A stretch of 64,000 bases of DNA from Thermodesulfobacterium hydrogeniphilum. Lineage in GTDB: Bacteria; Desulfobacterota; Thermodesulfobacteria; Thermodesulfobacteriales; Thermodesulfobacteriaceae. Both the position numbers and the translations under genes were made by a program. The first letter of the stretch is position 1, and each line of letters starts with the position of its first letter. Below the pieces are notes generated by a model. It ran no database searches. It was given only the letters and a program-made list of their open reading frames with translations, and was not told the DNA's origin. The stretch covers positions 62,001 through 126,000 of the forward strand of contig NZ_JQKW01000006.1 of the NCBI RefSeq assembly GCF_000746255.1, written 5' to 3'. This document shows positions 1 through 64,000 of the stretch, piece by piece.

Positions 1-361
1 ATTTAATAACTTCTTCCCAGGGAATTTGCCTTAATACTTCTTTTGTATTTTTATCAATTATTTTAAAAATAGGCATATTTAAATCTCTGTCTATTTCTAC
101 TTTAAGTTCTTTTTCAAGAGGATTTAACCGCCGATTTAAAATTTCTAAAAATTTATTTAATTTTTGAGGATTTTTAAAGAGCTTTTTAAAGAATACGTCA
201 TCTTTTTGGGAATTTTTAAAAAGATTATTAGTTTTGTTTGGCAAAGGGGTATTGGTTTGAGAAGCATCAACATTTTTATTATATTTGATTACTTTTAAAT
301 TCTTATTTTGAACAGAAATACTTAAATTTGAGATATTTATTTCAGCTTTTTTTATCTCCAT
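1..361 (-). CDS. flaG: FlaG family flagellar protein, C-terminus cut by window edge
   Basis: The reverse strand reads an uninterrupted frame from ATG at 361 to the window edge (120 codons visible). The first 70 residues are a polar, Asn/Lys-rich leader. The end carries the FlaG signature: an alternating beta-strand segment with ELKVEIDRD, then KIIDKNTKEVLRQIP and WEEV. FlaG proteins are small flagellar filament-associated proteins that affect filament length, usually encoded beside flagellin or fliD. The gene is behind a sigma-28 promoter at 393-419. Its ribosome-binding site (AAGGAG) lies inside a small inverted repeat. The last few residues and the 3' neighbours lie outside the window. The family call is firm from the C-terminal motif. 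Confidence 0.85.
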   Translation of the reverse strand, partial: MEIKKAEINISNLSISVQNKNLKVIKYNKNVDASQTNTPLPNKTNNLFKNSQKDDVFFKKLFKNPQKLNKFLEILNRRLNPLEKELKVEIDRDLNMPIFKIIDKNTKEVLRQIPWEEVIK

Positions 362-392
362 AGGAGTAAACTCCTTTTCTTCTCATTCTATA

Positions 393-419
393 TTATCGGA
401 TAAAATTAAAAAAACTTAA
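393..419 (-). promoter_or_regulatory. Sigma-28 (FliA) promoter of flaG
   Basis: On the minus strand the -35 element TTAAGTTT (419-412) and the -10 element TCCGATAA (400-393) are separated by exactly 11 bases. The sigma-28 consensus is TAAAGTTT-N11-GCCGATAA. The -10 lies about 30 bases before the flaG start. FliA itself is encoded in this window (18998-19738). Confidence 0.85.
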
Positions 420-547
420 GAGGTAATTTTAAAAATTTTGAAAAATTTTTAAAATAGATTTTAAAAGGGTTTACAAATTTTAAAAATAAATTAAAAATTT
501 AGAATTTAATTTTATAAAAAATTAAACTCAATAAAAAGGAGCCGGTC

Positions 548-1468
548 ATGAAATTAAGACATTTTATAAGAGTTTGGAACCTATCTAAAGAAGAGACTTT
601 TAAAATTATAAATAGAGCTTTGGAATTGAAAAAAAATAAAAAATGGGAGAGAAAATTTGTAGGAAAAATTTTAGGTTTAATATTTGAAAAACCTTCAACC
701 CGGACAAGAATTTCTTTTGAATCAGCTATGATAAAATGGGGAGGAAGTGCTATATATCTTTCTTATAAAGATTTACAATTAAGTAGAGGTGAGCCTATAA
801 AAGATACTGCCAGAGTTCTTTCAAGGTATGTTCAAGCTGTTGTTTTAAGAACTTATAAACAGGAAACCATAGAAGAGTTTGCTAAATATGCTTCTATTCC
901 TGTAATAAATGGACTTTCAGATAGATATCATCCCTGTCAGGCCTTATCAGATGTTATGACAGTTTTAGAAAAGGGTAAGGATCTTTTTAATAGCAAAATT
1001 GTATGGATAGGAGATGGAAATAATGTAGCCCAGTCTTGGGTAGAAACTGCAGCTTTATTAGGTTTTAAATTTTATTTAGCCTGTCCACCTGGTTTTGAAC
1101 CAGATCCAGAGTTATTAAAAGAAGCTAAAAAGAGATATAAAACAGAAATAACTATTTCAAATGATCCTAAGGAAATAATAAAAGATGCAGATGTAATAAA
1201 TACAGATGTTTGGGTAAGTATGGGACAGGAAGGAGAAAGTGAAGAAAGACAAAGAGTTTTTAAACCTTTTCAAATTAACAAAGAGCTTTTAAAACTTGCT
1301 AAACCGGATGCTATAGTTTTACATTGTTTACCTGCTCATAGAGGAGAAGAAATAACAGAAGAGGTATTGGAAGGTTCTAAATCTGTAGTTTGGAATCAAG
1401 CTGAAAACAAAATGTGGCTTCATATGGCTTTGCTTGAATTTTTATTAGAAAGTGTTAAAATTTTTTAG
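548..1468 (+). CDS. argF: Ornithine carbamoyltransferase
   Basis: This enzyme condenses carbamoyl phosphate with ornithine to citrulline in cytoplasmic arginine biosynthesis. The 306-residue length is typical. It has the carbamoyl-phosphate loop STRTR at 50-54, HPCQ at 128-131, the ornithine-binding SMG loop near 224 (DVWVSMGQE) and the catalytic HCLPAHRG at 259-266. The SMG loop and HCLP motif separate it from aspartate carbamoyltransferase. The ATG follows an AAAAAGGAG ribosome site. The gene is first in a run of same-strand genes and is followed after 23 bases by an FKBP gene. The 186 bases upstream, shared with flaG, are almost pure A/T, so no confident sigma-70 promoter can be picked. 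Confidence 0.95.
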   Translation: MKLRHFIRVWNLSKEETFKIINRALELKKNKKWERKFVGKILGLIFEKPSTRTRISFESAMIKWGGSAIYLSYKDLQLSRGEPIKDTARVLSRYVQAVVLRTYKQETIEEFAKYASIPVINGLSDRYHPCQALSDVMTVLEKGKDLFNSKIVWIGDGNNVAQSWVETAALLGFKFYLACPPGFEPDPELLKEAKKRYKTEITISNDPKEIIKDADVINTDVWVSMGQEGESEERQRVFKPFQINKELLKLAKPDAIVLHCLPAHRGEEITEEVLEGSKSVVWNQAENKMWLHMALLEFLLESVKIF

Positions 1469-1491
1469 TAAATAAATTAAGGAGGTAAAGA

Positions 1492-1977
1492 ATGGAAGAC
1501 TTTGTAAAAAAAGATTTTTTTGTGAAAATCAAGTATCAGATGAAACTTAAGGGAGAAAAAGCTCCAGAATGGTTTTCCCAAATTTATGAAACTTCTTTTA
1601 TTTTGGGAAGAGAGCCTCTTCCCCAAATAATAGAAGAAAACATTTTTGATAAAAAAGCAGGAGATATCATAGAATTAGTAATACCTCCAGAATCTGCTTA
1701 TGGTCCTCATTTACCTCATTTGATAAGAGAAATAGATATAAATTCTTTAAAGCATCCTGAAAGACTAAAAGTAGGAGAATGGTATGAGGAAGTAAGCCCT
1801 TATGGTTCAAGAACAAGTTTTAAAGTTTTGGAAATAAAAGAGGACAAAGTAAAAGCAGATTTTAATCATCCTGCAGCTGGGAAAGAAGTGATTATGAAGA
1901 TAGAGATTTTAGAAGCAAGACCTGCTACAGCTTATGAAATATTATCTGCCGAGATTAAAGCTTGTAGCGGAGGTTGA
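1492..1977 (+). CDS. slyD: SlyD-type FKBP peptidyl-prolyl cis-trans isomerase
   Basis: This 161-residue protein is a cytoplasmic prolyl isomerase and chaperone of the SlyD class. The FKBP half begins with a beta strand (VKIKYQMKL), has the substrate-pocket segment PPESAYG near 61-67, and is interrupted by the insert-in-flap domain (about 70-120). The SlyD hallmark DFNHPAAGKE follows near 120-130. The long His-rich metal-binding tail of E. coli SlyD is absent; the chain ends in ACSGG. A strong AGGAGG site precedes the ATG. It sits between argF and two peptide-transport ATPases without obvious functional coupling. Confidence 0.85.
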   Translation: MEDFVKKDFFVKIKYQMKLKGEKAPEWFSQIYETSFILGREPLPQIIEENIFDKKAGDIIELVIPPESAYGPHLPHLIREIDINSLKHPERLKVGEWYEEVSPYGSRTSFKVLEIKEDKVKADFNHPAAGKEVIMKIEILEARPATAYEILSAEIKACSGG

Positions 1978-1991
1978 GCTCGCTAATTTAA

Positions 1992-2010
1992 CTCAAACAG
2001 GTTGTTTGAG
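1992..2010 (+). other. Short inverted repeat before the first ABC ATPase gene
   Basis: CTCAAAC and GTTTGAG form a perfect 7-base-pair stem with a five-base loop in the slyD/ABC-ATPase gap. No T-run follows, so it is not a canonical terminator. It covers the alternative TTG start at 2002 and ends 15 bases before the preferred ATG at 2026. Its function is unknown. Confidence 0.4.
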
Positions 2011-2025
2011 AATAGAGCTTATAGA

Positions 2026-2994
2026 ATGCCTTTTTTAGAAGTTAAAGATCTGATTATAGGTCTTAAAAAGAGGAATATACCTTTAATAGATAAGGTTTCC
2101 TTTACTTTAGAAAAAGGAGAAATCTTAGGTATATTAGGAGAAAGCGGTTGTGGAAAATCCTTAACAGGGTTTTCACTTTTAAGACTTTTCCCCTCAGGTG
2201 TTAGCTATTATTCAGGAAAAGTTTTAATTGATAACATAGATCTTTATTCTTTATCAGAAAAAGAATTATCTAAGATTAGAGGGAAAAAAGTGGCTATTAT
2301 TTTACAAGATCCTTTAAGTTCTTTGAATCCAGTTTTAACCATAGGGGAACAAATAGCAGAGGTTTTAAAACATCACTTTAATCTAAATTCAAAAAATAGA
2401 AGAGAAAGGATTTATGAATTATTAAAAGAAGTAGGAATTTCTGAACCAGAAATAAGAGCCAAAAGTTATCCTCATCAGCTTTCTGGTGGTTTAAGACAAA
2501 GAGCCATGATTGCTATGGCTTTAGCAGGAGAACCTGAACTTTTAGTAGCAGATGAACCTACAACTGCCTTAGATTTAACTTTACAAATTCAAATTTTGGA
2601 ACTTTTAAAGGATTTAAATCAAAAAAAATCTTTAACAATAGTATTTATTTCGCATGATTTAGGAGTGGTTAGATGGATCTCTGATAAAATTGCGGTTTTT
2701 TATGCTGGAGAAATAGTAGAAATTGCCTCTACTGAAGAAGTCTTTAATAATCCTTTACATCCTTATACTCAAGCTTTGATAGAATCGTATCCACGAGAAG
2801 GAAAAATAAGAAAAATATTAAAAGGATCACCTGTAAATTTACTTCAAAAGCCTTCAGGATGTCGTTATTTTGAAAGATGTGAAAATCCTTGCAAAGAGGG
2901 TAAAAATATCCATCCAGACTTAATCAATGCAGGGAAAAATCATTGGGTAAGGTGCTTTAAGTATGGAAATGTCTCAGTTTTTGGTAGAAATTAA
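2026..2994 (+). CDS. Oligopeptide/dipeptide ABC transporter ATPase (DppD/OppD type)
   Basis: This is a cytoplasmic ATPase subunit of a peptide/nickel-type ABC importer. Counting from ATG 2026 it has Walker A GESGCGKS near residue 40, the Q-loop LQDP near 97, the signature LSGGLRQR near 153, Walker B LLVADEPTT near 174 and the H-loop ISHD near 211. A C-terminal oligopeptide-binding extension contains a Cys pattern (CRYFERCENPC). An in-frame TTG at 2002 would add eight residues, but the family N-terminus (FLEVKDL) fits ATG 2026 and neither start has a strong Shine-Dalgarno. The partner ATPase overlaps it by 32 bases. No permease or binding-protein gene is nearby, so the substrate is undetermined. 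Confidence 0.88.
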   Translation: MPFLEVKDLIIGLKKRNIPLIDKVSFTLEKGEILGILGESGCGKSLTGFSLLRLFPSGVSYYSGKVLIDNIDLYSLSEKELSKIRGKKVAIILQDPLSSLNPVLTIGEQIAEVLKHHFNLNSKNRRERIYELLKEVGISEPEIRAKSYPHQLSGGLRQRAMIAMALAGEPELLVADEPTTALDLTLQIQILELLKDLNQKKSLTIVFISHDLGVVRWISDKIAVFYAGEIVEIASTEEVFNNPLHPYTQALIESYPREGKIRKILKGSPVNLLQKPSGCRYFERCENPCKEGKNIHPDLINAGKNHWVRCFKYGNVSVFGRN

Positions 2995-3928
2995 GAATGT
3001 ATGGAAAAGTTACGAAATAAGAAGTTTCTGGTTTAAAAAACAAAAATTCTATGCTCTTTTGGATGTTAGTTTAAAAATTAGTAAAGGTGAGGTTATTGGA
3101 ATTTTAGGAGAAAGTGGTTGTGGGAAAACCACCTTAGGGAAAATTATTTTGGACTTGGAAAAACCTGATAAAGGAGAAGTTTTCTGGTTCGGAAAAAATT
3201 TAAAATATATAAGCCGCAGGGAATATAAATCTCTTAGGTCTAAAATTCAGGCTGTTTTTCAAGATCCTTATTCTTCTTTAAATCCTCGCTATAAAATAAA
3301 AGATATATTGTTAGAACCTTATTTTATCTGTATAGAAAATAATAAAAAAAAAGGATTGGAAAAGGCGAAAGAATTATTAAATCAAGTAGGGCTTGATCAG
3401 AATGTTTTAAATGAATACCCTCATGCTTTAAGTGGAGGTCAAAGACAAAGGGTGGCTTTAGCAAGGGCCCTTATGGTTTCTCCAGATTTAATAGTGCTTG
3501 ATGAGCCAACCTCAGCCCTTGATATGACTATCCAATCTCAGATTTTAGAACTTTTAAAGAATTTTAAAGAAAAAATAGGTTTAAGCTATTTTCTAATAAG
3601 CCATTCCTTACCTGTGGTTTTTTATCTTTCTGATTGGATTATAATTATGTACTTAGGAAAAATAGTAGAGATTTGTAAAAAGGAATTTTTTAATTCAGTT
3701 GATCATCATCCTTATACTTTGATGCTTTTAGAAGCCCATCTTGATCCATTTTCTAAGAAACCCCCCTTTAAAAAAGAGATAAAAGGAGAAGTTCCAAGTG
3801 CTTTATTTAGACCTTCTGGTTGTGTTTTTTATTCTCGCTGTAAAGAAAGACAAAAAATGTGTTTGAAAAAATCTCCGAAATTAAGAAAAATCAACAATTT
3901 ACAATATATAGCCTGTTTTAAAAGATAA
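2963..3928 (+). CDS. Oligopeptide/dipeptide ABC transporter ATPase (DppF/OppF type)
   Basis: This second peptide-type ABC ATPase presumably forms a heterodimer with the product of the preceding gene. Visible motifs are Walker A GESGCGKT (about residue 49), the Q-loop FQDPYSSLNPR (about 101), the signature LSGGQRQR (about 155), Walker B LIVLDEPTSALD and the ISHS switch. The C-terminal family extension carries CVFYSRCKERQKMC, a Cys-rich pattern seen in this ATPase family. The start overlaps the end of the upstream gene, which implies translational coupling. No transmembrane partners are encoded in the window, so the transporter is incomplete here. A long A/T-rich gap leading to dnaA follows. 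Confidence 0.88.
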   Translation: MEMSQFLVEIKNVWKSYEIRSFWFKKQKFYALLDVSLKISKGEVIGILGESGCGKTTLGKIILDLEKPDKGEVFWFGKNLKYISRREYKSLRSKIQAVFQDPYSSLNPRYKIKDILLEPYFICIENNKKKGLEKAKELLNQVGLDQNVLNEYPHALSGGQRQRVALARALMVSPDLIVLDEPTSALDMTIQSQILELLKNFKEKIGLSYFLISHSLPVVFYLSDWIIIMYLGKIVEICKKEFFNSVDHHPYTLMLLEAHLDPFSKKPPFKKEIKGEVPSALFRPSGCVFYSRCKERQKMCLKKSPKLRKINNLQYIACFKR

Positions 3929-3936
3929 AATCTCCC

Positions 3937-3967
3937 ATTTTTAACTTGCTCATTTAAAGTTAAAAAT
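3937..3967 (+). terminator. Possible A/T-only terminator hairpin after the ABC ATPase pair
   Basis: ATTTTTAACTT (3937-3947) and AAGTTAAAAAT (3957-3967) are perfectly complementary over 11 bases with a nine-base loop, starting 9 bases after the stop codon. The stem has very little G/C and only a short T-run follows. It may end the transcript, but it would be weak in a thermophile. Confidence 0.35.
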
Positions 3968-4280
3968 TTAAATTAAAGAAAAAAAGAGAAAATTAAAGAA
4001 AAAACAAAAAAGTTAAAGATTTAAAAAAATAATTTTTTAGAATTCTGAAAATATAGGTTTATCTGATATAGAAATAATGAGCATTTTAGAAATACAATAT
4101 ATTTAACCTATTGATTTATTGTAATTTTTAAAATTTAAAATAGAAATTCAAAATTTCTTTTAATCATTTTTTTTTAAATTTGCATAAATAGAATTTTTAA
4201 TTATCCTTATTTAAAAAGATTCAGTTAAATTATTATCATTTTTTTAATAAAAAGCCTGTAATAGGTAGGGGGATATTATT
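3968..4280. other. A/T-rich intergenic region upstream of dnaA
   Basis: No ORF, tRNA or convincing promoter is visible in this roughly 310-base stretch. It is strongly A/T-rich and contains direct repeats of AATTAAAGAAAAAA around 3971-4004. No DnaA box matching TTATCCACA or TTATACACA was found on either strand; the nearest, TTATCCTTA at 4201-4209, has two mismatches. It could be a replication-origin unwinding region because of its place beside dnaA, but the sequence alone does not support an oriC call. Confidence 0.4.
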
Positions 4281-5636
4281 ATGTCTATTATTTGGGAAAG
4301 GATAAAAGGCAGAATTAAAGAGCTTTTACCTGAAGCAATTTTTAAGGTCTGGTTTAGTTCTTTAAAAGGAGAAATAATAGAACAAAAATTGATTTTACAG
4401 GTTCCCAATGAGTTTACTAAAAACTGGATAAATGAAAATTATAAAGATCTTTTAAATAAAATTTTAACTGAATTTAATATTCAAGATATTGAATTTTTTA
4501 TAAGTGAAACTCCCAAAGCAGAGCAGCTTATACTTCCCTATAATCCCGTTAATCTTATTGGAAGAAGATTAAGTCCTAAATATACCTTTGAAGATTTTGT
4601 AGTGGGTAAATGTAATGAATTCGCTTATAATGTATGTTATCAGGTAGCAGAAGAGAGACCAAAAAGTTATCTTATTTATCTTTATGGAAATTTTGGTCTT
4701 GGTAAAACCCACCTTACTCAAGCAGTAGGTAATGGTCTTTTTAGAAGAGGTTTTAATAAAGTTTATTATCTAACTGCTCAAGATTTTCTTAATTATATGA
4801 TAAAGTATCTTCGTTCTGGTATGATAGAAAGTTTTAAAGAAAAATTTAAGGAACACTGTGATGTACTTCTTCTTGAAGGGATTCATTTCTTTGCAGGAAA
4901 AGAATATACTCAAAATGAACTGGCTTTTTTACTTGATTATCTTCTTGATCAAGGAAAAACCATAATATTTACTTCTTTGAAACTTCCTCAGGAGATGCAA
5001 AAATTAGATAATAGTTTAAAATCAAGACTTAATTCAGCTCTTATAATTAGACTGAATACTCCAGATTTTTCTACCAGAAAGAAAATCATAAGACATAAAG
5101 CTAAAAAGATGGGATATAATTTACCTTATGAAGTGGTGGAATATTTAGCTCGTCAAATAAGAGGAGATGTAAGACAGCTTGAAAGTGCTGTTTTAGGTTT
5201 AATTGCAAGAGCTTCTTTACTTAAAGAACCTGTGTCTTTAACCTTGGCTAAGGAACTTGTAAATGAATTGGGAATTCAAGAAGATAAAGATCAGGTTGAT
5301 CTAATTATAGAAACTACTTGTAAATTTTTTGGTATAGGAAAAGAGGATCTTTTTTCTTCTTCCAGAAAAAGAGAACTATCTACTTCCCGTCAAATAATAA
5401 TGTATATTTTAAGAAATAAGTTGAATAAACCACTTAAGGAAATATGTCAAATTTTTCAAAAACAGCATTCTACAATTATTTATAATCTTAAAACTCTGGA
5501 GCAAAAACTGCAAAAAGATATAACTTTAAAGATGAAGCTAAATTATCTTATAAAAGAAATATCAGAGGAATTGTCTGATAAGAATCCTGGTATAGAATAT
5601 AATGATATAAATGAAATCAAAACCAATACCATTTGA
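4281..5636 (+). CDS. dnaA: DnaA-type replication initiator, divergent
   Basis: The 451-residue protein has the full DnaA architecture. Domain I (about 1-70) carries the family WI/NxxFxxxW pattern (VPNEFTKNWI). The AAA+ domain starts with YTFEDFVVGKCNEFA (101-115). Walker A is GNFGLGKTH (136-144), the box VII arginine is in LKSRL (246-250) and sensor II is GDVRQLE (295-301). Domain IV has the helix-turn-helix with KQHSTI (394-399). Oddities: Walker B reads VLLLEG (195-200) where DnaA normally has LLIDD, and the signature helix has KQHST in place of RDHST. It may be the initiator or a DnaA paralogue. There is no dnaN neighbour. Its last 26 bases overlap the next gene. Confidence 0.88.
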   Translation: MSIIWERIKGRIKELLPEAIFKVWFSSLKGEIIEQKLILQVPNEFTKNWINENYKDLLNKILTEFNIQDIEFFISETPKAEQLILPYNPVNLIGRRLSPKYTFEDFVVGKCNEFAYNVCYQVAEERPKSYLIYLYGNFGLGKTHLTQAVGNGLFRRGFNKVYYLTAQDFLNYMIKYLRSGMIESFKEKFKEHCDVLLLEGIHFFAGKEYTQNELAFLLDYLLDQGKTIIFTSLKLPQEMQKLDNSLKSRLNSALIIRLNTPDFSTRKKIIRHKAKKMGYNLPYEVVEYLARQIRGDVRQLESAVLGLIARASLLKEPVSLTLAKELVNELGIQEDKDQVDLIIETTCKFFGIGKEDLFSSSRKRELSTSRQIIMYILRNKLNKPLKEICQIFQKQHSTIIYNLKTLEQKLQKDITLKMKLNYLIKEISEELSDKNPGIEYNDINEIKTNTI

Positions 5637-6999
5637 ATTTATAAAAAGTTTAGAAAAGCTTCTTGGGAAGGATTGGGTTCTTACTAAGGAATCTGATTTA
5701 TTAGCTTATTCTTATGATTCCTCCTCTTTGATAAAAATTCCTTCTGCTGTTGCTTTTCCAGAAAAAAAAGAAGAAGTAATAGAGATTTTAAAACTTGCAC
5801 AAAAGTATAAAGTTCCTATTATTTCTCGTGGAGCAGGGACAGCAACAACAGGAAGTCCTTTAGCTCATAAAGGTGGGTTAGTACTTTGTTTTAGTAGAAT
5901 GAATAGAATTTTAGAACTGAATGAAGAAGAGAGAATTGTTATAGTAGAACCCGGGGTTTTAAATGGAGATCTTAAAAAGTTTTTAAAAAAATATGGTTTT
6001 TTTTATCCTCCTGATCCTGCAAGCTTTGCTTATTCAACTATAGGAGGAAATGTAGCTACAGGTGCAGGTGGTCCTAAGTGTTTTAAATATGGAACTACCA
6101 AGGATTATGTTTTAGCTTTAGAAGTAGTTTTACCAGGAGGAAAAGTTTTAAAAACCGCTCCTTATACTTTAAAAGCAGCTGTATTCTATAATATTACTCC
6201 TCTTTTTGTAGGTTCAGAAGGAACCCTTGGTGTTTTTACAGAAATTGTACTAAAGATTATTCCTTTACCAGAAAAAAGACTTTTATTTCTTTCTGCACAT
6301 AAAAAAGAGGAAAAGCCTTTGGAAATTATTTCTCAGCTTTTAAAAAATAAAGTTACTCCTGCTTCTGCAGAATTTGTAGATAAAACCACTTTTTTAGCTC
6401 TTTTAAATTCCAAACAAAAGGATTTATTGAAAAATTTTGCTAATTTTAAAGCTCTTTTATTTTTGGAACTTGATGGAGAAGAAAGTGCTGTTGATAAAGA
6501 AAAATCAAAAGTAGAAAAATTTTATAATGATTTAGGAATTTTTTATATAAAGGCAGAAGAGGAAGAAGAAATAGAGAGATTGTGGGATATAAGAAGAGCT
6601 ATATCTCCTGCATTGAAAATTTTAGGAGAAAAAAAGATTGCTGATGATGTAGTAGTTCCCAGGAGATTTATGAAGGAACTTTTATTTAGAATAAGGAAGA
6701 TAGAAGAAGAAACAGGACTTAATATTTGTTGTTTTGGACATGCAGGAGATGGAAATTTTCATGTAAATATTCTTTTTAATCCTGAAAAAGAAAAAATAGC
6801 CTTGAAAGTAAGGGAGGAAATTATAAAGGAGGTTCTTTCTCTTGAAGGAACAATTTCAGGAGAACATGGGATAGGCTATACTAAAAAGAGTTTTGTTAGC
6901 TGGGAGCTTTCCCCTTTTCAAATAGAAATAATGAAAAAGCTTAAAAAAGTTTTTGATCCAGATGGTATTTTAAATCCTCATATTAAAATTCCTGATTAG
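5611..6999 (+). CDS. FAD-linked oxidase, GlcD / D-lactate dehydrogenase family
   Basis: This 462-residue flavoprotein oxidises a 2-hydroxy acid such as glycolate or D-lactate. The N-terminal FAD-binding_4 domain contains VPIISRGAGTATTGSP (about 69-84) and the ADP-ribose loop STIGGNVATGAGG (about 144-156). The C-terminal FAD_oxidase_C domain contains VVPRRFM and the metal/substrate-site motifs FGHAGDGNFHVN and GEHGIG. No Fe-S (GlcF-like) partner follows, so the electron acceptor is unknown. The start lies inside the end of dnaA and has no strong Shine-Dalgarno, consistent with coupled translation. The substrate cannot be read from sequence alone. Confidence 0.87.
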   Translation: MKSKPIPFEFIKSLEKLLGKDWVLTKESDLLAYSYDSSSLIKIPSAVAFPEKKEEVIEILKLAQKYKVPIISRGAGTATTGSPLAHKGGLVLCFSRMNRILELNEEERIVIVEPGVLNGDLKKFLKKYGFFYPPDPASFAYSTIGGNVATGAGGPKCFKYGTTKDYVLALEVVLPGGKVLKTAPYTLKAAVFYNITPLFVGSEGTLGVFTEIVLKIIPLPEKRLLFLSAHKKEEKPLEIISQLLKNKVTPASAEFVDKTTFLALLNSKQKDLLKNFANFKALLFLELDGEESAVDKEKSKVEKFYNDLGIFYIKAEEEEEIERLWDIRRAISPALKILGEKKIADDVVVPRRFMKELLFRIRKIEEETGLNICCFGHAGDGNFHVNILFNPEKEKIALKVREEIIKEVLSLEGTISGEHGIGYTKKSFVSWELSPFQIEIMKKLKKVFDPDGILNPHIKIPD

Positions 7000-7013
7000 A
7001 GGAAAATTTTTAC

Positions 7014-7775
7014 ATGTCTCTCTATGACAAACTTAAAAGATTTATTGGAAGAGCAGTTTTTGGTTATGATATGCTTAAAGAAGGAGATTATATTATTGCA
7101 GCTCTTTCTGGAGGAGAGGATAGTTTGGTTTTGGCATATTTTTTAAGCGAGTGGCGTCAAAAGATGAGAATTAATTATAAAATTTTAGGTGTTCATTTAG
7201 ATATGAATTTTCCAAGAGATGAAGAAAGGTATCAAAAGGGTGTAGAATGGCTTAAAGATTTTTGTGAATCCTTAGAGATAGAATTTTATTATGAAAGAAC
7301 CAATTGCGGAAAGCAAGCTTTGGAGGTTTATGAAAAAAATATTACCAGTCCTTGTTTTGTATGTTCCTGGCATAGAAGAAAGTATCTTTTTAAATTGGCT
7401 GAAAAAACAGGAGCTAATAAAATAGCCTTTGGACATCATCAAGATGATATGTTAGTAACTTTTTTTATTAATATGTTTTATCATGGAGAATTGTCAACTA
7501 TTTTACCGGTTCAGGAGATGTTTAAAGGCAAGTTATATCTTATAAGACCACTTATTTTTGTAGAAAAGGACTTAATTTCTCGTTTTGTAAAAAGACAACA
7601 ATGGCAGATTTTAGAGAATCCCTGTCCATTTTCTCAACAAACTAAGAGAAAATTTATAGAAAATTTTTTAAGAGAGCACATTTATCCTTTGGGTAATAAA
7701 GTAAAAAAAAGCATTATAAATGCTATTTTTAATCCCAAATTAGAATATTTACCTTCTAAACCCAAGAAAAATTAA
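7014..7775 (+). CDS. TtcA-family tRNA thiolation ATPase (PP-loop)
   Basis: This is a 253-residue N-type ATP pyrophosphatase of the TtcA/TtuA class, enzymes that thiolate tRNA bases in the cytoplasm. The PP-loop is SGGEDS (32-37). A CxxC pair in PCFVC (about 115-119) and a further Cys in ENPCPF (about 205) match the three-cysteine Fe-S site of TtcA. KIAFGHHQDDMLVTFFINMF is very close to the TtcA adenylation motif, and IRPLIFVEKDLI to the following segment. TtcA (2-thiocytidine at tRNA position 32) is the best call, although thermophiles also use relatives for 2-thioribothymidine. A hairpin terminator follows at 7785-7811. Confidence 0.82.
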   Translation: MSLYDKLKRFIGRAVFGYDMLKEGDYIIAALSGGEDSLVLAYFLSEWRQKMRINYKILGVHLDMNFPRDEERYQKGVEWLKDFCESLEIEFYYERTNCGKQALEVYEKNITSPCFVCSWHRRKYLFKLAEKTGANKIAFGHHQDDMLVTFFINMFYHGELSTILPVQEMFKGKLYLIRPLIFVEKDLISRFVKRQQWQILENPCPFSQQTKRKFIENFLREHIYPLGNKVKKSIINAIFNPKLEYLPSKPKKN

Positions 7776-7784
7776 AACCTTCAT

Positions 7785-7811
7785 ATTACCACTTCGTAAG
7801 TGGTAATTTTT
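7785..7811 (+). terminator. Rho-independent terminator after the TtcA-like gene
   Basis: ATTACCACTT and AAGTGGTAAT form a perfect 10-base-pair stem with a three-base loop (CGT), running into five Ts. It lies 10 bases after the stop codon. Confidence 0.8.
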
Positions 7812-7819
7812 GGTAATTG

Positions 7820-7853
7820 TTGACAGGAAGAGGATGTATGATACATTTATAAT
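7820..7853 (+). promoter_or_regulatory. Candidate promoter of the TetR gene
   Basis: A perfect -35 hexamer TTGACA lies at 7820-7825. A perfect TATAAT lies at 7848-7853, but 22 bases away. TACATT at 7842-7847 gives a normal 16-base spacer. Either way, transcription would start at or just before the dyad at 7855-7872. Confidence 0.55.
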
Positions 7854-7854
7854 G

Positions 7855-7872
7855 TTAGTAAGCACTTACAAA
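7855..7872. promoter_or_regulatory. Dyad operator-like site before tetR
   Basis: The core GTAAG-CA-CTTAC (7858-7869) is a perfect five-base inverted repeat; flanking bases extend it imperfectly to TTAGTAAG/CTTACAAA. It sits between the -10 element and the GTG start, a usual place for autoregulation by a TetR repressor. That the neighbouring TetR binds it is inference. Confidence 0.5.
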
Positions 7873-7883
7873 TAGGGAAAGAA

Positions 7884-8471
7884 GTGGCTAAAAATACTAA
7901 AAAGAAAATTATAGAAGCAGCTTTAAAACTTTTTTCAAAAAAAGGTTATTTAGGAGCTACCACTAAAGAAATTGCCCGAGAAGCAAAAGTAGCAGAGGTA
8001 ACTCTTTTTAGATATTTTCCTTCTAAAGAAGCCCTCTTTGAAGAGGTCATAAATACTTATTCTTTTTTTCCAAAATTAAAAGCTATTCTCTCAGAAATTC
8101 AGGATAAAAATTATATAGAAGCTTTAAAAATTATAGCTCAAAATTTCTTAAACCTGTTAGAATCCAAAAAAGATTTAATCAAAATTATGCATTCTGAAAT
8201 GCAAAGATATCCTGACCAAATTAAAAAAATTTACGAAAATGTAATAGATAGTACTGTAAATTTACTATCTGATTACTTTAAAAGTTTACAAAAAGAGGGG
8301 ATTTTAAGAGATTTTAATACAGAAATTGTTGCCAGAGCTTTTCTTGGTATGTTTTTTTCTTATTTCTATGTTAGAGAAATTAAAGAGTGCGTTAGTGTGC
8401 AAAAAAGTAATATAGAAGAAATTATTGATGTTTATGTAAGTATTTTTGCTAATGGAACCTTTAGAATTTAA
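7884..8471 (+). CDS. TetR family transcriptional regulator
   Basis: This 195-residue protein has the TetR DNA-binding domain at its N-terminus: KKKIIEAALKLFSKKGYLGA, then TTKEIAREAKVAEVTLFRYF, then PSKEALFEEV (about residues 5-56). The remainder is an all-helical ligand/dimerisation domain typical of the family. The start is GTG at 7884, seven bases after a weak AGGGAAAG site. No drug-efflux or fatty-acid gene is adjacent: a terminator precedes it and tRNA-Leu follows. It is therefore an orphan regulator, probably controlling itself through the dyad at 7855-7872 and unknown distant targets. Confidence 0.88.
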   Translation: MAKNTKKKIIEAALKLFSKKGYLGATTKEIAREAKVAEVTLFRYFPSKEALFEEVINTYSFFPKLKAILSEIQDKNYIEALKIIAQNFLNLLESKKDLIKIMHSEMQRYPDQIKKIYENVIDSTVNLLSDYFKSLQKEGILRDFNTEIVARAFLGMFFSYFYVREIKECVSVQKSNIEEIIDVYVSIFANGTFRI

Positions 8472-8557
8472 TTTAATAAAAATTTTTTAAACATTTCAAA
8501 GAATATCTTGCTAATTTCTAAAAATAGATTATTATTATGAATGTCTAAAGGGTTTTA

Positions 8558-8644
8558 GCCCGGGTGGCGGAATTTGGTAGACGCTGCGGACTTAAAATCC
8601 GCTGGGGTTTCCGCCCCGTGCCGGTTCGAGTCCGGCCCCGGGCA
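8558..8644 (+). tRNA. tRNA-Leu (anticodon UAA)
   Basis: This is an 87-base class II tRNA. The acceptor stem GCCCGGG pairs with CCCGGGC, followed by discriminator A at 8644. The anticodon stem GCGGA/TCCGC encloses loop CTTAAAA with anticodon TAA. A long GC-rich variable arm and GGTTCGAGTCC T-arm follow. CCA is not encoded. The GC-rich stems contrast sharply with the A/T-rich surroundings, as expected in a thermophile. Confidence 0.96.
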
Positions 8645-8670
8645 TTCCTGAACCTCTAAAATTCAGGAAT
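8644..8670 (+). terminator. Hairpin directly after tRNA-Leu
   Basis: ATTCCTGAA (8644-8652) and TTCAGGAAT (8662-8670) form a 9-base-pair stem starting at the tRNA discriminator base, with a nine-base loop. A T-rich stretch follows eight bases later rather than immediately. It is a plausible terminator for the tRNA transcript. Confidence 0.5.
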
Positions 8671-8745
8671 CTATATCTAATTTTTAGATTATTCCCCTTC
8701 TGATATAAAAAATTAAAATGATATTTTTGTAAAAAACAAAAAAGT

Positions 8746-9285
8746 TTAAGAAACAAGATTTTTTAAAACTTCTTCAAAAGTTTTATAACTATTTTCTCCC
8801 CAAAGGACAAAACGAACTAATTTGGGTTTTTGATATTCTTTTAAAAAATTTATTACAATTTTTAAAGCTATTTCCGCAGCTTCTTCTAAAGGATAACCAT
8901 AAGCTCCTGTGCTAAGAGCAGGAAAAGAAATGGAGTTTATATTATATTTTAAAGCTTTTAAAAGAGAATTTTTATAAGCATTGGCAAGAAGCTCAGGTTC
9001 ACATCTTTTCCCATTCTTATAAATAGGTCCCACAGCATGAATTACATATCTGGCTTTAAGATTACCAGCTCCTGTAATAACAGCCTGCCCTGTTGGACAA
9101 CCTTTATATTTGGCTCTTAATTCTTCTAATATTTTAGGCCCTCCTTTTCTATGAATAGCTCCATCAACACCACCTCCAGGAATTAAAGCTTCATTAGCTG
9201 CATTAACAATAGCTTCAGTATCTTGTTCAGTTATATCACCTTGCACAATTTCTAAAATACAATTACCTATTTTTACTTGTTTCAT
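8746..9285 (-). CDS. Macrodomain ADP-ribose hydrolase-like protein
   Basis: This 179-residue single macrodomain belongs to the YmdB/AF1521-like class, which binds ADP-ribose and commonly deacetylates O-acetyl-ADP-ribose or removes ADP-ribose from proteins. Motifs are GDITEQDTEAIVNAANEAL (about 15-33), the ribose-binding loop PGGGVDGAIHRKGG (about 36-49), HAVGPIYKNG (about 83-92) and the phosphate loop ALSTGAYGYP (about 122-131). The gene is divergent from an alkyltransferase gene, with only 28 bases between start codons and no Shine-Dalgarno. This suggests a leaderless transcript from a shared promoter and a possible common role in damage responses. Confidence 0.9.
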   Translation of the reverse strand: MKQVKIGNCILEIVQGDITEQDTEAIVNAANEALIPGGGVDGAIHRKGGPKILEELRAKYKGCPTGQAVITGAGNLKARYVIHAVGPIYKNGKRCEPELLANAYKNSLLKALKYNINSISFPALSTGAYGYPLEEAAEIALKIVINFLKEYQKPKLVRFVLWGENSYKTFEEVLKNLVS

Positions 9286-9313
9286 ACAAATTATTATAAT
9301 ATAATTTTCAAAA
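9286..9313. promoter_or_regulatory. Bidirectional promoter between macrodomain and alkyltransferase genes
   Basis: The 28-base divergent gap contains ATTATAAT (9293-9300), which reads as a TATAAT -10 element on both strands (9295-9300 forward, 9298-9293 reverse). The forward -10 ends 13 bases before its ATG and the reverse one 7 bases before its ATG, leaving little or no leader. No Shine-Dalgarno exists on either side. -35 elements would have to lie inside the opposite coding sequence. Confidence 0.6.
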
Positions 9314-9796
9314 ATGCAAAAAGCTATTTTAAACTTATTTCCTTTTATTTTTTATCTTCTTTGGAATGAAGAAGGTAAACTTATTAAACTTAGTTTCAAT
9401 TTCTCTTTTGATTTAGAACCTAAAATTCTTCAAATTGGTTCTATAAAAGCAAAAAAATGGGTAGAAGAATTCTATGAAGCATTTTTAGCTTATTGGAATT
9501 TTGAAAAGGATAGAGTAGAAATTCCCCATTTAGAAAATTTCACAGAATTTGAAAAAAGGGTTTTAAAAGAACTTAGCCAGTTAAAAATAGGAGAGGTCAT
9601 TACTTATAAAATCCTTGCTGAGAGGATAGGTTATCCTAAAGCTCATAGAGCTATAGGAAGAGTTATGGCAAAAAATCCTTTGCCTCTGGTTTATCCATGT
9701 CATAGAGTAATTGGAAGTAAAGGACTTACAGGCTATTCTCAAGGACTTATTTTAAAACAATTTTTACTTTATAGAGAGATTAAATATGGTTTTTGA
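9314..9796 (+). CDS. ogt: Methylated-DNA--protein-cysteine methyltransferase
   Basis: This suicide DNA-repair protein transfers the alkyl group from O6-alkylguanine to its own cysteine. The active site is PCHRVIG at 128-134, with Cys129 as acceptor. The DNA-binding winged-helix segment FEKRVLKELSQLKIGEVITY and the arginine-finger region HRAIGRVM (111-118) precede it. Length (160) fits the ogt/MGMT core; the N-terminal third is a poorly conserved alpha/beta domain. The ATG has no ribosome site and is 13 bases from a TATAAT, suggesting a near-leaderless mRNA. A small stem follows at the stop codon. Confidence 0.92.
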   Translation: MQKAILNLFPFIFYLLWNEEGKLIKLSFNFSFDLEPKILQIGSIKAKKWVEEFYEAFLAYWNFEKDRVEIPHLENFTEFEKRVLKELSQLKIGEVITYKILAERIGYPKAHRAIGRVMAKNPLPLVYPCHRVIGSKGLTGYSQGLILKQFLLYREIKYGF

Positions 9797-9817
9797 CGAA
9801 ATGTCAAGTTTTTGACA
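9793..9817 (+). terminator. Overlapping small stems at the end of ogt
   Basis: TTGAC (9793-9797) can pair with GTCAA (9803-9807), followed by GTTTTT. The same TGTCAA can instead pair with TTGACA (9812-9817). The first form resembles a weak terminator overlapping the ogt stop; the second would disrupt it. The stems are short, so this is tentative. Confidence 0.3.
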
Positions 9818-9912
9818 AACAAATTATTAAATTTTTGAAAATCGGTATTAAATTTAAATACAAATAAAAATAGGTATAAAATTTGATTAAAATATAAAAA
9901 AAGGAGGGAGCT

Positions 9913-10398
9913 ATGGCTGAAGAAGTAAAAGAAACAGGACAGGGGGCTGCTTCAAAGAATGGAGGTAAAAAAAAATTATTAATTTTTTTGATTATAGGTT
10001 TATTAATTATTGGAATAGCAGGAGGGTTGGTAATTTTTCTTACATCTAAAAAAGGTAGAGAGGAGAAAAAATATGTAAAAAAAGAGGTTTCTGAACCAGC
10101 AGTTCTTTATAATTTAGATCCTATTGTAGTAAATCTTTTTGATCCCACAGGTAAAAGGTATATACAAATTAGATTAGCTTTAGCTCTTGCAGATAAAAAA
10201 GCAGAAGAGGAAATAAAAAATAAGGAACCTATAATTAAAGATGCAATTATTACCTATTTGAGTACTAAAACTCCTGAAGAGGTAATTCAGCCTGAAGCTA
10301 AGGAGGTTATTAAAAAAGATCTATTAAAAAAGATAAATGAAGCTTTAGGAGAGGATTGGGTTTTAGAAGTTTATATTACTCAATATATTGTGGAGTAA
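9913..10398 (+). CDS. fliL: Flagellar basal body-associated protein FliL
   Basis: This 161-residue single-pass inner-membrane protein stabilises the stator/motor. A short cytoplasmic N-terminus is followed by one transmembrane helix (about 22-44), and a periplasmic domain starts with the FliL pattern LDPIVVNL (about 73-80), then YIQIRLALALAD and ends with a terminal beta strand. A good AAGGAGGG site precedes the ATG. It opens the long flagellar operon with fliM three bases downstream, as in many bacteria. The 116 bases upstream have a TTGACA at 9812-9817 but no convincing -10 at the right distance. Confidence 0.92.
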   Translation: MAEEVKETGQGAASKNGGKKKLLIFLIIGLLIIGIAGGLVIFLTSKKGREEKKYVKKEVSEPAVLYNLDPIVVNLFDPTGKRYIQIRLALALADKKAEEEIKNKEPIIKDAIITYLSTKTPEEVIQPEAKEVIKKDLLKKINEALGEDWVLEVYITQYIVE

Positions 10399-10400
10399 AT

Positions 10401-11399
10401 ATGGAAGAAAAAGTATTAAGTCAGGAAGAAATAGATGCTCTGCTTTCCGGTTTAGAAGAAGGTAAAGTTGATACAACTCCAGAGGAGAAAAAGGAACAAG
10501 AGGTTAAGCCCTTTGATTTTAAAAATTACACTATTTCAGCCAGGCTTAAAATACCAGGTTTAGAGGTTATAAATGAACAATTAGCCCGTAGCTTAAGAAT
10601 GCAACTTTCAACTTTATTAAGAGAAATGATTGATATTACTAATTTACCTTTACAAATGGAAAGATTCAAAGATTTTTTAAATAAAATTCCTGTTCCTACC
10701 TCTATTCACATTTTTAGATTGGAACCCTTAAAAGGACATGCTTTAATGGTTATTGATGCAACCTTAGCCTTTTTATTTATAGAGAGATTTTTAGGAGGAG
10801 AAACCAAACATATAAAAGTAGAAGGACGAGAATTTACACCAATTGAGCAAAGGCTTATAAAAAAAATGGTTGATTTGATTTTTATAGAATTGGAAAAGGC
10901 TTGGAAAAATATTTATCCTGTAAAACCTAAATATGTAAGAGGAGAAGTGAATCCTCAATTTGCCAGAGTATTAATGCCTGAAGAAACAGTAGTGGTCACA
11001 GGGCATAATTTAGAACTTGAATCAATTAGTGGAAAAATCCTTTTCTGTTATTCTTTAAGTACTCTTCAGCCTATTAAAGATAAATTGTATTCACCCTATC
11101 AATTAGAAGAATATGTAGATTTAACCTGGAAAAAGACCTTAGAAAGATATATTTTAAACAGTAAAGTGGATGTAAGAGCTATTTTAGGAAAAGGAAATAT
11201 TACTTTGGAAGACTTGGTGAATTTAGAAGAAGGAGATGTAATAGTTCTGGATAAAAAAGTTGAAGAACCTATAGAGGTTTATGTAGAGGATACACCCAAA
11301 ATTCTTGGCAAATTAGGTGTATTTAAAAATCACATAGCTATTCAGGTGGAAAAATTTATAACTTCTGAAGAAGAAAATGAAATAAAGGAGGCAGGTTAG
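10401..11399 (+). CDS. fliM: Flagellar motor switch protein FliM
   Basis: FliM is the C-ring switch subunit that binds phospho-CheY. From ATG 10401 (GGAG ribosome site) it has 332 residues. The N-terminal CheY-binding peptide LSQEEIDALLSG is at 6-17. The middle FliG-binding CheC-like domain follows, and the C-terminal SPOA domain has the pattern AILGKGNITLEDLVNLEEGD. An in-frame upstream start at 10356 inside fliL would add 15 residues before this conserved N-terminus and is not credible. It lies 3 bases after fliL and 1 base before fliN. Confidence 0.95.
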   Translation: MEEKVLSQEEIDALLSGLEEGKVDTTPEEKKEQEVKPFDFKNYTISARLKIPGLEVINEQLARSLRMQLSTLLREMIDITNLPLQMERFKDFLNKIPVPTSIHIFRLEPLKGHALMVIDATLAFLFIERFLGGETKHIKVEGREFTPIEQRLIKKMVDLIFIELEKAWKNIYPVKPKYVRGEVNPQFARVLMPEETVVVTGHNLELESISGKILFCYSLSTLQPIKDKLYSPYQLEEYVDLTWKKTLERYILNSKVDVRAILGKGNITLEDLVNLEEGDVIVLDKKVEEPIEVYVEDTPKILGKLGVFKNHIAIQVEKFITSEEENEIKEAG

Positions 11400-11400
11400 T

Positions 11401-12009
11401 ATGGTAGAAGAAAATAAAGAAGGGATGGAAAACATAGAGCAAATTCAAAATCAAGAGAACACTCAGGAAGAATCTCAGGGAGCACCTCAAGAGTCTTCTC
11501 AAGAAGCTACACAAGCCCAAGAAACTCCTCAAGAGGCTTCTCAGGAAGCTCAAAGTGAAGAAATGAGTCCTGAAGATTTAATGGCTTTATGGGAAGAGGC
11601 TCTTAAAGAAGCTCAGTCCTCTGAATCTCAAAAACAAGAACAAGAGCAAAAATTTAAAGAAGAAGCCAAAACCTCTGTTAAAGAGTCTGTACCAGCTCAA
11701 CCTGCTAATTTAGAAGAGCTCAGCCCAGCTAAAGGCTCAGGGGTCCACCCTGAACTTGAATTCATTTTGGATATCCCTTTAGAGATTTCAGTAGAAATTG
11801 GAAGAACAAAAATGTTAATAAGAGATCTCTTGAAATTAAACCAAGGTTCTATTATAGAGCTTGAAAAATTTGCAGGAGAACCTGTAGAAGTTTATGTTAA
11901 CGGAAAACTTATGGCTAAAGGTGAAGTTGTAATAGTAAATGATAGGTTTGGAGTAAGAATTACAGAAATAATAAGTGCGCAAGAAAGGATCAAAAGATTA
12001 GGGTCTTAA
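11401..12009 (+). CDS. fliN: Flagellar motor switch protein FliN with Gln/Glu-rich N-terminal extension
   Basis: This C-ring subunit has an SPOA domain in the last 85 residues (LEFILDIPLEISVEIGRTKM, then IIELEKFAGEPVEVYVNGK), the standard FliN core. FliN is usually about 100-140 residues; this one has 202 because of a low-complexity region (about 15-50) made of degenerate SQEA/PQEA units. After it comes a short helix-forming segment MSPEDLMALWEEAL (55-68), which recalls peptide docking motifs in FliM and FliY. A Ser/Glu/Lys-rich linker follows. The start is ATG one base after the fliM stop. It overlaps nothing and precedes fliO by one base. Confidence 0.93.
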   Translation: MVEENKEGMENIEQIQNQENTQEESQGAPQESSQEATQAQETPQEASQEAQSEEMSPEDLMALWEEALKEAQSSESQKQEQEQKFKEEAKTSVKESVPAQPANLEELSPAKGSGVHPELEFILDIPLEISVEIGRTKMLIRDLLKLNQGSIIELEKFAGEPVEVYVNGKLMAKGEVVIVNDRFGVRITEIISAQERIKRLGS

Positions 12010-12010
12010 A

Positions 12011-12265
12011 ATGGATTGGTTTTATTATTTACAAAGTCTGGGTGTGGTTTTACTTATTTTGAGCTTGTTTCCTATAGGGTTACATTTTTATAAAAAATAT
12101 AGTGTAAAATCTTCGTCATCCAATTATATAAAGATTTTAGAAATTAAACCAATTAATTATAAGGCACAACTTTTGCTAATAGAAGTAGAGGGAAAAAAAT
12201 GTTTAATAGGTTATTCAGATAAAGGTTTTAGCTATTTAGGTGAAATAAAAGATGATAGGCCTTAG
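12011..12265 (+). CDS. fliO: Flagellar export assembly protein FliO
   Basis: This short membrane protein (84 residues) helps assemble the FliP ring of the flagellar type III export gate. One transmembrane helix (about 9-27) is followed by a small basic cytoplasmic domain with the FliO pattern ILEIKPINYKAQLLLIEVEG and CLIGYSDKGFSYLGEI. FliO is poorly conserved; position between fliN and fliP makes the call safe. Its end overlaps fliP by 14 bases. Confidence 0.85.
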   Translation: MDWFYYLQSLGVVLLILSLFPIGLHFYKKYSVKSSSSNYIKILEIKPINYKAQLLLIEVEGKKCLIGYSDKGFSYLGEIKDDRP

Positions 12266-12953
12266 TTTTTACGCTATAACCTTACCTACTATAAACATAG
12301 GGTTTCAAACAGCTAAAACTCCGGAACAGGTTTCTACTATTTTACAAGTATTAATTCTTCTTACCATACTTTCTATAGCTCCGGCTTTACTTCTAATGCT
12401 TACTTCTTTTACAAGATTAATTGTTGTTTTTTCCATTTTAAGACATGCTATAGGAACCCAGCAAACCCCTCCTAATCAGGTTTTAATTTCTTTAGCTTTA
12501 TTTTTGACTTTTTTTATCATGTCTCCCACTTTTAAAAAAGTCTATGAAAATGCCTTGATTCCTTATTTAGACAAACAGATAGATGAAAAACAGCTTTTTG
12601 AAAGGGCTCAGAGACCTTTTAAAGAATTTATGTTAAGAAATACCAGGGAAAAAGATCTGGCTTTGTTTATAAAATTAAGAGGGGAAAAACGTCCCTTAAC
12701 ACCTGATGATGTTTCTTTTTTTACACTTGTGCCTGCTTTTATGATAAGTGAATTAAAAACAGCCTTTCAAATAGGCTTTTTGCTTTATATACCTTTTTTA
12801 ATTATAGATGTTGTGGTTTCAAGTGTTTTAATTTCTATAGGAGTTTTAATGCTTCCTCCTATGATGATTTCTTTGCCTATTAAACTTCTACTTTTTGTTT
12901 TAGTAGATGGATGGAACTTACTGGTAATGTCTTTAGTAAAAAGTTTTCATTAA
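12252..12953 (+). CDS. fliP: Flagellar export gate protein FliP
   Basis: FliP is the core membrane subunit of the flagellar type III export gate. The 233-residue chain has hydrophobic helices at about 35-58, 77-92, 178-198 and 203-228. Family motifs are ILTILSIAPALLLMLTSFTR (35-54), LRHAIGTQQTPPNQVLISLA and the charged periplasmic region, then LVPAFMISELKTAFQIGF and the final VDGWNLL. Unlike proteobacterial FliP it has only a short N-terminal hydrophobic leader. The ATG lies inside the end of fliO. Confidence 0.95.
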   Translation: MIGLSFYAITLPTINIGFQTAKTPEQVSTILQVLILLTILSIAPALLLMLTSFTRLIVVFSILRHAIGTQQTPPNQVLISLALFLTFFIMSPTFKKVYENALIPYLDKQIDEKQLFERAQRPFKEFMLRNTREKDLALFIKLRGEKRPLTPDDVSFFTLVPAFMISELKTAFQIGFLLYIPFLIIDVVVSSVLISIGVLMLPPMMISLPIKLLLFVLVDGWNLLVMSLVKSFH

Positions 12954-12974
12954 AATTAAGGAGGAGTCAGAAAA

Positions 12975-13244
12975 ATGACAGATGCCACAATTTTGACGCT
13001 TGCTAAAGAATCTATAAAAATTTGTATTTTAATTTCTGCTCCTTTTTTATTAACAGCTTTAATTGTGGGTTTATTGATAAGTGTTTTACAGGCAGTTACT
13101 CAAATACAAGAAATGACCCTTACCTTTGTTCCCAAAATTTTGGCTATGATTTTAGTATTTATTTTGATTTTACCATGGATGTTAAAAAAAATGACAGCTT
13201 TTACAGAAAACTTAATTCTAAATATTCCTCATTATATAAAGTAG
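12975..13244 (+). CDS. fliQ: Flagellar export gate protein FliQ
   Basis: This is an 89-residue two-helix membrane protein of the export gate, with transmembrane segments at about 13-39 and 51-76 and the family core LISVLQAVTQIQEMTLTFVPKI between them, broken here into its usual hairpin. A strong AAGGAGGAG site precedes the ATG. Standard position between fliP and fliR. Confidence 0.95.
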   Translation: MTDATILTLAKESIKICILISAPFLLTALIVGLLISVLQAVTQIQEMTLTFVPKILAMILVFILILPWMLKKMTAFTENLILNIPHYIK

Positions 13245-13247
13245 ATT

Positions 13248-14030
13248 ATGGAATTATTTAATAATTTAGAACAAAATTTACTATTGTTTTTTTTAGTATT
13301 TTACAGAATACTACTATTGTTTCTTTTATTCCCTATTTTTAGTTCCACCCTTTTTCCTACAAAAATAAAAATTCTTATGACTCTTATATTTGCTTTGGTT
13401 TTAACACCTGTTATACATTTTAAAGTTCCACAAATTGCTAACCTTTATCAATTAATTCTTATTCTTTTATCAGATTTTATTTTTATTTTTCTTATTTCTT
13501 TACTTTTTAGAATAATTTTGGCAGGAATTCAGGTGGGTGGGGAACTGGTAGGTTATCAAATGGGTTTTGGAATTACTCAAACCATAGATCCCCTTTCTGG
13601 TTTTAGTTTACCTATTATTTCTGAATTCATTTATATAATATTTTTATTATTATTTTTTTCATTTAATTTTCATCATTATCTCATTTATTTCATTTATCAA
13701 AGTTTTGAAAAGATACCTCCTGGAAGTTTTATTTTAAACAATAATTTAGGACTATTTCTTATAAAGAAAAGTAAACTTATTTTTGAATTGGGAATTAAAT
13801 TTTTAGCTCCTCTCATGGTATTTATGATGCTTATTTATATAAGTTTAGCAGTAATAGGGCGTTTAATACCTCAGATGAATGTAATGTTTGTAAGTTTTCC
13901 TTTAACTATTGGTTTGGGGTTAATTTTTTTTGGTCTTATGCTGATTTTATTACCAAAGATTATATACCCTTATTTTGGAGATTATTTTAGAAGTTTAAAT
14001 ATAATTTTAAAATTCATTAAAAGAGGTTAA
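13248..14030 (+). CDS. fliR: Flagellar export gate protein FliR
   Basis: This 260-residue polytopic membrane protein forms the closing subunit of the FliPQR export gate. It has about six hydrophobic segments and the conserved GIQVGGELVGYQMGFG followed by DPLSG (about 95-118), typical of FliR. It starts 3 bases after fliQ with little ribosome-site sequence, indicating coupled translation. flhB follows after 3 bases. Confidence 0.94.
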   Translation: MELFNNLEQNLLLFFLVFYRILLLFLLFPIFSSTLFPTKIKILMTLIFALVLTPVIHFKVPQIANLYQLILILLSDFIFIFLISLLFRIILAGIQVGGELVGYQMGFGITQTIDPLSGFSLPIISEFIYIIFLLLFFSFNFHHYLIYFIYQSFEKIPPGSFILNNNLGLFLIKKSKLIFELGIKFLAPLMVFMMLIYISLAVIGRLIPQMNVMFVSFPLTIGLGLIFFGLMLILLPKIIYPYFGDYFRSLNIILKFIKRG

Positions 14031-14033
14031 AGT

Positions 14034-15104
14034 ATGCCTGAGGAACCTCTTGAGGAACGAACAGAAGAGCCTACGCCCCGGCGGCGTGAAGAAGCCCGAA
14101 AAAAAGGACAAATTGTTAAAAGCAGAGAACTTTCTTCTGTTGCTATATTAGGAGCAAGTTTTTTTACTTTTTTAGTTCTTAGTTGTATCTTCTTTCAGCA
14201 AATTTATATAATTTTTAACCAGTGTTTAAATAGTTATTATTACGATTTAAATATTAATACATTTCTAAACCTTTTTAATAATATTTTGGCAGAAACAAAT
14301 AAAATCTTATTGCCCTTTTTTATATTGGTATCTTTAGTAGCTATAATTGTATATTTAGTTCAAACAGGAGGTGGGGTTTGGGCTTATGAAGCAATAAATT
14401 TCAATTTTGATAGGATAAATCCTGTGGAAGGATTTAAAAGACTATTTTCTCTCACTGCTCTCTTTGAACTTTTTAAATCCTTAGCTAAACTTGCTATTAT
14501 AATAGGAGTATCTTATTGGATTATAGAAAAACATCTCAATAATATCCTAAAACTTTTTGGTGTAGAGATACCTTATTTAGCTTTTAGTTTTAAAGTTTTT
14601 ATAAAAGATTTTATTACTAAACTGTTATTCATTCTTACTATTTTAGCTGTTTTAGATTGGCTTTATACCAGATGGGATGTAGAAAGGAAGCTCAAACTTA
14701 CTCGTCAGGAACTAAAAGAAGAACTTAAACAAACCGAAGGAGATCCTTGGGTAAGATCAAGGATCAGACAAAAACAAAGAGAAATGAGTCGCAGGAGAAT
14801 GCTTGCTGAGGTTCCTAAGGCAGATGTAGTTATAACTAACCCTACTCATTATGCAGTAGCTCTAAAATATGAAATAGGAAAAATGCCTGCTCCACAGGTT
14901 ATTGCTAAAGGAAAAGATTTTCTTGCTCAAAAGATTAAGGAAATAGCTTTGGAAAATAAAATACCAGTTTATGAAGATCCACCTTTAGCAAGATTGCTTT
15001 ATGAAAAAGTAGAAATAGGAGAATACATTCCTGAAGATCTTTATCAGGTAGTAGCAAAAGTTTTGGCTTATGTATATAAGCTGAAAAATAAGAAAGTAGT
15101 ATAA
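14034..15104 (+). CDS. flhB: Flagellar export switch protein FlhB
   Basis: FlhB is the export-gate protein whose cytoplasmic domain autocleaves at NPTH to switch from rod/hook to filament substrates. The 356-residue chain begins with ERTEEPTPRRREEARKKGQI, the family signature, followed by four transmembrane helices (about 30-50, 88-108, 138-163, 182-205) and the cytoplasmic domain with VVITNPTHYAVALKY (about 264-278). It lies between fliR and flhA with gaps of 3 and 10 bases. Confidence 0.96.
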   Translation: MPEEPLEERTEEPTPRRREEARKKGQIVKSRELSSVAILGASFFTFLVLSCIFFQQIYIIFNQCLNSYYYDLNINTFLNLFNNILAETNKILLPFFILVSLVAIIVYLVQTGGGVWAYEAINFNFDRINPVEGFKRLFSLTALFELFKSLAKLAIIIGVSYWIIEKHLNNILKLFGVEIPYLAFSFKVFIKDFITKLLFILTILAVLDWLYTRWDVERKLKLTRQELKEELKQTEGDPWVRSRIRQKQREMSRRRMLAEVPKADVVITNPTHYAVALKYEIGKMPAPQVIAKGKDFLAQKIKEIALENKIPVYEDPPLARLLYEKVEIGEYIPEDLYQVVAKVLAYVYKLKNKKVV

Positions 15105-15114
15105 AGAAAAAATC

Positions 15115-17181
15115 ATGGGAAAGGAATTAACTCTTAAAAGATTTTTTGATTTTTATAATATTATAGCTATTATCGGAATAATCATTTTACTTTCCATTAT
15201 GCTTTTTCCTTTACCTCCTTATCTTATTGATCTTGCTTTAAGTCTGAATTTTTCTATATCTTTGTTAATTCTTATTATGACCATGGAAGTTAATAAACCT
15301 TTAGATTTTACAGGTTTTCCTGCCCTGCTTTTATTAACCACTTTGTTTAGATTATCTATGAATATTGCTACTACGAGAGTAATCCTTTTAAGAGGACATG
15401 AAGGGACTAATGCTGCTGGACATATTATAAGAAGTTTTGGAGAATTTGTAGTTGGAGGAAATTATATTGTTGGATTTATTGTATTTTTAATTTTGGTTTT
15501 GATTAATTTTGTAGTTATTACAAAGGGTGCTGGAAGAATTGCAGAAGTTGCAGCCAGATTTACTCTGGATGCTATGCCAGGCAAACAGATGGCTATAGAT
15601 GCAGATTTAAATGCAGGGTTGATAGACGAAGCTGAAGCTAAAAGAAGAAGAGAAGAAATAGCTAAAGAGGCGGATTTTTATGGAGCTATGGATGGTGCTT
15701 CTAAATTTATTAGAGGAGAGGCAATAGCAGGACTTATTATTACATGTATCAATATCATAGGTGGAATTTTAATAGGGACTTTACAAAGAGGTCTTGATTT
15801 AGCAACTTCTGCTAAAACTTACACTATTCTTACTATAGGAGATGGTTTGGTTTCTCAAATTCCGGCTTTAATTGTTTCTACTTCTGCAGGTATCTTGGTA
15901 AGTCGTGCTGCAGCGGAGGAAGGTTTAGGAAAAGATATAGCCTTTCAATTTGCCGCACGGCCTGAAGTATTAATTTTAGCAGGAGCTGTAGTTTTTCTTT
16001 TAGCTTTAATTCCCGGACTACCTTTTTTGCCTTTCTTTTTCTTTAGCCTTTTTCTTTTTGTTTTAGGATATTTTTCCTATGCTACCCAGAAAAGAAAAGA
16101 AGAAGAAATAATTTCTGAAGAAGCTCCACCTCCACCCCCTGAAGCTGAAGAAATAAAACCTGTAGAACTTTTGGCTATAGAATTAGGTTATGGATTAATT
16201 TATTTGGCAGATGAAACCAGAGGAGGGGATTTATTGGAAAGGATTAAAAACTTAAGAAAACATTTGGCACAGGAACTTGGTATTATGATACCCTCTGTAC
16301 ATGTTAGAGATAATTTAAGTTTAAAACCTGGAGAATATTCTATTCTAATAAAGGGAGTGGAAGTGGCTAAAGGAGAACTTATGCCTAACTATTTAATGGC
16401 TTTACCTTCAAGCTCTGATCTTATTCCTCCAGAAGGTGCTATTCCAACTAAAGAACCTACTTTTGGTATGACTGCATATTTTATTCCTGAAGACTTAAAA
16501 GATGAAGCTGAAACTGCTGGATTTACTGTAGTAACTTTATCAACTGTAATTACTACACATTTATCCGAAATAATTAAAAAATATGCTGATGAATTGCTAA
16601 CAAAACAGGAAGTGCAAAGAATAATAGATACTCTTAATAAATATTATCCTAAGGTAGTAGAGGAATGTTTGAACAATGCCAATATTACTATAATTCAAAA
16701 AGTTTTGCAAAATTTGGTCCGAGAAGGAATACCTCTTAAAGATCTGGTAACAATTTTTGAAACTATAAGTGATTATGCCTCCACTATTAAAGATCCTGAA
16801 GTTCTTACAGAATATGTAAGACAAAAATTAGCAAGATATATTGTTAAGCCTTATTTAGTAGATAATACTTTGCCCGCTATAGTAATAGGTGATGATATAG
16901 AAGAGGCTATAAGAAAATCTTTACAAAGAACAGAACAAGGGGTATTTTTAATGATAGATCCTAAAATAGGTAGTAAAATTGTAACAGCACTTAGCCAAGC
17001 AGTAGAAAGAGCTGGACAAAAAAATATAATACCAGCAATTGTGTGTAGTCCCACTATTAGAAGACATTTAAGAAAATTAATAGAAAGAACTCTTTCTTAT
17101 ACCCCTGTAATTTCTCAAGCAGAAATACCTCCTGAAATAAAAATAGAGATTTTAGAAATAATTAAATTGGTGAGAGAGTAA
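15115..17181 (+). CDS. flhA: Flagellar export protein FlhA
   Basis: FlhA is the large export-gate subunit: a nonameric cytoplasmic ring plus eight transmembrane helices. The 688-residue length is normal. The FHIPEP-family motifs are visible: TTLFRLSMNIATTRVIL (about 77-93), FVVITKGAGRIAEVAARFTLDAMPG split over about 135-160, MDGASKFIRGEAIAG and the C-terminal cytoplasmic domain from about 350, ending in EIPPEIKIEILEII. It directly precedes flhF by 1 base. Confidence 0.97.
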   Translation: MGKELTLKRFFDFYNIIAIIGIIILLSIMLFPLPPYLIDLALSLNFSISLLILIMTMEVNKPLDFTGFPALLLLTTLFRLSMNIATTRVILLRGHEGTNAAGHIIRSFGEFVVGGNYIVGFIVFLILVLINFVVITKGAGRIAEVAARFTLDAMPGKQMAIDADLNAGLIDEAEAKRRREEIAKEADFYGAMDGASKFIRGEAIAGLIITCINIIGGILIGTLQRGLDLATSAKTYTILTIGDGLVSQIPALIVSTSAGILVSRAAAEEGLGKDIAFQFAARPEVLILAGAVVFLLALIPGLPFLPFFFFSLFLFVLGYFSYATQKRKEEEIISEEAPPPPPEAEEIKPVELLAIELGYGLIYLADETRGGDLLERIKNLRKHLAQELGIMIPSVHVRDNLSLKPGEYSILIKGVEVAKGELMPNYLMALPSSSDLIPPEGAIPTKEPTFGMTAYFIPEDLKDEAETAGFTVVTLSTVITTHLSEIIKKYADELLTKQEVQRIIDTLNKYYPKVVEECLNNANITIIQKVLQNLVREGIPLKDLVTIFETISDYASTIKDPEVLTEYVRQKLARYIVKPYLVDNTLPAIVIGDDIEEAIRKSLQRTEQGVFLMIDPKIGSKIVTALSQAVERAGQKNIIPAIVCSPTIRRHLRKLIERTLSYTPVISQAEIPPEIKIEILEIIKLVRE

Positions 17182-17182
17182 G

Positions 17183-18175
17183 ATGAGGATTAAAAAATTT
17201 AGAGGAAAAAGTATTGTAGAAGCCTTAGATAAAGTAAAAAAAGAATTTGGAGAGAACGCTGTAATTTTAAGTTCTGAAAAGGTAAAAACAGAAGAAGGGC
17301 ATATTTTTGAAATTACAGCTGCAATAGACCAAGAGGAAGTTATCTTTAAAAAAGAACCAGATATAGAAGAAGAAACTAAAAATGATGAGGTTTCTTTTGA
17401 TTATTTTAAACAGGAACTTGCTGAAATAAAAGAAATGTTGAAAAAAGCTCTGTCTCCGCAATTGAAGAACTGGAATTATTTGAAATTATTAGAAAAGGGA
17501 ATACCAGCTTTTATTGCGAAAGATATAATAGAAAAACAGCTGGAATTAGAAGAGTATATTTCTTTAAAATTAAAAGAAAAAGGAAGCATTCCTAATTCCA
17601 AATATCAAGTATTTATTGGAGAAGGAGGAGTAGGAAAAACTACTAATATTTTTAAACTTGCTATATGGTATAAATATAAATATAAGACAGATGTTTTGGT
17701 TTTAAGTCTTGATACTTATAAAATAGGAGGAATTTTTCAAACTAAGAGATTAGCAGAATTATTAGAAATTGATTTTGAAATTCTTGATATAGAAGATTTT
17801 AAGGAAATAGGAGTTCCGTTTAATAAATATGATTATGTTTTAATTGATACTCCTGGATTAAATAAAAAATTTGGAATAAGCGATTTGGAAGATTTAATTA
17901 TAAAATTACCATTTTTGAGGTTTTATTGGGTGGTTAAGGCTACGGAGCATTATGAATATATATTAAGACTTTGGAGAAAAATAGAAAAATTGCCGGTAGA
18001 AGGAATACTGTTAACTTTTACAGACAAAATTTCAAATAGTTTACCTATTTTATGGCTCTTAGATGATAGATTTCCTCCCTTAATTTTTATTTCTATAGGA
18101 GAAAGATTACCTGAAGATATTATGAGAGCAGAAGAAGATGTTTTATTAAACTTATTTTTAAGAGGTATTGAATAA
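17183..18175 (+). CDS. flhF: Flagellar biosynthesis GTPase FlhF
   Basis: FlhF is an SRP-family GTPase that sets flagellar position and number. The N-terminal 45 residues (MRIKKFRGKSIVEALDKVKK onward) are the conserved FlhF start. A Lys/Glu linker (about 50-110) is followed by the NG domain with P-loop GEGGVGKTT (about 150-158), DTYKIGG and the G3 motif LIDTPGL in place of the usual DTAG. The G4 position reads LTFTDK instead of TKLD. At 330 residues it is on the short side. It overlaps an upstream-extended flhG frame but is separated from the preferred flhG start by 16 bases. Confidence 0.92.
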   Translation: MRIKKFRGKSIVEALDKVKKEFGENAVILSSEKVKTEEGHIFEITAAIDQEEVIFKKEPDIEEETKNDEVSFDYFKQELAEIKEMLKKALSPQLKNWNYLKLLEKGIPAFIAKDIIEKQLELEEYISLKLKEKGSIPNSKYQVFIGEGGVGKTTNIFKLAIWYKYKYKTDVLVLSLDTYKIGGIFQTKRLAELLEIDFEILDIEDFKEIGVPFNKYDYVLIDTPGLNKKFGISDLEDLIIKLPFLRFYWVVKATEHYEYILRLWRKIEKLPVEGILLTFTDKISNSLPILWLLDDRFPPLIFISIGERLPEDIMRAEEDVLLNLFLRGIE

Positions 18176-18191
18176 AATAGGAGGAGGTTTT

Positions 18192-18983
18192 ATGAGAAGC
18201 ATTGCTATAGCAAGTGGTAAAGGGGGTGTTGGGAAAACAAGTTTTGTTATTAACTTGGCTTTAGCTCTTGCCCAGTGCAATCAAAAAGTATTGATCTTTG
18301 ATGCGGATCTTGGGCTTGCCAATGTAGATGTAATGTTAGGGCTGTCGCCTAAATTTGATATAAGACATGTTCTTACAGAAAAATTAAGTTTAAAAGATAT
18401 AATATATACTACAGATTATAATTTTGATATAATTCCTGCAGGATCAGGTGCAATAGAATTAGTTAATTTAAGTTCAAATCAAAAGCTTTTATTAAAAGCT
18501 CAAATGGAGGAAACTTTTAAAAACTATGATTTTTTACTTTTTGATAGTTCTGCAGGGATTTCAGAAAATGTTTTATTTTTTCTACTTTTGGCAGGAGAAC
18601 GAATTATTTTATGTACCCCAGAACCTACATCTATAGCAGATGCTTATGCCTTGATTAAGGTGGCTTATAAAAAGTATAAAATAAAAGATTTTTATTTAAT
18701 AGTAAATATGATAAGTAATAATTTAGAGGGTAAAAGAATTTATCAACAAATCTTGTATGTGCTTGAGAGATTTTTACCAGAAATTAAACTATCATATTTA
18801 GGAGGCTTACCCTATGATGAAGGAGTAAAAAAAGCTATAAAATCACAAATACCTTATTTAATACTTTATCCAGAAAATACTTTAAGTTCTAAAATAAAAG
18901 AAATTACTTTAAAACTTTTAAAATTTAATCCACAGGATGATAAGGGATTGGAAACTTTTCTTGAAAGACTGGTGAAATTTTAG
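18192..18983 (+). CDS. flhG: Flagellar number regulator FlhG (FleN, MinD-like ATPase)
   Basis: This MinD/ParA-type ATPase works with FlhF to limit flagellar number. From ATG 18192, preceded by AGGAGG, it has 264 residues and starts MRSIAIASGKGGVGKTS, which is the deviant Walker A of the family. Further motifs are the DADLGLANVDVMLG segment (about 40-53), DSSAGIS (about 117-123) and the TPEPTSIADAYALIK block (about 141-155). An in-frame ATG at 18168 would place eight residues and the ribosome site in the coding region and is rejected. fliA follows after 14 bases. Confidence 0.94.
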   Translation: MRSIAIASGKGGVGKTSFVINLALALAQCNQKVLIFDADLGLANVDVMLGLSPKFDIRHVLTEKLSLKDIIYTTDYNFDIIPAGSGAIELVNLSSNQKLLLKAQMEETFKNYDFLLFDSSAGISENVLFFLLLAGERIILCTPEPTSIADAYALIKVAYKKYKIKDFYLIVNMISNNLEGKRIYQQILYVLERFLPEIKLSYLGGLPYDEGVKKAIKSQIPYLILYPENTLSSKIKEITLKLLKFNPQDDKGLETFLERLVKF

Positions 18984-18997
18984 CTTGAGGTTATTAA

Positions 18998-19738
18998 ATG
19001 AAAAACAAATTGATAAGCAAAATATTTTATGAGAAGCCGCCTTTGGAAAAGGTTATAGAAGAATTTTTGCCTATAATTAATTATTGGGCTAACAAATATA
19101 GTTATCAGGGACAGCCTGTTATTAATAAAGATGATCTGGTTTCTGCAGGGATAATAGGATTAATAGAAGCTTATAATAGATATGATCCTTCTAAAAGGGT
19201 TAAATTTAGAACTTTTGCAGAAATTCGTATTAAAGGAGCTATGCTTGATGAAATTAGAAAAGTAGATATAATACCAAGAAGTGTAAAAGAAAAAATAAAT
19301 GAATTTGAAGAAATTATAAAAGAGCTGTATAAAAAATTGGGAAGGATGCCTAAGGAAGAAGAAATAGCCCAAGCTATGAATCTTAGTTTAGATGATTATT
19401 ATAAGTTTTTAGAAAGTATAAAAGGTATTAGTTTTATTGATATTCAAAGCTTTAAACAGAGGATTCCAGATTTGGAAGAAGATGATATTTTTGAACTTAT
19501 AGCAGGTGAAACTAAAGAAGATCCTTTTGAAAAGTATGCTTTAAAGGAATTACAGGAAGAATTAGAAGAAGCTTTAAACTATTTAAATGAAAGGGAACGT
19601 TTGGTTTTAGCATTGTATTATTATGAAGGACTTACTATGAAAGAAATTGCTAAGGTTTTAGATTGTACAGAAAGCAGGGTTTCTCAGTTACATAATCAGG
19701 CTATTTTAAAACTAAGAAGTATTCTAAACAAAAAATAA
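18998..19738 (+). CDS. fliA: RNA polymerase sigma factor for flagellar operons, FliA (sigma-28)
   Basis: This 246-residue sigma factor directs late flagellar transcription. Region 2 contains DDLVSAGIIGLIEAYNRYDP and KFRTFAEIRIKGAMLDEIRK; region 3 follows with MPKEEEIAQAM; region 4 ends in LNERERLVLALYYYEGLTMK then VLDCTESRVSQLHNQAI. All are hallmarks of FliA. A matching sigma-28 promoter is present in the window before flaG (393-419), so the regulator and one likely target are both visible. It sits between flhG and cheY in the classical deltaproteobacterial order. Confidence 0.95.
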   Translation: MKNKLISKIFYEKPPLEKVIEEFLPIINYWANKYSYQGQPVINKDDLVSAGIIGLIEAYNRYDPSKRVKFRTFAEIRIKGAMLDEIRKVDIIPRSVKEKINEFEEIIKELYKKLGRMPKEEEIAQAMNLSLDDYYKFLESIKGISFIDIQSFKQRIPDLEEDDIFELIAGETKEDPFEKYALKELQEELEEALNYLNERERLVLALYYYEGLTMKEIAKVLDCTESRVSQLHNQAILKLRSILNKK

Positions 19739-19753
19739 GGAGGGATATAAACA

Positions 19754-20137
19754 ATGGCTTTAGATCCAAATTTAAGAATATTAGTTGTGGATGATTTTGC
19801 TACTATGAGAAAAATTATTAAAAATATTTTAACTCAGCTTGGTTTTAAAAATATTATTGAAGCAGACGATGGAACTACTGCTTTAGAAGTTTTGAAAAAA
19901 GAAAAAGTAGATTTAATTATTTCAGACTGGAATATGCCTAAAATGAATGGATTAGAGTTATTAAAAGCTGTTAGAAACGATCCTAACCTTAAAGATATTG
20001 TATTTATAATGGTTACAGCTGAGGCTCAAAAAGATAATGTTATAGAAGCTATTAGACACGGTGTTAATCAATATATAGTAAAACCTTTTACTCCTGAAAC
20101 CTTAAAAGAAAAATTAGAAAAGGTTTTAGGAGGATAG
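19754..20137 (+). CDS. cheY: Chemotaxis response regulator CheY
   Basis: This stand-alone receiver domain (127 residues) binds the flagellar switch when phosphorylated. The acidic pair is in LVVDDF (about 11-16), the phosphoacceptor Asp in LIISDWNMPKMNG (about 56), the switch Thr in MVTAE and the Lys in IVKPF (about 111). The high similarity to the E. coli CheY pattern (LRILVVDDFATMRKI, WNMPKMNGLELL) supports true CheY rather than a generic receiver. An AAGGAGGG site precedes the ATG. It lies 15 bases after fliA. Confidence 0.94.
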   Translation: MALDPNLRILVVDDFATMRKIIKNILTQLGFKNIIEADDGTTALEVLKKEKVDLIISDWNMPKMNGLELLKAVRNDPNLKDIVFIMVTAEAQKDNVIEAIRHGVNQYIVKPFTPETLKEKLEKVLGG

Positions 20138-20138
20138 T

Positions 20139-20897
20139 TTGGAAGAAGATATCAAAAAAGATCTTAAAGAAATAAAAAAAGATATAGAGAAGTCTGAAGA
20201 ACAAACAGAGGAATCTAAAAATCAAGAAGAAGCTGACATTTCTCCAGAAAAAGCAGAAATTCTTATAGAAGATCTTAAAGAAGAGATACAAAAAGAAGAA
20301 AAAGTTAAAGAAACCCAGGTGGAAAGTGAAGAAGAACCCTTAAAATTTAATTTTAAAAAAATTTTATTATTGACAGGTATTTTTATTATAATTATTTTTT
20401 GTATTTTAGGAATTTTTATAGCTTTTAATCTAATAAAAGGTAAAAAAACAGAAAGAAAGGAAAAGATTTCTTATAAAAAGAGAGAAGAGATTTATTTGAA
20501 TACTACTTCTACAAATAAAAATTCTATAATAACTCCTCTTTCCAAAAGTAAAGTTTCTACTAAACTAACGATTTCTAAGAATGTAAAAAAGGAAATACCT
20601 CAGCTTTTTAAATTTGAGCTCAAAAATTTTTTAATTCCTTTATCTTCTAAAATTTTTTTAGATACTGATGTTATTTTATATTTTGATAAAAATGCTACTA
20701 TGAAAGAGATTATGGCAAATGAAATTATTTATAGAAATATTATATATAGTTACCTAAGAAATACTCCTCCTATTGCTTGGGTTAATTTGAAACAAAGAAA
20801 GGAATTAGAAAAAAAATTACAGAAAATATTTGAGATTAAAAAAATAGAACCTTTGCCTAAAAAGATAGAAGTGAATGGTATTATTTTGAAAGGTTAA
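20139..20897 (+). CDS. FliL-like single-pass membrane protein with long acidic cytoplasmic domain
   Basis: This 252-residue protein starts at TTG 20139, one base after the cheY stop and behind AGGAGG. The first 68 residues are a highly charged, helix-prone Glu/Lys segment. One transmembrane helix follows (about 74-98), then a basic Ser/Thr-rich linker and a C-terminal domain (about 150-252). That domain resembles the periplasmic fold of FliL in layout: LKNFLIPLSSKIFLDTDVIL, a helix with IMANEIIYRNIIYSYLRNTP, and a final strand. The FliL relationship is inferred from topology and operon position; the true fliL is at 9913. It may be a second motor-associated protein. Confidence 0.6.
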   Translation: MEEDIKKDLKEIKKDIEKSEEQTEESKNQEEADISPEKAEILIEDLKEEIQKEEKVKETQVESEEEPLKFNFKKILLLTGIFIIIIFCILGIFIAFNLIKGKKTERKEKISYKKREEIYLNTTSTNKNSIITPLSKSKVSTKLTISKNVKKEIPQLFKFELKNFLIPLSSKIFLDTDVILYFDKNATMKEIMANEIIYRNIIYSYLRNTPPIAWVNLKQRKELEKKLQKIFEIKKIEPLPKKIEVNGIILKG

Positions 20898-20898
20898 A

Positions 20899-21234
20899 AT
20901 GGAAAATTTTACCGATTTTTTTTTAATAATTCTATTGATAATAGATTTTTTAATGATAGGTGTTTTTATAATTTTCTATATAAGATTTAAAAAAGTTTTA
21001 AAATTACCTTGGGAAGAAATAAAAGAAAGTATAGAAAAAGCTTATGAGTTGGTTAATATTTTAGAACAAATAAAAAAAACAAATAGTAATGTTCCCTCTA
21101 AAAATGCCGATTTAAAAGAAAAAGTATATAAATTATTTCAGAATGGTTATAGTTCTAAAGAAATAGCTAAAAAATTAAAAATAAGTGAAGCAGAGGTTGA
21201 ACTAATTTTAGCTTCAAAAAAAATGAAGTTTTAA
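20899..21234 (+). CDS. Small membrane protein with C-terminal helix-turn-helix (DUF2802-like)
   Basis: This 111-residue protein has one N-terminal transmembrane helix (about 8-29), a short helical linker (about 35-60) and a C-terminal helix-turn-helix: KVYKLFQNGYSSKEIAKKLK followed by ISEAEVELILASKKM (about 75-110). The arrangement matches DUF2802 proteins that occur in flagellar or chemotaxis loci; that family assignment is from memory of the motif and is moderate. A membrane-tethered HTH could be structural rather than DNA-binding. It starts 1 base after the FliL-like gene. Confidence 0.6.
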   Translation: MENFTDFFLIILLIIDFLMIGVFIIFYIRFKKVLKLPWEEIKESIEKAYELVNILEQIKKTNSNVPSKNADLKEKVYKLFQNGYSSKEIAKKLKISEAEVELILASKKMKF

Positions 21235-21237
21235 ATT

Positions 21238-22032
21238 ATGCAAATAACAGCCCCTTCACCTATAATTTACCTTCCTGAAAATTTATGGTCTTTATTTACA
21301 AAGCCCGGTAGAGAACTATTGGTAAGGGTTTTAAATATTGAAGGTAAAACTTTGGATTTAGAATTAGGAGGAGAAAAATTTCAGGCAAGAATAGGAGGCA
21401 CTATAAATCCTGAAGATTTTAAAATAGGAGAAACTATAAGAGTAAAAGTAATAAAAACAGGTAATCCTATAATTTTGCAAGTTATTTCTGAAGAAAAAGA
21501 GGCATCAGATTTAAAATTATTTTATTTAGTAACTAAGGAGTTTGAAAAAGAAGTTACTAAAGATATTTCTTTAAGAAAGGATTTAAATTTATTAGCTACT
21601 TTTGTAAATGAAATAATAAAAAAAGAGAAAAAGGAAATAACAGATAAAAGTTTAAAAAAACTTTTTGGTGATAAAATAAAAAACTTAAAAGTTATTTATC
21701 AGCAAGATAAAATAGTTTTACCTTTTATTTTTAATGATGAAAGATCTTGGGGTTATTTGGAACTTGGTGCTCCTGAAGAAAGAAAAGGAAGAGTAAAATT
21801 GTTTTATCTAAAGTTTTATTTTGAGTATTTAGGATTGGTAGAATGTTATATAAGTTATTTAGAAAAAGAAATTTATATAGAATTTTATTTTGTTAATCAA
21901 GAAGCTTATAAAATTGCAAAAAAGGAATATAAAAATTTGGAAAATATATTGGTATCTCAAAAAATTCATTGTAAAATAGAAGTGAATATGGAAGAAATTT
22001 CTCCAGGATATTTACTGGAAAAAAGGGGGTAG
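21238..22032 (+). CDS. FliK-like flagellar hook-length control family protein
   Basis: I do not recognise the whole 264-residue protein. The first 85 residues form a beta-rich domain (LLVRVLNIEGKTLDLELGGE, FKIGETIRVKVIKTG). The C-terminal third (about 165-255) resembles the FliK hook-length domain: GYLELGAP, then a strand with YLGLVECYISYLEKEIYIEF, then NLENILVSQKIHCKIEV as the final helix-strand. The operon position beside the DUF2802-like gene fits. Lack of a Pro/Ser-rich molecular-ruler linker argues against it being the actual hook ruler. Confidence 0.5.
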   Translation: MQITAPSPIIYLPENLWSLFTKPGRELLVRVLNIEGKTLDLELGGEKFQARIGGTINPEDFKIGETIRVKVIKTGNPIILQVISEEKEASDLKLFYLVTKEFEKEVTKDISLRKDLNLLATFVNEIIKKEKKEITDKSLKKLFGDKIKNLKVIYQQDKIVLPFIFNDERSWGYLELGAPEERKGRVKLFYLKFYFEYLGLVECYISYLEKEIYIEFYFVNQEAYKIAKKEYKNLENILVSQKIHCKIEVNMEEISPGYLLEKRG

Positions 22033-22062
22033 TTTTAAAAATAAAAGTATAGGATTATTTAA

Positions 22063-22434
22063 ATGATTAAAGTATTAGTGGTAGATGATTCCAAAGCAAT
22101 AAGAGAGATAGAAAAGAAATACTTAGAAGAGATGGGATTTGAGGTTGTAGAGGCAGAGAATGGAGAAGAAGCTTTTAAAGTTTTGGAAGAGCATCCTGAT
22201 ATTAAATTGATTTTACTTGATTGGCATATGCCTGTAATGAATGGGTATGAATTTTTAGTAAAAATGAGATCAAATCCAAAATGGTCAGATATTAAAGTAA
22301 TGATGGTAACCACAGAAAATCAGCAAAAAAGTGTAATTGATGCTATTATGGCAGGAGCTAATGAATATCTTATGAAACCTTTTGATAAAGAAATGCTTGA
22401 AACCAAGATAAAATATCTTCTGGAGAATTTTTAA
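22063..22434 (+). CDS. CheY-like single-domain response regulator
   Basis: This is a 123-residue receiver domain distinct from the cheY at 19754. The acidic pair is in VLVVDDS (about 4-10), the phosphoacceptor Asp in LLLDWHMPVMNG (about 54), the switch Thr in MMVTTE and the Lys in LMKPF (about 106). No output domain is present. It directly precedes cheB by 2 bases, suggesting an accessory chemotaxis role, for example as a phosphate sink or a second motor ligand. Operon membership is clear; exact function is not. Confidence 0.88.
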   Translation: MIKVLVVDDSKAIREIEKKYLEEMGFEVVEAENGEEAFKVLEEHPDIKLILLDWHMPVMNGYEFLVKMRSNPKWSDIKVMMVTTENQQKSVIDAIMAGANEYLMKPFDKEMLETKIKYLLENF

Positions 22435-22436
22435 TC

Positions 22437-23468
22437 ATGAATAAAAAAATTAGTGTTTTGGTTGTAGATGATTCAGCTATAATGCGTAAATTAATTGTTG
22501 ATATTTTAAAAGAAGATCCAGAGATAGAGGTTGTTGATACTGCTAAAAATGGAGAGGAGGCTATTGAAAAAGCCAGAGCTTTAAATCCAGATGTTATCAC
22601 CCTTGATATAGAGATGCCTGTGATGGATGGTTTAACAGCTTTAAAAATCTTAAGGAGAGAACTTCCACATATAAAAATAATAATGTTTTCATCTTTAACC
22701 CAGGAAGGTGCTAAAGCAACTATTGAGGCTTTATCCTTAGGAGCAAGTGATTTTGTTCCTAAACCATCTTCTAAATCGTTTGTAGAAAGTGTAAAAAAAA
22801 TAAAAGAAGATCTTATTCCTAAAATAAAATCACTTGTAATTAAAAAAGTCTTATTAAAACCCCCTGTAAAAAAGCCTAAAATAAAAGCAGGGGATTATAA
22901 GGTATGTGGTATAGGTGTTTCCACTGGTGGTCCCCAAACTTTAATGCAAATTATTCCTAAACTGCCTGCTAATTTTCCTGTTCCAATTTTAATAGTTCAG
23001 CACATGCCTCCGATATTTACTAAACAGTTAGCCGAAAGATTGGATCATATGTCTGTCCTCAGAGTAAAAGAAGCTGAACAAGGAGAACCTGTTAAAGATA
23101 GTTTAGTTTATATAGCTCCTGGAGATTATCATATGGTAGTAAAAAAGCAGGGAGCAGGGATAAGAATACATTTACATCAAGGACCACCTCGAAATTTTTG
23201 CAGACCTTCAGTAGATGAATTGTTTGAATCTTTAGCAGAGGTCTATAATGGTAAGACCTTAGTTTTAGTGTTAACTGGTATGGGAAATGATGGAAAAGAA
23301 GGGGCAAAAAAAATAAAAGAAAAAGGTGGTGTAGTTTTAGCTCAAGATGCTGAAAGTTGTATAGTTTTTGGTATGCCGAAAGCTGTTATAGAAGCAAATT
23401 TGGCTGATGAAATCCTTAATCTTTCACAAATACCTCAAAGATTGAAAGAACTCTTCAGGTGTAGTTAA
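22437..23468 (+). CDS. cheB: Chemotaxis protein-glutamate methylesterase CheB
   Basis: CheB demethylates and deamidates chemoreceptors during adaptation. The 343 residues comprise a receiver domain (1-125, phosphoacceptor in ITLDIEMPVMDG) and a methylesterase domain (about 155-340). The esterase triad is visible as Ser in GIGVSTGGPQTL, His in VQHMPPIFT and Asp in LTGMGNDG. The flexible linker is short and Lys/Pro-rich. It is followed by cheR with no gap. No cheA or cheW is in the window, so the rest of the pathway is encoded elsewhere. Confidence 0.95.
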   Translation: MNKKISVLVVDDSAIMRKLIVDILKEDPEIEVVDTAKNGEEAIEKARALNPDVITLDIEMPVMDGLTALKILRRELPHIKIIMFSSLTQEGAKATIEALSLGASDFVPKPSSKSFVESVKKIKEDLIPKIKSLVIKKVLLKPPVKKPKIKAGDYKVCGIGVSTGGPQTLMQIIPKLPANFPVPILIVQHMPPIFTKQLAERLDHMSVLRVKEAEQGEPVKDSLVYIAPGDYHMVVKKQGAGIRIHLHQGPPRNFCRPSVDELFESLAEVYNGKTLVLVLTGMGNDGKEGAKKIKEKGGVVLAQDAESCIVFGMPKAVIEANLADEILNLSQIPQRLKELFRCS

Positions 23469-24290
23469 ATGGAAAGAGCAATATTTGATTTTTTTACAAC
23501 CCTTGTGGAAAAATTTAGTGGTATATCCTATGGAGAGGGAAAAGAATATTTAGTAGAAAGCCGTTTAAGCGAACTTGCTCTTAGTTTAGGATATAAAGAT
23601 ATAAAAGAATTATATAACAGAATAAAACAAGGATTTGACCATAAATTATTAAATGAAATTATAGATGCTTTAACCACTAATGAGACTTATTTCTTTAGAG
23701 ATTTTTATCCCTTTGAAGCTTTAAGAAATTATATTTTACCTGAGCTTTTTAAAAAAAGAGAAAAGGAAAAAAAAATCTCTATTTGGTCTGCTGCTTGTTC
23801 CACGGGTCAGGAACCTTATAGTATTGCCTTAATTCTATTGGAACACTTTTCAATCTATTTAAAAAAATTTAAAGTTTTTATTTATGCTACCGATATATCT
23901 AAAAAAAGTATAGAAAAAGCCAAAAAAGGTGTTTATAACCAGATAGAAATTAACAGAGGTCTTCCAGTTAATTTTTTAATAAAATATTTTAAACAAGAAG
24001 GACCTTATTGGAAAATAGATGAGAAAGTGAAAAATATAGTTAATTTTGAGGTTTTAAATTTATTAGAAACTCGTCAAAAAATAAAAGAAAAGTTTGATAT
24101 TATCTTTTGCAGGTATGTATTGATTTATTTCTCAAATCAGGTTAAACAGAAAGTATTTAAAGACTTATGGAATTGCTTAAAGCCAGGGGGATATCTTATT
24201 TTAGGAGCTACAGAGATTGCTCCTTTGACTTTTCCAGATATGGAACGAAAAGTTATAGGAAAAACAAGTTGTTATTACAAAAAGGATTAA
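23469..24290 (+). CDS. cheR: Chemotaxis protein methyltransferase CheR
   Basis: CheR transfers methyl groups from S-adenosylmethionine to receptor glutamates. The 273-residue chain has the N-terminal helical domain, including ALTTNETYFFRD (about 69-80), and the Rossmann domain with SAM motif SAACSTGQEPYSIAL (about 105-119), then IYATDISKKSIEKAK and FCRYVLIYF. It is encoded immediately after cheB. A likely substrate, the chemoreceptor at 30023-31645, is in the same window. Confidence 0.95.
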   Translation: MERAIFDFFTTLVEKFSGISYGEGKEYLVESRLSELALSLGYKDIKELYNRIKQGFDHKLLNEIIDALTTNETYFFRDFYPFEALRNYILPELFKKREKEKKISIWSAACSTGQEPYSIALILLEHFSIYLKKFKVFIYATDISKKSIEKAKKGVYNQIEINRGLPVNFLIKYFKQEGPYWKIDEKVKNIVNFEVLNLLETRQKIKEKFDIIFCRYVLIYFSNQVKQKVFKDLWNCLKPGGYLILGATEIAPLTFPDMERKVIGKTSCYYKKD

Positions 24291-24305
24291 AAAAAGGATT
24301 AAAAT

Positions 24306-25181
24306 ATGAATTTGTTAAATAATTTTAAATCTTTTGAAGATATTAAGCATTATTTTAGAGAACAAGTTAAAAAGTTACATCCTGATAAAGGTGGTAATAA
24401 AGAAGATTTTCTAAATCTTTTGGAATGGTATCAAAACTATCTCAAAAATTATAAGACTATTCCCAAAATAAAAGTTGTTAAAAATCCACCTTTAAAAGGA
24501 AATTGTTTTTTTTCAATTTTAGATCTTACTGTAGAAGAAGTAGCTTTAGGAGGAAAGAAAAAAATTCAAATTTTTGGAGAAGAAAAAGTTTGTCCTAAAT
24601 GTAATGGAACAGGAAAAAACCAAAATGGAAAGATTCAGGTTTGCAATTTTTGCCAGGGGAAAGGTATAATTGATAATTTAAATTGCCCTTATTGCAAAGG
24701 AGAAGGGTATTTATATATAGAAAATTGTAAAGAATGTAAAGGGAAAGGTAAAATAAAAACACTTAAAGAAATAGTAATAGATATTCCCTTAGGACTTAAA
24801 AATAGAGATATTCTTTTTATTCCTAAGGAAGCAGTTAATACAGATTATGATTTGTATTTAGAGATAAATATTTTACCTCATCCTTATTTTATTTTAGATG
24901 GAACCAATTTAATATATAAATGTAATATACCTTTTTGGGAGGTGATTTTAAAAAAAGAGATTTCTGTAAAAACTCTGGAAGGAGAGGAATATATTCCTTC
25001 AGAGCTATTTACTCAAGGAACACCTATTGTTCTTAAAGAAAGAGGCCCATTTTTAGAGAATAATAAAAGAGGAAATCTTATAATAGATTTTAATTTGTAT
25101 GTACCTAAGGATATACCTTTAGAAGCTATGAAATTGATTTCAAAGGCAGTTAAAATTATAGAAAAAGATCAAAGAATATAA
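24306..25181 (+). CDS. Compact DnaJ-like protein with truncated J-domain
   Basis: This 291-residue protein has a reduced J-domain (about 7-52) that keeps LHPDKGG but lacks a clear helix I and the usual tyrosine-rich start. There is no Gly/Phe linker. The four zinc-binding modules are intact: CPKCNGTG, CNFCQGKG, CPYCKGEG and CKECKGKG (about 97-150). The substrate-binding C-terminal domains follow (about 150-285). It is thus DnaJ-derived and could still stimulate DnaK through HPD. It follows cheR by 15 bases as the last plus-strand gene of the flagellar/chemotaxis run. A role in motility is inference from position only. Confidence 0.75.
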   Translation: MNLLNNFKSFEDIKHYFREQVKKLHPDKGGNKEDFLNLLEWYQNYLKNYKTIPKIKVVKNPPLKGNCFFSILDLTVEEVALGGKKKIQIFGEEKVCPKCNGTGKNQNGKIQVCNFCQGKGIIDNLNCPYCKGEGYLYIENCKECKGKGKIKTLKEIVIDIPLGLKNRDILFIPKEAVNTDYDLYLEINILPHPYFILDGTNLIYKCNIPFWEVILKKEISVKTLEGEEYIPSELFTQGTPIVLKERGPFLENNKRGNLIIDFNLYVPKDIPLEAMKLISKAVKIIEKDQRI

Positions 25182-25182
25182 T

Positions 25183-25788
25183 TTAATCTTCTAAAATACC
25201 TGCAAAATTTAAAAATACTTTCCATGTTTCCTTTTTATGCTTAGGAAATTCTTCCAAAATAAGAGAATGCCATTTTGGTTCCTTAGGAGGTTTTAAAAGT
25301 TTTAAACCTGCTTCTTCAGGAGTTCTATTACCTTTTTTGAGATTGCATTTTTTACAGCATAAAACTACATTAGTCCAAACAGTTTTCCCTCCTCTACTTT
25401 TAGGAATTACATGATCTATGGTTCTATCCTTGGGGTTTTTTAAAAGTTTACCACAATATTGACATCTAAACTTATCTCTTAATAATAAATTTTGTCTTGA
25501 AAAAACTACCTCGGTTTTGGGAAGACTTTCATAATAGGGTAAATAAATAGCATCTGGAACCAAAATAGCTACAGAAGGACTTTTTATCATTTTACCATTA
25601 CCATTTTCATAAAATTTACTAATTTTAATCCATTCTTCAAAAGAATGAGTAGTCCAGTCTGTAGTTATAACTTTTGCAGTTCCTTTTACCAGATGACAGA
25701 TAGCTTTTTGCACTGTAGTTATTTGAATAGCCTGATAATATTTGTTTAAAACTAAAACTTTTTCCTGTAAAAGATTATATTTGCTCAC
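25183..25788 (-). CDS. HNH endonuclease family protein
   Basis: This 201-residue protein carries an HNH zinc-nuclease domain: CQYCGKLLKNPKDRTIDHVI, then KSRGGKTVWTNVVLCCKKCN and LKKGNRTPEEAGL (about 103-155), with both CxxC pairs. The N-terminal part (VLVLNKYYQAIQITTVQKAI) matches a widespread stand-alone HNH family of unknown biological role, common as a single chromosomal copy in deltaproteobacteria and cyanobacteria. It is the last gene of a minus-strand trio. Its stop is 1 base from the end of the convergent DnaJ-like gene. It does not look like a mobile or homing element. Confidence 0.85.
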   Translation of the reverse strand: MSKYNLLQEKVLVLNKYYQAIQITTVQKAICHLVKGTAKVITTDWTTHSFEEWIKISKFYENGNGKMIKSPSVAILVPDAIYLPYYESLPKTEVVFSRQNLLLRDKFRCQYCGKLLKNPKDRTIDHVIPKSRGGKTVWTNVVLCCKKCNLKKGNRTPEEAGLKLLKPPKEPKWHSLILEEFPKHKKETWKVFLNFAGILED

Positions 25789-25789
25789 T

Positions 25790-26023
25790 TTAACTTACTA
25801 CAGGACATGTCATAGTGTGGTTAATAGCAGGTATGCTTTGTAATTTATTTAAAAGGATCTGAGATATATCTTCATAACTTGGCACTTCAATTTCTATTAT
25901 TATATCGTAAGGTCCCATAATTATATCTAATTTTTTAACTTCTGAAATCTTTTTTAGTTCTTCTGCTACTTTTTGAGTTTGTCCTATCTGGGTATTAATT
26001 AAAATATAAGCCCTTATAGCCAT
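25790..26023 (-). CDS. Lrp/AsnC ligand-binding domain (RAM) only protein
   Basis: The 77 residues are just the alpha/beta RAM domain of Lrp/AsnC regulators (AIRAYILINTQIGQTQKVAE, IIMGPYDIIIEIEV), with no helix-turn-helix. Such stand-alone AsnC ligand-binding domains are known to bind small effectors such as amino acids and to form oligomers. It sits between the core MetE-like gene (3-base gap) and the HNH gene (1-base gap). A link to methionine or amino-acid sensing is inferred from position. Confidence 0.85.
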   Translation of the reverse strand: MAIRAYILINTQIGQTQKVAEELKKISEVKKLDIIMGPYDIIIEIEVPSYEDISQILLNKLQSIPAINHTMTCPVVS

Positions 26024-26026
26024 TTT

Positions 26027-27076
26027 TTAAACCTCCTCTGCTATATGGTTTTTAAAAGCCTTTAATAAATTTAGTCCTTTTTCAGCTAAAATTACAGTAA
26101 GACTTCCCATACCACAGGCAGGTGTAAACAGGCTTTTTTTAAGAATTTCTTTTTCAGAAAAATCAATTTTAACAGAAAAGTCTTTTAATTGATTTTTAAA
26201 TTTTTTTAAAACTTCTTCTAACTCTACTTTTTCCAGTTGTTCTTTATCTGTAGGAATTACTCCCCAAGCTATATACTTATTATCTTTTTTTAAAAAGTTT
26301 TTAATATGATTATCATAAATTACAAATTTTTCATAAAAATTAAAGCTATCAAAATTTAATATATCTATTTCTGATTCTAAAACTATATCCCATGAAGTGT
26401 TTGCACATACATGGATTCCTGGGATGATATTATGTTTTTTGAGAAGAGTAGCTATTTCATTAAGCATAGTAATAACATCATTTTTTGAAATAGTTATGAA
26501 AGCAGAAGATCCAAATCCTGCCAGACCAGGTTCATCAAGAAAAATAATTACTTCAGGGGCAAGCTTTTTTAATTTTATTCCTTGAGCTAAAGCCTTTATA
26601 CTAATAAATTTTGTAATAAGATCTCTTAAATCATCTCTGAATATAGGTATTTCTCCTGTTTCTATTTTTAGAGCTGTAGCCAAAGTAAAAGGTCCTGTAA
26701 TTTGACCTTTTACAATAGATGGTTTATATTTTTCTCCAAAACTTAAAAAGGCTTTAAATCCTTTTGCTACTTCTTCAGATAAACCAAAATTTTCTAAAAG
26801 TTCTAAATTATTTTCTTCCACAATTTGTAAATAGTTTTCATAGAATTTAAGCATATCTTCTTCAAATTTAGGGGAGGAAGTATCAATTTTCTCTTTATCC
26901 CAATTGAACCCTGGCAATCCTTCATTGAACTGTAAAAGCATACTTTCCTTTTTTATCTTAGACAGTTGAGGCCAAGCTGGAATATCCAGGTTTTCAAAAA
27001 CTAATTCTACAGATTTTTTAGGATCTTCTAAAGGAAGACTTCCTATATGAGTAGTTTTTAAAGATAAATCTTTCAT
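26027..27076 (-). CDS. Core MetE-type methionine synthase-like protein
   Basis: This 349-residue protein has only the catalytic barrel of cobalamin-independent methionine synthase (UROD/MetE superfamily). It begins with THIGSLP (about 9-15) and contains KGQITGPFTLA, FLDEPGLAGFGSS, and zinc-ligand candidates in HVCANTSWD and TPACGMGSL. Full MetE is about 750 residues; short core enzymes accept methyl groups from a corrinoid protein or another donor. The donor here is unknown. It heads a minus-strand operon with an AsnC-type domain and an HNH protein. AGGAGG precedes the ATG. Confidence 0.75.
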   Translation of the reverse strand: MKDLSLKTTHIGSLPLEDPKKSVELVFENLDIPAWPQLSKIKKESMLLQFNEGLPGFNWDKEKIDTSSPKFEEDMLKFYENYLQIVEENNLELLENFGLSEEVAKGFKAFLSFGEKYKPSIVKGQITGPFTLATALKIETGEIPIFRDDLRDLITKFISIKALAQGIKLKKLAPEVIIFLDEPGLAGFGSSAFITISKNDVITMLNEIATLLKKHNIIPGIHVCANTSWDIVLESEIDILNFDSFNFYEKFVIYDNHIKNFLKKDNKYIAWGVIPTDKEQLEKVELEEVLKKFKNQLKDFSVKIDFSEKEILKKSLFTPACGMGSLTVILAEKGLNLLKAFKNHIAEEV

Positions 27077-27158
27077 TAAAAACCTCCTGATCTAAAATAG
27101 TTTCTTTTTAACTTTACCTAAAAAATAGAAAAAAATCAATATAAAATTCTTAATTTCA

Positions 27159-27187
27159 TTGACGTAAAAAAGAATGTATTATAAAAT
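27159..27187 (+). promoter_or_regulatory. Sigma-70-type promoter of the hemerythrin-GGDEF-EAL gene
   Basis: TTGACG (27159-27164) and TAAAAT (27182-27187) are separated by exactly 17 bases. The -10 ends 49 bases before the gene start at 27237. The element lies in the divergent gap between this gene and the MetE-like gene. Confidence 0.7.
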
Positions 27188-27236
27188 TTTTTATATAAAT
27201 ATTATTTCTAAAAATTTTTAAAAAAGGGAAAAAAAA

Positions 27237-28919
27237 TTGTTAATAGAATGGAATGAACAATTAGTTACAGGTATAAAAGAAGTAGATACTCAACATCAAA
27301 AATTAATAAGTCTGATTAATGAACTGTATGAGGCTTTAATTCAAAAAAAAGAAAAGGAAGTTTTAGATAGAATTTTAAGAGAACTGGTTGATTATACCAA
27401 TTATCATTTTAAAACTGAAGAACGATTAATGGATGAGAATAAGTGTCCAGAAAAGGAGGTTCATAAAAAAGCTCACGAGTTTTTCAAGAGCAAAATAAAA
27501 GAGCTAATAAGAAAAAAAGAAGAAGATTATGCAAGCTTTGAATTGTTTAAATTTTTAAAAAATTGGTTAATAACTCACATTTTAGTTATGGATAAAAAAT
27601 TAGGATGTTTTTTAAAATATGGTCAAGAAAAATGTAAAGACGTATATAAAGATTCTTTAACTGATATTTTAACTAAAAATGCCTTTTTATCCCTTTTAGA
27701 TCAATATATTTTTAAAGCTCAGGAAGAAGATAAGGAATTAGCTTTAATTTTATTAGATATAGATGATTATTTTTTTATTAACACAAAATATGGTCCTGAA
27801 ATTGCTGATCTTTTATTAAATGATTTTGCTAAATATTTAAAGAGGCAGATAGAAAAAGATAATGTGTTTTTAGGAAAATATGAGGGAGATCAGTTTATTA
27901 TAGCTGTTTATGATATTACTTTTTTAGAGCTTTTAGATTTTATAGAAAATTTGATTAAAAAGGTCAGAAATTATAGATTTAATTTGGGGAGAATAGATAT
28001 ACAAATAACTGCCTCCTTAGGAGTGGCTTTTTATCCTTCTGATGGAAAGAATTCTTCTGAGCTTTTAAGAGCTGTTTTTATAGCCTTGAAAGCTGCTAAA
28101 AAAGCAGGGAAAAATACTTGGAAATTTTTTGAATCTAAGTTTGAAGAATATATTCAGAAATTTACACAAATTAAAGAACTTATAGAGTATGCTATTAAAG
28201 AAAGAAAAATAGTTCCTTATATACAACCCATTTTTGATGCTGAAAAGTTGACGATTATAGGAGGGGAGATACTTTTAAGAATTTTAGATAATAAAGGAAA
28301 TTTAATACCAGCAGGACATTTTATAGAAATTGCTCATGAAATAGGATATATAGATGAACTTGAAGATGCTTTAATTGAAAAAATTTTATCTTCAAAGTAT
28401 TTAGAGCTGTATAAAAATAAATATATTTTTATAAATAAAACTATCAAATCCATAGAAAAAGCGATTTACTTATCTTCAGAAATTGAAATTCTTAATGATT
28501 TGGCCCATAAAAAAGATTTTTATTTTGTAATTGAAATTACAGAAGAATCTTTAGTTCATTTTTCAGAAGGTGTACAACTTATTAATCAAAGTATTAAAAA
28601 ATCAAAAATAAAACTTGCTATAGATGACTTTGGGGCAGGGTATGCTTCTTTTACTTCACTTATTAATATTGATGCTGAGTTTTTAAAGATTGATGGATCA
28701 ATTGTAAAAAGAGTTTTAGATTCAAAAAAGCATGTAAGTATATTAAAAGGAATAATTTATTTAGCAAAAGAACTTGGTCTTAAAACCATAGCAGAATTTG
28801 TTGAAACAAAAGAAATAGTAGATTTACTTTATGTTTTAGGAATTGATTATTTGCAGGGATATTATTTAGCCAAACCTATGTCCTTAGAGGAATTTAAGGA
28901 TTTCAAATTAAATAAATAA
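27237..28919 (+). CDS. Hemerythrin-GGDEF-EAL protein (probable c-di-GMP phosphodiesterase)
   Basis: The 560-residue cytoplasmic protein starts at TTG 27237, required because the hemerythrin fold begins at LIEWNEQL. The diiron ligands are complete: His20, His57, Glu61, His76, His80, His114 and Asp119. The GGDEF domain (about 140-300) has YEGDQF (215-220) instead of GGDEF and should not make c-di-GMP. The EAL domain (about 310-560) has EILLRI, Asn in FINKT, EITEESL, IDDFGAGY, FLKIDG, AEFVE and LQGYYLAKP, so phosphodiesterase activity is plausible. An oxygen- or redox-sensing input controlling c-di-GMP breakdown fits a motile anaerobe. tRNA-Arg follows. Confidence 0.9.
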   Translation: MLIEWNEQLVTGIKEVDTQHQKLISLINELYEALIQKKEKEVLDRILRELVDYTNYHFKTEERLMDENKCPEKEVHKKAHEFFKSKIKELIRKKEEDYASFELFKFLKNWLITHILVMDKKLGCFLKYGQEKCKDVYKDSLTDILTKNAFLSLLDQYIFKAQEEDKELALILLDIDDYFFINTKYGPEIADLLLNDFAKYLKRQIEKDNVFLGKYEGDQFIIAVYDITFLELLDFIENLIKKVRNYRFNLGRIDIQITASLGVAFYPSDGKNSSELLRAVFIALKAAKKAGKNTWKFFESKFEEYIQKFTQIKELIEYAIKERKIVPYIQPIFDAEKLTIIGGEILLRILDNKGNLIPAGHFIEIAHEIGYIDELEDALIEKILSSKYLELYKNKYIFINKTIKSIEKAIYLSSEIEILNDLAHKKDFYFVIEITEESLVHFSEGVQLINQSIKKSKIKLAIDDFGAGYASFTSLINIDAEFLKIDGSIVKRVLDSKKHVSILKGIIYLAKELGLKTIAEFVETKEIVDLLYVLGIDYLQGYYLAKPMSLEEFKDFKLNK

Positions 28920-29002
28920 GTTTAAATAAATAAGTTTTTATATTTGAATTGTGGATCTTGAAAAATTGTTTTAAAATATTAAGATAAAAAGGAATTTAAT
29001 AT

Positions 29003-29076
29003 GCCCCCGTAGCTCAGGAGGATAGAGCACGAGATTCCTAATCTCGGTGTCGCAGGTTCGAGTCCTGCCGGGGGCG
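29003..29076 (+). tRNA. tRNA-Arg (anticodon CCU)
   Basis: This is a 74-base class I tRNA. The acceptor stem GCCCCCG pairs with CGGGGGC with discriminator G. The anticodon stem CGAGA/TCTCG encloses TTCCTAA with anticodon CCT, reading AGG. The T-arm has GGTTCGAGTCC. CCA is not encoded in place (GCA follows). It borders a stretch with phage-like regulators, and tRNA-Arg genes are common integration sites, but no duplicated 3' end was found in the window. Confidence 0.96.
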
Positions 29077-29149
29077 CATGAATTCTATGTTTCAGAGGAG
29101 TTTATAGTTCACTAAGCAATTTTAAAAAACGCTAAGGTATTCATTTTTT

Positions 29150-29590
29150 TTATGATTCAAGTTCCTTAACTAAGTCTTGAAGAAATTTTAAAGCTTTTTC
29201 GTTTCCATTCTTAGCTTTTATAAAATTTATAAAAAATGTTAAAAATTCTTCTATTAATGATAGATTAAATATTTTTTCAAAAAGATAATGATAGTCTTCT
29301 AATGTTGAATTTATAAAAAAGAAATTATTTTCTAATAATTTTTGAGATGTTTCAATATGATCTATAAACATATTTCCAATTCCTAAAAGTAACCAATTTA
29401 GATTAACTTTATAATGGAGTGCAATTTTTATAAGCATATCATAACCAGGTTTTATTTTTCCATTTTCATATTTAGAAATCATGGTAAAAGGTATATTTAA
29501 TTGAGCTGCCATTTCTTTTTGAGATAGACCAAGCTTTTTTCTAAGTAATTTTAGTCTCATGCTAAAGTTGTCCTTTCTTTTTTCTGTCAT
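29150..29590 (-). CDS. XRE family phage-repressor-like regulator
   Basis: The protein has an N-terminal XRE helix-turn-helix: MRLKLLRKKLGLSQKEMAAQ continuing through LNIPFTMISKYENGKIKP (about 11-50). Then comes NLNWLLLGIG, typical of prophage repressors and their chromosomal descendants. The rest is helical with no peptidase domain. ATG 29590 (146 residues) is chosen. A TTG at 29602 lies inside the operator palindrome, and ATG 29557 has the best ribosome site but would start at the first HTH helix. It is transcribed away from a Cro-like reading frame (29773-29965), with two dyads between them, the layout of a lysogeny-type switch. No integrase or structural phage gene is present. Confidence 0.8.
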   Translation of the reverse strand: MTEKRKDNFSMRLKLLRKKLGLSQKEMAAQLNIPFTMISKYENGKIKPGYDMLIKIALHYKVNLNWLLLGIGNMFIDHIETSQKLLENNFFFINSTLEDYHYLFEKIFNLSLIEEFLTFFINFIKAKNGNEKALKFLQDLVKELES

Positions 29591-29601
29591 ATATTTAATC
29601 A

Positions 29602-29627
29602 AAATTGGTTAAAAAATTAACCAATTT
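29602..29627. promoter_or_regulatory. Perfect 26-base dyad, probable XRE operator
   Basis: AAATTGGTTAA (29602-29612) and TTAACCAATTT (29617-29627) are perfect 11-base inverted arms around AAAA. It lies 12 bases before the XRE start codon and downstream of a forward promoter on the other strand. Position and symmetry suggest autorepression. Confidence 0.65.
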
Positions 29628-29640
29628 AAGCCATTTTAAC

Positions 29641-29668
29641 TTGACAATTTTCTAAATTGTATTAGTAT
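29641..29668 (+). promoter_or_regulatory. Forward promoter with embedded dyad in the XRE/Cro-like gap
   Basis: TTGACA (29641-29646) and TAGTAT (29663-29668) are spaced by 16 bases. Overlapping the -35 and spacer is ACAATTT-TCT-AAATTGT (29644-29660), a perfect seven-base inverted repeat sharing the AAATTG half-site with the dyad at 29602-29627. A repressor bound here would block transcription toward the Cro-like frame and the chemoreceptor. Confidence 0.55.
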
Positions 29669-29772
29669 TTTATAAAAATATTAAACAAAAAAAATCTTTA
29701 ATATTATATATTAATTTTAAATTATAACCCCCATAAAAGCAATTCTATTTCAGATTATAATTTTTTTAAAAA
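29669..29772. other. A/T-rich leader between the forward promoter and the Cro-like frame
   Basis: No ORF or clear structure is visible. Runs of A and T dominate. It would be the 5' leader of a transcript from the promoter at 29641-29668. Confidence 0.4.
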
Positions 29773-29965
29773 ATGATAAAAATAAAAACTAAAGAAAGAA
29801 CGATAAAAATAAAAACAGCTTTATTATTAAAAGGGTTAAAACAAAAGGACATTGCTCGAGATTTAGATATTAGTTCAGCAGCTGTAAGTATGTTTATAAA
29901 TGGGGAAACGTAGTTCAAAACGATTTGAAAAATGGGTAAAAGAAAATTTAGGGATAGAGTTGTAA
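29773..29965 (+). pseudogene. Small Cro-like HTH protein, frameshifted
   Basis: ATG 29773 opens a 46-codon frame with a helix-turn-helix (ALLLKGLKQKDIARDLDISS then AAVSMFINGE) that stops at TAG 29911. One base later in phase, a second frame continues KRSSKRFEKWVKENLGIEL to TAA at 29963. Removing one G from the GGGG run at 29902-29905 fuses them into a 63-residue HTH protein of a recognisable small-regulator type. The break is therefore a single-base insertion or a sequencing error in a homopolymer. It is divergent from the XRE repressor, as a Cro-like partner would be. A degenerate copy of its 3' end occurs at 31660-31730. Confidence 0.7.
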
Positions 29966-29970
29966 AGAAG
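29896..29970 (+). repeat. Copy A of a direct repeat flanking the chemoreceptor gene
   Basis: This covers the 3' end of the frameshifted Cro-like gene, from ATAAATGG to GTAAAGAAG. It matches copy B (31660-31730) over its whole length with a few substitutions and four single-base gaps. Homology ends sharply after GTAAAGAAG in both copies. Confidence 0.75.
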
Positions 29971-30022
29971 TATCAGATAATTATAAAAATTGTTAGATTA
30001 TACAGAGAATCAGGAGGATTAT

Positions 30023-31645
30023 ATGTTTAAAAATTTAAGTATTGCTAAAAAAATAGGTTTAGGATTTGGGATATTGATTTTTTTGATAATTTTGCTTTCT
30101 TTTTATATGTTTTTAAATCTTTCAAAAATAGAAAAACATATGAGAAAATTATACAATAATTTTTATAAATTAGAGGCAGTGCAAAATATAAGAACTTTAG
30201 TTTCGGATGTTACAGTAAGAGAGCTTTTAATGATGCTTCGTGTAGAAGATTTGCAAAAGAGGAAAGAGCTTTATAAAAAAATTCAAGGAGTTGAGGATAT
30301 TTATAAAAAAAATCTTGAGTTTTTGAAAAAGGCTACGGTATCTAAAGAAGAAGCTAAAAAATTAAATGAATTTATTGATGCTATATTAAATTTAAAAGAA
30401 AAAAATAATAAAGTTATTGAACTTGCTTTAAAAGGAAAAACTTCTGAAGCGAATTTGATTTACGATAAAGAAGTTCTTCCAAAAATAAATACAATTGATA
30501 AAAAAGTTAGTGAATTGTTAAATTATCATCGAAAAGAATTAAAGGATGAAATAGGTGATGTAAAAGAATCTGTACGTTCAAGTGTTATTGTGCTTTTATT
30601 GTTAGGTATTATTTCTGTAATTATATCATTTTTTGTATGTATTAATGTAATAAATGGAATAAAAACACCTGTTAGAAAAATAAGTGAAAATCTCAAGAAG
30701 GTAAAAGGGGGAGACTTTACTATAAAGTTTGATGTAGCACGTAAAGATGAAATGGGAATAATAGCTCAGAGTATTAGAGATACAATAGAAAATGTAAAAG
30801 GGCTTTTGAGAGAAATAAAAGAAGTATCCATAGCTCTTGCAAGTTCAGCAGAGGAAATGAATACTATAAGTAAAGAATTTAGTGTTAATATAGATACGAC
30901 TACAGAAAAAACTACCCAAATAGCAAGTGCAGCTGAAGAAATGAGTGTAACTGTTGTTGATATTGCTAAGAATACTCAAAATATACTCAATTCAAGTGTA
31001 GAGACAGCTAAGGTTGCAAGAGAAGGAGAAAAATTAACTCTTAAAACAGCTCAAGAGGTTAAAGTGATAGAAGAAGCTGGTAAAAAATTGCAAGATATAA
31101 TGCTCAGGTTAGTAGAAGAGACAGAAAAAATACAAGAAGTAGTAACATTTATTAAAGATGTAGCGGAACAAACTAATCTTTTAGCTTTAAATGCAACTAT
31201 TGAAGCGGCAAGGGCAGGGGAACATGGTAAAAGTTTTGCTGTAGTTGCAGGAGAGATTAGAAAGCTTGCTGAAAGAACAAATAAATCAACAGAAGAAGTA
31301 GATCAGATGATTAAGGAAATTCAAAATGTTGTAGAGGAAGTTAAAAATGCAGTAAAAGATATAAATGAAAAGGTTAATTTAGGAGTTAAATTATCAGAAG
31401 AAGCATCTAATATCCTTAATACTATTGCAGAAAAAGCTGATAAATTACAAGAAATGATTCAAACTATAGCGAGTGCAACAGAAGAAATGAGTGTTACTGC
31501 AGACTCTGTTGCAAAGGATGTAGGGAGTATTGCAGAAGGTACAAAAGATATAAAAGTAGGAATAGAACAGTTAGTTGAAACTTCAAAAGAAGTAGCCAAA
31601 CTTGGAAATGACCTTAAAAATGCTATAGAAAAGTTTAAAGTTTAA
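30023..31645 (+). CDS. Methyl-accepting chemotaxis protein
   Basis: This 540-residue chemoreceptor starts at ATG 30023 behind AGGAGG; an upstream in-frame TTG at 29990 is rejected. Transmembrane helices lie at about 14-32 and 187-210 and bracket a periplasmic four-helix-bundle ligand domain (about 33-186). A HAMP domain follows (about 211-265), then the long cytoplasmic coiled coil. Its tip contains [20 protein letters not shown] and [26 protein letters not shown] and EEMSVTAD repeats mark candidate methylation helices. There is no C-terminal CheR-docking pentapeptide. It is likely methylated by the CheR and CheB of this window. Copies A and B of a repeat flank it. Confidence 0.93.
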
Positions 31646-31659
31646 AACAAAAGTCATTA

Positions 31660-31730
31660 ATAAATGGAAAATATAGCTCAAAAAGATTGAAAATAGGTAA
31701 AAGAAAATTGGGAATAGATTTGTAAAGAAG
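31660..31730 (+). repeat. Copy B of the direct repeat: relic of a Cro-like gene tail
   Basis: These 71 bases align with 29896-29970. Reading in frame they give INGKYSSKR then LGIDL and a TAA stop, against INGKRSSKR and LGIEL in copy A. The HTH half is missing. It is therefore a decayed remnant of the same gene family, placed between the chemoreceptor and the STAS gene. A duplication or recombination event that inserted or copied the chemoreceptor segment would explain it. Confidence 0.7.
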
Positions 31731-31744
31731 AGGGGAAAGAGAAA

Positions 31745-32101
31745 ATGAATAAGAATGATATGAATAATCTAATTTTACAGGAAGAAGATTTTAGTGTAAA
31801 CGTTTCTATTACGGAGAAAGAAAATGAACTTATAATTACTGGACATGTTATTACTATAAGTGATTATTGGCTTATTAAAGAGGTAGTTACTAATTTGGTT
31901 GAGAAAGGATATAGAGAAATAATATTAACCTTTAATGATGCAGAGATATTAAATTCTTCTATTATAGGATTTCTTTTGAAATTAGTTTTAAAAGAAAATA
32001 TAAAGGTTAAGATAAAAATTAAAAATCCAGATCTTTATAAATTTTTAAAGATTTTAGGCGTTATAGATGTATTTGAGATAGAGAAAGTAAACCTTACATA
32101 G
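31745..32101 (+). CDS. STAS domain protein (anti-sigma factor antagonist-like)
   Basis: The 118-residue protein is a single STAS domain. A beta strand (ELIITGHVI), a helix and strand (REIILTFNDA) lead to LNSSIIGFLLKL at 70-81, with Ser71/Ser72 at the position phosphorylated in SpoIIAA/RsbV proteins, then LYKFLKILGVIDVFEI as the final helix. The canonical SSG is altered to SSII. A GGGGAAAGAG ribosome site precedes the ATG. The convergent gene at 32173-33876 encodes a PP2C phosphatase and HATPase kinase, which would be the natural partners to dephosphorylate and phosphorylate it. Confidence 0.85.
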   Translation: MNKNDMNNLILQEEDFSVNVSITEKENELIITGHVITISDYWLIKEVVTNLVEKGYREIILTFNDAEILNSSIIGFLLKLVLKENIKVKIKIKNPDLYKFLKILGVIDVFEIEKVNLT

Positions 32102-32102
32102 G

Positions 32103-32222
32103 GATTTAAAACTTTTAGAGAACAGGATAAAAGAAAAGGAGAAGGAAGAAAAAAGAAAAATAATGGATGATGTTACAATTTTTTTGGAAAACAGTTTTTT
32201 AAATCAAAAATTACTACTATAG
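32103..32222 (+). pseudogene. Possible 3' remnant of a second PP2C phosphatase gene
   Basis: A 39-codon open stretch follows the STAS stop in the same direction. It reads DLKLLENRIKEKEKEEKRK, then IMDDVTIFLEN. PP2C/SpoIIE domains typically end with a charged helix and DDVTL(L/V)V. The internal ATG at 32163 is not followed by a known domain. It may be a relic of an RsbU-like gene once cotranscribed with the STAS gene, or chance. Its 3' part overlaps the convergent gene. Confidence 0.3.
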
Positions 32223-33876
32223 TATTACCACTTAAATTAAAGAAAAAATCTTTAGCTAATTGATTTATTATTTTAAATCCATAACCACTAAACAATCTTT
32301 TATAACCATTTTCAAGAATATCTTTTTTATTAAATCCACTTCCTTCATCTTTTATAATTATATACAATTCCTTTTTAGAAATAGACAAAACAAATTTTAT
32401 TTTAATTTTTTTAGTAATAGCGTTAGCTACAAAATTGGAATAATTTCCATTTATTATAAATTTTTCTTTTTGTTGAGGACTTAACTTTAAAGAACCATGT
32501 TCATGAGCATTTAATAATAGTTCATTCATAATAGTAAGAAATTTATTAGCACAAGAATTAAAATATTTGGTTTTTTGTAATCTTTTGTAGATTAAAGTTA
32601 AAAATTTATTAATCTCAATTAAATTAGAATTTATTTCAAATTCCGATTTAAAAAAACCTTTTATTTCACAAGAATTTATATATATTGCTGTAAGATCATC
32701 ATCAAACTTTTTGATTTTTTCATAAAAAATACATAACCAATCTTTAAAGGTGTTTGAGTACAAAAAATCGTTATCTAAAAGTTTAAAATAAAATTTGTAA
32801 TCTGAAGCCTGTGCAGTTAAAATGCCATCTGAAAGTATTAACATTTTTGTTATATTAGCCAAATCAATTTTTACCTTTTTAAAATTATGGGTATATTTGG
32901 AAATAGGTAATTGCTCAGAATATATTTTTTTTAACTTGGAATTTTCAATAATATATAAAGGTGGCATACCAAAATTAGATACCAAAATTTCATTTTTTGA
33001 TACATCCATTAGTAAAAATAATGCACATAATACTTCATTTTCCAAAAGAATGGAATTAATGAAATATATAAATTCTTTAACCAAAAAATCAAATATTTTT
33101 TCATTATTATTTAAATTTTCTTTTATACGTAATCTTGGTAATATATTTATCAGATAGTTTATAAAAGCTGTAGCTGTAACAGCAGTAATAGAACCAGGAA
33201 TACTTTTTCCCATTACATCAAAAATAAAGAAAAAAATTTTTCCCTTTTCTAAAATTCTTATAGAATATGTATCTCCACTAAGAATTTCTATAGGTTTATA
33301 AAATGTTTTAAAATAAAAAATTTTTTTACCTAATGGAATGTCTTCCCAATATGTAGAAGAGATCAACTCGTTGTTAATTATCTCTTTTTGTTTTTTAAAG
33401 GCTTCTTTTTGTTGATATTGTAGATATTTGTTAATTAATTTTGAACTTTCCAATTTTATTTCTGGTTTTTCCAATGTAAAATTTTTACAAATTTTATTTT
33501 GGATTAAATTTTCAATGACTTTTATCAAATTATTAATAGTTTTAGAATAAACATCTTTTAAGATATACTTGTCTATTGCGACATTTAATGTTTTTAAATA
33601 AGAAATATCTCTTTTTGTAGTAAGCAAAATAGTTTCCAAATCAGGATTAAACTGCTTAGCAACATTTGCTAATTCTAATCCATTAATATATGGTAATCGG
33701 TAATTTACAATTAAAATATTAAACTGTTCGTTTTTAAGAGTTTTTAAAGCTTCTTTAGGATTACTACAAGCTTTAACATTAGGGCATATCTTTTTAAGAT
33801 TATATTTTAAAATATCTAAATAAAACTTATCATCATCTACAATCAAAATTTTTAAAGTATTAATTAGGTTTTTCAT
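32173..33876 (-). CDS. Receiver-PP2C phosphatase-HATPase kinase fusion (partner-switching regulator)
   Basis: This 567-residue protein joins three modules. An N-terminal receiver (about 8-125) keeps the acidic pocket VDDD but has Asn58 (LIVNYRLP) where the phosphoacceptor Asp should be. A SpoIIE/RsbU PP2C phosphatase domain follows (about 190-400), with LSGDTY, FDVMGKSIPGSI and LILSDG. An RsbW-type HATPase domain ends the chain (about 430-560) with N-box MNELLLNAHEHG, DEGSGF and YGFKII. It thus carries opposing phosphatase and kinase activities. The convergent STAS gene (31745-32101) is its obvious substrate. The lost Asp suggests phosphorylation-independent input. Confidence 0.88.
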   Translation of the reverse strand: MKNLINTLKILIVDDDKFYLDILKYNLKKICPNVKACSNPKEALKTLKNEQFNILIVNYRLPYINGLELANVAKQFNPDLETILLTTKRDISYLKTLNVAIDKYILKDVYSKTINNLIKVIENLIQNKICKNFTLEKPEIKLESSKLINKYLQYQQKEAFKKQKEIINNELISSTYWEDIPLGKKIFYFKTFYKPIEILSGDTYSIRILEKGKIFFFIFDVMGKSIPGSITAVTATAFINYLINILPRLRIKENLNNNEKIFDFLVKEFIYFINSILLENEVLCALFLLMDVSKNEILVSNFGMPPLYIIENSKLKKIYSEQLPISKYTHNFKKVKIDLANITKMLILSDGILTAQASDYKFYFKLLDNDFLYSNTFKDWLCIFYEKIKKFDDDLTAIYINSCEIKGFFKSEFEINSNLIEINKFLTLIYKRLQKTKYFNSCANKFLTIMNELLLNAHEHGSLKLSPQQKEKFIINGNYSNFVANAITKKIKIKFVLSISKKELYIIIKDEGSGFNKKDILENGYKRLFSGYGFKIINQLAKDFFFNLSGNTIVVIFDLKNCFPKKL

Positions 33877-33904
33877 TTTTCATAATCGTTGTTCTTTTTA
33901 ATTT

Positions 33905-35509
33905 TTATTTTTTTTGATATTTTTCATAGTTTAATATAAAATCTTCTATAGAAACCGGTTTGCTGAAATAAAATCCTTGTAAATAATTACAATTTAAACT
34001 TTGGAGAATTTTTAATTGTTTTTCGTTTTCTACCCCTTCTGCTAAAGTTTTAATTCCTAATTTTTTAGAAAGATCTATAATAACTTGAACTATAGCCATG
34101 ACTTTTGGTTCATTTATCATCCTTTTAATGAAGTTCATGTCTATCTTTACTATATCAACAGGAAAGTCTATTAAATATCCTAAGGAAGAATATCCAGTAC
34201 CAAAATCATCTATAGCAATTAGAATATCTAATTTTTTAATTTCTTTAAGAATAGAAAAGACATTGGGTTCTATAAATAATCTTTCTGTAAGTTCAATTAT
34301 AAACGGTGATTTTAAGATTTCCCTTAAATTCTTCAATTTATCAATTAAAGATGGAGTAAAGAAACTTTTAGCTGATAAATTGATAGATGGAATAGCTTTA
34401 ATATTATTAATTTTAGAAGCAAGTAGTTTTATTTTTTCAAAAATCCAATTTTCAACTTTCGTAATAAGCCCGGAATTTTCTAATATTTCAATAAAATGTT
34501 TAGGAAGTATAATTTCTTCATTATGTTTTAATCTAAGCAAAATTTCAAAACTTTCAATTTCAAAGGTCTTGCTTGAATAAATGGGTTGTACATAAAGTAA
34601 AAATTTTTCATATTTTAATGCCCTTAATATTTCATTTCTCTTTTCTATTTCTTTTTTAATTAAAATATCTATATCTTTACTATAAGAAAAATGTATATTT
34701 TCTCCCTTGTTTTTAGCTAAATCTAAAGCTAAAAGAGCTTTTTCATAGAGATCTTCTGCATTATCTGCATCTTCTGGATATGTAGAAATACCCAAATTAA
34801 AACTTATAGGGATTTCTTCACCATTTATATTTATGGGAGAAAGTAATTTATCAAATATTGAACTTATAATACCAGGTAAATAATGTTTATTTTGATTAAA
34901 AATGACAATTAGAACTTGATCTAATCTTATGTTTGAAATGTAGGCTTCAGGGAAAAGTTTTTTTAATTGATTATTTAAAATTTTAGTGATTTTATAAGCT
35001 ACATTTAGACCAAAACTTGAAGATATAGTAAAAAAGTTTCTAATTTCTAATACAATAAACAAAATTGGATTATTTCTAAATTCAGTAATATAAATTTCAA
35101 CGTGTTTTAAGGTTTCTTTTAAATTTATAAATTCTTTGTTATGAGATATAATAGATTTTAATTCTTTTCCAAAAAACACAAAAGCTTCCAAAGAATCTTT
35201 ATTTTTAAGAAGTAGTATGGTAAGTTCTACTGTGGTATATATACCATCTTTTTTTTTCAATTTTGCTATAAATGAGTAATTTTTTCTTAAAATAGATAAG
35301 TTTTTTAACTTAGACGATTCAATAAATAAATCTAATTTCTGCCCAATAATTTCTTCTTTTAAATAGTTAGAGATCTTATAAAAAGCTTCATTGGCAAATA
35401 AGATTGTTCTTTGTGTATCTGTTATAATAATGATTTTATTTATTTCTAAAGCTAATTTATAGATTAAATTACATATTTCTTCTTTAGAGATGTTTCCACT
35501 TGATTGCAT
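33905..35509 (-). CDS. PAS-GGDEF-EAL protein (probable c-di-GMP phosphodiesterase)
   Basis: The 534-residue cytoplasmic protein has a PAS domain (about 20-115; IIIITDTQRTILFANEAFYK, then EEIIGQKLDLF). A degenerate GGDEF domain follows (about 130-270) in which the active site reads RLDQV. The EAL domain (about 280-530) keeps EILLRL, ELTERLF, IDDFGTGYSSLGYL, VKIDM, LAEGVEN and LQGFYFSKP. Phosphodiesterase activity is plausible and cyclase activity is not. It lies 28 bases upstream of the receiver-PP2C-HATPase gene on the same strand and is probably cotranscribed with it. Confidence 0.9.
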   Translation of the reverse strand: MQSSGNISKEEICNLIYKLALEINKIIIITDTQRTILFANEAFYKISNYLKEEIIGQKLDLFIESSKLKNLSILRKNYSFIAKLKKKDGIYTTVELTILLLKNKDSLEAFVFFGKELKSIISHNKEFINLKETLKHVEIYITEFRNNPILFIVLEIRNFFTISSSFGLNVAYKITKILNNQLKKLFPEAYISNIRLDQVLIVIFNQNKHYLPGIISSIFDKLLSPININGEEIPISFNLGISTYPEDADNAEDLYEKALLALDLAKNKGENIHFSYSKDIDILIKKEIEKRNEILRALKYEKFLLYVQPIYSSKTFEIESFEILLRLKHNEEIILPKHFIEILENSGLITKVENWIFEKIKLLASKINNIKAIPSINLSAKSFFTPSLIDKLKNLREILKSPFIIELTERLFIEPNVFSILKEIKKLDILIAIDDFGTGYSSLGYLIDFPVDIVKIDMNFIKRMINEPKVMAIVQVIIDLSKKLGIKTLAEGVENEKQLKILQSLNCNYLQGFYFSKPVSIEDFILNYEKYQKK

Positions 35510-35639
35510 AATTATATTAAAAATTATAAATATTAAATATGAAATTTCAAGTTTTACTGTTTAAATGATAATAAAATGTGATTAAAGAATCATCTTGTTC
35601 TTGTTTTTTTAAAAAATTGCTATAAAATAAAAATATCTT

Positions 35640-36011
35640 ATGGCAGAAAAAAAATATGGTGAAATTGCTATAGAAGAAGCTCAGCTTGAAGCATGGGACA
35701 ATCCCTATCCTGATAGAAATTATCTGATTGAAATCACTTTTCCAGAGTTTACTTGTCTTTGTCCTCGTTCAGGATATCCAGATTTTGCTGTAATTAAAAT
35801 CTCCTATATTCCTAAGGATAAAATTGTAGAATTAAAGTCTTTGAAACTCTGGCTTAATAAATTTAGAAGCCGTTATATTTCTCATGAGGCTGCTACTAAT
35901 GAAATATTTGATGCCCTCTGGAATTTACTTCAGCCCAAAAAACTTAAAGTAATAGCTGATTTTCATCCCAGAGGGAATGTTCATACTGTTATTACTGTGG
36001 AAAAGCCTTAA
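35640..36011 (+). CDS. queF: NADPH-dependent 7-cyano-7-deazaguanine reductase QueF
   Basis: QueF reduces preQ0 to preQ1 in queuosine biosynthesis. The 123-residue chain is the short (type I, YkvM-like) form. The thioimide-forming Cys41 lies in [13 protein letters not shown], with Asp48 nearby, and the NADPH-binding ELKSLKLW motif follows. C-terminal FHPRGN is also conserved. The ATG has no Shine-Dalgarno; TATAAA at 35621-35626 suggests a very short leader. No preQ1 riboswitch is visible upstream. Its end overlaps the convergent neighbour by 4 bases. Confidence 0.94.
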
Positions 36012-37654
36012 AAATAACTAAAATAAAGCTCACTCTCTGTTTGACCAGGATATTTTCCTTTTACATTGGTAAAATAAAGTACATGATTTACTACCCCTAT
36101 TCCTGTAATAAATCCTGTTTGAGCATTTGTAATGTTTTTATAAAAATAAGTTCCTTTGAAACTAAGAACAAATATTTGAGAAGTGGCACTATTTAATGGT
36201 ATATATTTGAGATCAGATTTTACAGTTTTCAAAGGAAATTTATTAGATACAAAGAGAACATCAGGTATGCCATCTTTATTAAGATCAGCTATCACAGGAG
36301 TGATTAAAGGTTTAACAATTTGTTTTATTATTTGATAACTTGGTTTTCCTTTTACCAGTTTTATATTGTAAAAATGATCAGCTACAGGATATGGAGTTTC
36401 CCAAACTAAATCATTATTTTTATAAATCCCCAACTTTCCATCAGGAAGATAATTCAGAATTTCAGGCTTCCCATCCCTATCTAAATCTACAAAAGAACTC
36501 CCTATGTTTTTATAATTTTCAGGGAGATCCAATTTCATGGCATATATTAATTTGTCATTTTCTCTTTTTAAGATATATACATCTTTTCCAAAAAATTTTT
36601 CTGAATCAAAAGTCTGACCAATAAGGGTATCTTTTACTCCTCTGGCGGTATAATCTATAAAATTAAGAATCAAATTAATATTAGTGATTACAGGAACAAG
36701 CCCTTTAGAGGTATATTTCAAAATTTCACTTCTCATGCCAACTCTCTCATCATAAATATTTAAAGCAATCCAACCAGAGGGACCAACAGAAAAATTCAAA
36801 ATCTTACCATATTGTGGCTTATATTTAGCTAAAAGACCATCTTTTATTTTTACTATAAATAATCCTTGATCATTAAAATAAACCATTTCTGGAATTCCAT
36901 CATTGTCCAAATCTGTAAATTCAGATTGAATTACTTCTTTTTTCATTTTTCCTAAAAGTGAAGGCTTTAAAATCTGAAAATCTTGAGAAGGTTGATAGTT
37001 ATAAGTAATGGCAGGAATATGTGTAATAGGTTTATAACTAAAACCACCATAATATCTTATTAAATCTAATTTATAATTGTAAACTTTTATAATATTTTCA
37101 TCCTCTACAAAAACAAGATCAATTTTATTGGATAAAAGATATTCAAAAGAGATTTGACTTAATTTAAGATTTGGGTTGAAAATTATTTCACATTCGGGGA
37201 GATTGGTTTTTAAGATTAAAAGTAAATTTTCATCTGGATTTGGTTTTTCAGAAATTACAAGTATTTTTAAATCAGTAAATCTTTTAATAGGAGTGGGTAT
37301 AGGAAATTTTTCTTTTTGAGAAATTATTTTTGCTGTAGCAAAATTTTCATCCACATGAGTGATTTCAATTTTTCCTATAAATTTTTTTAAAAATCCTAAG
37401 GTTTTACCTGTGCGTGGATCAGTTATTTTTTTTTCCAATTTATAAACTGAAAAAATATCCTTAGGTTTTACTCCTTGAGCAGCACCTTTATCAATTATAA
37501 TCTCACCTTCTTCTGAACCTATAATAAAAGCCGAAATAGGAGTAAAATCCTTTTTAATTTGTTCATAAACTTTTGGAGGAATATCTGACCAAGAATTTTT
37601 ACAAAATAAGAAAATAAAAACTCCCAAAAGAAAAATAACTATTTTATATTTCAT
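36008..37654 (-). CDS. Secreted FG-GAP/VCBS-repeat protein with FlgT-like N-terminal domain
   Basis: From ATG 37654 (strong GGAGG site) the protein has 548 residues and a signal peptide (about 1-23) ending near NSWSD. The next 100 residues ([20 protein letters not shown], then [17 protein letters not shown]) resemble the C-terminal domain of the flagellar protein FlgT and related outer-envelope domains. The rest is a beta-propeller of FG-GAP/VCBS repeats with calcium-loop sequences [18 protein letters not shown] and DLNKDGIPD. It is the last gene of the purL-hisD-pfk-ftsH operon and overlaps ftsH by 11 bases. An upstream in-frame start within ftsH would destroy the signal peptide. Function unknown. 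Confidence 0.78.
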
Positions 37655-39500
37655 TTTTTTCCTCCTCTTTTTTGTGTTGATATAATAATTTTTCAAGTTC
37701 TTCTCCCTCAAGGACTTCTCTTTCAATTAAAAGTTTGACCATTTTTTCTAAAAGCTCTCTCCGTTCTTCCAAAATTTTAACTGCACTTTCATAACAATTT
37801 TTTAAAATTCTGGCAATTTCTTTATCTATAATTTTAGCAGTTTCTTCTGAAATAAGTTCTCTTTCTTTAAAAGGAATATCTAAAAAGAGATGTTCTCTTT
37901 TTCTGAAGGTTTGAGGGCCTAAAATTTCGCTCATTCCATAATCCATAATCATAGCTCTTGCAATTTCTGTAGCTTTTTCAAGGTCATTTTGAGCGCCTGT
38001 AGAGACCTCTTTAAAAACCAATTCTTCTGCAGCTCTACCTCCAAAAAGAACAGAAATCTTAGCAAGAAGTTCTTTTTTAGTGACTAAATATTTTTCTTCT
38101 GAAGGAAGTTGTAAAGTATAACCTAAAGCAGCAATTCCTCTTGGTATAATAGAAACCCTATGCACTTTTTCATGAGGAGTGAGAACAGAAGCTACTATAG
38201 CATGACCAGATTCATGATAAGCAATACGTTTTTTTTCTTCAGGAGAAAGATAACGATTTTTTTTGGCTAATCCTGCTATAACTCTATCTATAGCCTCTTC
38301 AAAATCCTCCATTTCTACAGCTTCTTTACCTTTTCTTGCAGCAAGTAAAGCAGCTTCATTTACAATATTAGCCAAATCTGCTCCAACCATTCCAGAGGTC
38401 CTGGCTGCAATAACTTTTAAATTTACATCAGGAGCGAGTTTAATATTTTTACAATGTAATTTTAAAATCTCTTCTCTTCCTTTTAAGTCTGGACGATCAA
38501 CCACTATCACTCTATCAAATCTTCCTGGTCTTAAAAGAGCAGGATCAAGAGTTTCTGGTCTATTAGTTGCTGCAATAATTATAACTCCTTTTTTAGGGTC
38601 AAAGCCATCCATCTCTGTGAGTAATTGAGTGAGAGTATGTTCTCTTTCTTCGGAGCCTCCAGCAGGAGAAACACCTCTAACTCTACCTACAGCGTCTATT
38701 TCATCTATAAATATTATACAAGGAGCCATTTTTTCTGCTTGGGCAAATAGATCTCTTACGCGTGCAGCTCCAACTCCTACGAACATTTCTACAAAAGAAG
38801 AACCAGAAATAGAAATAAAAGGAACTCCTGCCTCACCTGCTACTGCCCGAGCAAGCAGAGTTTTCCCTGTGCCAGGAGGACCCACTAAAAGAACGCCTTT
38901 AGGAATTTTAGCACCCAACCTGGTAAAATTATCAGGATATTTTAAAAATTCTATAATTTCTTTTAATTCTTCTACTGCCTCCTCAACCCCAGCTACATCT
39001 TTAAAAGTTACATTAATTTCATTTTCTATATAGATTTTGGCTTTGCTTTTACCAAAGCTAATAATTCCTCCATCAGGAGAAGCAAATCTTTTAAAGATAA
39101 AAAGCCAAAATCCAATAAAAATTAATAAAGGAAAAATCCAGGATAAAAGTGTAAACCAATGATTGTTTTCTGGCTTTATTTCATAATTAATTCCTTTTTG
39201 ATCCAATAGTTTAAAAAGATCAGGATCTTCTGGAGGTTTGTAAGTTTTAAAATATGTAGCTACACTAACAGGCTTTTTTCTTAATTCAAATAACTTTTTT
39301 GCTGCTCCCTCTTTAAATTTCCCATATATAACTGATTTTTTAATAATTAAATTATCAACCAGTTTATTTTTAGCTAAAACTTTAAATTCACTATAACTGA
39401 TTTTTTCATACTTTATATATTCTCTCTCTATAAAAAGAAGAAAGAGAGAAAAAAAAATAAGAATAACAAGAAAAATACTTAATTTTTGACCTTTATCCAT
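37644..39500 (-). CDS. ftsH: ATP-dependent zinc metalloprotease FtsH
   Basis: FtsH is a membrane-anchored AAA+ protease for quality control of membrane and short-lived proteins. The 618-residue chain has transmembrane helices at about 8-25 and 116-137, Walker A GPPGTGKT (207-214), Walker [12 protein letters not shown] and the second-region-of-homology [20 protein letters not shown]. The zinc site is HESGHA, with a downstream Asp ligand region. It starts within the stop of pfk (TGATG) and overlaps the following secreted-protein gene. All catalytic residues are intact. Confidence 0.97.
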
Positions 39501-40846
39501 CAGTTATTTTTTAAGGTTCCCTGTCCTGTTGATTCTAATACAGAAAGCCAGAATCTACCATGTAGATTAATCTGTTTTCTTCTTTTTACTGCCTCTTTTA
39601 AAGGAATATGAACAAATTGCTCATTAATATTACTTATCATTATACCTGTTTTTCCAGCCATAGCAGCATGGACAGCATATTGCCCTAAAAATCCACAATA
39701 AATTCTATCCTCAACATTAGCAGGAACACTTCTTATAATATAGCTTGGATCTATATATCTTATAACAATGGGTATATTTTTCTCTTTGAAATACTCTTCT
39801 ATACGTTCTTTTAAATATCTTCCAATATCTCCAAGTTTTATATTTCCTGAAGCATCATATTCAGGAGGATCTTTTTGAACATATTTTTGTCCTGCTCCTT
39901 CTGCTACTACTATTACTGCATGTTTTCTATTTTTCAATCTTTTTTCTAATTCTGCTAAAAGACCCTTAGGTCCATCTATATCAAAATCCATTTCAGGAAT
40001 CAAACAAAAATTGACTTCTTTAGTAGCAAGAGTAGCAGCAGCTGCTATAAAACCAGAGTGTCTTCCCATAAGTTTTACTAAACCTATTCCATTTGGTACT
40101 GCGATGGCTTCTGTATGAGCACATCTTATAGCATTACAAGCGAGTTCTACTGCAGTATCAAAACCAAAAGTTTTTGAAACAAGCCAGATATCATTATCTA
40201 TAGTCTTTGGGACAGCAATAACAGCAATTTTTAATTTCCGTTTATCTATTCCCTCTTTTATTTTATAAGCTGCTCTAAAAGTTCCGTCTCCACCAATCAT
40301 AAAAAGGATCTGAATATTCATTCTTTCAAGGGTATCAACAATTTCATCAATAGGTTGATGCCCACGGGAGGTTCCAAGAAAGGTTCCTCCCATAGTATGA
40401 ATATCTTTAACTAATTCAGGATTAAGCTCTAATACTTTATGTCTATATTTAGGAATAAATCCCTGAAGCCCGTATCTGAATCCTATAATTTTATCTACTC
40501 CATAAGAATAGTATAAAGTCATTACTATAGAACGAATCACATCATTTATACCTGGACATAAACCTCCACAAGTGACAATTCCTACTTTTACTTTTGAGGG
40601 ATCAAAATAGATATAAGGTCTTGGTCCAGCTACTTCTAAAGAAGGAATGTCTTTTCCTTGAGAAAGACTTTCTTTAAGATAACTATAATTAAGCCTTAGA
40701 GTTATTCTGATATCATCTGTAATAAAAGACATAGGAGCTTGTTTCATAGGATTAGGAATTTTACAGGGACCTAAATTTTCTACTTGAGTATCTATATCTT
40801 CAAGAATTTCCTCTGTAAATTCTAAATAAGAATCATATTCTTTCAT
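39500..40846 (-). CDS. pfk: 6-phosphofructokinase, long clade (probably ATP-dependent)
   Basis: This 448-residue enzyme phosphorylates fructose 6-phosphate in glycolysis. It belongs to the long PFK clade shared with plants, spirochaetes and trypanosomes. Motifs are VGIVTCGGLCPGINDVIRS, GGTFLGTSRG, MIGGDGTFRAAY and VPKTIDNDIW. Gly rather than Asp in GGDGT is the residue linked to ATP use. The Lys in PKTIDND occurs both in PPi enzymes and in this ATP clade, so the donor is predicted ATP but not certain. Start and stop overlap hisD (4 bases) and ftsH (1 base), which indicates a tightly coupled operon. Confidence 0.9.
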   Translation of the reverse strand: MKEYDSYLEFTEEILEDIDTQVENLGPCKIPNPMKQAPMSFITDDIRITLRLNYSYLKESLSQGKDIPSLEVAGPRPYIYFDPSKVKVGIVTCGGLCPGINDVIRSIVMTLYYSYGVDKIIGFRYGLQGFIPKYRHKVLELNPELVKDIHTMGGTFLGTSRGHQPIDEIVDTLERMNIQILFMIGGDGTFRAAYKIKEGIDKRKLKIAVIAVPKTIDNDIWLVSKTFGFDTAVELACNAIRCAHTEAIAVPNGIGLVKLMGRHSGFIAAAATLATKEVNFCLIPEMDFDIDGPKGLLAELEKRLKNRKHAVIVVAEGAGQKYVQKDPPEYDASGNIKLGDIGRYLKERIEEYFKEKNIPIVIRYIDPSYIIRSVPANVEDRIYCGFLGQYAVHAAMAGKTGIMISNINEQFVHIPLKEAVKRRKQINLHGRFWLSVLESTGQGTLKNN

Positions 40847-42168
40847 TTTAGATCCCTCCTCAGTTTTTTTATTCTTACTTTTACAGCTTCTGCATGAGAA
40901 GGAAGATTTTCTGTTTCTGCAAGTAAAATAACTTTGTCTGCTTCAGATTTGAGATCTTCCAGGGAATACTTCAAAAAATTAATCTTTTTTAAAAATTTTT
41001 CCACGGAAAGAGATGAGCAAAATCTGGCTAATCCCATGGTTGGTAAAACATGATTAGGTCCTGCTATATAATCTCCCATAGCTTCAGGAGTAAAAGAACC
41101 TAAAAATACAGCACCAGCATTTTTAACCATAGATAAATATTCCATAGAATTTTCTATACAAAGCTCTAAATGTTCAGGGGCTATAAGATTTGCTAAAAAG
41201 AAAGCCTGTTCCAGATTCTGAGTTATAATAATAGCTCCTCTTTGAGAAAGGGATCTTTCTGCAATCTCACTTCTAAACCCTTTTGCTAAAGCAGAAGGTA
41301 AAAGATTTTTGACTTCCTTAGTTAATTTTTTAGAAGTAGTTATAAGGATAGCTAAACTCATGGGATCATGTTCAGCCTGAGCTAACAAATCCCAGACTAC
41401 AAATTCAGGATCTGCTGTTTCATCCGCTATAATTAAAATTTCGCTTGGTCCTGCCAAAATATCTATTCCTATCCAAGAAGAGACAAGTTTTTTAGCTATA
41501 GTAACATAGATATTCCCAGGTCCACATATTACATCTACTTTTGGTAATGTTTCGGTTCCATAGGCCAAACCAAAGATAGACCAGGGTCCTCCAACTTTGT
41601 ATATTTCATCTACTCCTGCCTCTTTAGCAGCTACTAAAAGAGCTGGATGTAAAGTTTTATCCTTTCTGGGAGGAGATACCATTACAATCTTTTCAACACC
41701 TGCTACTTTAGCAGGTACAGCAGTCATGATAACTGTGGAAACAAGAGGAGTTTCTCCACCTTTCCCTCCAGGTATATAAATCCCTGCTTTTTCAACAGGT
41801 TTAACTACCTGCCCTAAGATAATATTAGAACCATCCTCTATAAACCAAGATTGAGGCAAAGCCTGAGAATGAAATTTTCTAACTTTTTTTATAGCTAAAC
41901 GAATAGCAGAAAGAAGCTTTTTTGGAATTTTTTCATAGGCTTTTTCTATTTCTTCTTCTGTAACTTTTAATTCAGAGGATTTAAACAAAACTCCATCAAA
42001 TTTCTGAGTAAATTCTATTAAAACTTTATCACCCTCTTTTTTAACTTTTTCTCCAATTTTTTTAACATTTCTTTCAATTTTAACAGGAAAACTCTCTATA
42101 CGATTTATAATTTTTGTTAAATATGAATCTGCTCTTTTAGAAGGATACTGATAAACTCTAATTTTCAT
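40843..42168 (-). CDS. hisD: Histidinol dehydrogenase
   Basis: HisD oxidises histidinol to histidine in two NAD-dependent steps. The 441-residue length is typical. It has YIPGGKGGETPLVSTVIMTA, GPGNIYVTIAKK, DILAGPSEILIIAD, the zinc and catalytic region QAEHDP and the APEHLEL motif with the catalytic Glu-His pair. It is separated from the rest of the histidine pathway in this window and cotranscribed with purL upstream and pfk downstream. Confidence 0.96.
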   Translation of the reverse strand: MKIRVYQYPSKRADSYLTKIINRIESFPVKIERNVKKIGEKVKKEGDKVLIEFTQKFDGVLFKSSELKVTEEEIEKAYEKIPKKLLSAIRLAIKKVRKFHSQALPQSWFIEDGSNIILGQVVKPVEKAGIYIPGGKGGETPLVSTVIMTAVPAKVAGVEKIVMVSPPRKDKTLHPALLVAAKEAGVDEIYKVGGPWSIFGLAYGTETLPKVDVICGPGNIYVTIAKKLVSSWIGIDILAGPSEILIIADETADPEFVVWDLLAQAEHDPMSLAILITTSKKLTKEVKNLLPSALAKGFRSEIAERSLSQRGAIIITQNLEQAFFLANLIAPEHLELCIENSMEYLSMVKNAGAVFLGSFTPEAMGDYIAGPNHVLPTMGLARFCSSLSVEKFLKKINFLKYSLEDLKSEADKVILLAETENLPSHAEAVKVRIKKLRRDLK

Positions 42169-42189
42169 TTTTTAAACCTTTTTAAAAAT

Positions 42190-45100
42190 TTACCAATTAC
42201 TAAAAGGCAATTGCCAGGCTTTTTTAAGCTGTATTATATCAGATTTTAAAATGGTTTTTCCGGTTAGATCTTTAATAATTAAAATTGGTTCAGCAATAAC
42301 TTCTCCAATAAGAGCAAAGGGAAGATCAGACATAAGTTTCTCAAAATCTCTAATTTTTTCTTTTTTAACTGTTACAAGAATTCTTCCAGCACTTTCAGAA
42401 AATAGGATGTAATCTTCTCTTTTTTCTCCTTCATAAGGGACAGCGCTTAAATCTACTGCTATGCCATAGCCACCTGAAAAGGCTTTTTCAGCAAGACAAA
42501 CTCCCAAACCTCCATCAGAAAGATCATGAGCAGACTCAATTAATCCCCAATAAATAGCGTCTCTTAATCTTAGATAAAGTTTTTTATTTAAATGGGGATC
42601 TGGTTTGGGAACTTCACCCCCTTTTATATCAAAAAGTTTAAAATATTCAGACCCACCAAGTTCTTCTTTAGTTATTCCCAAAATAAAAACAAAATCCCCT
42701 GGATTTTTGACATCCATAGTTTGGGCAAATTGAATTTTAGGTATTTTACCAACTACAGAAAAAAGCAGGGTAGGTGGAATAGAAATTTTTAAACCCCCAT
42801 CAGAAAGAATAGTTCCTACTCCATAAGGATTGGGTTTATCTGGATCTAATCCAAGGCTCATAAGATAATCATTTTTCATAGAATCTTTTCCAGAAATGCA
42901 GGGAACACCATAAGTTTTAGTAAAATCATAAAGAGCCATATTGGCTCTAACAAGTTGAGCAAGTTTAAATTTTCCATCAGGGGTTTTCTCACTTTCTATG
43001 GGATCACACCAGCAAAAGTTATCAAGACCTGCCATGTATTCTAAATCAGCACCTACACAAACAGCATTTCTAATTGCTTCATCTATAGCATTTGCCACCA
43101 TCCAATAGGTATCAAAATCTGAGAACTTAGGGCATATTCCATGAGCTACTACAATTCCACTTTCATTCTCAAGGTCATATCTTAAAACTGCTGCATCACT
43201 TGGTCCATCATTTTCTGCACCTACTAAAGGTTTAATAACACTTCCGCCTTGAACCTCATGGTCATATTGTCTAACAACATATTCTTTGGAACAGATATTA
43301 TAAGAACTTAATAGATCTTTTAAGATTTTTTCAAAATCTTCAGGTTTTTCCACTTTAGGTTTTCTGGAGTATTCTGGTGTTTTCCATTCTGCGTATAATT
43401 CAAGTTGAGGAACCCCGTTATGTAAGAATTCTAAAGGTAATAACCCTACAGTTTTTTCTTCGTATAAAATATGGAAATAACCAGAATCAGTAAATTTACC
43501 AAGAACTGTAGCAAGCACTCCCATTTTGTTAGCTAATTCTAAAAATCTATCAATCTTATCAGGGGGAACAGCCACAGTCATTCTCTCCTGACTTTCTGAA
43601 ACAAGGATTTCCCAAGGACGAAGTCCAGGATATTTTAAAGGAGCTTTAGCAAGATCTATTTCAGCTCCTCCAGATTCTCTTGCCATTTCTCCTACAGAAG
43701 AAGAAAGGCCACCTGCACCGTTATCTGTAATAGAGTTGTATAAACCTTCATCTCTGGCTTTAAGTAAGAAATCTACCATTCTTTTTTGGGTAATAGGATC
43801 TCCTATTTGCACGGCTGTAGCAGGAGATCCTTCATGTAAAGCTTCTGAAGAAAAAGTTGCTCCGTGAATACCATCTTTTCCAATCTTTCCACCTACCATT
43901 ACCACTAAATCACCAGGTTTGGCTCTTTTTTCCCAAGAAGGTTCATTATTAATACAGAGAGGTAAAAGCCCTCCTGTTCCGCAGTAAACCAGAGGTTTGC
44001 CAAGATATCTGGGATCAAAGACTATAGATCCATTTACCGTAGGTATTCCACTTTGATTCCCTCCGTGTTCCACCCCTTCTCTTACTCCTTCAAAAATACG
44101 CTTAGGATGTAAAATACGAGGTGGTAAAGGTTTATCCCAATCAGGAGGAGCAAAACAAAATATGTCTGTATTAAAAATAAGCTTAGCTCCTTTACCTGTA
44201 CCAAGGGGATCTCTGTTTACTCCTACAATCCCTGTTAAAGCACCTCCATAGGGATCAAGGGCAGAGGGACTATTATGTGTTTCTACTTTAAAAGCCAAAG
44301 CCCATTTATCATCAAGTTTGATTACTCCTGCATTATCTACAAAGATAGATAAGCAAAAATCTCTTTTGCCTTTTTCTTTTCTGATTTCTTCTGTAGAGGC
44401 TTTTATAAAGGTTTTAAATAGACTGTTTATAATCTTTTCTTCGCCGGTATCAAGGTCTTTATAATAAATTTTAGAATTAAAAATTTTATGTTTACAGTGT
44501 TCTGACCAGGTTTGAGCAAGACTTTCAAGTTCTACATCGGTGATGGCCTCATCAAGCCCATATTTTTTTCGCACCTTTATAAAATCAGGATTGGAAAAAT
44601 ATTCTTTTATAGTCTGCATTTCTTTAAGATTTAAAGCCAAGAGACGATCTTTAGAAAGCTTAATCAGTTCTTCTTCTGAAAGCTCTGCCAAATTGAAAGT
44701 TTCTACAACAGGTGGAAAATATTCTGTAACTCTTGGCACAGGATAACTTAATCCTTTTTGAATAAAATCCTCCTTAGAAAGGATAAACCATCTTTCAATA
44801 AGTTCATTAGCTAAAAGCTCTTTAGCAATTCTCTCTACATCTTCTTTTTTTATAGAACCTTTTATAAGAAACTGACGGGCAAAATAAACACCTTCCTTAG
44901 AGGAATCCAAGGGTCTTTCCAAAATATAACTTAAAGCTTCTTCTGCAGTTTTTCCTTCATTATCAGTAACACCAGGACGATAACCAATTTCTAAAACCCA
45001 ATCAAAAGAATAATTTAGCTCTAAGGAAAGAGGCTTGTTAATGCTAAAGATTTGAATTACAGGATCACATAGAGCGGATTTAGTAAAAGTTTCAATAATA

Positions 45101-45255
45101 TCTTCAGAAAAGTCACCTTCTACGAGATAAACTTTGATAAAATGAACTTCTTCTAAGGAAAAACCAAGATCCTGTTCAATTTTTTTAAAAACTTTTGCAC
45201 CGAAAACATCTTTAAAATTAGGTTTAGTAGCAACTTCTATTCTATAAACCCCCAT
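42190..45255 (-). CDS. purL: Phosphoribosylformylglycinamidine synthase, PurS-PurL fusion
   Basis: This purine-biosynthesis enzyme converts FGAR to FGAM. From ATG 45255 it has 1021 residues. The first 180 contain two PurS-like ferredoxin-fold units (MGVYRIEVATKPNFKD onward; then FDWVLEIGYRPGVTDNEG). The AIR-synthase-type PurL catalytic part follows with TWSEHCKHK, GVNRDPLGTGKG, HGGNQSGIPTV and ITDNGAGGLSSSVGEM. There is no C-terminal glutaminase domain, so a separate PurQ must exist elsewhere. A TTG at 45291 is rejected as start. The promoter TTGAAT-N17-TATATT places the RNA start at the ATG, suggesting a leaderless mRNA. Confidence 0.93.
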   Translation of the reverse strand: MGVYRIEVATKPNFKDVFGAKVFKKIEQDLGFSLEEVHFIKVYLVEGDFSEDIIETFTKSALCDPVIQIFSINKPLSLELNYSFDWVLEIGYRPGVTDNEGKTAEEALSYILERPLDSSKEGVYFARQFLIKGSIKKEDVERIAKELLANELIERWFILSKEDFIQKGLSYPVPRVTEYFPPVVETFNLAELSEEELIKLSKDRLLALNLKEMQTIKEYFSNPDFIKVRKKYGLDEAITDVELESLAQTWSEHCKHKIFNSKIYYKDLDTGEEKIINSLFKTFIKASTEEIRKEKGKRDFCLSIFVDNAGVIKLDDKWALAFKVETHNSPSALDPYGGALTGIVGVNRDPLGTGKGAKLIFNTDIFCFAPPDWDKPLPPRILHPKRIFEGVREGVEHGGNQSGIPTVNGSIVFDPRYLGKPLVYCGTGGLLPLCINNEPSWEKRAKPGDLVVMVGGKIGKDGIHGATFSSEALHEGSPATAVQIGDPITQKRMVDFLLKARDEGLYNSITDNGAGGLSSSVGEMARESGGAEIDLAKAPLKYPGLRPWEILVSESQERMTVAVPPDKIDRFLELANKMGVLATVLGKFTDSGYFHILYEEKTVGLLPLEFLHNGVPQLELYAEWKTPEYSRKPKVEKPEDFEKILKDLLSSYNICSKEYVVRQYDHEVQGGSVIKPLVGAENDGPSDAAVLRYDLENESGIVVAHGICPKFSDFDTYWMVANAIDEAIRNAVCVGADLEYMAGLDNFCWCDPIESEKTPDGKFKLAQLVRANMALYDFTKTYGVPCISGKDSMKNDYLMSLGLDPDKPNPYGVGTILSDGGLKISIPPTLLFSVVGKIPKIQFAQTMDVKNPGDFVFILGITKEELGGSEYFKLFDIKGGEVPKPDPHLNKKLYLRLRDAIYWGLIESAHDLSDGGLGVCLAEKAFSGGYGIAVDLSAVPYEGEKREDYILFSESAGRILVTVKKEKIRDFEKLMSDLPFALIGEVIAEPILIIKDLTGKTILKSDIIQLKKAWQLPFSNW

Positions 45256-45262
45256 ATCACAG

Positions 45263-45291
45263 AATATATCATTTATTATAAAAAAATTCAA
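45263..45291 (-). promoter_or_regulatory. purL promoter, probably leaderless
   Basis: On the minus strand TTGAAT (45291-45286) and TATATT (45268-45263) are spaced by 17 bases. The -10 ends 7 bases before the purL ATG, and no Shine-Dalgarno lies between them. Confidence 0.6.
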
Positions 45292-45363
45292 CCCTAAATT
45301 ATCATTAAAACAAGGTTATTCAGATTCTATTTAAAAAGATTACATAAAATTAGTTTTTTACAG

Positions 45364-45392
45364 TTGACACTCTTAGTTTAAAAATATATAAT
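45364..45392 (+). promoter_or_regulatory. Consensus sigma-70 promoter of purD
   Basis: TTGACA (45364-45369) and TATAAT (45387-45392) are both perfect hexamers with a 17-base spacer. The -10 ends 35 bases before the purD ATG, leaving room for its GAGGAAG ribosome site. The divergent purL promoter lies about 70 bases away. Confidence 0.9.
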
Positions 45393-45427
45393 AATTTTAA
45401 AAAATAAATGAGAACGAGGAAGTTAAA

Positions 45428-46711
45428 ATGAGGATACTTGTTCTTGGAGGAGGCGGAAGAGAACATGCTATATGTTATGTTATCTCTAAATCTTCTAAAT
45501 TAGAAAAACTTTTTTGCATACCAGGAAATGGTGGAATTTCAGAAATTGCTCAAACCTTTCCAGATATATCTTTAAATAGTTTTGAAAAAATTGCTGATTT
45601 CTGTAAGGAAAATAATATAAATTTTGTAATCCCAGGTCCTGAAGAGCCTTTGGTTAAGGGTATAAAGGATTATTTAGAAAAAGAAGGTATAAAAGTTTTT
45701 GGACCGGATAAATTATGTGCTCAGATTGAAGGAAGTAAAGCTTTTGCTAAGGAAGTAATGGCTAAAGCTGGGGTTCCTACAGCTAAATTTGAAATTTTTG
45801 ATGATTCTTCTAAAGCCAAAGCCTATGTTGAAAAGATGGGTGCTCCCATTGTAGTAAAAGCAGATGGGCTTTGTGCTGGTAAAGGCGTTTTTGTATGTGA
45901 TACCAAAGAGGAAGCCATTAAAGCAATAGAAAAAATAATGGAAGAAAAAATTTTTGGAGAATCAGGAAATAAAGTAGTAATTGAAGAAAAATTGGTAGGA
46001 GAAGAGGCCTCTTATATAGTAATTACAGACGGATATACTTTTAAGGCTCTTCCTACATCACAGGATCATAAAAGACTTCTTGATAATGACGAAGGACCTA
46101 ATACAGGAGGTATGGGAGCTTATTCCCCTGCACCTTTAATCACCCCAGAACTAAGAACAAAAATAGAACAAAAGGTAATAGCTCCTATTATAAAAACTCT
46201 TGAAAAAGAGGGACATCCTTATTTAGGATTTCTTTATGCAGGACTTATGATAGTCAATAATGAACCTTATGTGCTTGAATTTAATTGCAGACTTGGAGAT
46301 CCTGAAGCTCAGGCTATTTTACCAAGAATAGATAATGATTTTTTAGAATTAGTAGAACTTACTATAGAAGGTAAACTTGCTGAAGTAAATCTTAAAGAAA
46401 AAGATGGAGCAGCAGTTTGTGTTGTTATGGCAAGCAAAGGTTATCCTGGTAAATATGAAAAAGGCAAAAAAATAGAGGGGTTGGATAAAGTTTCTCAGAT
46501 GTCAGATGTGATTGTGTTTCATGCAGGAACAAAAAAGGTGGGAGATGAATTTTATACCAACGGAGGAAGAGTCCTTGGAGTAACCGCTCTTGATAAGGAT
46601 ATACCCTCAGCTATAGAAAAAGCATATAAAGCAGTCTCTCTTATTAATTTTGAAGGAGCACATTACAGAAAAGATATAGGTAAAAAAGCTTTTAAATATT
46701 TAAAAACTTAA
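45428..46711 (+). CDS. purD: Phosphoribosylamine--glycine ligase (GAR synthetase)
   Basis: PurD is an ATP-grasp ligase for the second step of purine synthesis. The 427-residue chain starts [15 protein letters not shown]. It contains [26 protein letters not shown], the ATP-grasp hinge, [20 protein letters not shown] and [18 protein letters not shown]. It is driven by a perfect sigma-70 promoter and its last 4 bases overlap the convergent purE. Confidence 0.97.
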
Positions 46712-47220
46712 GCTTTATAAGCTAAATACTCTTTATATCCTAATTTTTGTAATTTCTTGTTTTTTTCCATAACAGATTTTTTCATTTTTTCTCTATAGTT
46801 TCCAAGTTTTTCTTTAATTTCTGGATATTTGATAGAAAGAATATGAATAGCTAAAAGACCTGCATTTTTAGCATTATTTATAGCAACTGTAGCTACAGGA
46901 ATTCCAGAGGGCATCTGGACTATAGATAAAAGAGAATCCAAACCGTCTAAGGTTTTGCTTTTTATAGGAACACCTATTACAGGAAGAGTAGTAAATGCAG
47001 CTATAACACCTGGTAAATGCGCTGCTCCTCCTGCTCCTGCAATAATGACTTCTAATCCCCTTTCTTCTGCAGTTTTGGCATATTCAAAGGCTATTTCAGG
47101 TGTTCTATGAGCAGAAATAACAGAAATTTCATAGGATATTTCAAAGGCTTCTAAAACCTCAGCAGCTTCCTTCATAATAGGCAAATCAGAATCACTACCC
47201 ATTACAATTCCTACTTTCAT
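46708..47220 (-). CDS. purE: N5-carboxyaminoimidazole ribonucleotide mutase
   Basis: PurE rearranges N5-CAIR to CAIR in purine synthesis. The 170-residue enzyme has [34 protein letters not shown] and the ALLAIHIL-like end (AGLLAIHIL). The pattern is of the bacterial class I enzyme. AAGGAGG precedes the ATG, and it follows the YedF-like gene by 12 bases on the same strand, so both are probably cotranscribed. Confidence 0.96.
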
Positions 47221-47232
47221 AAATTTCCTCCT

Positions 47233-47838
47233 TTATCCTATCCATACAGTTTTTTTGAAATAAAAAATCCCTTCTAAATATACATCAGTTCCTGCTCTAT
47301 GTCCAACCTTTAATTGGTTTTCCAATTGAAAATATTTTAAACAGGTTCCACAGCTATAAATTTCTACTCCTTTTTTCTCCAGTTCTTTTATCAAAGGTAT
47401 AAATTCTTCTTCTAAAGTGGTCAATTTTACTCCTGTATTCATAAAAAATATTCTATCAGGTAAAAGATTATGCACAAGCATTGTTTCAAAAAAGGCTTTC
47501 ATTAAAATTTTACCAAGTTTTTCCTCTTTTCCCATAGAATCAGTAGCAATAATAACAAAAATATTTTTTCTTTCTTTATTTTGAATTTCACAAGAAATAG
47601 GGACTTCTTTATCAGTATCTCCTATTTTTTCAATGATAATAATATATTCATTTTCTTTTTCCTCTACAGAGACAATTTTATGTCCCTGAGCACTTACAAA
47701 TTTTTGCACATTTTTCAAAGAGGTTTCATTATCCAGAAGCACTTTTATTTGTTCTCCAATATTTATGGATTCCAAAGCTTCTTTAGTTTTTATAATAGGT
47801 TGAGGACAGGGAAGACCTTTAACATTTATTTCTTTCAT
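47233..47838 (-). CDS. yedF: YedF-like TusA-DsrE fusion (sulfur/selenium metabolism)
   Basis: From ATG 47838 (AGGAGG) the protein has 201 residues. A TusA domain (about 1-72) begins KEINVKGLPCPQPIIK, with the persulfide-accepting Cys in CPxP. A DsrE-like domain (about 90-190) contains IFFMNTGVKLT, KGVEIYSCGTC with a CxxC pair, and GHRAGTDVYLE. This two-domain arrangement defines the YedF family associated with selenium metabolism and sulfur trafficking. Sulfur relay toward tRNA thiolation or selenophosphate is inference. It is upstream of purE in the same operon. Confidence 0.85.
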   Translation of the reverse strand: MKEINVKGLPCPQPIIKTKEALESINIGEQIKVLLDNETSLKNVQKFVSAQGHKIVSVEEKENEYIIIIEKIGDTDKEVPISCEIQNKERKNIFVIIATDSMGKEEKLGKILMKAFFETMLVHNLLPDRIFFMNTGVKLTTLEEEFIPLIKELEKKGVEIYSCGTCLKYFQLENQLKVGHRAGTDVYLEGIFYFKKTVWIG

Positions 47839-47928
47839 AAAATCCTCCTGCAATTTTTTATTTCTGAAATAATTTACTACTGGAAATCCAAAGATTCTAA
47901 TAGAAAAATTTAATAAAATTGTAAAAAT

Positions 47929-48732
47929 TTATTTATTTAAGCAATAGAATTGATTTAAAAATTTTTTAAAAAGGAACTCTGTATCCAAACAAGGACGGTC
48001 TTTGCAAACATTTGGAAAACAGGGACTGCATTTTAAATTTAAAGAGATTATTGTATAGTTTAACCCTATAGGTTTCCAGATTACAGGATCAGTGGGTCCA
48101 AAGAAGATAAAAGATTTTACTCCTAAATATGAAGCAAGATGGGAGATACCACTATCAAGACCAATAAAGATTTTAGCAGATTTTAAAGCTTGGGCTATTT
48201 TTAAAGGATCTAAGGATTCCCAGTAATTTTTAGTGAAATTTTTTATCCACTGATCACCTTCTCCAATTAAATAAATAGTTTTAAACCCTTGAGAGATTAA
48301 AAACTTTTCTATTTTTTCAAAAAGAGAAAAATCAGGTATCTTTTTAAAAGAACCACTTCCAGGATGTAAAACTGCCTTGTTTTTTAAAGGACTGTTTGAT
48401 ATTTCTTTAACAGGTAAAATCCAAGAAAAATCCTTTTCCAGATTTAAAGTTTTAAAATAATAATCTATAATCCAAATTCTTTTAGAGGGAAAAGGATCAA
48501 ATCCTTTTAATTTAGAAAAGATTATTTTTGTTTCATAATCTTTCCCCAAAATCTGGGGATAGAAATCACTATAAATTTCATCTAACCAGCCTATATGTTT
48601 GGCAATTTTGAAATATTCAGTATTTCCTATAGCAACAATGTAATATTTTCTCTTTTTAAAAGTTTCTAACAATGGAAAAGTAAGTAAGGTATCTCCTAAA
48701 CCCCCTCTTCTGTAAAATAAAAGTTTTTTCAT
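47929..48732 (-). CDS. Glycosyltransferase family 9 (heptosyltransferase-like)
   Basis: This 267-residue protein starts at ATG 48732; a TTG two codons earlier is less likely. It has the GT9 start LLFYRRGGLGDTLLTFPLLE and the donor-site motif FIGLDSGISHLASYLGVKSF followed by FFGPTDPVIW. Members add heptose or related sugars to the LPS inner core at the cytoplasmic face. It is shorter than typical WaaC/WaaF (about 320-350) and ends with a Cys-rich tail (CSPCFPNVCKDRPC) that is common in GT9 enzymes. It is divergent from the DegT gene. Confidence 0.85.
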   Translation of the reverse strand: MKKLLFYRRGGLGDTLLTFPLLETFKKRKYYIVAIGNTEYFKIAKHIGWLDEIYSDFYPQILGKDYETKIIFSKLKGFDPFPSKRIWIIDYYFKTLNLEKDFSWILPVKEISNSPLKNKAVLHPGSGSFKKIPDFSLFEKIEKFLISQGFKTIYLIGEGDQWIKNFTKNYWESLDPLKIAQALKSAKIFIGLDSGISHLASYLGVKSFIFFGPTDPVIWKPIGLNYTIISLNLKCSPCFPNVCKDRPCLDTEFLFKKFLNQFYCLNK

Positions 48733-48813
48733 AAGCAATTTAATCTGGAGTTTCTTAAAATTTAAAGTATAATTATCAAGACTTATTTTGGAAAGATATA
48801 AAAGGGTTTGTTT

Positions 48814-49953
48814 ATGGAAATTCCTTTTATAGACTTAAAAAGAAGTTATAAGATTTATGGAGAAGAAATAGAAGAAGCTGTAAAAGAGGTTTTAAGAAGC
48901 GGGATATATTTAAATGGTTCTAAAACAAAGGAACTTGAAGAAACTTTAGCAAATTATTTAGGGACTTATTTTGCTGTTGGAGTTTCCTCTGGAACAGAAG
49001 CTTTGTATTTAATTTTAAAAGCTTTAGAATTACCTCAAAATACCTATGTTTTACTTCCCTCTTTTACCTTCATTGCCACTTCCGAAGTGGTAATACGGAA
49101 TGGGCTTATTCCCTATTTTTTAGATATTGATGAAAAGACCTATAATTTAAGTCCAAAAAGTTTAGAAGAAGCTTATTATAAACTTACAGATCAGGGCAAA
49201 AAGGTTTCTGCTGTAATAGCTGTAAGTCTCTTTGGATTGCCAGCAGATTTAGAAAAAATAAAATGCTTTTGTGAAGAAAAGGGACTAATTCTTATTGAAG
49301 ATATCTGTCAGTCCTTTGGAGCAAAAATAAAGGATAAAAAAGTAGGAACCTTTGGGGTAGCTTCAGCCACCTCTTTTTATCCAACCAAATCTCTTTCTAC
49401 CTGCGGTGATGCTGGTATGGTTTTTACCTCTGATAAATTTTTGGCTCAAAAAATAAGATATTTAAAAGAACATGGTCAGACTAAACCTTATTTTTATGAA
49501 TATCACGGAGTAAATGGGAGGATTGATGAAATCCATAGTGCTATTTTACTTGTTAAATTTAAATATTTTGAAAATGAAATAAAGCTGAGAAATAAATGGG
49601 CTAAAAAATATCAAGAAGGGTTAAAAGATTTAGAGCCTTATTTAAAACTTCCTTTTGTTCCGGAAAATTATTATTCAACTTGGTCCTTATTTACTATAAA
49701 AACAAAAAAAAGAGATAAATTAAGAGAATTTTTAAGTAAAAGAGGGATAAAAACAGGAGTTTATTATACTTATCCTTTACATTTACAGCCAGTTTATAAA
49801 AAATTAAATTTTAAAAAAGGGAATCTGCCTGTTACAGAAAAAATATCTCAAGAGGTTTTAAGTTTACCCATGTTCCCTTATTTAACTGAAACAGAAATAG
49901 AATATGTTATTAGTTTTATAAAAAATTTTTTTGAAGAGGTTTTAAATGAGTGA
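48814..49953 (+). CDS. DegT/DnrJ/EryC1/StrS aminotransferase
   Basis: This PLP-dependent sugar aminotransferase (379 residues from ATG 48814) begins EIPFIDLKRSYKIYGEEI, a typical family start. The cofactor Asp/Gln are in LIEDICQSFGA, and the Schiff-base Lys is in TSFYPTKSLST (about 185). Members make amino sugars for LPS, O-antigen or glycoprotein glycans using nucleotide 4- or 3-keto sugars. With the neighbouring GT9 and TIM-barrel isomerase it suggests surface-glycan synthesis. The exact substrate is unknown. Its end overlaps the next gene by 8 bases. Confidence 0.9.
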   Translation: MEIPFIDLKRSYKIYGEEIEEAVKEVLRSGIYLNGSKTKELEETLANYLGTYFAVGVSSGTEALYLILKALELPQNTYVLLPSFTFIATSEVVIRNGLIPYFLDIDEKTYNLSPKSLEEAYYKLTDQGKKVSAVIAVSLFGLPADLEKIKCFCEEKGLILIEDICQSFGAKIKDKKVGTFGVASATSFYPTKSLSTCGDAGMVFTSDKFLAQKIRYLKEHGQTKPYFYEYHGVNGRIDEIHSAILLVKFKYFENEIKLRNKWAKKYQEGLKDLEPYLKLPFVPENYYSTWSLFTIKTKKRDKLREFLSKRGIKTGVYYTYPLHLQPVYKKLNFKKGNLPVTEKISQEVLSLPMFPYLTETEIEYVISFIKNFFEEVLNE

Positions 49954-50713
49954 ATTAGTATTTGTTTCTGTTCCATTTAATCTATTAGTAGAAAAATATT
50001 TATCTCATATTTTTAAAAATAGAATAAATGTGGAAATAGCTCTTAATACCGAGTCTTTGGATAATTACTCTTACAAATTTTTTAGAAAAATAGCTCAAGA
50101 GTTAAAAGAGGAGGGATTAAAAATAACTATTCATTTGCCTTTTATGGATTTATCTATAGGAGCTTTGGATCCCTGGATAAAAGAAGCAAGTTTAAGAAGA
50201 ATTATCTTTGCTATAGAAAGAGTTGTTATTTTTGAACCTTTAAATATGGTTTTGCATTCTGGTTATCATGCTGATTATCATAGAGAAAAAAAATCTGAAT
50301 GGAGAGAATCTTTCATAGAAGGTCTTTCAAAAATTTTAGAAATTTGTAAAGATTTTAATTTAACTTTATCTCTGGAAAATACTTTTGAGCCTGATCCTGA
50401 ATTTATAAAACCTGTTTTTGAAACCTTTCAGGGTGAACTTTTTTGGTGCTTTGATCCAGCTCATGCTAAGGTTTTTTCAGAAAAAGATGAATTGGAATGG
50501 TTAAAAACATTGTATCCATATCTTAAAGAAATACATTGCCATGATAACTTAGGAAAATATGATGATCACTTAGCTATAGGAAAGGGTAATGTAAAATTTA
50601 AAGAAATTTTTGAATTTTTGAGAGAAAAAAATATTAAACCCATTTTAACCTCAGAAGCTCATAATGAGGAAGATACCTATATTAATTTGAAATTTCTAAA
50701 AAGTATTTTCTAA
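49946..50713 (+). CDS. Sugar phosphate isomerase/epimerase-like TIM barrel
   Basis: This 255-residue xylose-isomerase-like (AP endonuclease 2 superfamily) barrel carries metal-ligand motifs ITIHLPFMD, VLHSGYH, SLENTF, CFDPAHA, IHCHDNLG and SEAH on successive strands. Such proteins isomerise sugars or sugar phosphates, and some are endonuclease IV relatives; the lack of full Nfo motifs favours the sugar isomerase side. It overlaps the DegT gene upstream and the transglycosylase gene by one base downstream. Confidence 0.8.
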   Translation: MSELVFVSVPFNLLVEKYLSHIFKNRINVEIALNTESLDNYSYKFFRKIAQELKEEGLKITIHLPFMDLSIGALDPWIKEASLRRIIFAIERVVIFEPLNMVLHSGYHADYHREKKSEWRESFIEGLSKILEICKDFNLTLSLENTFEPDPEFIKPVFETFQGELFWCFDPAHAKVFSEKDELEWLKTLYPYLKEIHCHDNLGKYDDHLAIGKGNVKFKEIFEFLREKNIKPILTSEAHNEEDTYINLKFLKSIF

Positions 50714-51891
50714 TGAAGAAATTAATATTTTTTTTAATATTTTTATTTTTAATTTCTTATATCTGGACAAACGCTTTATTTTCTTTCAATAATAGCACTT
50801 CTTCTACATCAAATACAACATCAAATGTAACTTTAAATAGCACTTCAAATATGACCACTTCTAATATAATTTTAAATGAAATATCAAATGAGAGTTCAAA
50901 TAAAACTTTAAATATGAATTTATCAAATAATACAGTTTCAAATAAAACTTCTTCAGAAAATTTTGAAAATTTCAAGGAAGTTTATGAAACTTTTGAAGAA
51001 TTACCTCCTGAAGTAATTATAAACTTGCCTCCAGATATAAACAATCAGGTTGCATATTTTCTTCATTATTATACTACCCGAGGAAAAAAGGGACTTCAGA
51101 AATGGTTTAACAGATGCGGTCCTTTTTTACCTTATTTCAAGACTATTTTTAAAGAATACAATATTCCAGAAGATTTAGTTTATTTAGCTTTAATAGAAAG
51201 TGGATGCAATCCTTTTGCGGTGTCCAGAGCAGGGGCAGTTGGAATTTGGCAATTTATGAAAGGAACAGCTAAGAAGTATGGTTTAAAAATAAATTATTGG
51301 ATTGATGAAAGAAAAGATTTTATAAAATCCACCTATGCAGCAGCTAAATATTTAAAAGATCTATATCAACTTTTTGGAGACTGGAGACCAGCAGTTGCAA
51401 GTTACAATCTTGGTGAAGGTAGACTATTGCGAATTCTAAAAGCCAAAAATTTTATAGATTACTGGCAAGTAATGAGGTCTAATAGATTACCTTTAGAAAC
51501 TATGACATATCTGCCTCAATGGATGGCTATAACACTAATTGCCAAAAATCCTCAAAAATACGGATTTAAACCTATTGTAGAAAAACCTGTAGATTATAAA
51601 GAAATAAAAGTAAATGGAGGTATAGATTTAAAAGTTTTTACTGCGGCAGGGAAAATAGATTACAAAAAATTGCTTATCTTAAATGCAGAGCTGAGGCGTA
51701 ATATCACTCCTCCTAAAAAAATTTACAATTTAAAAATACCTTATGGTAAAGATAAGGAATTTCAAAAAAATTTGAAAAATATAAAATTAATCAAAGTTAG
51801 AAAATGGACTCCTTATGGCATAATAAGAATTATTACCATTCCAAGAGTTGCTTTTAGAGGTTTATTGCGATCTTCCAAAGCCAAAAAGTGA
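50713..51891 (+). CDS. Membrane/periplasmic lytic transglycosylase (MltD-like) with Asn-Ser-Thr-rich linker
   Basis: This 392-residue protein cleaves peptidoglycan glycan strands. A signal peptide or anchor (about 5-23) is followed by a striking low-complexity linker (24-82) with eleven N-x-S/T sequons. The SLT catalytic domain follows (about 145-270): LALIESGCNPFAVSRAGAVG (catalytic Glu162), GIWQFM, and PAVASYNLGEGR. A basic tail follows in place of typical LysM repeats. The N-linker is encoded by an imperfect repeat rich in AAT and ACT codons. It starts at the last base of the preceding gene's stop codon. Confidence 0.87.
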   Translation: MKKLIFFLIFLFLISYIWTNALFSFNNSTSSTSNTTSNVTLNSTSNMTTSNIILNEISNESSNKTLNMNLSNNTVSNKTSSENFENFKEVYETFEELPPEVIINLPPDINNQVAYFLHYYTTRGKKGLQKWFNRCGPFLPYFKTIFKEYNIPEDLVYLALIESGCNPFAVSRAGAVGIWQFMKGTAKKYGLKINYWIDERKDFIKSTYAAAKYLKDLYQLFGDWRPAVASYNLGEGRLLRILKAKNFIDYWQVMRSNRLPLETMTYLPQWMAITLIAKNPQKYGFKPIVEKPVDYKEIKVNGGIDLKVFTAAGKIDYKKLLILNAELRRNITPPKKIYNLKIPYGKDKEFQKNLKNIKLIKVRKWTPYGIIRIITIPRVAFRGLLRSSKAKK

Positions 51892-51960
51892 AAACTAAAC
51901 TTGTTTTTTTTAAAAAATTTATTAAAATTTTGTCAGTTCTTTTTTAAAGGAAACAATATT

Positions 51961-52788
51961 ATGAAAAAATTTATACATTTAGTAATAATATTAATTGCTC
52001 TCATTTTTTATAATTTATCCTATGCTCTGGAGATAGTTGTTTCTAATTCTCCTTTAAAAAAAATTATTAAAGAAATTGCTCCAGAGTATTCAATTTATCA
52101 ATTACAACCTGAAGGAGCAGATTTTCACAGTTTTGAGCCAACTTTATCTCAATGGAATAAGATAAAAAAAGCGGATTTAGTCATTATAGTTGGAACAGAA
52201 AGTTGGGCTAAAAGGGTTTATGATTTAAGAAAAAATAGGCTTATTTTAAGTCTTTCTAATGGAGAAACTAAATTTATAGATCCGCATTTGTGGTTTGATC
52301 TAAACAGAGTTAAGATGTTAATAGAGAATTTTCTGAAATATATTAAGGTAAAAGATCCTGAAAATTATCAGGATTGTTTAAAAAGAACAAACAAATTTTT
52401 AAAAGAATTAACTAAAATAAAAAAGGAATATAAAAATCTTGAAAAATGTAAATATAAAGAGATTTTTATTTTGGGGCATCCAGTTTTTAGTTATCTTTTT
52501 AGAAATACAGATTTGAAGCAGATTACTCTTATAAAAGGATATCATAAAGAGGGAGAGCCAAGTATAAAAAGACTTGCAGAAATAATGAGAGGAATTCAAA
52601 AAAGAGAAGTAAAAATAGTGTTTTTATTAGATCCTGAATTTGAGAAATATAGAAATTATTTTGAGATTAAGGGTATAAAAGTTATCAAACTTTGGTCTGG
52701 TGGAAGTTATTATATGCCGGGTAATTATTTAGAACTTTTGAGATATAACTTGGAAAATATTAAAAAAAGTTTGCTTTGTAATTTTTAG
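51961..52788 (+). CDS. Metal ABC transporter substrate-binding protein, ZnuA/TroA-like
   Basis: From ATG 51961 (AAAGGA site) the protein has 275 residues with a signal peptide (about 1-23, ending YALE). Cluster A-I motifs are GADFHSFEPTLSQWNKIKKAD (read in two parts: GADFHSFEP, then LSQWNKIKKAD) and DPHLWFDLNR. GHPVFSYLF and the GEPSIKRLAEIM helix supply the remaining metal-ligand regions, giving a typical His/His/His/Glu or Asp site for Zn or Mn. The acidic His-rich loop of ZnuA is absent. No permease or ATPase follows. The upstream in-frame start at 51901 is rejected because it would bury the signal peptide. Confidence 0.8.
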   Translation: MKKFIHLVIILIALIFYNLSYALEIVVSNSPLKKIIKEIAPEYSIYQLQPEGADFHSFEPTLSQWNKIKKADLVIIVGTESWAKRVYDLRKNRLILSLSNGETKFIDPHLWFDLNRVKMLIENFLKYIKVKDPENYQDCLKRTNKFLKELTKIKKEYKNLEKCKYKEIFILGHPVFSYLFRNTDLKQITLIKGYHKEGEPSIKRLAEIMRGIQKREVKIVFLLDPEFEKYRNYFEIKGIKVIKLWSGGSYYMPGNYLELLRYNLENIKKSLLCNF

Positions 52789-52802
52789 ATAGGGATAGGA
52801 TT

Positions 52803-55400
52803 TTGTCTACAAGACTAAAATTAAAAATATTTTTTGTAATATTTTTATTGATTTTCGCTGCTTTTTTACTTTTACCTACTTTTGTTCCTAATCTACCTCC
52901 TTGGTTTAAAAAATATATCTATAGAGGTAGTTTAAAGCTTGGTTTAGATTTAAAAGGTGGAGTCCATTTAGTTTTACAGCCTGATTTACAAAAGGCTTTG
53001 CAGAATCAATTTGAAAATTATATTCAGGATTTAAAAGCCCAATTGGTAAGAGCCTCCATTAATTGCGAAATCTCAATAGATCATCTTAAAGCAACTTTAA
53101 AATTTAATAAAAAAGAGGATTTAGACAGCTTTAAAAGAGATATTTTAAAAGAATATAAAGAACTTCAAATAGTAAAAGAGACTCAGAAAGATAGTGTTTA
53201 TACTATAGAATTAACCCTTTCCAAAGAAAGAGTTTCTTATATAAAAGAAAACATCGTAAATCAACTTTTAGAGGTTCTTAGAAACAGGATTGATCAGTTT
53301 GGTGTTTCAGAAGCTATTATTACTAAACAAGGGGCTGATAAAGTAGTAATTGAACTTCCGGGATTAAAAAATCCTCAAAGAGCTATCAAAGTAATAGGTC
53401 AAACTGCTCAGCTTGAATTTAAACTGGTAGATGAAGAGACTATGCAACGACTTGACTTAAAAAGCCTGATGCAAGAGTTAATAAAGGAAGGGAAGATAAA
53501 GCCTGATGCTTCTTTAGAAGAATGGAGAAAGGTTATAAAGCCTTATATTCCTGAAGATTCTGAGTTTTATTTTGAAATAGAAAAAGATAGAAAAACAGGC
53601 GAGATTATAAAGAGACCTATTATTTTGAAAAAAGAAACGCTTCTTACAGGAAATTATTTAAAAACAGCTCAGGTTAGAATAAATCCGCAAACCAATGAAC
53701 CTTACGTTTGGATACAATTTGATTCAAGAGGAGCAAAGATTTTTGAACATATTACAGCTGAAAATGTGGGAAGACGCTTGGCTATAGTTCTTGATGATGT
53801 GGTTAGGTCTGCACCTGTCATTAGAGAAAAAATCTCTGGAGGAGAAGCACAGATTACAGGAAGTTTTACTATGGAAGAGGCTTCAGACCTTGCTTTAGTT
53901 TTAAGAGCAGGTGCTTTACCAGCCCCAGTTAAAATATTACAAAACATAACCATAGGACCTTCTCTTGGAAGAGATTCTATACAAAAAGGAATAACAGCAG
54001 GTTTAATCGGAGCAGCTGCAGTAATCCTTTTTACAGCTATTTACTATAAAATTTCTGGAGTTATTGCAGTAATAGCTCTTATTTTAAATATTTATTTTCT
54101 TCTGGCTTTGCTTTCAGCTTTTCAGGCTACTCTCACTTTACCAGGTATTGCAGGTATAATCTTAAGTATAGGAATGGGAGTGGATTCCAATGTTCTTATT
54201 TTTGAAAGAATTAGAGAAGAATTAAAGATAGGTAGAAGCACATATTCTGCTATTTTTCAGGGTTATTCCAGAGCCTTTTGGACAATTTTTGATGCTCATA
54301 TTACAGTTTTGATTACCTCTTTAATTCTTTTTATTTTTGGAACAGGTCCTATTAGAGGTTTTGCTGTTACTCTTTCTGTTTCTATTATAGTAAATCTTTT
54401 TACAGCTATTTTTGTTACTAAAATCTTTTATGAATACTTTTATGAAAAAGGTAAAGATTTAAAAATCAATTTTTTTGAAATCATAAAAAATCCCAATTTT
54501 GATTTTATGAAATATAAAAAAGTTGCTCTTACTCTGTCTGCTATTTTAGCAACTACAGGAATAATAGCTTCTGTTTTAGCTTTTATGGGAAAAGCTAATT
54601 TAGGAATAGATTTTACAGGAGGAACTTTACTTTATTTAAAAAGTGAAACACCTGTTTCTCTGGATAAAATTAGAAAAGTTTTATCAGAAGAAGGAATAAA
54701 AGACTTTACTCTTCAGGATGTTAAAGGTGAAAATATGCTTTTATTAAAAGTAAAAAGCTCCAAGGAAACACTTACCGAGGATGTAAATAAAATACTTAAA
54801 ATTTTAAATAACAAATGTTCAGAATATAAATTTAAATTAATAGCCAAGGAAGAAATCGGATCCGTAATAAGTAAAGAGCTTAAACATAAGGCAGTTTTAG
54901 CTATTATAGGTGCTTTATTAGGGATCATTCTTTATCTTTCTTTTAGATTTAATTTTAATTTTGGAGTAGCAGCAGGTATTGCTACTTTTCATGATGTATT
55001 TGTTACAGTAGCTATATTTTATCTCTTAGGGAAAGAAATAAACTTACTTTTTATAACAGCACTTTTAACCATTGCAGGATATTCTTTAACAGATACAGTG
55101 GTTATCTTTGATAGAATAAGAGAAAATATTTTAAAAGGTGGTTTTAAAGATTTTGATTATCTTATAAATAGAAGTGTAAATGAGGTCTTGGCAAGAACCA
55201 TTATTACTACTTTAACAACTCTTTTTGGTTCTATAAGCCTTTTAGTCTTTGGAGGAATTGTAATAAGAGATTTTGCTTTAGCTCTAACTATAGGATTTAT
55301 TGTAGGAACTTATAGTTCCACTTTTGTAGCTTCTCCACTCTTACAGATTTTACAAAAAGGCAAGATACCAGAACTTACTCAAAAAGATCACCTTTTTTAA
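52803..55400 (+). CDS. secDF: Protein translocase subunit SecDF (fused)
   Basis: This single 865-residue polypeptide joins SecD and SecF, the proton-driven pulling subunits of Sec secretion. The SecD half (about 1-510) has LGLDLKGGVHLVLQ, RIDQFGVSEAII and GMGVDSNVLIFERIREEL. The SecF half (about 570-860) has LGIDFTGGTLLYL, LSFRFNFNFGVAAGIATFHD (20 residues) and TDTVVIFDRIREN. There are twelve hydrophobic helices in two sets of six. The start is TTG 52803; the preceding AGGGATAGG serves as ribosome site. The 3' end overlaps the convergent fmt by 26 bases. Confidence 0.95.
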   Translation: MSTRLKLKIFFVIFLLIFAAFLLLPTFVPNLPPWFKKYIYRGSLKLGLDLKGGVHLVLQPDLQKALQNQFENYIQDLKAQLVRASINCEISIDHLKATLKFNKKEDLDSFKRDILKEYKELQIVKETQKDSVYTIELTLSKERVSYIKENIVNQLLEVLRNRIDQFGVSEAIITKQGADKVVIELPGLKNPQRAIKVIGQTAQLEFKLVDEETMQRLDLKSLMQELIKEGKIKPDASLEEWRKVIKPYIPEDSEFYFEIEKDRKTGEIIKRPIILKKETLLTGNYLKTAQVRINPQTNEPYVWIQFDSRGAKIFEHITAENVGRRLAIVLDDVVRSAPVIREKISGGEAQITGSFTMEEASDLALVLRAGALPAPVKILQNITIGPSLGRDSIQKGITAGLIGAAAVILFTAIYYKISGVIAVIALILNIYFLLALLSAFQATLTLPGIAGIILSIGMGVDSNVLIFERIREELKIGRSTYSAIFQGYSRAFWTIFDAHITVLITSLILFIFGTGPIRGFAVTLSVSIIVNLFTAIFVTKIFYEYFYEKGKDLKINFFEIIKNPNFDFMKYKKVALTLSAILATTGIIASVLAFMGKANLGIDFTGGTLLYLKSETPVSLDKIRKVLSEEGIKDFTLQDVKGENMLLLKVKSSKETLTEDVNKILKILNNKCSEYKFKLIAKEEIGSVISKELKHKAVLAIIGALLGIILYLSFRFNFNFGVAAGIATFHDVFVTVAIFYLLGKEINLLFITALLTIAGYSLTDTVVIFDRIRENILKGGFKDFDYLINRSVNEVLARTIITTLTTLFGSISLLVFGGIVIRDFALALTIGFIVGTYSSTFVASPLLQILQKGKIPELTQKDHLF

Positions 55401-56310
55401 GTCTTTTACCACAGGCAAATTCATAAGCAGACATTTTTTTCTTCCCTTCTAATTGAACTACCTTTAGTAAAATAGCATTTTTAGAGGTAGCTACTAATAT
55501 TCCTTCTTTATTTATTTCTAAAATAGTTCCTGGTATTTTGTTATGAGTTAAATCTACAGCTTCAGCAGAAAAAACTTTAAGAAGTTTATTTTTAAAATAA
55601 GTATGAGCTACAGGCCAAGGTAAAAAGGCTCTCACTTTTCTTTCTATCAAATCAGCAGGTTCTTCAAAAGTAAAAAAACCATCTTCTTTTTTAATAATAG
55701 GAGCATAAGAGATCCCATCTTCTGGTTGAGGGGTAGATTTAAGAAGCCCTTTCTTATGCAAATCTATAGCTTCTAAAATGGCTTCCTTTCCTAAAAAGCT
55801 TAATTTTTGAGCTAAAGTAATAGCAGTATCTTTTTTTGAAATGGTAATTTTTTTCTGTAAAAGAATAGGACCTGTGTCTAAACCTTCTTCCATAATCATA
55901 ATAGTTATACCTGTTTCTTTTTCACCTTCTAAAATAGCCCAATTTATAGGAGAAGCACCTCTATACTTTGGAAGAAGAGAAGCATGAATATTCCAACAGC
56001 CAAATTTAGGAATTTCTAAAATTTCCTTGGGTAAAATTTTACCATAAGCACAAACTACAATTAAATCCGGTTTCAAAGATTTTAGAGTATTTATAAATTC
56101 TAAATTTTTAATCTTAGGAGGATCTAATATTCTTAAATTTTTTGATAAAGCCCAAGCTTTAACTGGACAAGGAGCAGGTTTTAATCCTCTACCTTTTGGT
56201 TTATCTGGTTGAGTTACTACTGCTATAATTTCTTCCTTTTCATAAAGACCTTCTAAAGAAGGAATAGCAAATTCCGGACTTCCCATGAATATAATACGAT
56301 ATTTCTTCAT
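55375..56310 (-). CDS. fmt: Methionyl-tRNA formyltransferase
   Basis: Fmt formylates initiator Met-tRNA. The 311-residue enzyme has IIFMGSPEFAIPSLE, VVTQPDKPKGRG, the catalytic GCWNIHASLLPKYRGASPIN and EEGLDTGPIL, plus the C-terminal tRNA-binding OB domain ending in CGKRLKKGD. GGGAG precedes the ATG. It is an isolated gene: def is not adjacent. Confidence 0.96.
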   Translation of the reverse strand: MKKYRIIFMGSPEFAIPSLEGLYEKEEIIAVVTQPDKPKGRGLKPAPCPVKAWALSKNLRILDPPKIKNLEFINTLKSLKPDLIVVCAYGKILPKEILEIPKFGCWNIHASLLPKYRGASPINWAILEGEKETGITIMIMEEGLDTGPILLQKKITISKKDTAITLAQKLSFLGKEAILEAIDLHKKGLLKSTPQPEDGISYAPIIKKEDGFFTFEEPADLIERKVRAFLPWPVAHTYFKNKLLKVFSAEAVDLTHNKIPGTILEINKEGILVATSKNAILLKVVQLEGKKKMSAYEFACGKRLKKGDLFE

Positions 56311-56427
56311 AAGCTAATCTCCCTAATATTTTATAATTTAATTTTAGCATAATTTTTAATAAAAGTCTAAATTATAAAGAGGTCTTCTCTCTTTAAAAAT
56401 AAATCAAAAAGATTTATAATTTTAAGC

Positions 56428-57213
56428 ATGAGAAACTTTTTAAAATTTTTTGCAATCTATTTAGGATTAATTATAGGAGTTCTGGTTCTCTTAAAAGGAG
56501 AAGGTGTTCCAAATTTTTTATTTTTTCCTCTAAGATCAACAGAATTGTTCTATGGAATTTATTATGGTCCTTTTAAAATAGGAGAATGTAAAATAAGAAT
56601 AACTTCAAAAAAATATGAAGCTATTGTTTATAGTGTTGGCTTAGGAAAAATATTTTTTCCTTTTTATGCTAAGTGGGATACTTGGGTAGATAAGGAAGGT
56701 TATCCTCTTAAAGTTTTAATTTATTCCAGAGAAAGAGGAAAGGAAAGAAAAAAATTGATAAAATTTAATAAAAAACAGAATACAGTATTTTATCAAAAAT
56801 TATTACCTAAGAAAAAAAAATCTGAAGTAATTTCTATAGACTTTCCTGTTTATGATGAACTTTCATCTTTTATCAAAGCAATTTCAATAGATTATTATTA
56901 TGTTAATAAAACAGCTCTTCCTGTTTACATTAAAAAAAGCAGGGATTTTATTATTTTAAAAGCGGAGAGAGAAACAGCATGTAAAATAGGAAAAGAGGAA
57001 AAAAAATGTATAAAAGTCTTAATTCATTTACCGGAAAAAAGTGAACTATTGAAAAGAACCTCTCAAATAGAAATGAAAATACTAAAAAGAGAAAAATATC
57101 CTGTAGAATTAAAAGGCAAGTTACCTTTATTAGGTCATTTGGTAGGCAAACTGCAAAAAATTTCTTATTTAGATTATGCTAAGGTAATTTCTTCTTCAAA
57201 AGAAGGGATATAA
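56428..57213 (+). CDS. DUF3108 family protein
   Basis: This 261-residue protein has an N-terminal hydrophobic segment (about 5-23, signal anchor or uncleaved signal) and a beta-rich body with the DUF3108 pattern: LFYGIYYGPFKIGECKI, AKWDTWVDKEGYPLK and ERKKLIKFNKKQN. These are periplasmic proteins of unknown function, usually near cell-envelope genes. Its end overlaps the convergent beta-lactamase-fold gene by 40 bases, so the last 13 residues share DNA with the other strand's gene. Confidence 0.82.
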   Translation: MRNFLKFFAIYLGLIIGVLVLLKGEGVPNFLFFPLRSTELFYGIYYGPFKIGECKIRITSKKYEAIVYSVGLGKIFFPFYAKWDTWVDKEGYPLKVLIYSRERGKERKKLIKFNKKQNTVFYQKLLPKKKKSEVISIDFPVYDELSSFIKAISIDYYYVNKTALPVYIKKSRDFIILKAERETACKIGKEEKKCIKVLIHLPEKSELLKRTSQIEMKILKREKYPVELKGKLPLLGHLVGKLQKISYLDYAKVISSSKEGI

Positions 57214-58571
57214 ATTTCTTCAAATTTGTTTTTAAATTTTTCTTCAAGAACTTTTTTAAAAATTTCCATTTTTTCTCGTTCTCCATGGATTAAAAAAAGT
57301 TTTTTCACTTTATCTACATGAGAAATCCATTCTAAAAGCTCATTTTGTCCTGCATGAGAAGAAAATCCATTAATGGTATAAACCTTAGTTCTTACAGGTA
57401 TTTCTTCCCCAAAGATATGCACCTTTTGTGCTCCATCTACAATATGTCTTCCTAAGGTCCCCTTAGGTTGAAATCCTACAAAAACAAGACTACATTCTGG
57501 TCTCCATAGATTATTTTTTAAATGGTGAAGAATTCTTCCACCAGTAAGCATTCCATTTCCTGCAATTATAATAGCTCCTGATTTTACATTATTAATACCT
57601 TTTGATTCTTCCACATCTTCTGTAAAGATTAAGTAGGGGAAATCAAAAGGATCTTTTTTAACAAAAATGTGAAAGGTTTCTTCATCATAGAATTCTGGAT
57701 TATCTTTGAATATTCTGGTAGCTTTAATAGCTAAGGGGCTATCAAGAAAAACATGACATCTGGGAAGTTTACCCTCTTCATAAAATTCTCTCAAGATATA
57801 TATAATTTCTTGGGCACGCTCTAAGGCAAAGGAAGGAATTAAAACATTTCCTCCTCTATCAAAGGTATCCAAAATAGCTTCTAATAGCTCTTGTTTAGAT
57901 TCTTCAAAGCTTTTATGATTTCTATCCCCATAAGTAGTTTCTATGCAGAGAAAATCTGTAGAGGAGGGATAAGCAAAATCACGGATTATAGGTCTGTTTT
58001 TATTTCCAAGATCTCCAGAAAAAATAATTTTTTTGTGAATTTCTAAATCTTCAATCTCTACAAAAGCAGAACCTAAAATATGGCCTGCATCTTTAAAGGT
58101 AATTTTAATATTATTTTCTAAAAGTAGAGGAGTATCATAAGCTACTAAAATTTTAAAATAATTAAAACTTTCTACTACATCATATTCATCATAAAGAGGT
58201 GGAGGAGGCAAATCCAGACCTTTTCTTAAGGACTTTCTGTAAAGAGTTTTATAATGTTCTCTCATAACTTTGGCAGCATCAAGAAGCATTATTTTGGCTA
58301 TTTGAGAGGTAGGCTTGGTGCAAATTATCTTTCCTTTAAAACCTTTTCTTACTAATAAGGGAATCCTTCCACAATGATCTACATGAGAATGAGTTAAGAT
58401 AAGATAAGATATATCCTTGGGATCAAAAGGAAATTTTATATAATTTTTGTCATGTTCCAGCCCTTGAAACATTCCACAATCAATGAGAATTTTAGTTCCT
58501 CTAATATTTAAAAGAAAACAACTACCTGTAACAAATTGAGTAGCTCCATAAAAACCTATGGAAATGTCCAT
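57174..58571 (-). CDS. Beta-CASP metallo-beta-lactamase fold RNase
   Basis: This 465-residue protein resembles the CPSF-type RNA exonuclease/endonuclease class found in bacteria. The two-zinc site has THSHVDHCGRIP (about 59-70), a His near AGHILGSAFVE and the Asp in FSGDLGNKNRP. The beta-CASP motifs include VLIPSFALERAQEII, the DSPLA loop and GMLTGGRILHHL, and the final FSSHAGQNELLEW is intact. It likely processes RNA, but the target is unknown. It is the last gene of a gspE-fdhD-like-RNase minus operon. Confidence 0.88.
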   Translation of the reverse strand: MDISIGFYGATQFVTGSCFLLNIRGTKILIDCGMFQGLEHDKNYIKFPFDPKDISYLILTHSHVDHCGRIPLLVRKGFKGKIICTKPTSQIAKIMLLDAAKVMREHYKTLYRKSLRKGLDLPPPPLYDEYDVVESFNYFKILVAYDTPLLLENNIKITFKDAGHILGSAFVEIEDLEIHKKIIFSGDLGNKNRPIIRDFAYPSSTDFLCIETTYGDRNHKSFEESKQELLEAILDTFDRGGNVLIPSFALERAQEIIYILREFYEEGKLPRCHVFLDSPLAIKATRIFKDNPEFYDEETFHIFVKKDPFDFPYLIFTEDVEESKGINNVKSGAIIIAGNGMLTGGRILHHLKNNLWRPECSLVFVGFQPKGTLGRHIVDGAQKVHIFGEEIPVRTKVYTINGFSSHAGQNELLEWISHVDKVKKLFLIHGEREKMEIFKKVLEEKFKNKFEEIYIPSFEEEITLA

Positions 58572-58588
58572 TTTAAAAACCTCCTCTT

Positions 58589-59305
58589 TTAAATTATTAT
58601 TCTATAAGAATGTGAATACACATTAAATCTTTCTTCCCTCAAAAAGCCAATAACTGTTATATTTGATTTTTCAGCAAGTTCTACAGCTAAGGAGGTAGGG
58701 GCAGATCTGCTAACTACAATTGGTATCCCTGTTTTTACAATTTTTGAAACTATTTGATAAGAGATTCTACAACTCACTAAAAGTAACTTGTTACTTAAAG
58801 AAATACCTTTTAAAAAAGCATAACCGATGATCTTGTCTATAGTATTATTCCTACTTATATCTTCTACTAAAAAAATTATTCTATCTTCTTCGGCTAAAGC
58901 TGCAGAATGAAAAGCACCTGTTAATTTAAACAGTTTAGCATTTTTTTGAAAGTCTTTAAAAAGCTTAAAGAGATTTTGGCTTTTTATTTTAAAATTACTC
59001 TTTAAAACATTTCGGCAGTTTTTTTCTATTTTTACATCTTCTAAATATATATTTGCTATTATTTCATTGTTTTTTTCAAAAATATCAAGATTTTTTATAA
59101 GGTGAGAATTATCTAAAATATTTTGGCTTATAAGAAAACCTATAATAAGTTCTTTTATATAAGAAGGACTGATAGAAAGGGAAAAAACTTGATTGTTTAC
59201 ATTAATTTTTAAAATCTTTTCAACACCTAAGAAATCTTCTAAGCTCTCTTTAAAGCCGTCAGATTTTATTTTTGATATAAATTTTTTAGAAATTAAAGAA
59301 GACAT
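58589..59305 (-). CDS. FdhD-like protein lacking the catalytic cysteines
   Basis: FdhD transfers sulfur to the molybdenum cofactor of formate dehydrogenase. The fold is recognisable from YIKELIIGFLISQNIL (about 49-64), KLTGAFHSAALAEEDR (about 126-141), EDISRNNTIDKIIGYAFLKG, LLVSCRISYQIVSK and VSRSAPTSLAVELAEKSNIT. The usual sulfurtransferase CxxC (normally SSCGxCG before the Q..F..TG motif) is replaced by KSNFKIKS. The protein may therefore act as a scaffold or cofactor carrier instead of a sulfurtransferase. It overlaps the ATPase gene by one base. No formate dehydrogenase gene is in the window. Confidence 0.75.
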   Translation of the reverse strand: MSSLISKKFISKIKSDGFKESLEDFLGVEKILKINVNNQVFSLSISPSYIKELIIGFLISQNILDNSHLIKNLDIFEKNNEIIANIYLEDVKIEKNCRNVLKSNFKIKSQNLFKLFKDFQKNAKLFKLTGAFHSAALAEEDRIIFLVEDISRNNTIDKIIGYAFLKGISLSNKLLLVSCRISYQIVSKIVKTGIPIVVSRSAPTSLAVELAEKSNITVIGFLREERFNVYSHSYRIII

Positions 59306-61323
59306 TACCTTACAGTAACAGCTAAGATTTGCTGCAAAGTAGTTTCACCTTTTAGTACTTTTAAAATACCATCCTGCTTAAGGGTGAGAAATCCTTTTTC
59401 AATAGCAGCGTTTCTAATTTTATTAGCAGGGGTATTCTTGACAATTAAAGTTTTGATTTCATCATCAGGAATAAGAAGTTCATGAATGGCAATTCTTCCT
59501 TTAAATCCTGTATAATTACAATTATGACAACCTACAGGTCTAAAAAGGGTAGCATTTTTAATTTCTTCTTCAGACAATGGTTTTACAGGATGGTAACCGT
59601 ATTCTCTTTTTATACGTTCTATTTCTTTTTGAGAAGGAGTATAAGGTTCTTTACAATTGGGACATAATTTTTTAGCTAACCTTTGAGCTAAAATTCCAAG
59701 TAAAGCATCTGCAAAGTTGTAAGGATCTATTCCCATATTGAGAAGTCTGGTGACTGTTTCGGGAGCGCTATTGGTATGTAAGGTGCTTAACACAAGATGC
59801 CCTGTTAAAGAAGCTTCAACCAAAGTATGAGCTGTTTCGTGATCTCTTGTCTCTCCTATCATAATAATATCAGGATCTGCTCTTAAAAATGCCCTTAAAA
59901 TTCTGTGAAAAGTTAATCCTATTTTTGGATTAACTTGAACCTGTCTTAATCCTTCTTGAACAATTTCTACAGGATCCTCAGCAGTCCATATTTTTCTATT
60001 AGGTTTATTTAAATACTTTAAAGCAGCATGAAGAGTGGTTGTTTTACCAGAACCTGTTGGTCCTACAACCAATATAAGTCCATAAGGATAATCTAAAATT
60101 TTCTTAAAATTTTTGTAATTTTCTTCTGAAAGATGAATTTCCTCCAAAGTTCTGAATTCTATCCCTCCCAATATTCTCATAACTACATCTTCATTATTTT
60201 CTATAGTAGGTATAGTAGCAACTCTTATTTCAAAACTTTTACCATTCTTTGTTTTAAATTTTATTTTACCATCCTGAGGCAATCTTCTTTCTGCAATATC
60301 TAAATTAGCCATAATTTTAATACGAGAAATAACAGGTCTTTTTTGATGTTCGGGAATGGTGGTATGAAGGAAACACTCTCCATCAACTCTGAATCTGACC
60401 CGTAATCCCTTTTTTCCTGTTAAACTTTCCCAGTGAATATCCGAGGCTCTCATTTTGTAAGCCTCTTCAATAATACTGTTTACTAATTGAACAATAGCAC
60501 TATCAATTAAAGCAGTTTCTTCAATTTCTTCCTCTTCTGGGACTTCTTCTATTTCCAATTCAGTCAATATAGGTTGGGAATAGTATCTTTCTATAGCTTC
60601 TATAATATCTTCTTTGATAGCATAGGCAATTTTTATATCCAAAGGAATTTGAAGAATTTTTTTCACTTTTTCTATTTTGTCTTTATCTTCAGGGTTATAA
60701 CAAACTAAGTAAATAATTTGAGTTTGAAAATCTTTAAATGGAATACATAGAGTTTCTAAGAAGAACTGTTTTTTAATGGTTAAAACCTGAGGCAATTTTT
60801 GAAACTTTGCCAGATCTCTAAGTTCAAAAGCAGGGATTTTATAATAATTTTCCACACATTCTAAAATAGATTTTTTAGATATTTTAAACTTTTCAATTAA
60901 TATTGATTCAATGCTTTTGTTTGTTTCTAAGGATTGTTGATAAATTTTTAATAAATCATTTAAGGAGAGAGAATAATTTTTTAAGATATCTTTAAACTTT
61001 TCAAAGACTTTCAAAATTTTTAAATTTTCTATTTTTTCCAAATACTTAGAATTTGAAGTGGAAAGATATAATTTATGATAAATTCCTATAGCTCTTTCAA
61101 ATTCAAAGAGTTTTTCACATATAATAGCTACTTTTTCCCACAAAAAGAGTTCAACATCCTTAGGTATTTTTTTTGTGTGAAGAATTTCTAAAATGACTTC
61201 TAAAATTAGAAGGGGTTTATCAATTTTTTGTTCATATTCTTTTATAATTTGTTTAATTGAGACCAAGTTATTGATATTAGATTGCAAAAGTTCTTTTAAT
61301 TCTCTAACATGAAGCTGTTCCAT
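59305..61323 (-). CDS. Type II secretion / type IV pilus assembly ATPase (GspE/PilB)
   Basis: This 672-residue hexameric ATPase drives pseudopilus or pilus assembly. A helical N-terminal region (about 1-110) is followed by MshEN-type modules (about 110-250). The ATPase domain then has Walker A VVGPTGSGKTTTLH, the Asp box TAEDPVEI, Walker B IIMIGETRDHETA and the His box STLHTN. The zinc tetracysteine is CPNC then CHNC (about 560-615). The gene cannot be assigned to T2SS or T4P without its partners. TATAAT at 61343-61338 on the minus strand lies 14 bases before the ATG and there is no Shine-Dalgarno. Confidence 0.93.
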   Translation of the reverse strand: MEQLHVRELKELLQSNINNLVSIKQIIKEYEQKIDKPLLILEVILEILHTKKIPKDVELFLWEKVAIICEKLFEFERAIGIYHKLYLSTSNSKYLEKIENLKILKVFEKFKDILKNYSLSLNDLLKIYQQSLETNKSIESILIEKFKISKKSILECVENYYKIPAFELRDLAKFQKLPQVLTIKKQFFLETLCIPFKDFQTQIIYLVCYNPEDKDKIEKVKKILQIPLDIKIAYAIKEDIIEAIERYYSQPILTELEIEEVPEEEEIEETALIDSAIVQLVNSIIEEAYKMRASDIHWESLTGKKGLRVRFRVDGECFLHTTIPEHQKRPVISRIKIMANLDIAERRLPQDGKIKFKTKNGKSFEIRVATIPTIENNEDVVMRILGGIEFRTLEEIHLSEENYKNFKKILDYPYGLILVVGPTGSGKTTTLHAALKYLNKPNRKIWTAEDPVEIVQEGLRQVQVNPKIGLTFHRILRAFLRADPDIIMIGETRDHETAHTLVEASLTGHLVLSTLHTNSAPETVTRLLNMGIDPYNFADALLGILAQRLAKKLCPNCKEPYTPSQKEIERIKREYGYHPVKPLSEEEIKNATLFRPVGCHNCNYTGFKGRIAIHELLIPDDEIKTLIVKNTPANKIRNAAIEKGFLTLKQDGILKVLKGETTLQQILAVTVR

Positions 61324-61441
61324 ATTAGAGAAATTTTATTATAATTGTTTCAAAAAACAAGGGGGTTTTTGTTTTATAATATAATAAAAATATAAAAAAG
61401 TTAAAAAATATAGAAAAAAAGCCATAAAATAGTAGAAAAAA

Positions 61442-61465
61442 TTAAAATAAAAACTTTTATTTTAA
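61442..61465. promoter_or_regulatory. A/T inverted repeat upstream of the dsrA promoter
   Basis: TTAAAATAAA (61442-61451) and TTTATTTTAA (61456-61465) are perfect 10-base arms around AACT. It ends 21 bases before the dsrA -35 element, in the divergent gap between gspE and dsrA. It may be an activator site or a DNA-bending element, but its composition is simple enough to arise by chance. Confidence 0.35.
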
Positions 61466-61486
61466 GACAATCCAAGATTTTCATTG

Positions 61487-61514
61487 TTGACATGAAATCA
61501 ATTTTAAATAAAAT
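61487..61514 (+). promoter_or_regulatory. Promoter of the dsrAB operon
   Basis: TTGACA (61487-61492) and TAAAAT (61509-61514) are spaced by 16 bases. The -10 ends 32 bases before the dsrA ATG, with a strong AGGGAGGG ribosome site in the leader. Confidence 0.75.
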
Positions 61515-61546
61515 CAAAGTTATACAAAAATTGTAGGGAGGGTGCA

Positions 61547-62845
61547 ATGAGTGAGATTAAAAAACATGATACGCCAATGGTAGATCAGTTAAAAAGTGGT
61601 CCTTGGCCAAGTTTTGTGGATGACATTTATAGTTATGGTGAGAAACACAAAAAACAATGTGCTTTTGACCTTATGGGTCAATTAGAGCTTTCTTATAAGC
61701 ACAAAGAAACACATTGGAAACACGGTGGAATTGTTGGAGTTTTTGGTTATGGTGGAGGAGTAATTGGACGTTATTCTGACCAGCAGGAAAAGTTTCCTTC
61801 TATTTGGGCTTTTCATACAATTCGTGTTCATCATCCTGCTGGTAAGTGGTATCATACAGCAGCTTTGAGAAAGCTCTGTGATATGTGGGATCATCGTGGA
61901 AGTGGTTTTGTTAATTTCCATGGTTCTACAGGAGATATGGTTCTTCTTGGAACTACTACAGAACAATTAGAGCCTGTATTTTTTGATCTTACTCATCAGT
62001 TTCACTGGGATCTTGGGGGGTCTGGTTCTAATTTAAGAAGTCCTGCCTGTTGTATGGGTAAATCTCGTTGTGAATGGGCTTTATTTGATACACAGGAAAT
62101 TGATTATGAATTAACTATGCATTTTCAGGATGAGCTTCATCGTCCAGCATTTCCTTATAAATTTAAATTTAAATTCTCAGGATGTCCTCTTGACTGTGTT
62201 GCAGCTATAGCTCGTGCAGATTTGTCTTTTATTGGAACTTGGATTGATGAGATACAGATTGACCAGGAGGCAGTAAAAGCTTATGTAAATGGTGAATTAA
62301 AACCAAATGCAGGTGCATTTTCTGACAGAGACTGGGGTCCATTTGATATTAAAAAAGAAGTAATTGATCTTTGTCCTACTAAATGTATGCATTGGGATGA
62401 AAAAGAACAGAAACTTTATATAAATAATAAAGATTGTGTAAGATGTATGCATTGTATTGCGGTAATGCCCAAGGCATTGAAACCAGGAAAAGATAGAGGA
62501 GTATCTATATTAATTGGAGCTAAATCAGTTATTTTAGAAGGTGCTCAATTATCTACTCTGCTTATTCCATTCATGAGATTGGAACCTCCTTATGATGATG
62601 TAAAAGAACTTGTTTATAAGATTTGGGATTACTGGATGGAGGTTGGTAAGAACCGTGAACGTGTGGGAGAACTTATTCAGAGAATTGGTTTGAACAGATT
62701 TATTGTAGATGTTATGGGAATGAAGCCTATACCACAACATGTGAGAATACCTCGTAACGATCCTTACATCTTCTGGAGAGAAGAAGAAGTTCCTGGTGGT
62801 TGGAAGAGAGATATTAAAGAATTTAGAAAACGTCATCCTGCTTAG
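61547..62845 (+). CDS. dsrA: Dissimilatory sulfite reductase subunit alpha
   Basis: DsrA is half of the siroheme enzyme that reduces sulfite in sulfate respiration. The 432-residue chain has the siroheme-[4Fe-4S] cysteines Cys169-x5-Cys175 (CMGKSRC) and Cys213-x3-Cys217 (GCPLDC). An inserted ferredoxin domain has CPTKC (276-280) and CVRCMHC (297-303). Sequence around HWDLGGSGSNLR and CMHCIAVMPKALKPGK matches the reductive, bacterial-type enzyme. dsrB follows after 56 bases with its own ribosome site. Third codon positions are more often C or G than in neighbouring genes, consistent with high expression. Confidence 0.97.
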   Translation: MSEIKKHDTPMVDQLKSGPWPSFVDDIYSYGEKHKKQCAFDLMGQLELSYKHKETHWKHGGIVGVFGYGGGVIGRYSDQQEKFPSIWAFHTIRVHHPAGKWYHTAALRKLCDMWDHRGSGFVNFHGSTGDMVLLGTTTEQLEPVFFDLTHQFHWDLGGSGSNLRSPACCMGKSRCEWALFDTQEIDYELTMHFQDELHRPAFPYKFKFKFSGCPLDCVAAIARADLSFIGTWIDEIQIDQEAVKAYVNGELKPNAGAFSDRDWGPFDIKKEVIDLCPTKCMHWDEKEQKLYINNKDCVRCMHCIAVMPKALKPGKDRGVSILIGAKSVILEGAQLSTLLIPFMRLEPPYDDVKELVYKIWDYWMEVGKNRERVGELIQRIGLNRFIVDVMGMKPIPQHVRIPRNDPYIFWREEEVPGGWKRDIKEFRKRHPA

Positions 62846-62901
62846 TAATTAGATTAAAAAAATAGAAATAAAAAATATGTAAAATAAAAGGAGGGAATAA
62901 G

Positions 62902-64000
62902 ATGGCAGATGAAAAGGTTATTGAAAAATTGAAAGAACTTTGGACAAAGTATGAAGAAATAGATGGTAAATTTGATGAAGAAATGGATCCAGTATTTAAA
63001 GAACCTTATTATCCTGGGGTAGCAGAGAAATTATTTAATCCAGATAAACCAATGGAAAACAGAATTACAGATATAGGTCCACCTTATTTTAGACAGTTTT
63101 TACCGCCTATAATTAAGAAGAATTATGGAAAATGGGTTTCTCATGAAATTATTCAGCCTGGAGTTTTAAAGTATGAATCTGAAACCGGTGATGTAATTTA
63201 TGTGGTAAGATGTGGAACTCCACGTTTGGAAACTACAGATTATATTAGAGAGATTTGTGATATTGCTGATAAATACTGTGATGGTTATGTGCGTTGGACT
63301 ACTCGTAATAATATAGAATTTCATGTTGATTCTGAAGAGAAATTAAAAGCACTTATTGAGGATTTGAAGAATAGAAAACATCCTAATGGTTCTTACAAAT
63401 TTCCTATTGGTGGAACAGGTGCAAGTGTAAGTAATATTGTTCATACTCAGGGATGGATTCATTGTCATACTCCTGCTATTGATGCTTCTGGAGTGGTTAA
63501 GTCTATTATGGATGAACTTTTTGAATATTTTGGTTCCCATAAACTTCCTGCTAAAACAAGATTAGCTTTAGCTTGTTGTTTGAATATGTGTGGAGCTGTT
63601 CATTGTTCTGATATTGCTATTGTTGGTATTCACAGAAAACCCCCTATGGTAGAAGATGACAGGATTCAACATGTATGTGAAATACCTTTAGCTATAGCTG
63701 CATGTCCTTTAGGTGCTATTAAACCTGCTACTGTAGAAATTGATGGACAAAAGAAGAAAACCGTTAGAGTAAATGCTGAACGCTGTATGTTCTGTGGAAA
63801 CTGTTATACTATGTGTCCAGCTATGCCTATTGCTGATGGTGAAGGCGATGGTATTGCTATTGTGGTAGGAGGAAAGGTTACTAATAGAATTTCACCTCCT
63901 AAATTCTCCAGAGTTGTAATACCTTTTATTCCTAATGAACCTCCGCGTTGGCCTACCGCTGTAAAATGGATTAAGCACATTCTTGAAGTTTACTCTCAGC
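62902..64000 (+). CDS. dsrB: Dissimilatory sulfite reductase subunit beta, 3' end cut by window edge
   Basis: DsrB pairs with DsrA and carries the catalytically active siroheme. From ATG 62902 (AAGGAGGG) 366 codons are visible before the window ends. The siroheme region has [18 protein letters not shown] (about 225-242) and [10 protein letters not shown]. The ferredoxin domain has [11 protein letters not shown] (295-305). The N-terminal part contains [11 protein letters not shown] and RCGTPRLET. The final few residues and any dsrD lie outside. This gene identifies the organism as a sulfite/sulfate reducer. Confidence 0.97.

Follow-up and report, generated by a model that had tools for sequence, protein, structure and literature searches.

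Single-chain partner switches, in which a receiver, a phosphatase and a kinase are parts of one protein, have been shown experimentally for HsbR of Pseudomonas and CrsR of Shewanella (PMC6482189). In HsbR, the unphosphorylated receiver goes along with kinase activity and the phosphorylated receiver with phosphatase activity (PMC6482189, PMC5085249). Receivers lacking the phosphoacceptor aspartate are also known, with Asn accounting for 16% of such substitutions (PMC4395418), and it is an open question how such pseudo-receivers control their outputs (PMC12632262). The single-chain switch and the Asn pseudo-receiver have each been described already (PMC6482189, PMC3610818, PMC4395418), and a claim that the fusion discussed below is a new architecture is ruled out by the literature, since HsbR, CrsR, SypE and Rv1364c all join kinase and phosphatase in a single protein. 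The combination of a single-chain switch with an Asn pseudo-receiver, and with homologues that carry the Asp, is apparently undescribed in the open literature searched, the coverage of which was incomplete; regarding a module made of MCP, fusion and STAS genes, nothing direct was found in the same literature.

The window referred to in this work is a stretch of 64,000 nucleotides from Thermodesulfobacterium hydrogeniphilum (contig NZ_JQKW01000006.1, positions 62,001 to 126,000), for which an earlier note, made from the sequence alone, had described a partner-switching locus. The features at the center of the analysis are the following:

32173..33876, minus strand: receiver-PP2C-HATPase fusion, 567 aa (ORF, Pfam, predicted structure, homologues)
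33703..33705, minus strand: Asn58 codon (AAT), where the receiver would have its phosphoacceptor (read directly from the sequence; alignment)
31745..32101, plus strand: STAS-domain anti-sigma-factor-antagonist-like protein, 118 aa, with a predicted phosphorylation site at Ser71 (ORF, Pfam, model)

The fusion consists of a receiver (residues ~8-120), a helical linker (~121-185), a SpoIIE/RsbU-type phosphatase (~186-402) and an RsbW-type kinase (~403-556). Its Pfam matches are Response_reg at 10-118 (1.5e-15), SpoIIE at 211-398 (1.2e-11) and HATPase_c_2 at 439-556 (5e-4, under the curated cut-off), the last of which is matched by 28 of 30 homologues of the fusion. An AlphaFold2 model built from a 30-sequence input (mean pLDDT 88.7) displays receiver, long helical linker, PP2C-like and HATPase-like regions, and the closest solved folds are RssB, for receiver and PP2C, and Rv1364c (PDB 3ke6), in its RsbU-RsbW part. 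The GHKL-type boxes N, G1 and G2 are intact (E452/N456/H460-G461, D510-x-G-x-G514 and G531-x-G533), as are the PP2C metal ligands, which the alignment places at D202, D220, D350 and D393/D394; both sets are retained in nearly all homologues as well. The HATPase identity of the C-terminus is assigned because of the homologue Pfam matches, the intact motifs and the predicted structure taken together. Pfam, motifs, model and homologues thus bear out the single chain of receiver, SpoIIE/RsbU-type PP2C and RsbW-type HATPase proposed in the earlier note, and this order is the one that characterizes switches of the HsbR/CrsR type. The domain order and the intact catalytic residues also support the further proposal that opposing activities on the STAS protein are tied together, from which we infer that the fusion would act both as kinase and as phosphatase. 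An artefact of two merged genes is ruled out, as about 29 homologous loci have the same fusion. Plasmid relatives gave partial matches only, to the receiver and the phosphatase.

The STAS gene and the fusion gene converge tail to tail, as had been described, with 71 bp between them, and are not an operon here. The STAS protein has a weak Pfam match (E = 0.01, below the cut-off), and its model (pLDDT 88.4) adopts the fold of the SpoIIAA/RsbV antagonists, with RsbV and SpoIIAA as best PDB matches (E about 1e-4, TM 0.57-0.63) and a resemblance to RsbV taken from its complex with RsbW. Ser71 is invariant in 26 of 26 STAS relatives, and the next residue varies among S, T and A; therefore Ser71 is the predicted phosphorylation site, and of the two residues put forward earlier, Ser71 and Ser72, the former is kept and the latter dropped. 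Compared with the motif D-S-(S/T)-G-L-G, the window protein reads N-S-S-I-I-G, in which the Ser and the final Gly are kept; most relatives have T or P where the motif has its Asp. An adjacent gene for a putative dedicated STAS partner with a conserved Ser is a second trait of HsbR/CrsR-type switches, and it suggests that the two proteins are paired and that Ser71 is phosphorylated. The genome of the window yielded no further protein that is convincingly STAS or RsbW-like; the other STAS-like matches turned out to be ABC transporters and two proteins that resemble FliG and KdsA.

The wider family was explored with a profile of the phosphatase-kinase half, searched against 277 genomes of another class of the same phylum; it matched in 27 of them, with long matches in 26. 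At the homologous loci, about 29 in number, a STAS gene is adjacent in 25 and an MCP gene in 19, counts that are minima, since contig ends or the limits of the extracted flank truncate several loci. MCP, receiver-PP2C-HATPase fusion and STAS form a recurrent three-gene module. As to whether the domain order and the Asn58 are found elsewhere, a question raised in the earlier note, the order recurs at these loci and the Asn is found only in the window and in one congener, G008; every readable receiver among the loci of the other class has Asp at the phosphoacceptor. A more distant homologue, from Pseudocolwellia, lies in the order CheB / MCP-like / STAS / fusion / receiver-GGDEF, reminiscent of crsRA inside the Shewanella Che1 locus (PMC9855816). 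In the tree, computed from homologues other than HsbR and CrsR themselves, this protein, set among che genes, belongs to a distinct clade with 100/100 support. Two further observations concern individual loci. In several operons of the other class, downstream of the fusion, an extra receiver-HATPase protein of ~300 aa, without a phosphatase, is encoded at L070:600-1511, L071:284-1180, L076:3053-3949, L081:530-1501 and L084:2933-3835. A few fusions (L076:988-2760, with Ala at the E452 position, L089:1042-2886 and L084:955-2640) have apparently lost kinase-box residues, and appear to be degenerate kinases, frameshifts or assembly errors.

The receiver of the window fusion (PF00072, Response_reg, 1.5e-15) carries Asn58 and belongs with the aspartate-less receivers. 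Its codon was read directly as AAT, and the other pocket residues (D14, D15, T86 and K107) are all in place, in agreement with the earlier description of an Asn at the phosphoacceptor with the acidic pocket kept. The position is Asp in 34 of 36 aligned homologues, the exceptions being the Asn of congener G008 and one locus with an unreadable N-terminus. The Asn is therefore limited to the window fusion and its G008 orthologue, which are 53% identical and both use AAT, and a sequencing error or a local mutation is ruled out by this shared codon. In a tree computed without the receiver the two Asn proteins pair at 98/99, so that one Asp-to-Asn change suffices. The earlier note had held that Asp at position 58 in homologues would make the Asn a local mutation, and this applies in part: all readable homologues outside the Asn pair have Asp, yet the Asn is common to both orthologues. 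It had also proposed a phosphorylation-independent or protein-protein input. The atypical receiver agrees with this, but because all readable homologues beyond the pair have Asp, such an input would be a derived, lineage-specific trait and not a property of the system. Phosphorylation of the receiver has presumably been lost in the lineage of the window.

Among 60 related genomes, that of the window included, only G008 has an orthologue of the fusion. In G008 the STAS and fusion genes are 3 bp apart in the same direction, beside MCP-like, CheA, CheY and CheR genes. The genome of the window has the G008-type CheA (94% identical) and MCP-like gene (60%) ~60 kb from the module, with no module at that site; as the module sits at different places in the two genomes, it was moved or acquired separately. 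It has also diverged far more (53% for the fusion) than core genes, such as QueF at 93% identity. G008 has two STAS paralogues, the second of which (L042:9351-9755, ~59% identical to that of the window) lies without a fusion near an HDOD-GGDEF-like protein, and one kinase/phosphatase may serve two antagonists there. The G008 fusion itself (L009:1468-3177) has a Gln run within its HATPase part, and in the phosphatase it carries the motif DVKEKG vs DVMGKS, so that D-x-x-G reads D-V-K-E.

The two Asn fusions are least alike in the receiver, at 43% identity, and the other two domains are 54% and 61% identical. When the identity of the phosphatase-kinase half is subtracted from that of the receiver, the Asn pair gives -0.12, vs a mean of +0.035 (sd 0.079) for 74 Asp pairs of similar divergence, none of which is as low; these pairs share branches and are not independent, and with two Asn orthologues in the data (n = 2) the comparison is suggestive and not a formal test. 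Such faster divergence is as predicted if the constraint of phosphotransfer was lost. Some of the change may be drift, because the fusion gene is so AT-rich: its GC content is 21%, and no more than 0.2% of tiles of this size in the window are as low. The fast-evolving receiver and its outlying identity difference, the additional loss, in G008, of the conserved Pro after the acceptor, and a module that differs in site between the genomes and lies here ~60 kb from the CheA genes could also mean that the receiver is vestigial, its input lost on the move to a new genomic site; the receiver would then serve folding or dimerization, and an unregulated kinase/phosphatase would follow ATP/ADP and STAS abundance. 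We judge this unlikely, since the five-strand fold is well predicted in the fusion model and both orthologues retain T86, K107 and the acidic pair, which is more than an idle domain would be expected to keep. The same intact residues could instead serve a receiver that is still phosphorylated, either at an alternative acceptor or after deamidation of Asn58 to Asp at the high growth temperature. Against this stand the Asn maintained in both orthologues, a constraint on the receiver looser than in the Asp homologues, and the context of the residue, Asn-Tyr being a slow deamidation site. There is a reported case of a receiver in which Asn reverted to Asp (PMC4395418), and the scenario is still very improbable.

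The surroundings of the module in the window include the following genes:

29990..31645, plus strand: 4HB-HAMP-MCP chemoreceptor, 99 bp upstream of the STAS gene on the same strand (Pfam)
33905..35509, minus strand: PAS-GGDEF(degenerate)-EAL protein, 28 bp upstream of the fusion on the same strand (Pfam)
29150..29602, minus strand: Xre/HTH_3 regulator (Pfam), adjoining the module here and, as a 53% identical gene, in G008
27237..28919, plus strand: hemerythrin-GGDEF-EAL protein of the same accessory block (Pfam)
18998..19738, plus strand: FliA/WhiG-type sigma-28 factor of the flagellar/chemotaxis cluster, candidate final target via FlgM

The block from 27.2 to 35.5 kb, with the hemerythrin-GGDEF-EAL, HTH, MCP, STAS, fusion and PAS-GGDEF-EAL genes, is a low-GC accessory island (27237-35509) between MetE-like (26027-27076) and QueF (35640-36011) genes, beside the flagellar/chemotaxis cluster, FliA included, which spans about 9.9 to 24.3 kb. 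In congener G004 (L120) these flanking genes enclose ferritin-like and transporter-like genes in place of the island. The PAS-GGDEF-EAL gene and the fusion gene probably share one transcript, and the PAS-GGDEF-EAL protein is probably a c-di-GMP phosphodiesterase, because its EAL half looks intact and its GGDEF signature is degenerate. The signature of the hemerythrin-GGDEF-EAL protein reads EGDQF, for which reason this protein is perhaps an oxygen- or redox-sensing phosphodiesterase. The neighborhood supports the link to chemoreceptor and c-di-GMP genes that had been suggested, and adds motility genes to it. The accompanying remark that no sigma factor is adjacent is literally true, but the FliA-type gene lies in the same window.

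This gene, the FlgM gene elsewhere in the genome, the flagellar/chemotaxis cluster adjoining the island and the precedents of HsbA-FlgM and CrsR-RpoS (PMC6482189, PMC5085249) raise the possibility of a sigma-28 output, in which the STAS protein binds FlgM, or the HATPase binds a sigma factor directly, to gate flagellar genes. Such an output is compatible with the preferred reading given below; we hold it as tentative and on the unlikely side, since FliA and the flagellar genes flank the same site in a congener without the module, and sigma-28 promoter-like sites before the MCP or STAS gene are not above chance. A general promoter/terminator scan likewise gave no excess over shuffles.

The reading that we prefer, with a probability of about two in three, is that of an HsbR/CrsR-like partner switch that is phosphorylation-independent at its receiver in this lineage. 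The C-terminal HATPase would phosphorylate Ser71 of the neighboring STAS protein with ATP, the PP2C domain would take the phosphate off, and the phosphorylation state would set which partner the STAS protein binds. In relatives, a histidine kinase, plausibly the CheA of an associated chemosensory cluster, would phosphorylate the receiver Asp and so tip the balance. In the Thermodesulfobacterium lineage the single change from Asp to Asn would have made the domain a pseudo-receiver, and contact with a protein or ligand, the dimer state via the helical linker, or simply nucleotide and protein levels would have to set the balance of kinase and phosphatase. The default state is probably kinase-biased, by analogy with HsbR, which is in its kinase state when the receiver carries no phosphate; some other contact would then have to release the phosphatase. 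The convergent orientation of the STAS and fusion genes in the window and the altered D-x-x-G motif of the G008 phosphatase count against this reading. As output, the chemosensory array, the c-di-GMP enzymes and FlgM/sigma-28 are candidates, none of which is favored by the data. A more specific version, in which direct contact or a bound ligand, for example the MCP/chemosensory array or c-di-GMP, reads out the pseudo-receiver and the STAS state links chemosensing or c-di-GMP to motility without phosphotransfer, is rather improbable as it stands; c-di-GMP binding has been reported for the ShkA pseudo-receiver (PMC7010744).

For the partner switch with a phosphorylation-independent receiver, the wider interest is twofold. 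The acceptor was lost a single time, in a receiver whose ancestry is known, both catalytic activities that it should control look intact in the chain, and the Asp homologues share gene neighbors; these three features make a clean natural pair for asking what a receiver does without phosphorylation. In addition, partner switching linked to chemoreceptors, which has been studied in Shewanella so far, may reach another phylum, as the recurrent module of MCP, fusion and STAS suggests.

Among the known systems, HsbR-HsbA of P. aeruginosa (PMC6482189, PMC5085249) shares with the window the receiver-PP2C-kinase/anti-sigma order in one chain, a dedicated STAS partner with one phosphorylated Ser (predicted here), a flagellar/chemotaxis neighborhood and a c-di-GMP enzyme partner, HsbD, counted as shared in view of the c-di-GMP enzyme neighbors. 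It differs in that its receiver is phosphorylatable and fed by HptB, whereas the window has Asn58 and no Hpt gene was recognized near the fusion, and in that its partner is a cyclase, whereas the c-di-GMP neighbors in the window look like phosphodiesterases. CrsR-CrsA of Shewanella oneidensis (PMC6482189, PMC9855816) has the same domain order and a STAS partner, and its genes lie in the chemosensory Che1 cluster with MCP genes (PMC9855816), as an MCP gene adjoins the window module; CrsR, which was not itself among the searched sequences, binds RpoS, a type of target not identified for the window fusion. SypE of Vibrio fischeri likewise unites the three domains in a single polypeptide, which acts on one STAS protein, SypA (PMC3610818). 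Its order is different, namely kinase-receiver-phosphatase. Rv1364c of Mycobacterium tuberculosis, unlike the window fusion, has sensor and STAS parts in the same chain and is not known to have a receiver. It shares the tandem phosphatase and kinase with the fusion, and is among its closest solved folds (PDB 3ke6). Pseudo-receivers such as RitR, with Asn53 (PMC4395418, PMC12632262), have the receiver fold and the Asn phosphoacceptor in common with the window, where the domain is coupled to a PP2C-kinase fusion and the remaining pocket is retained. Judged from its sequence, the window switch most likely resembles HsbR and CrsR in its working and departs from them in one feature, the phosphorylatable Asp of the receiver, in place of which it has Asn58.
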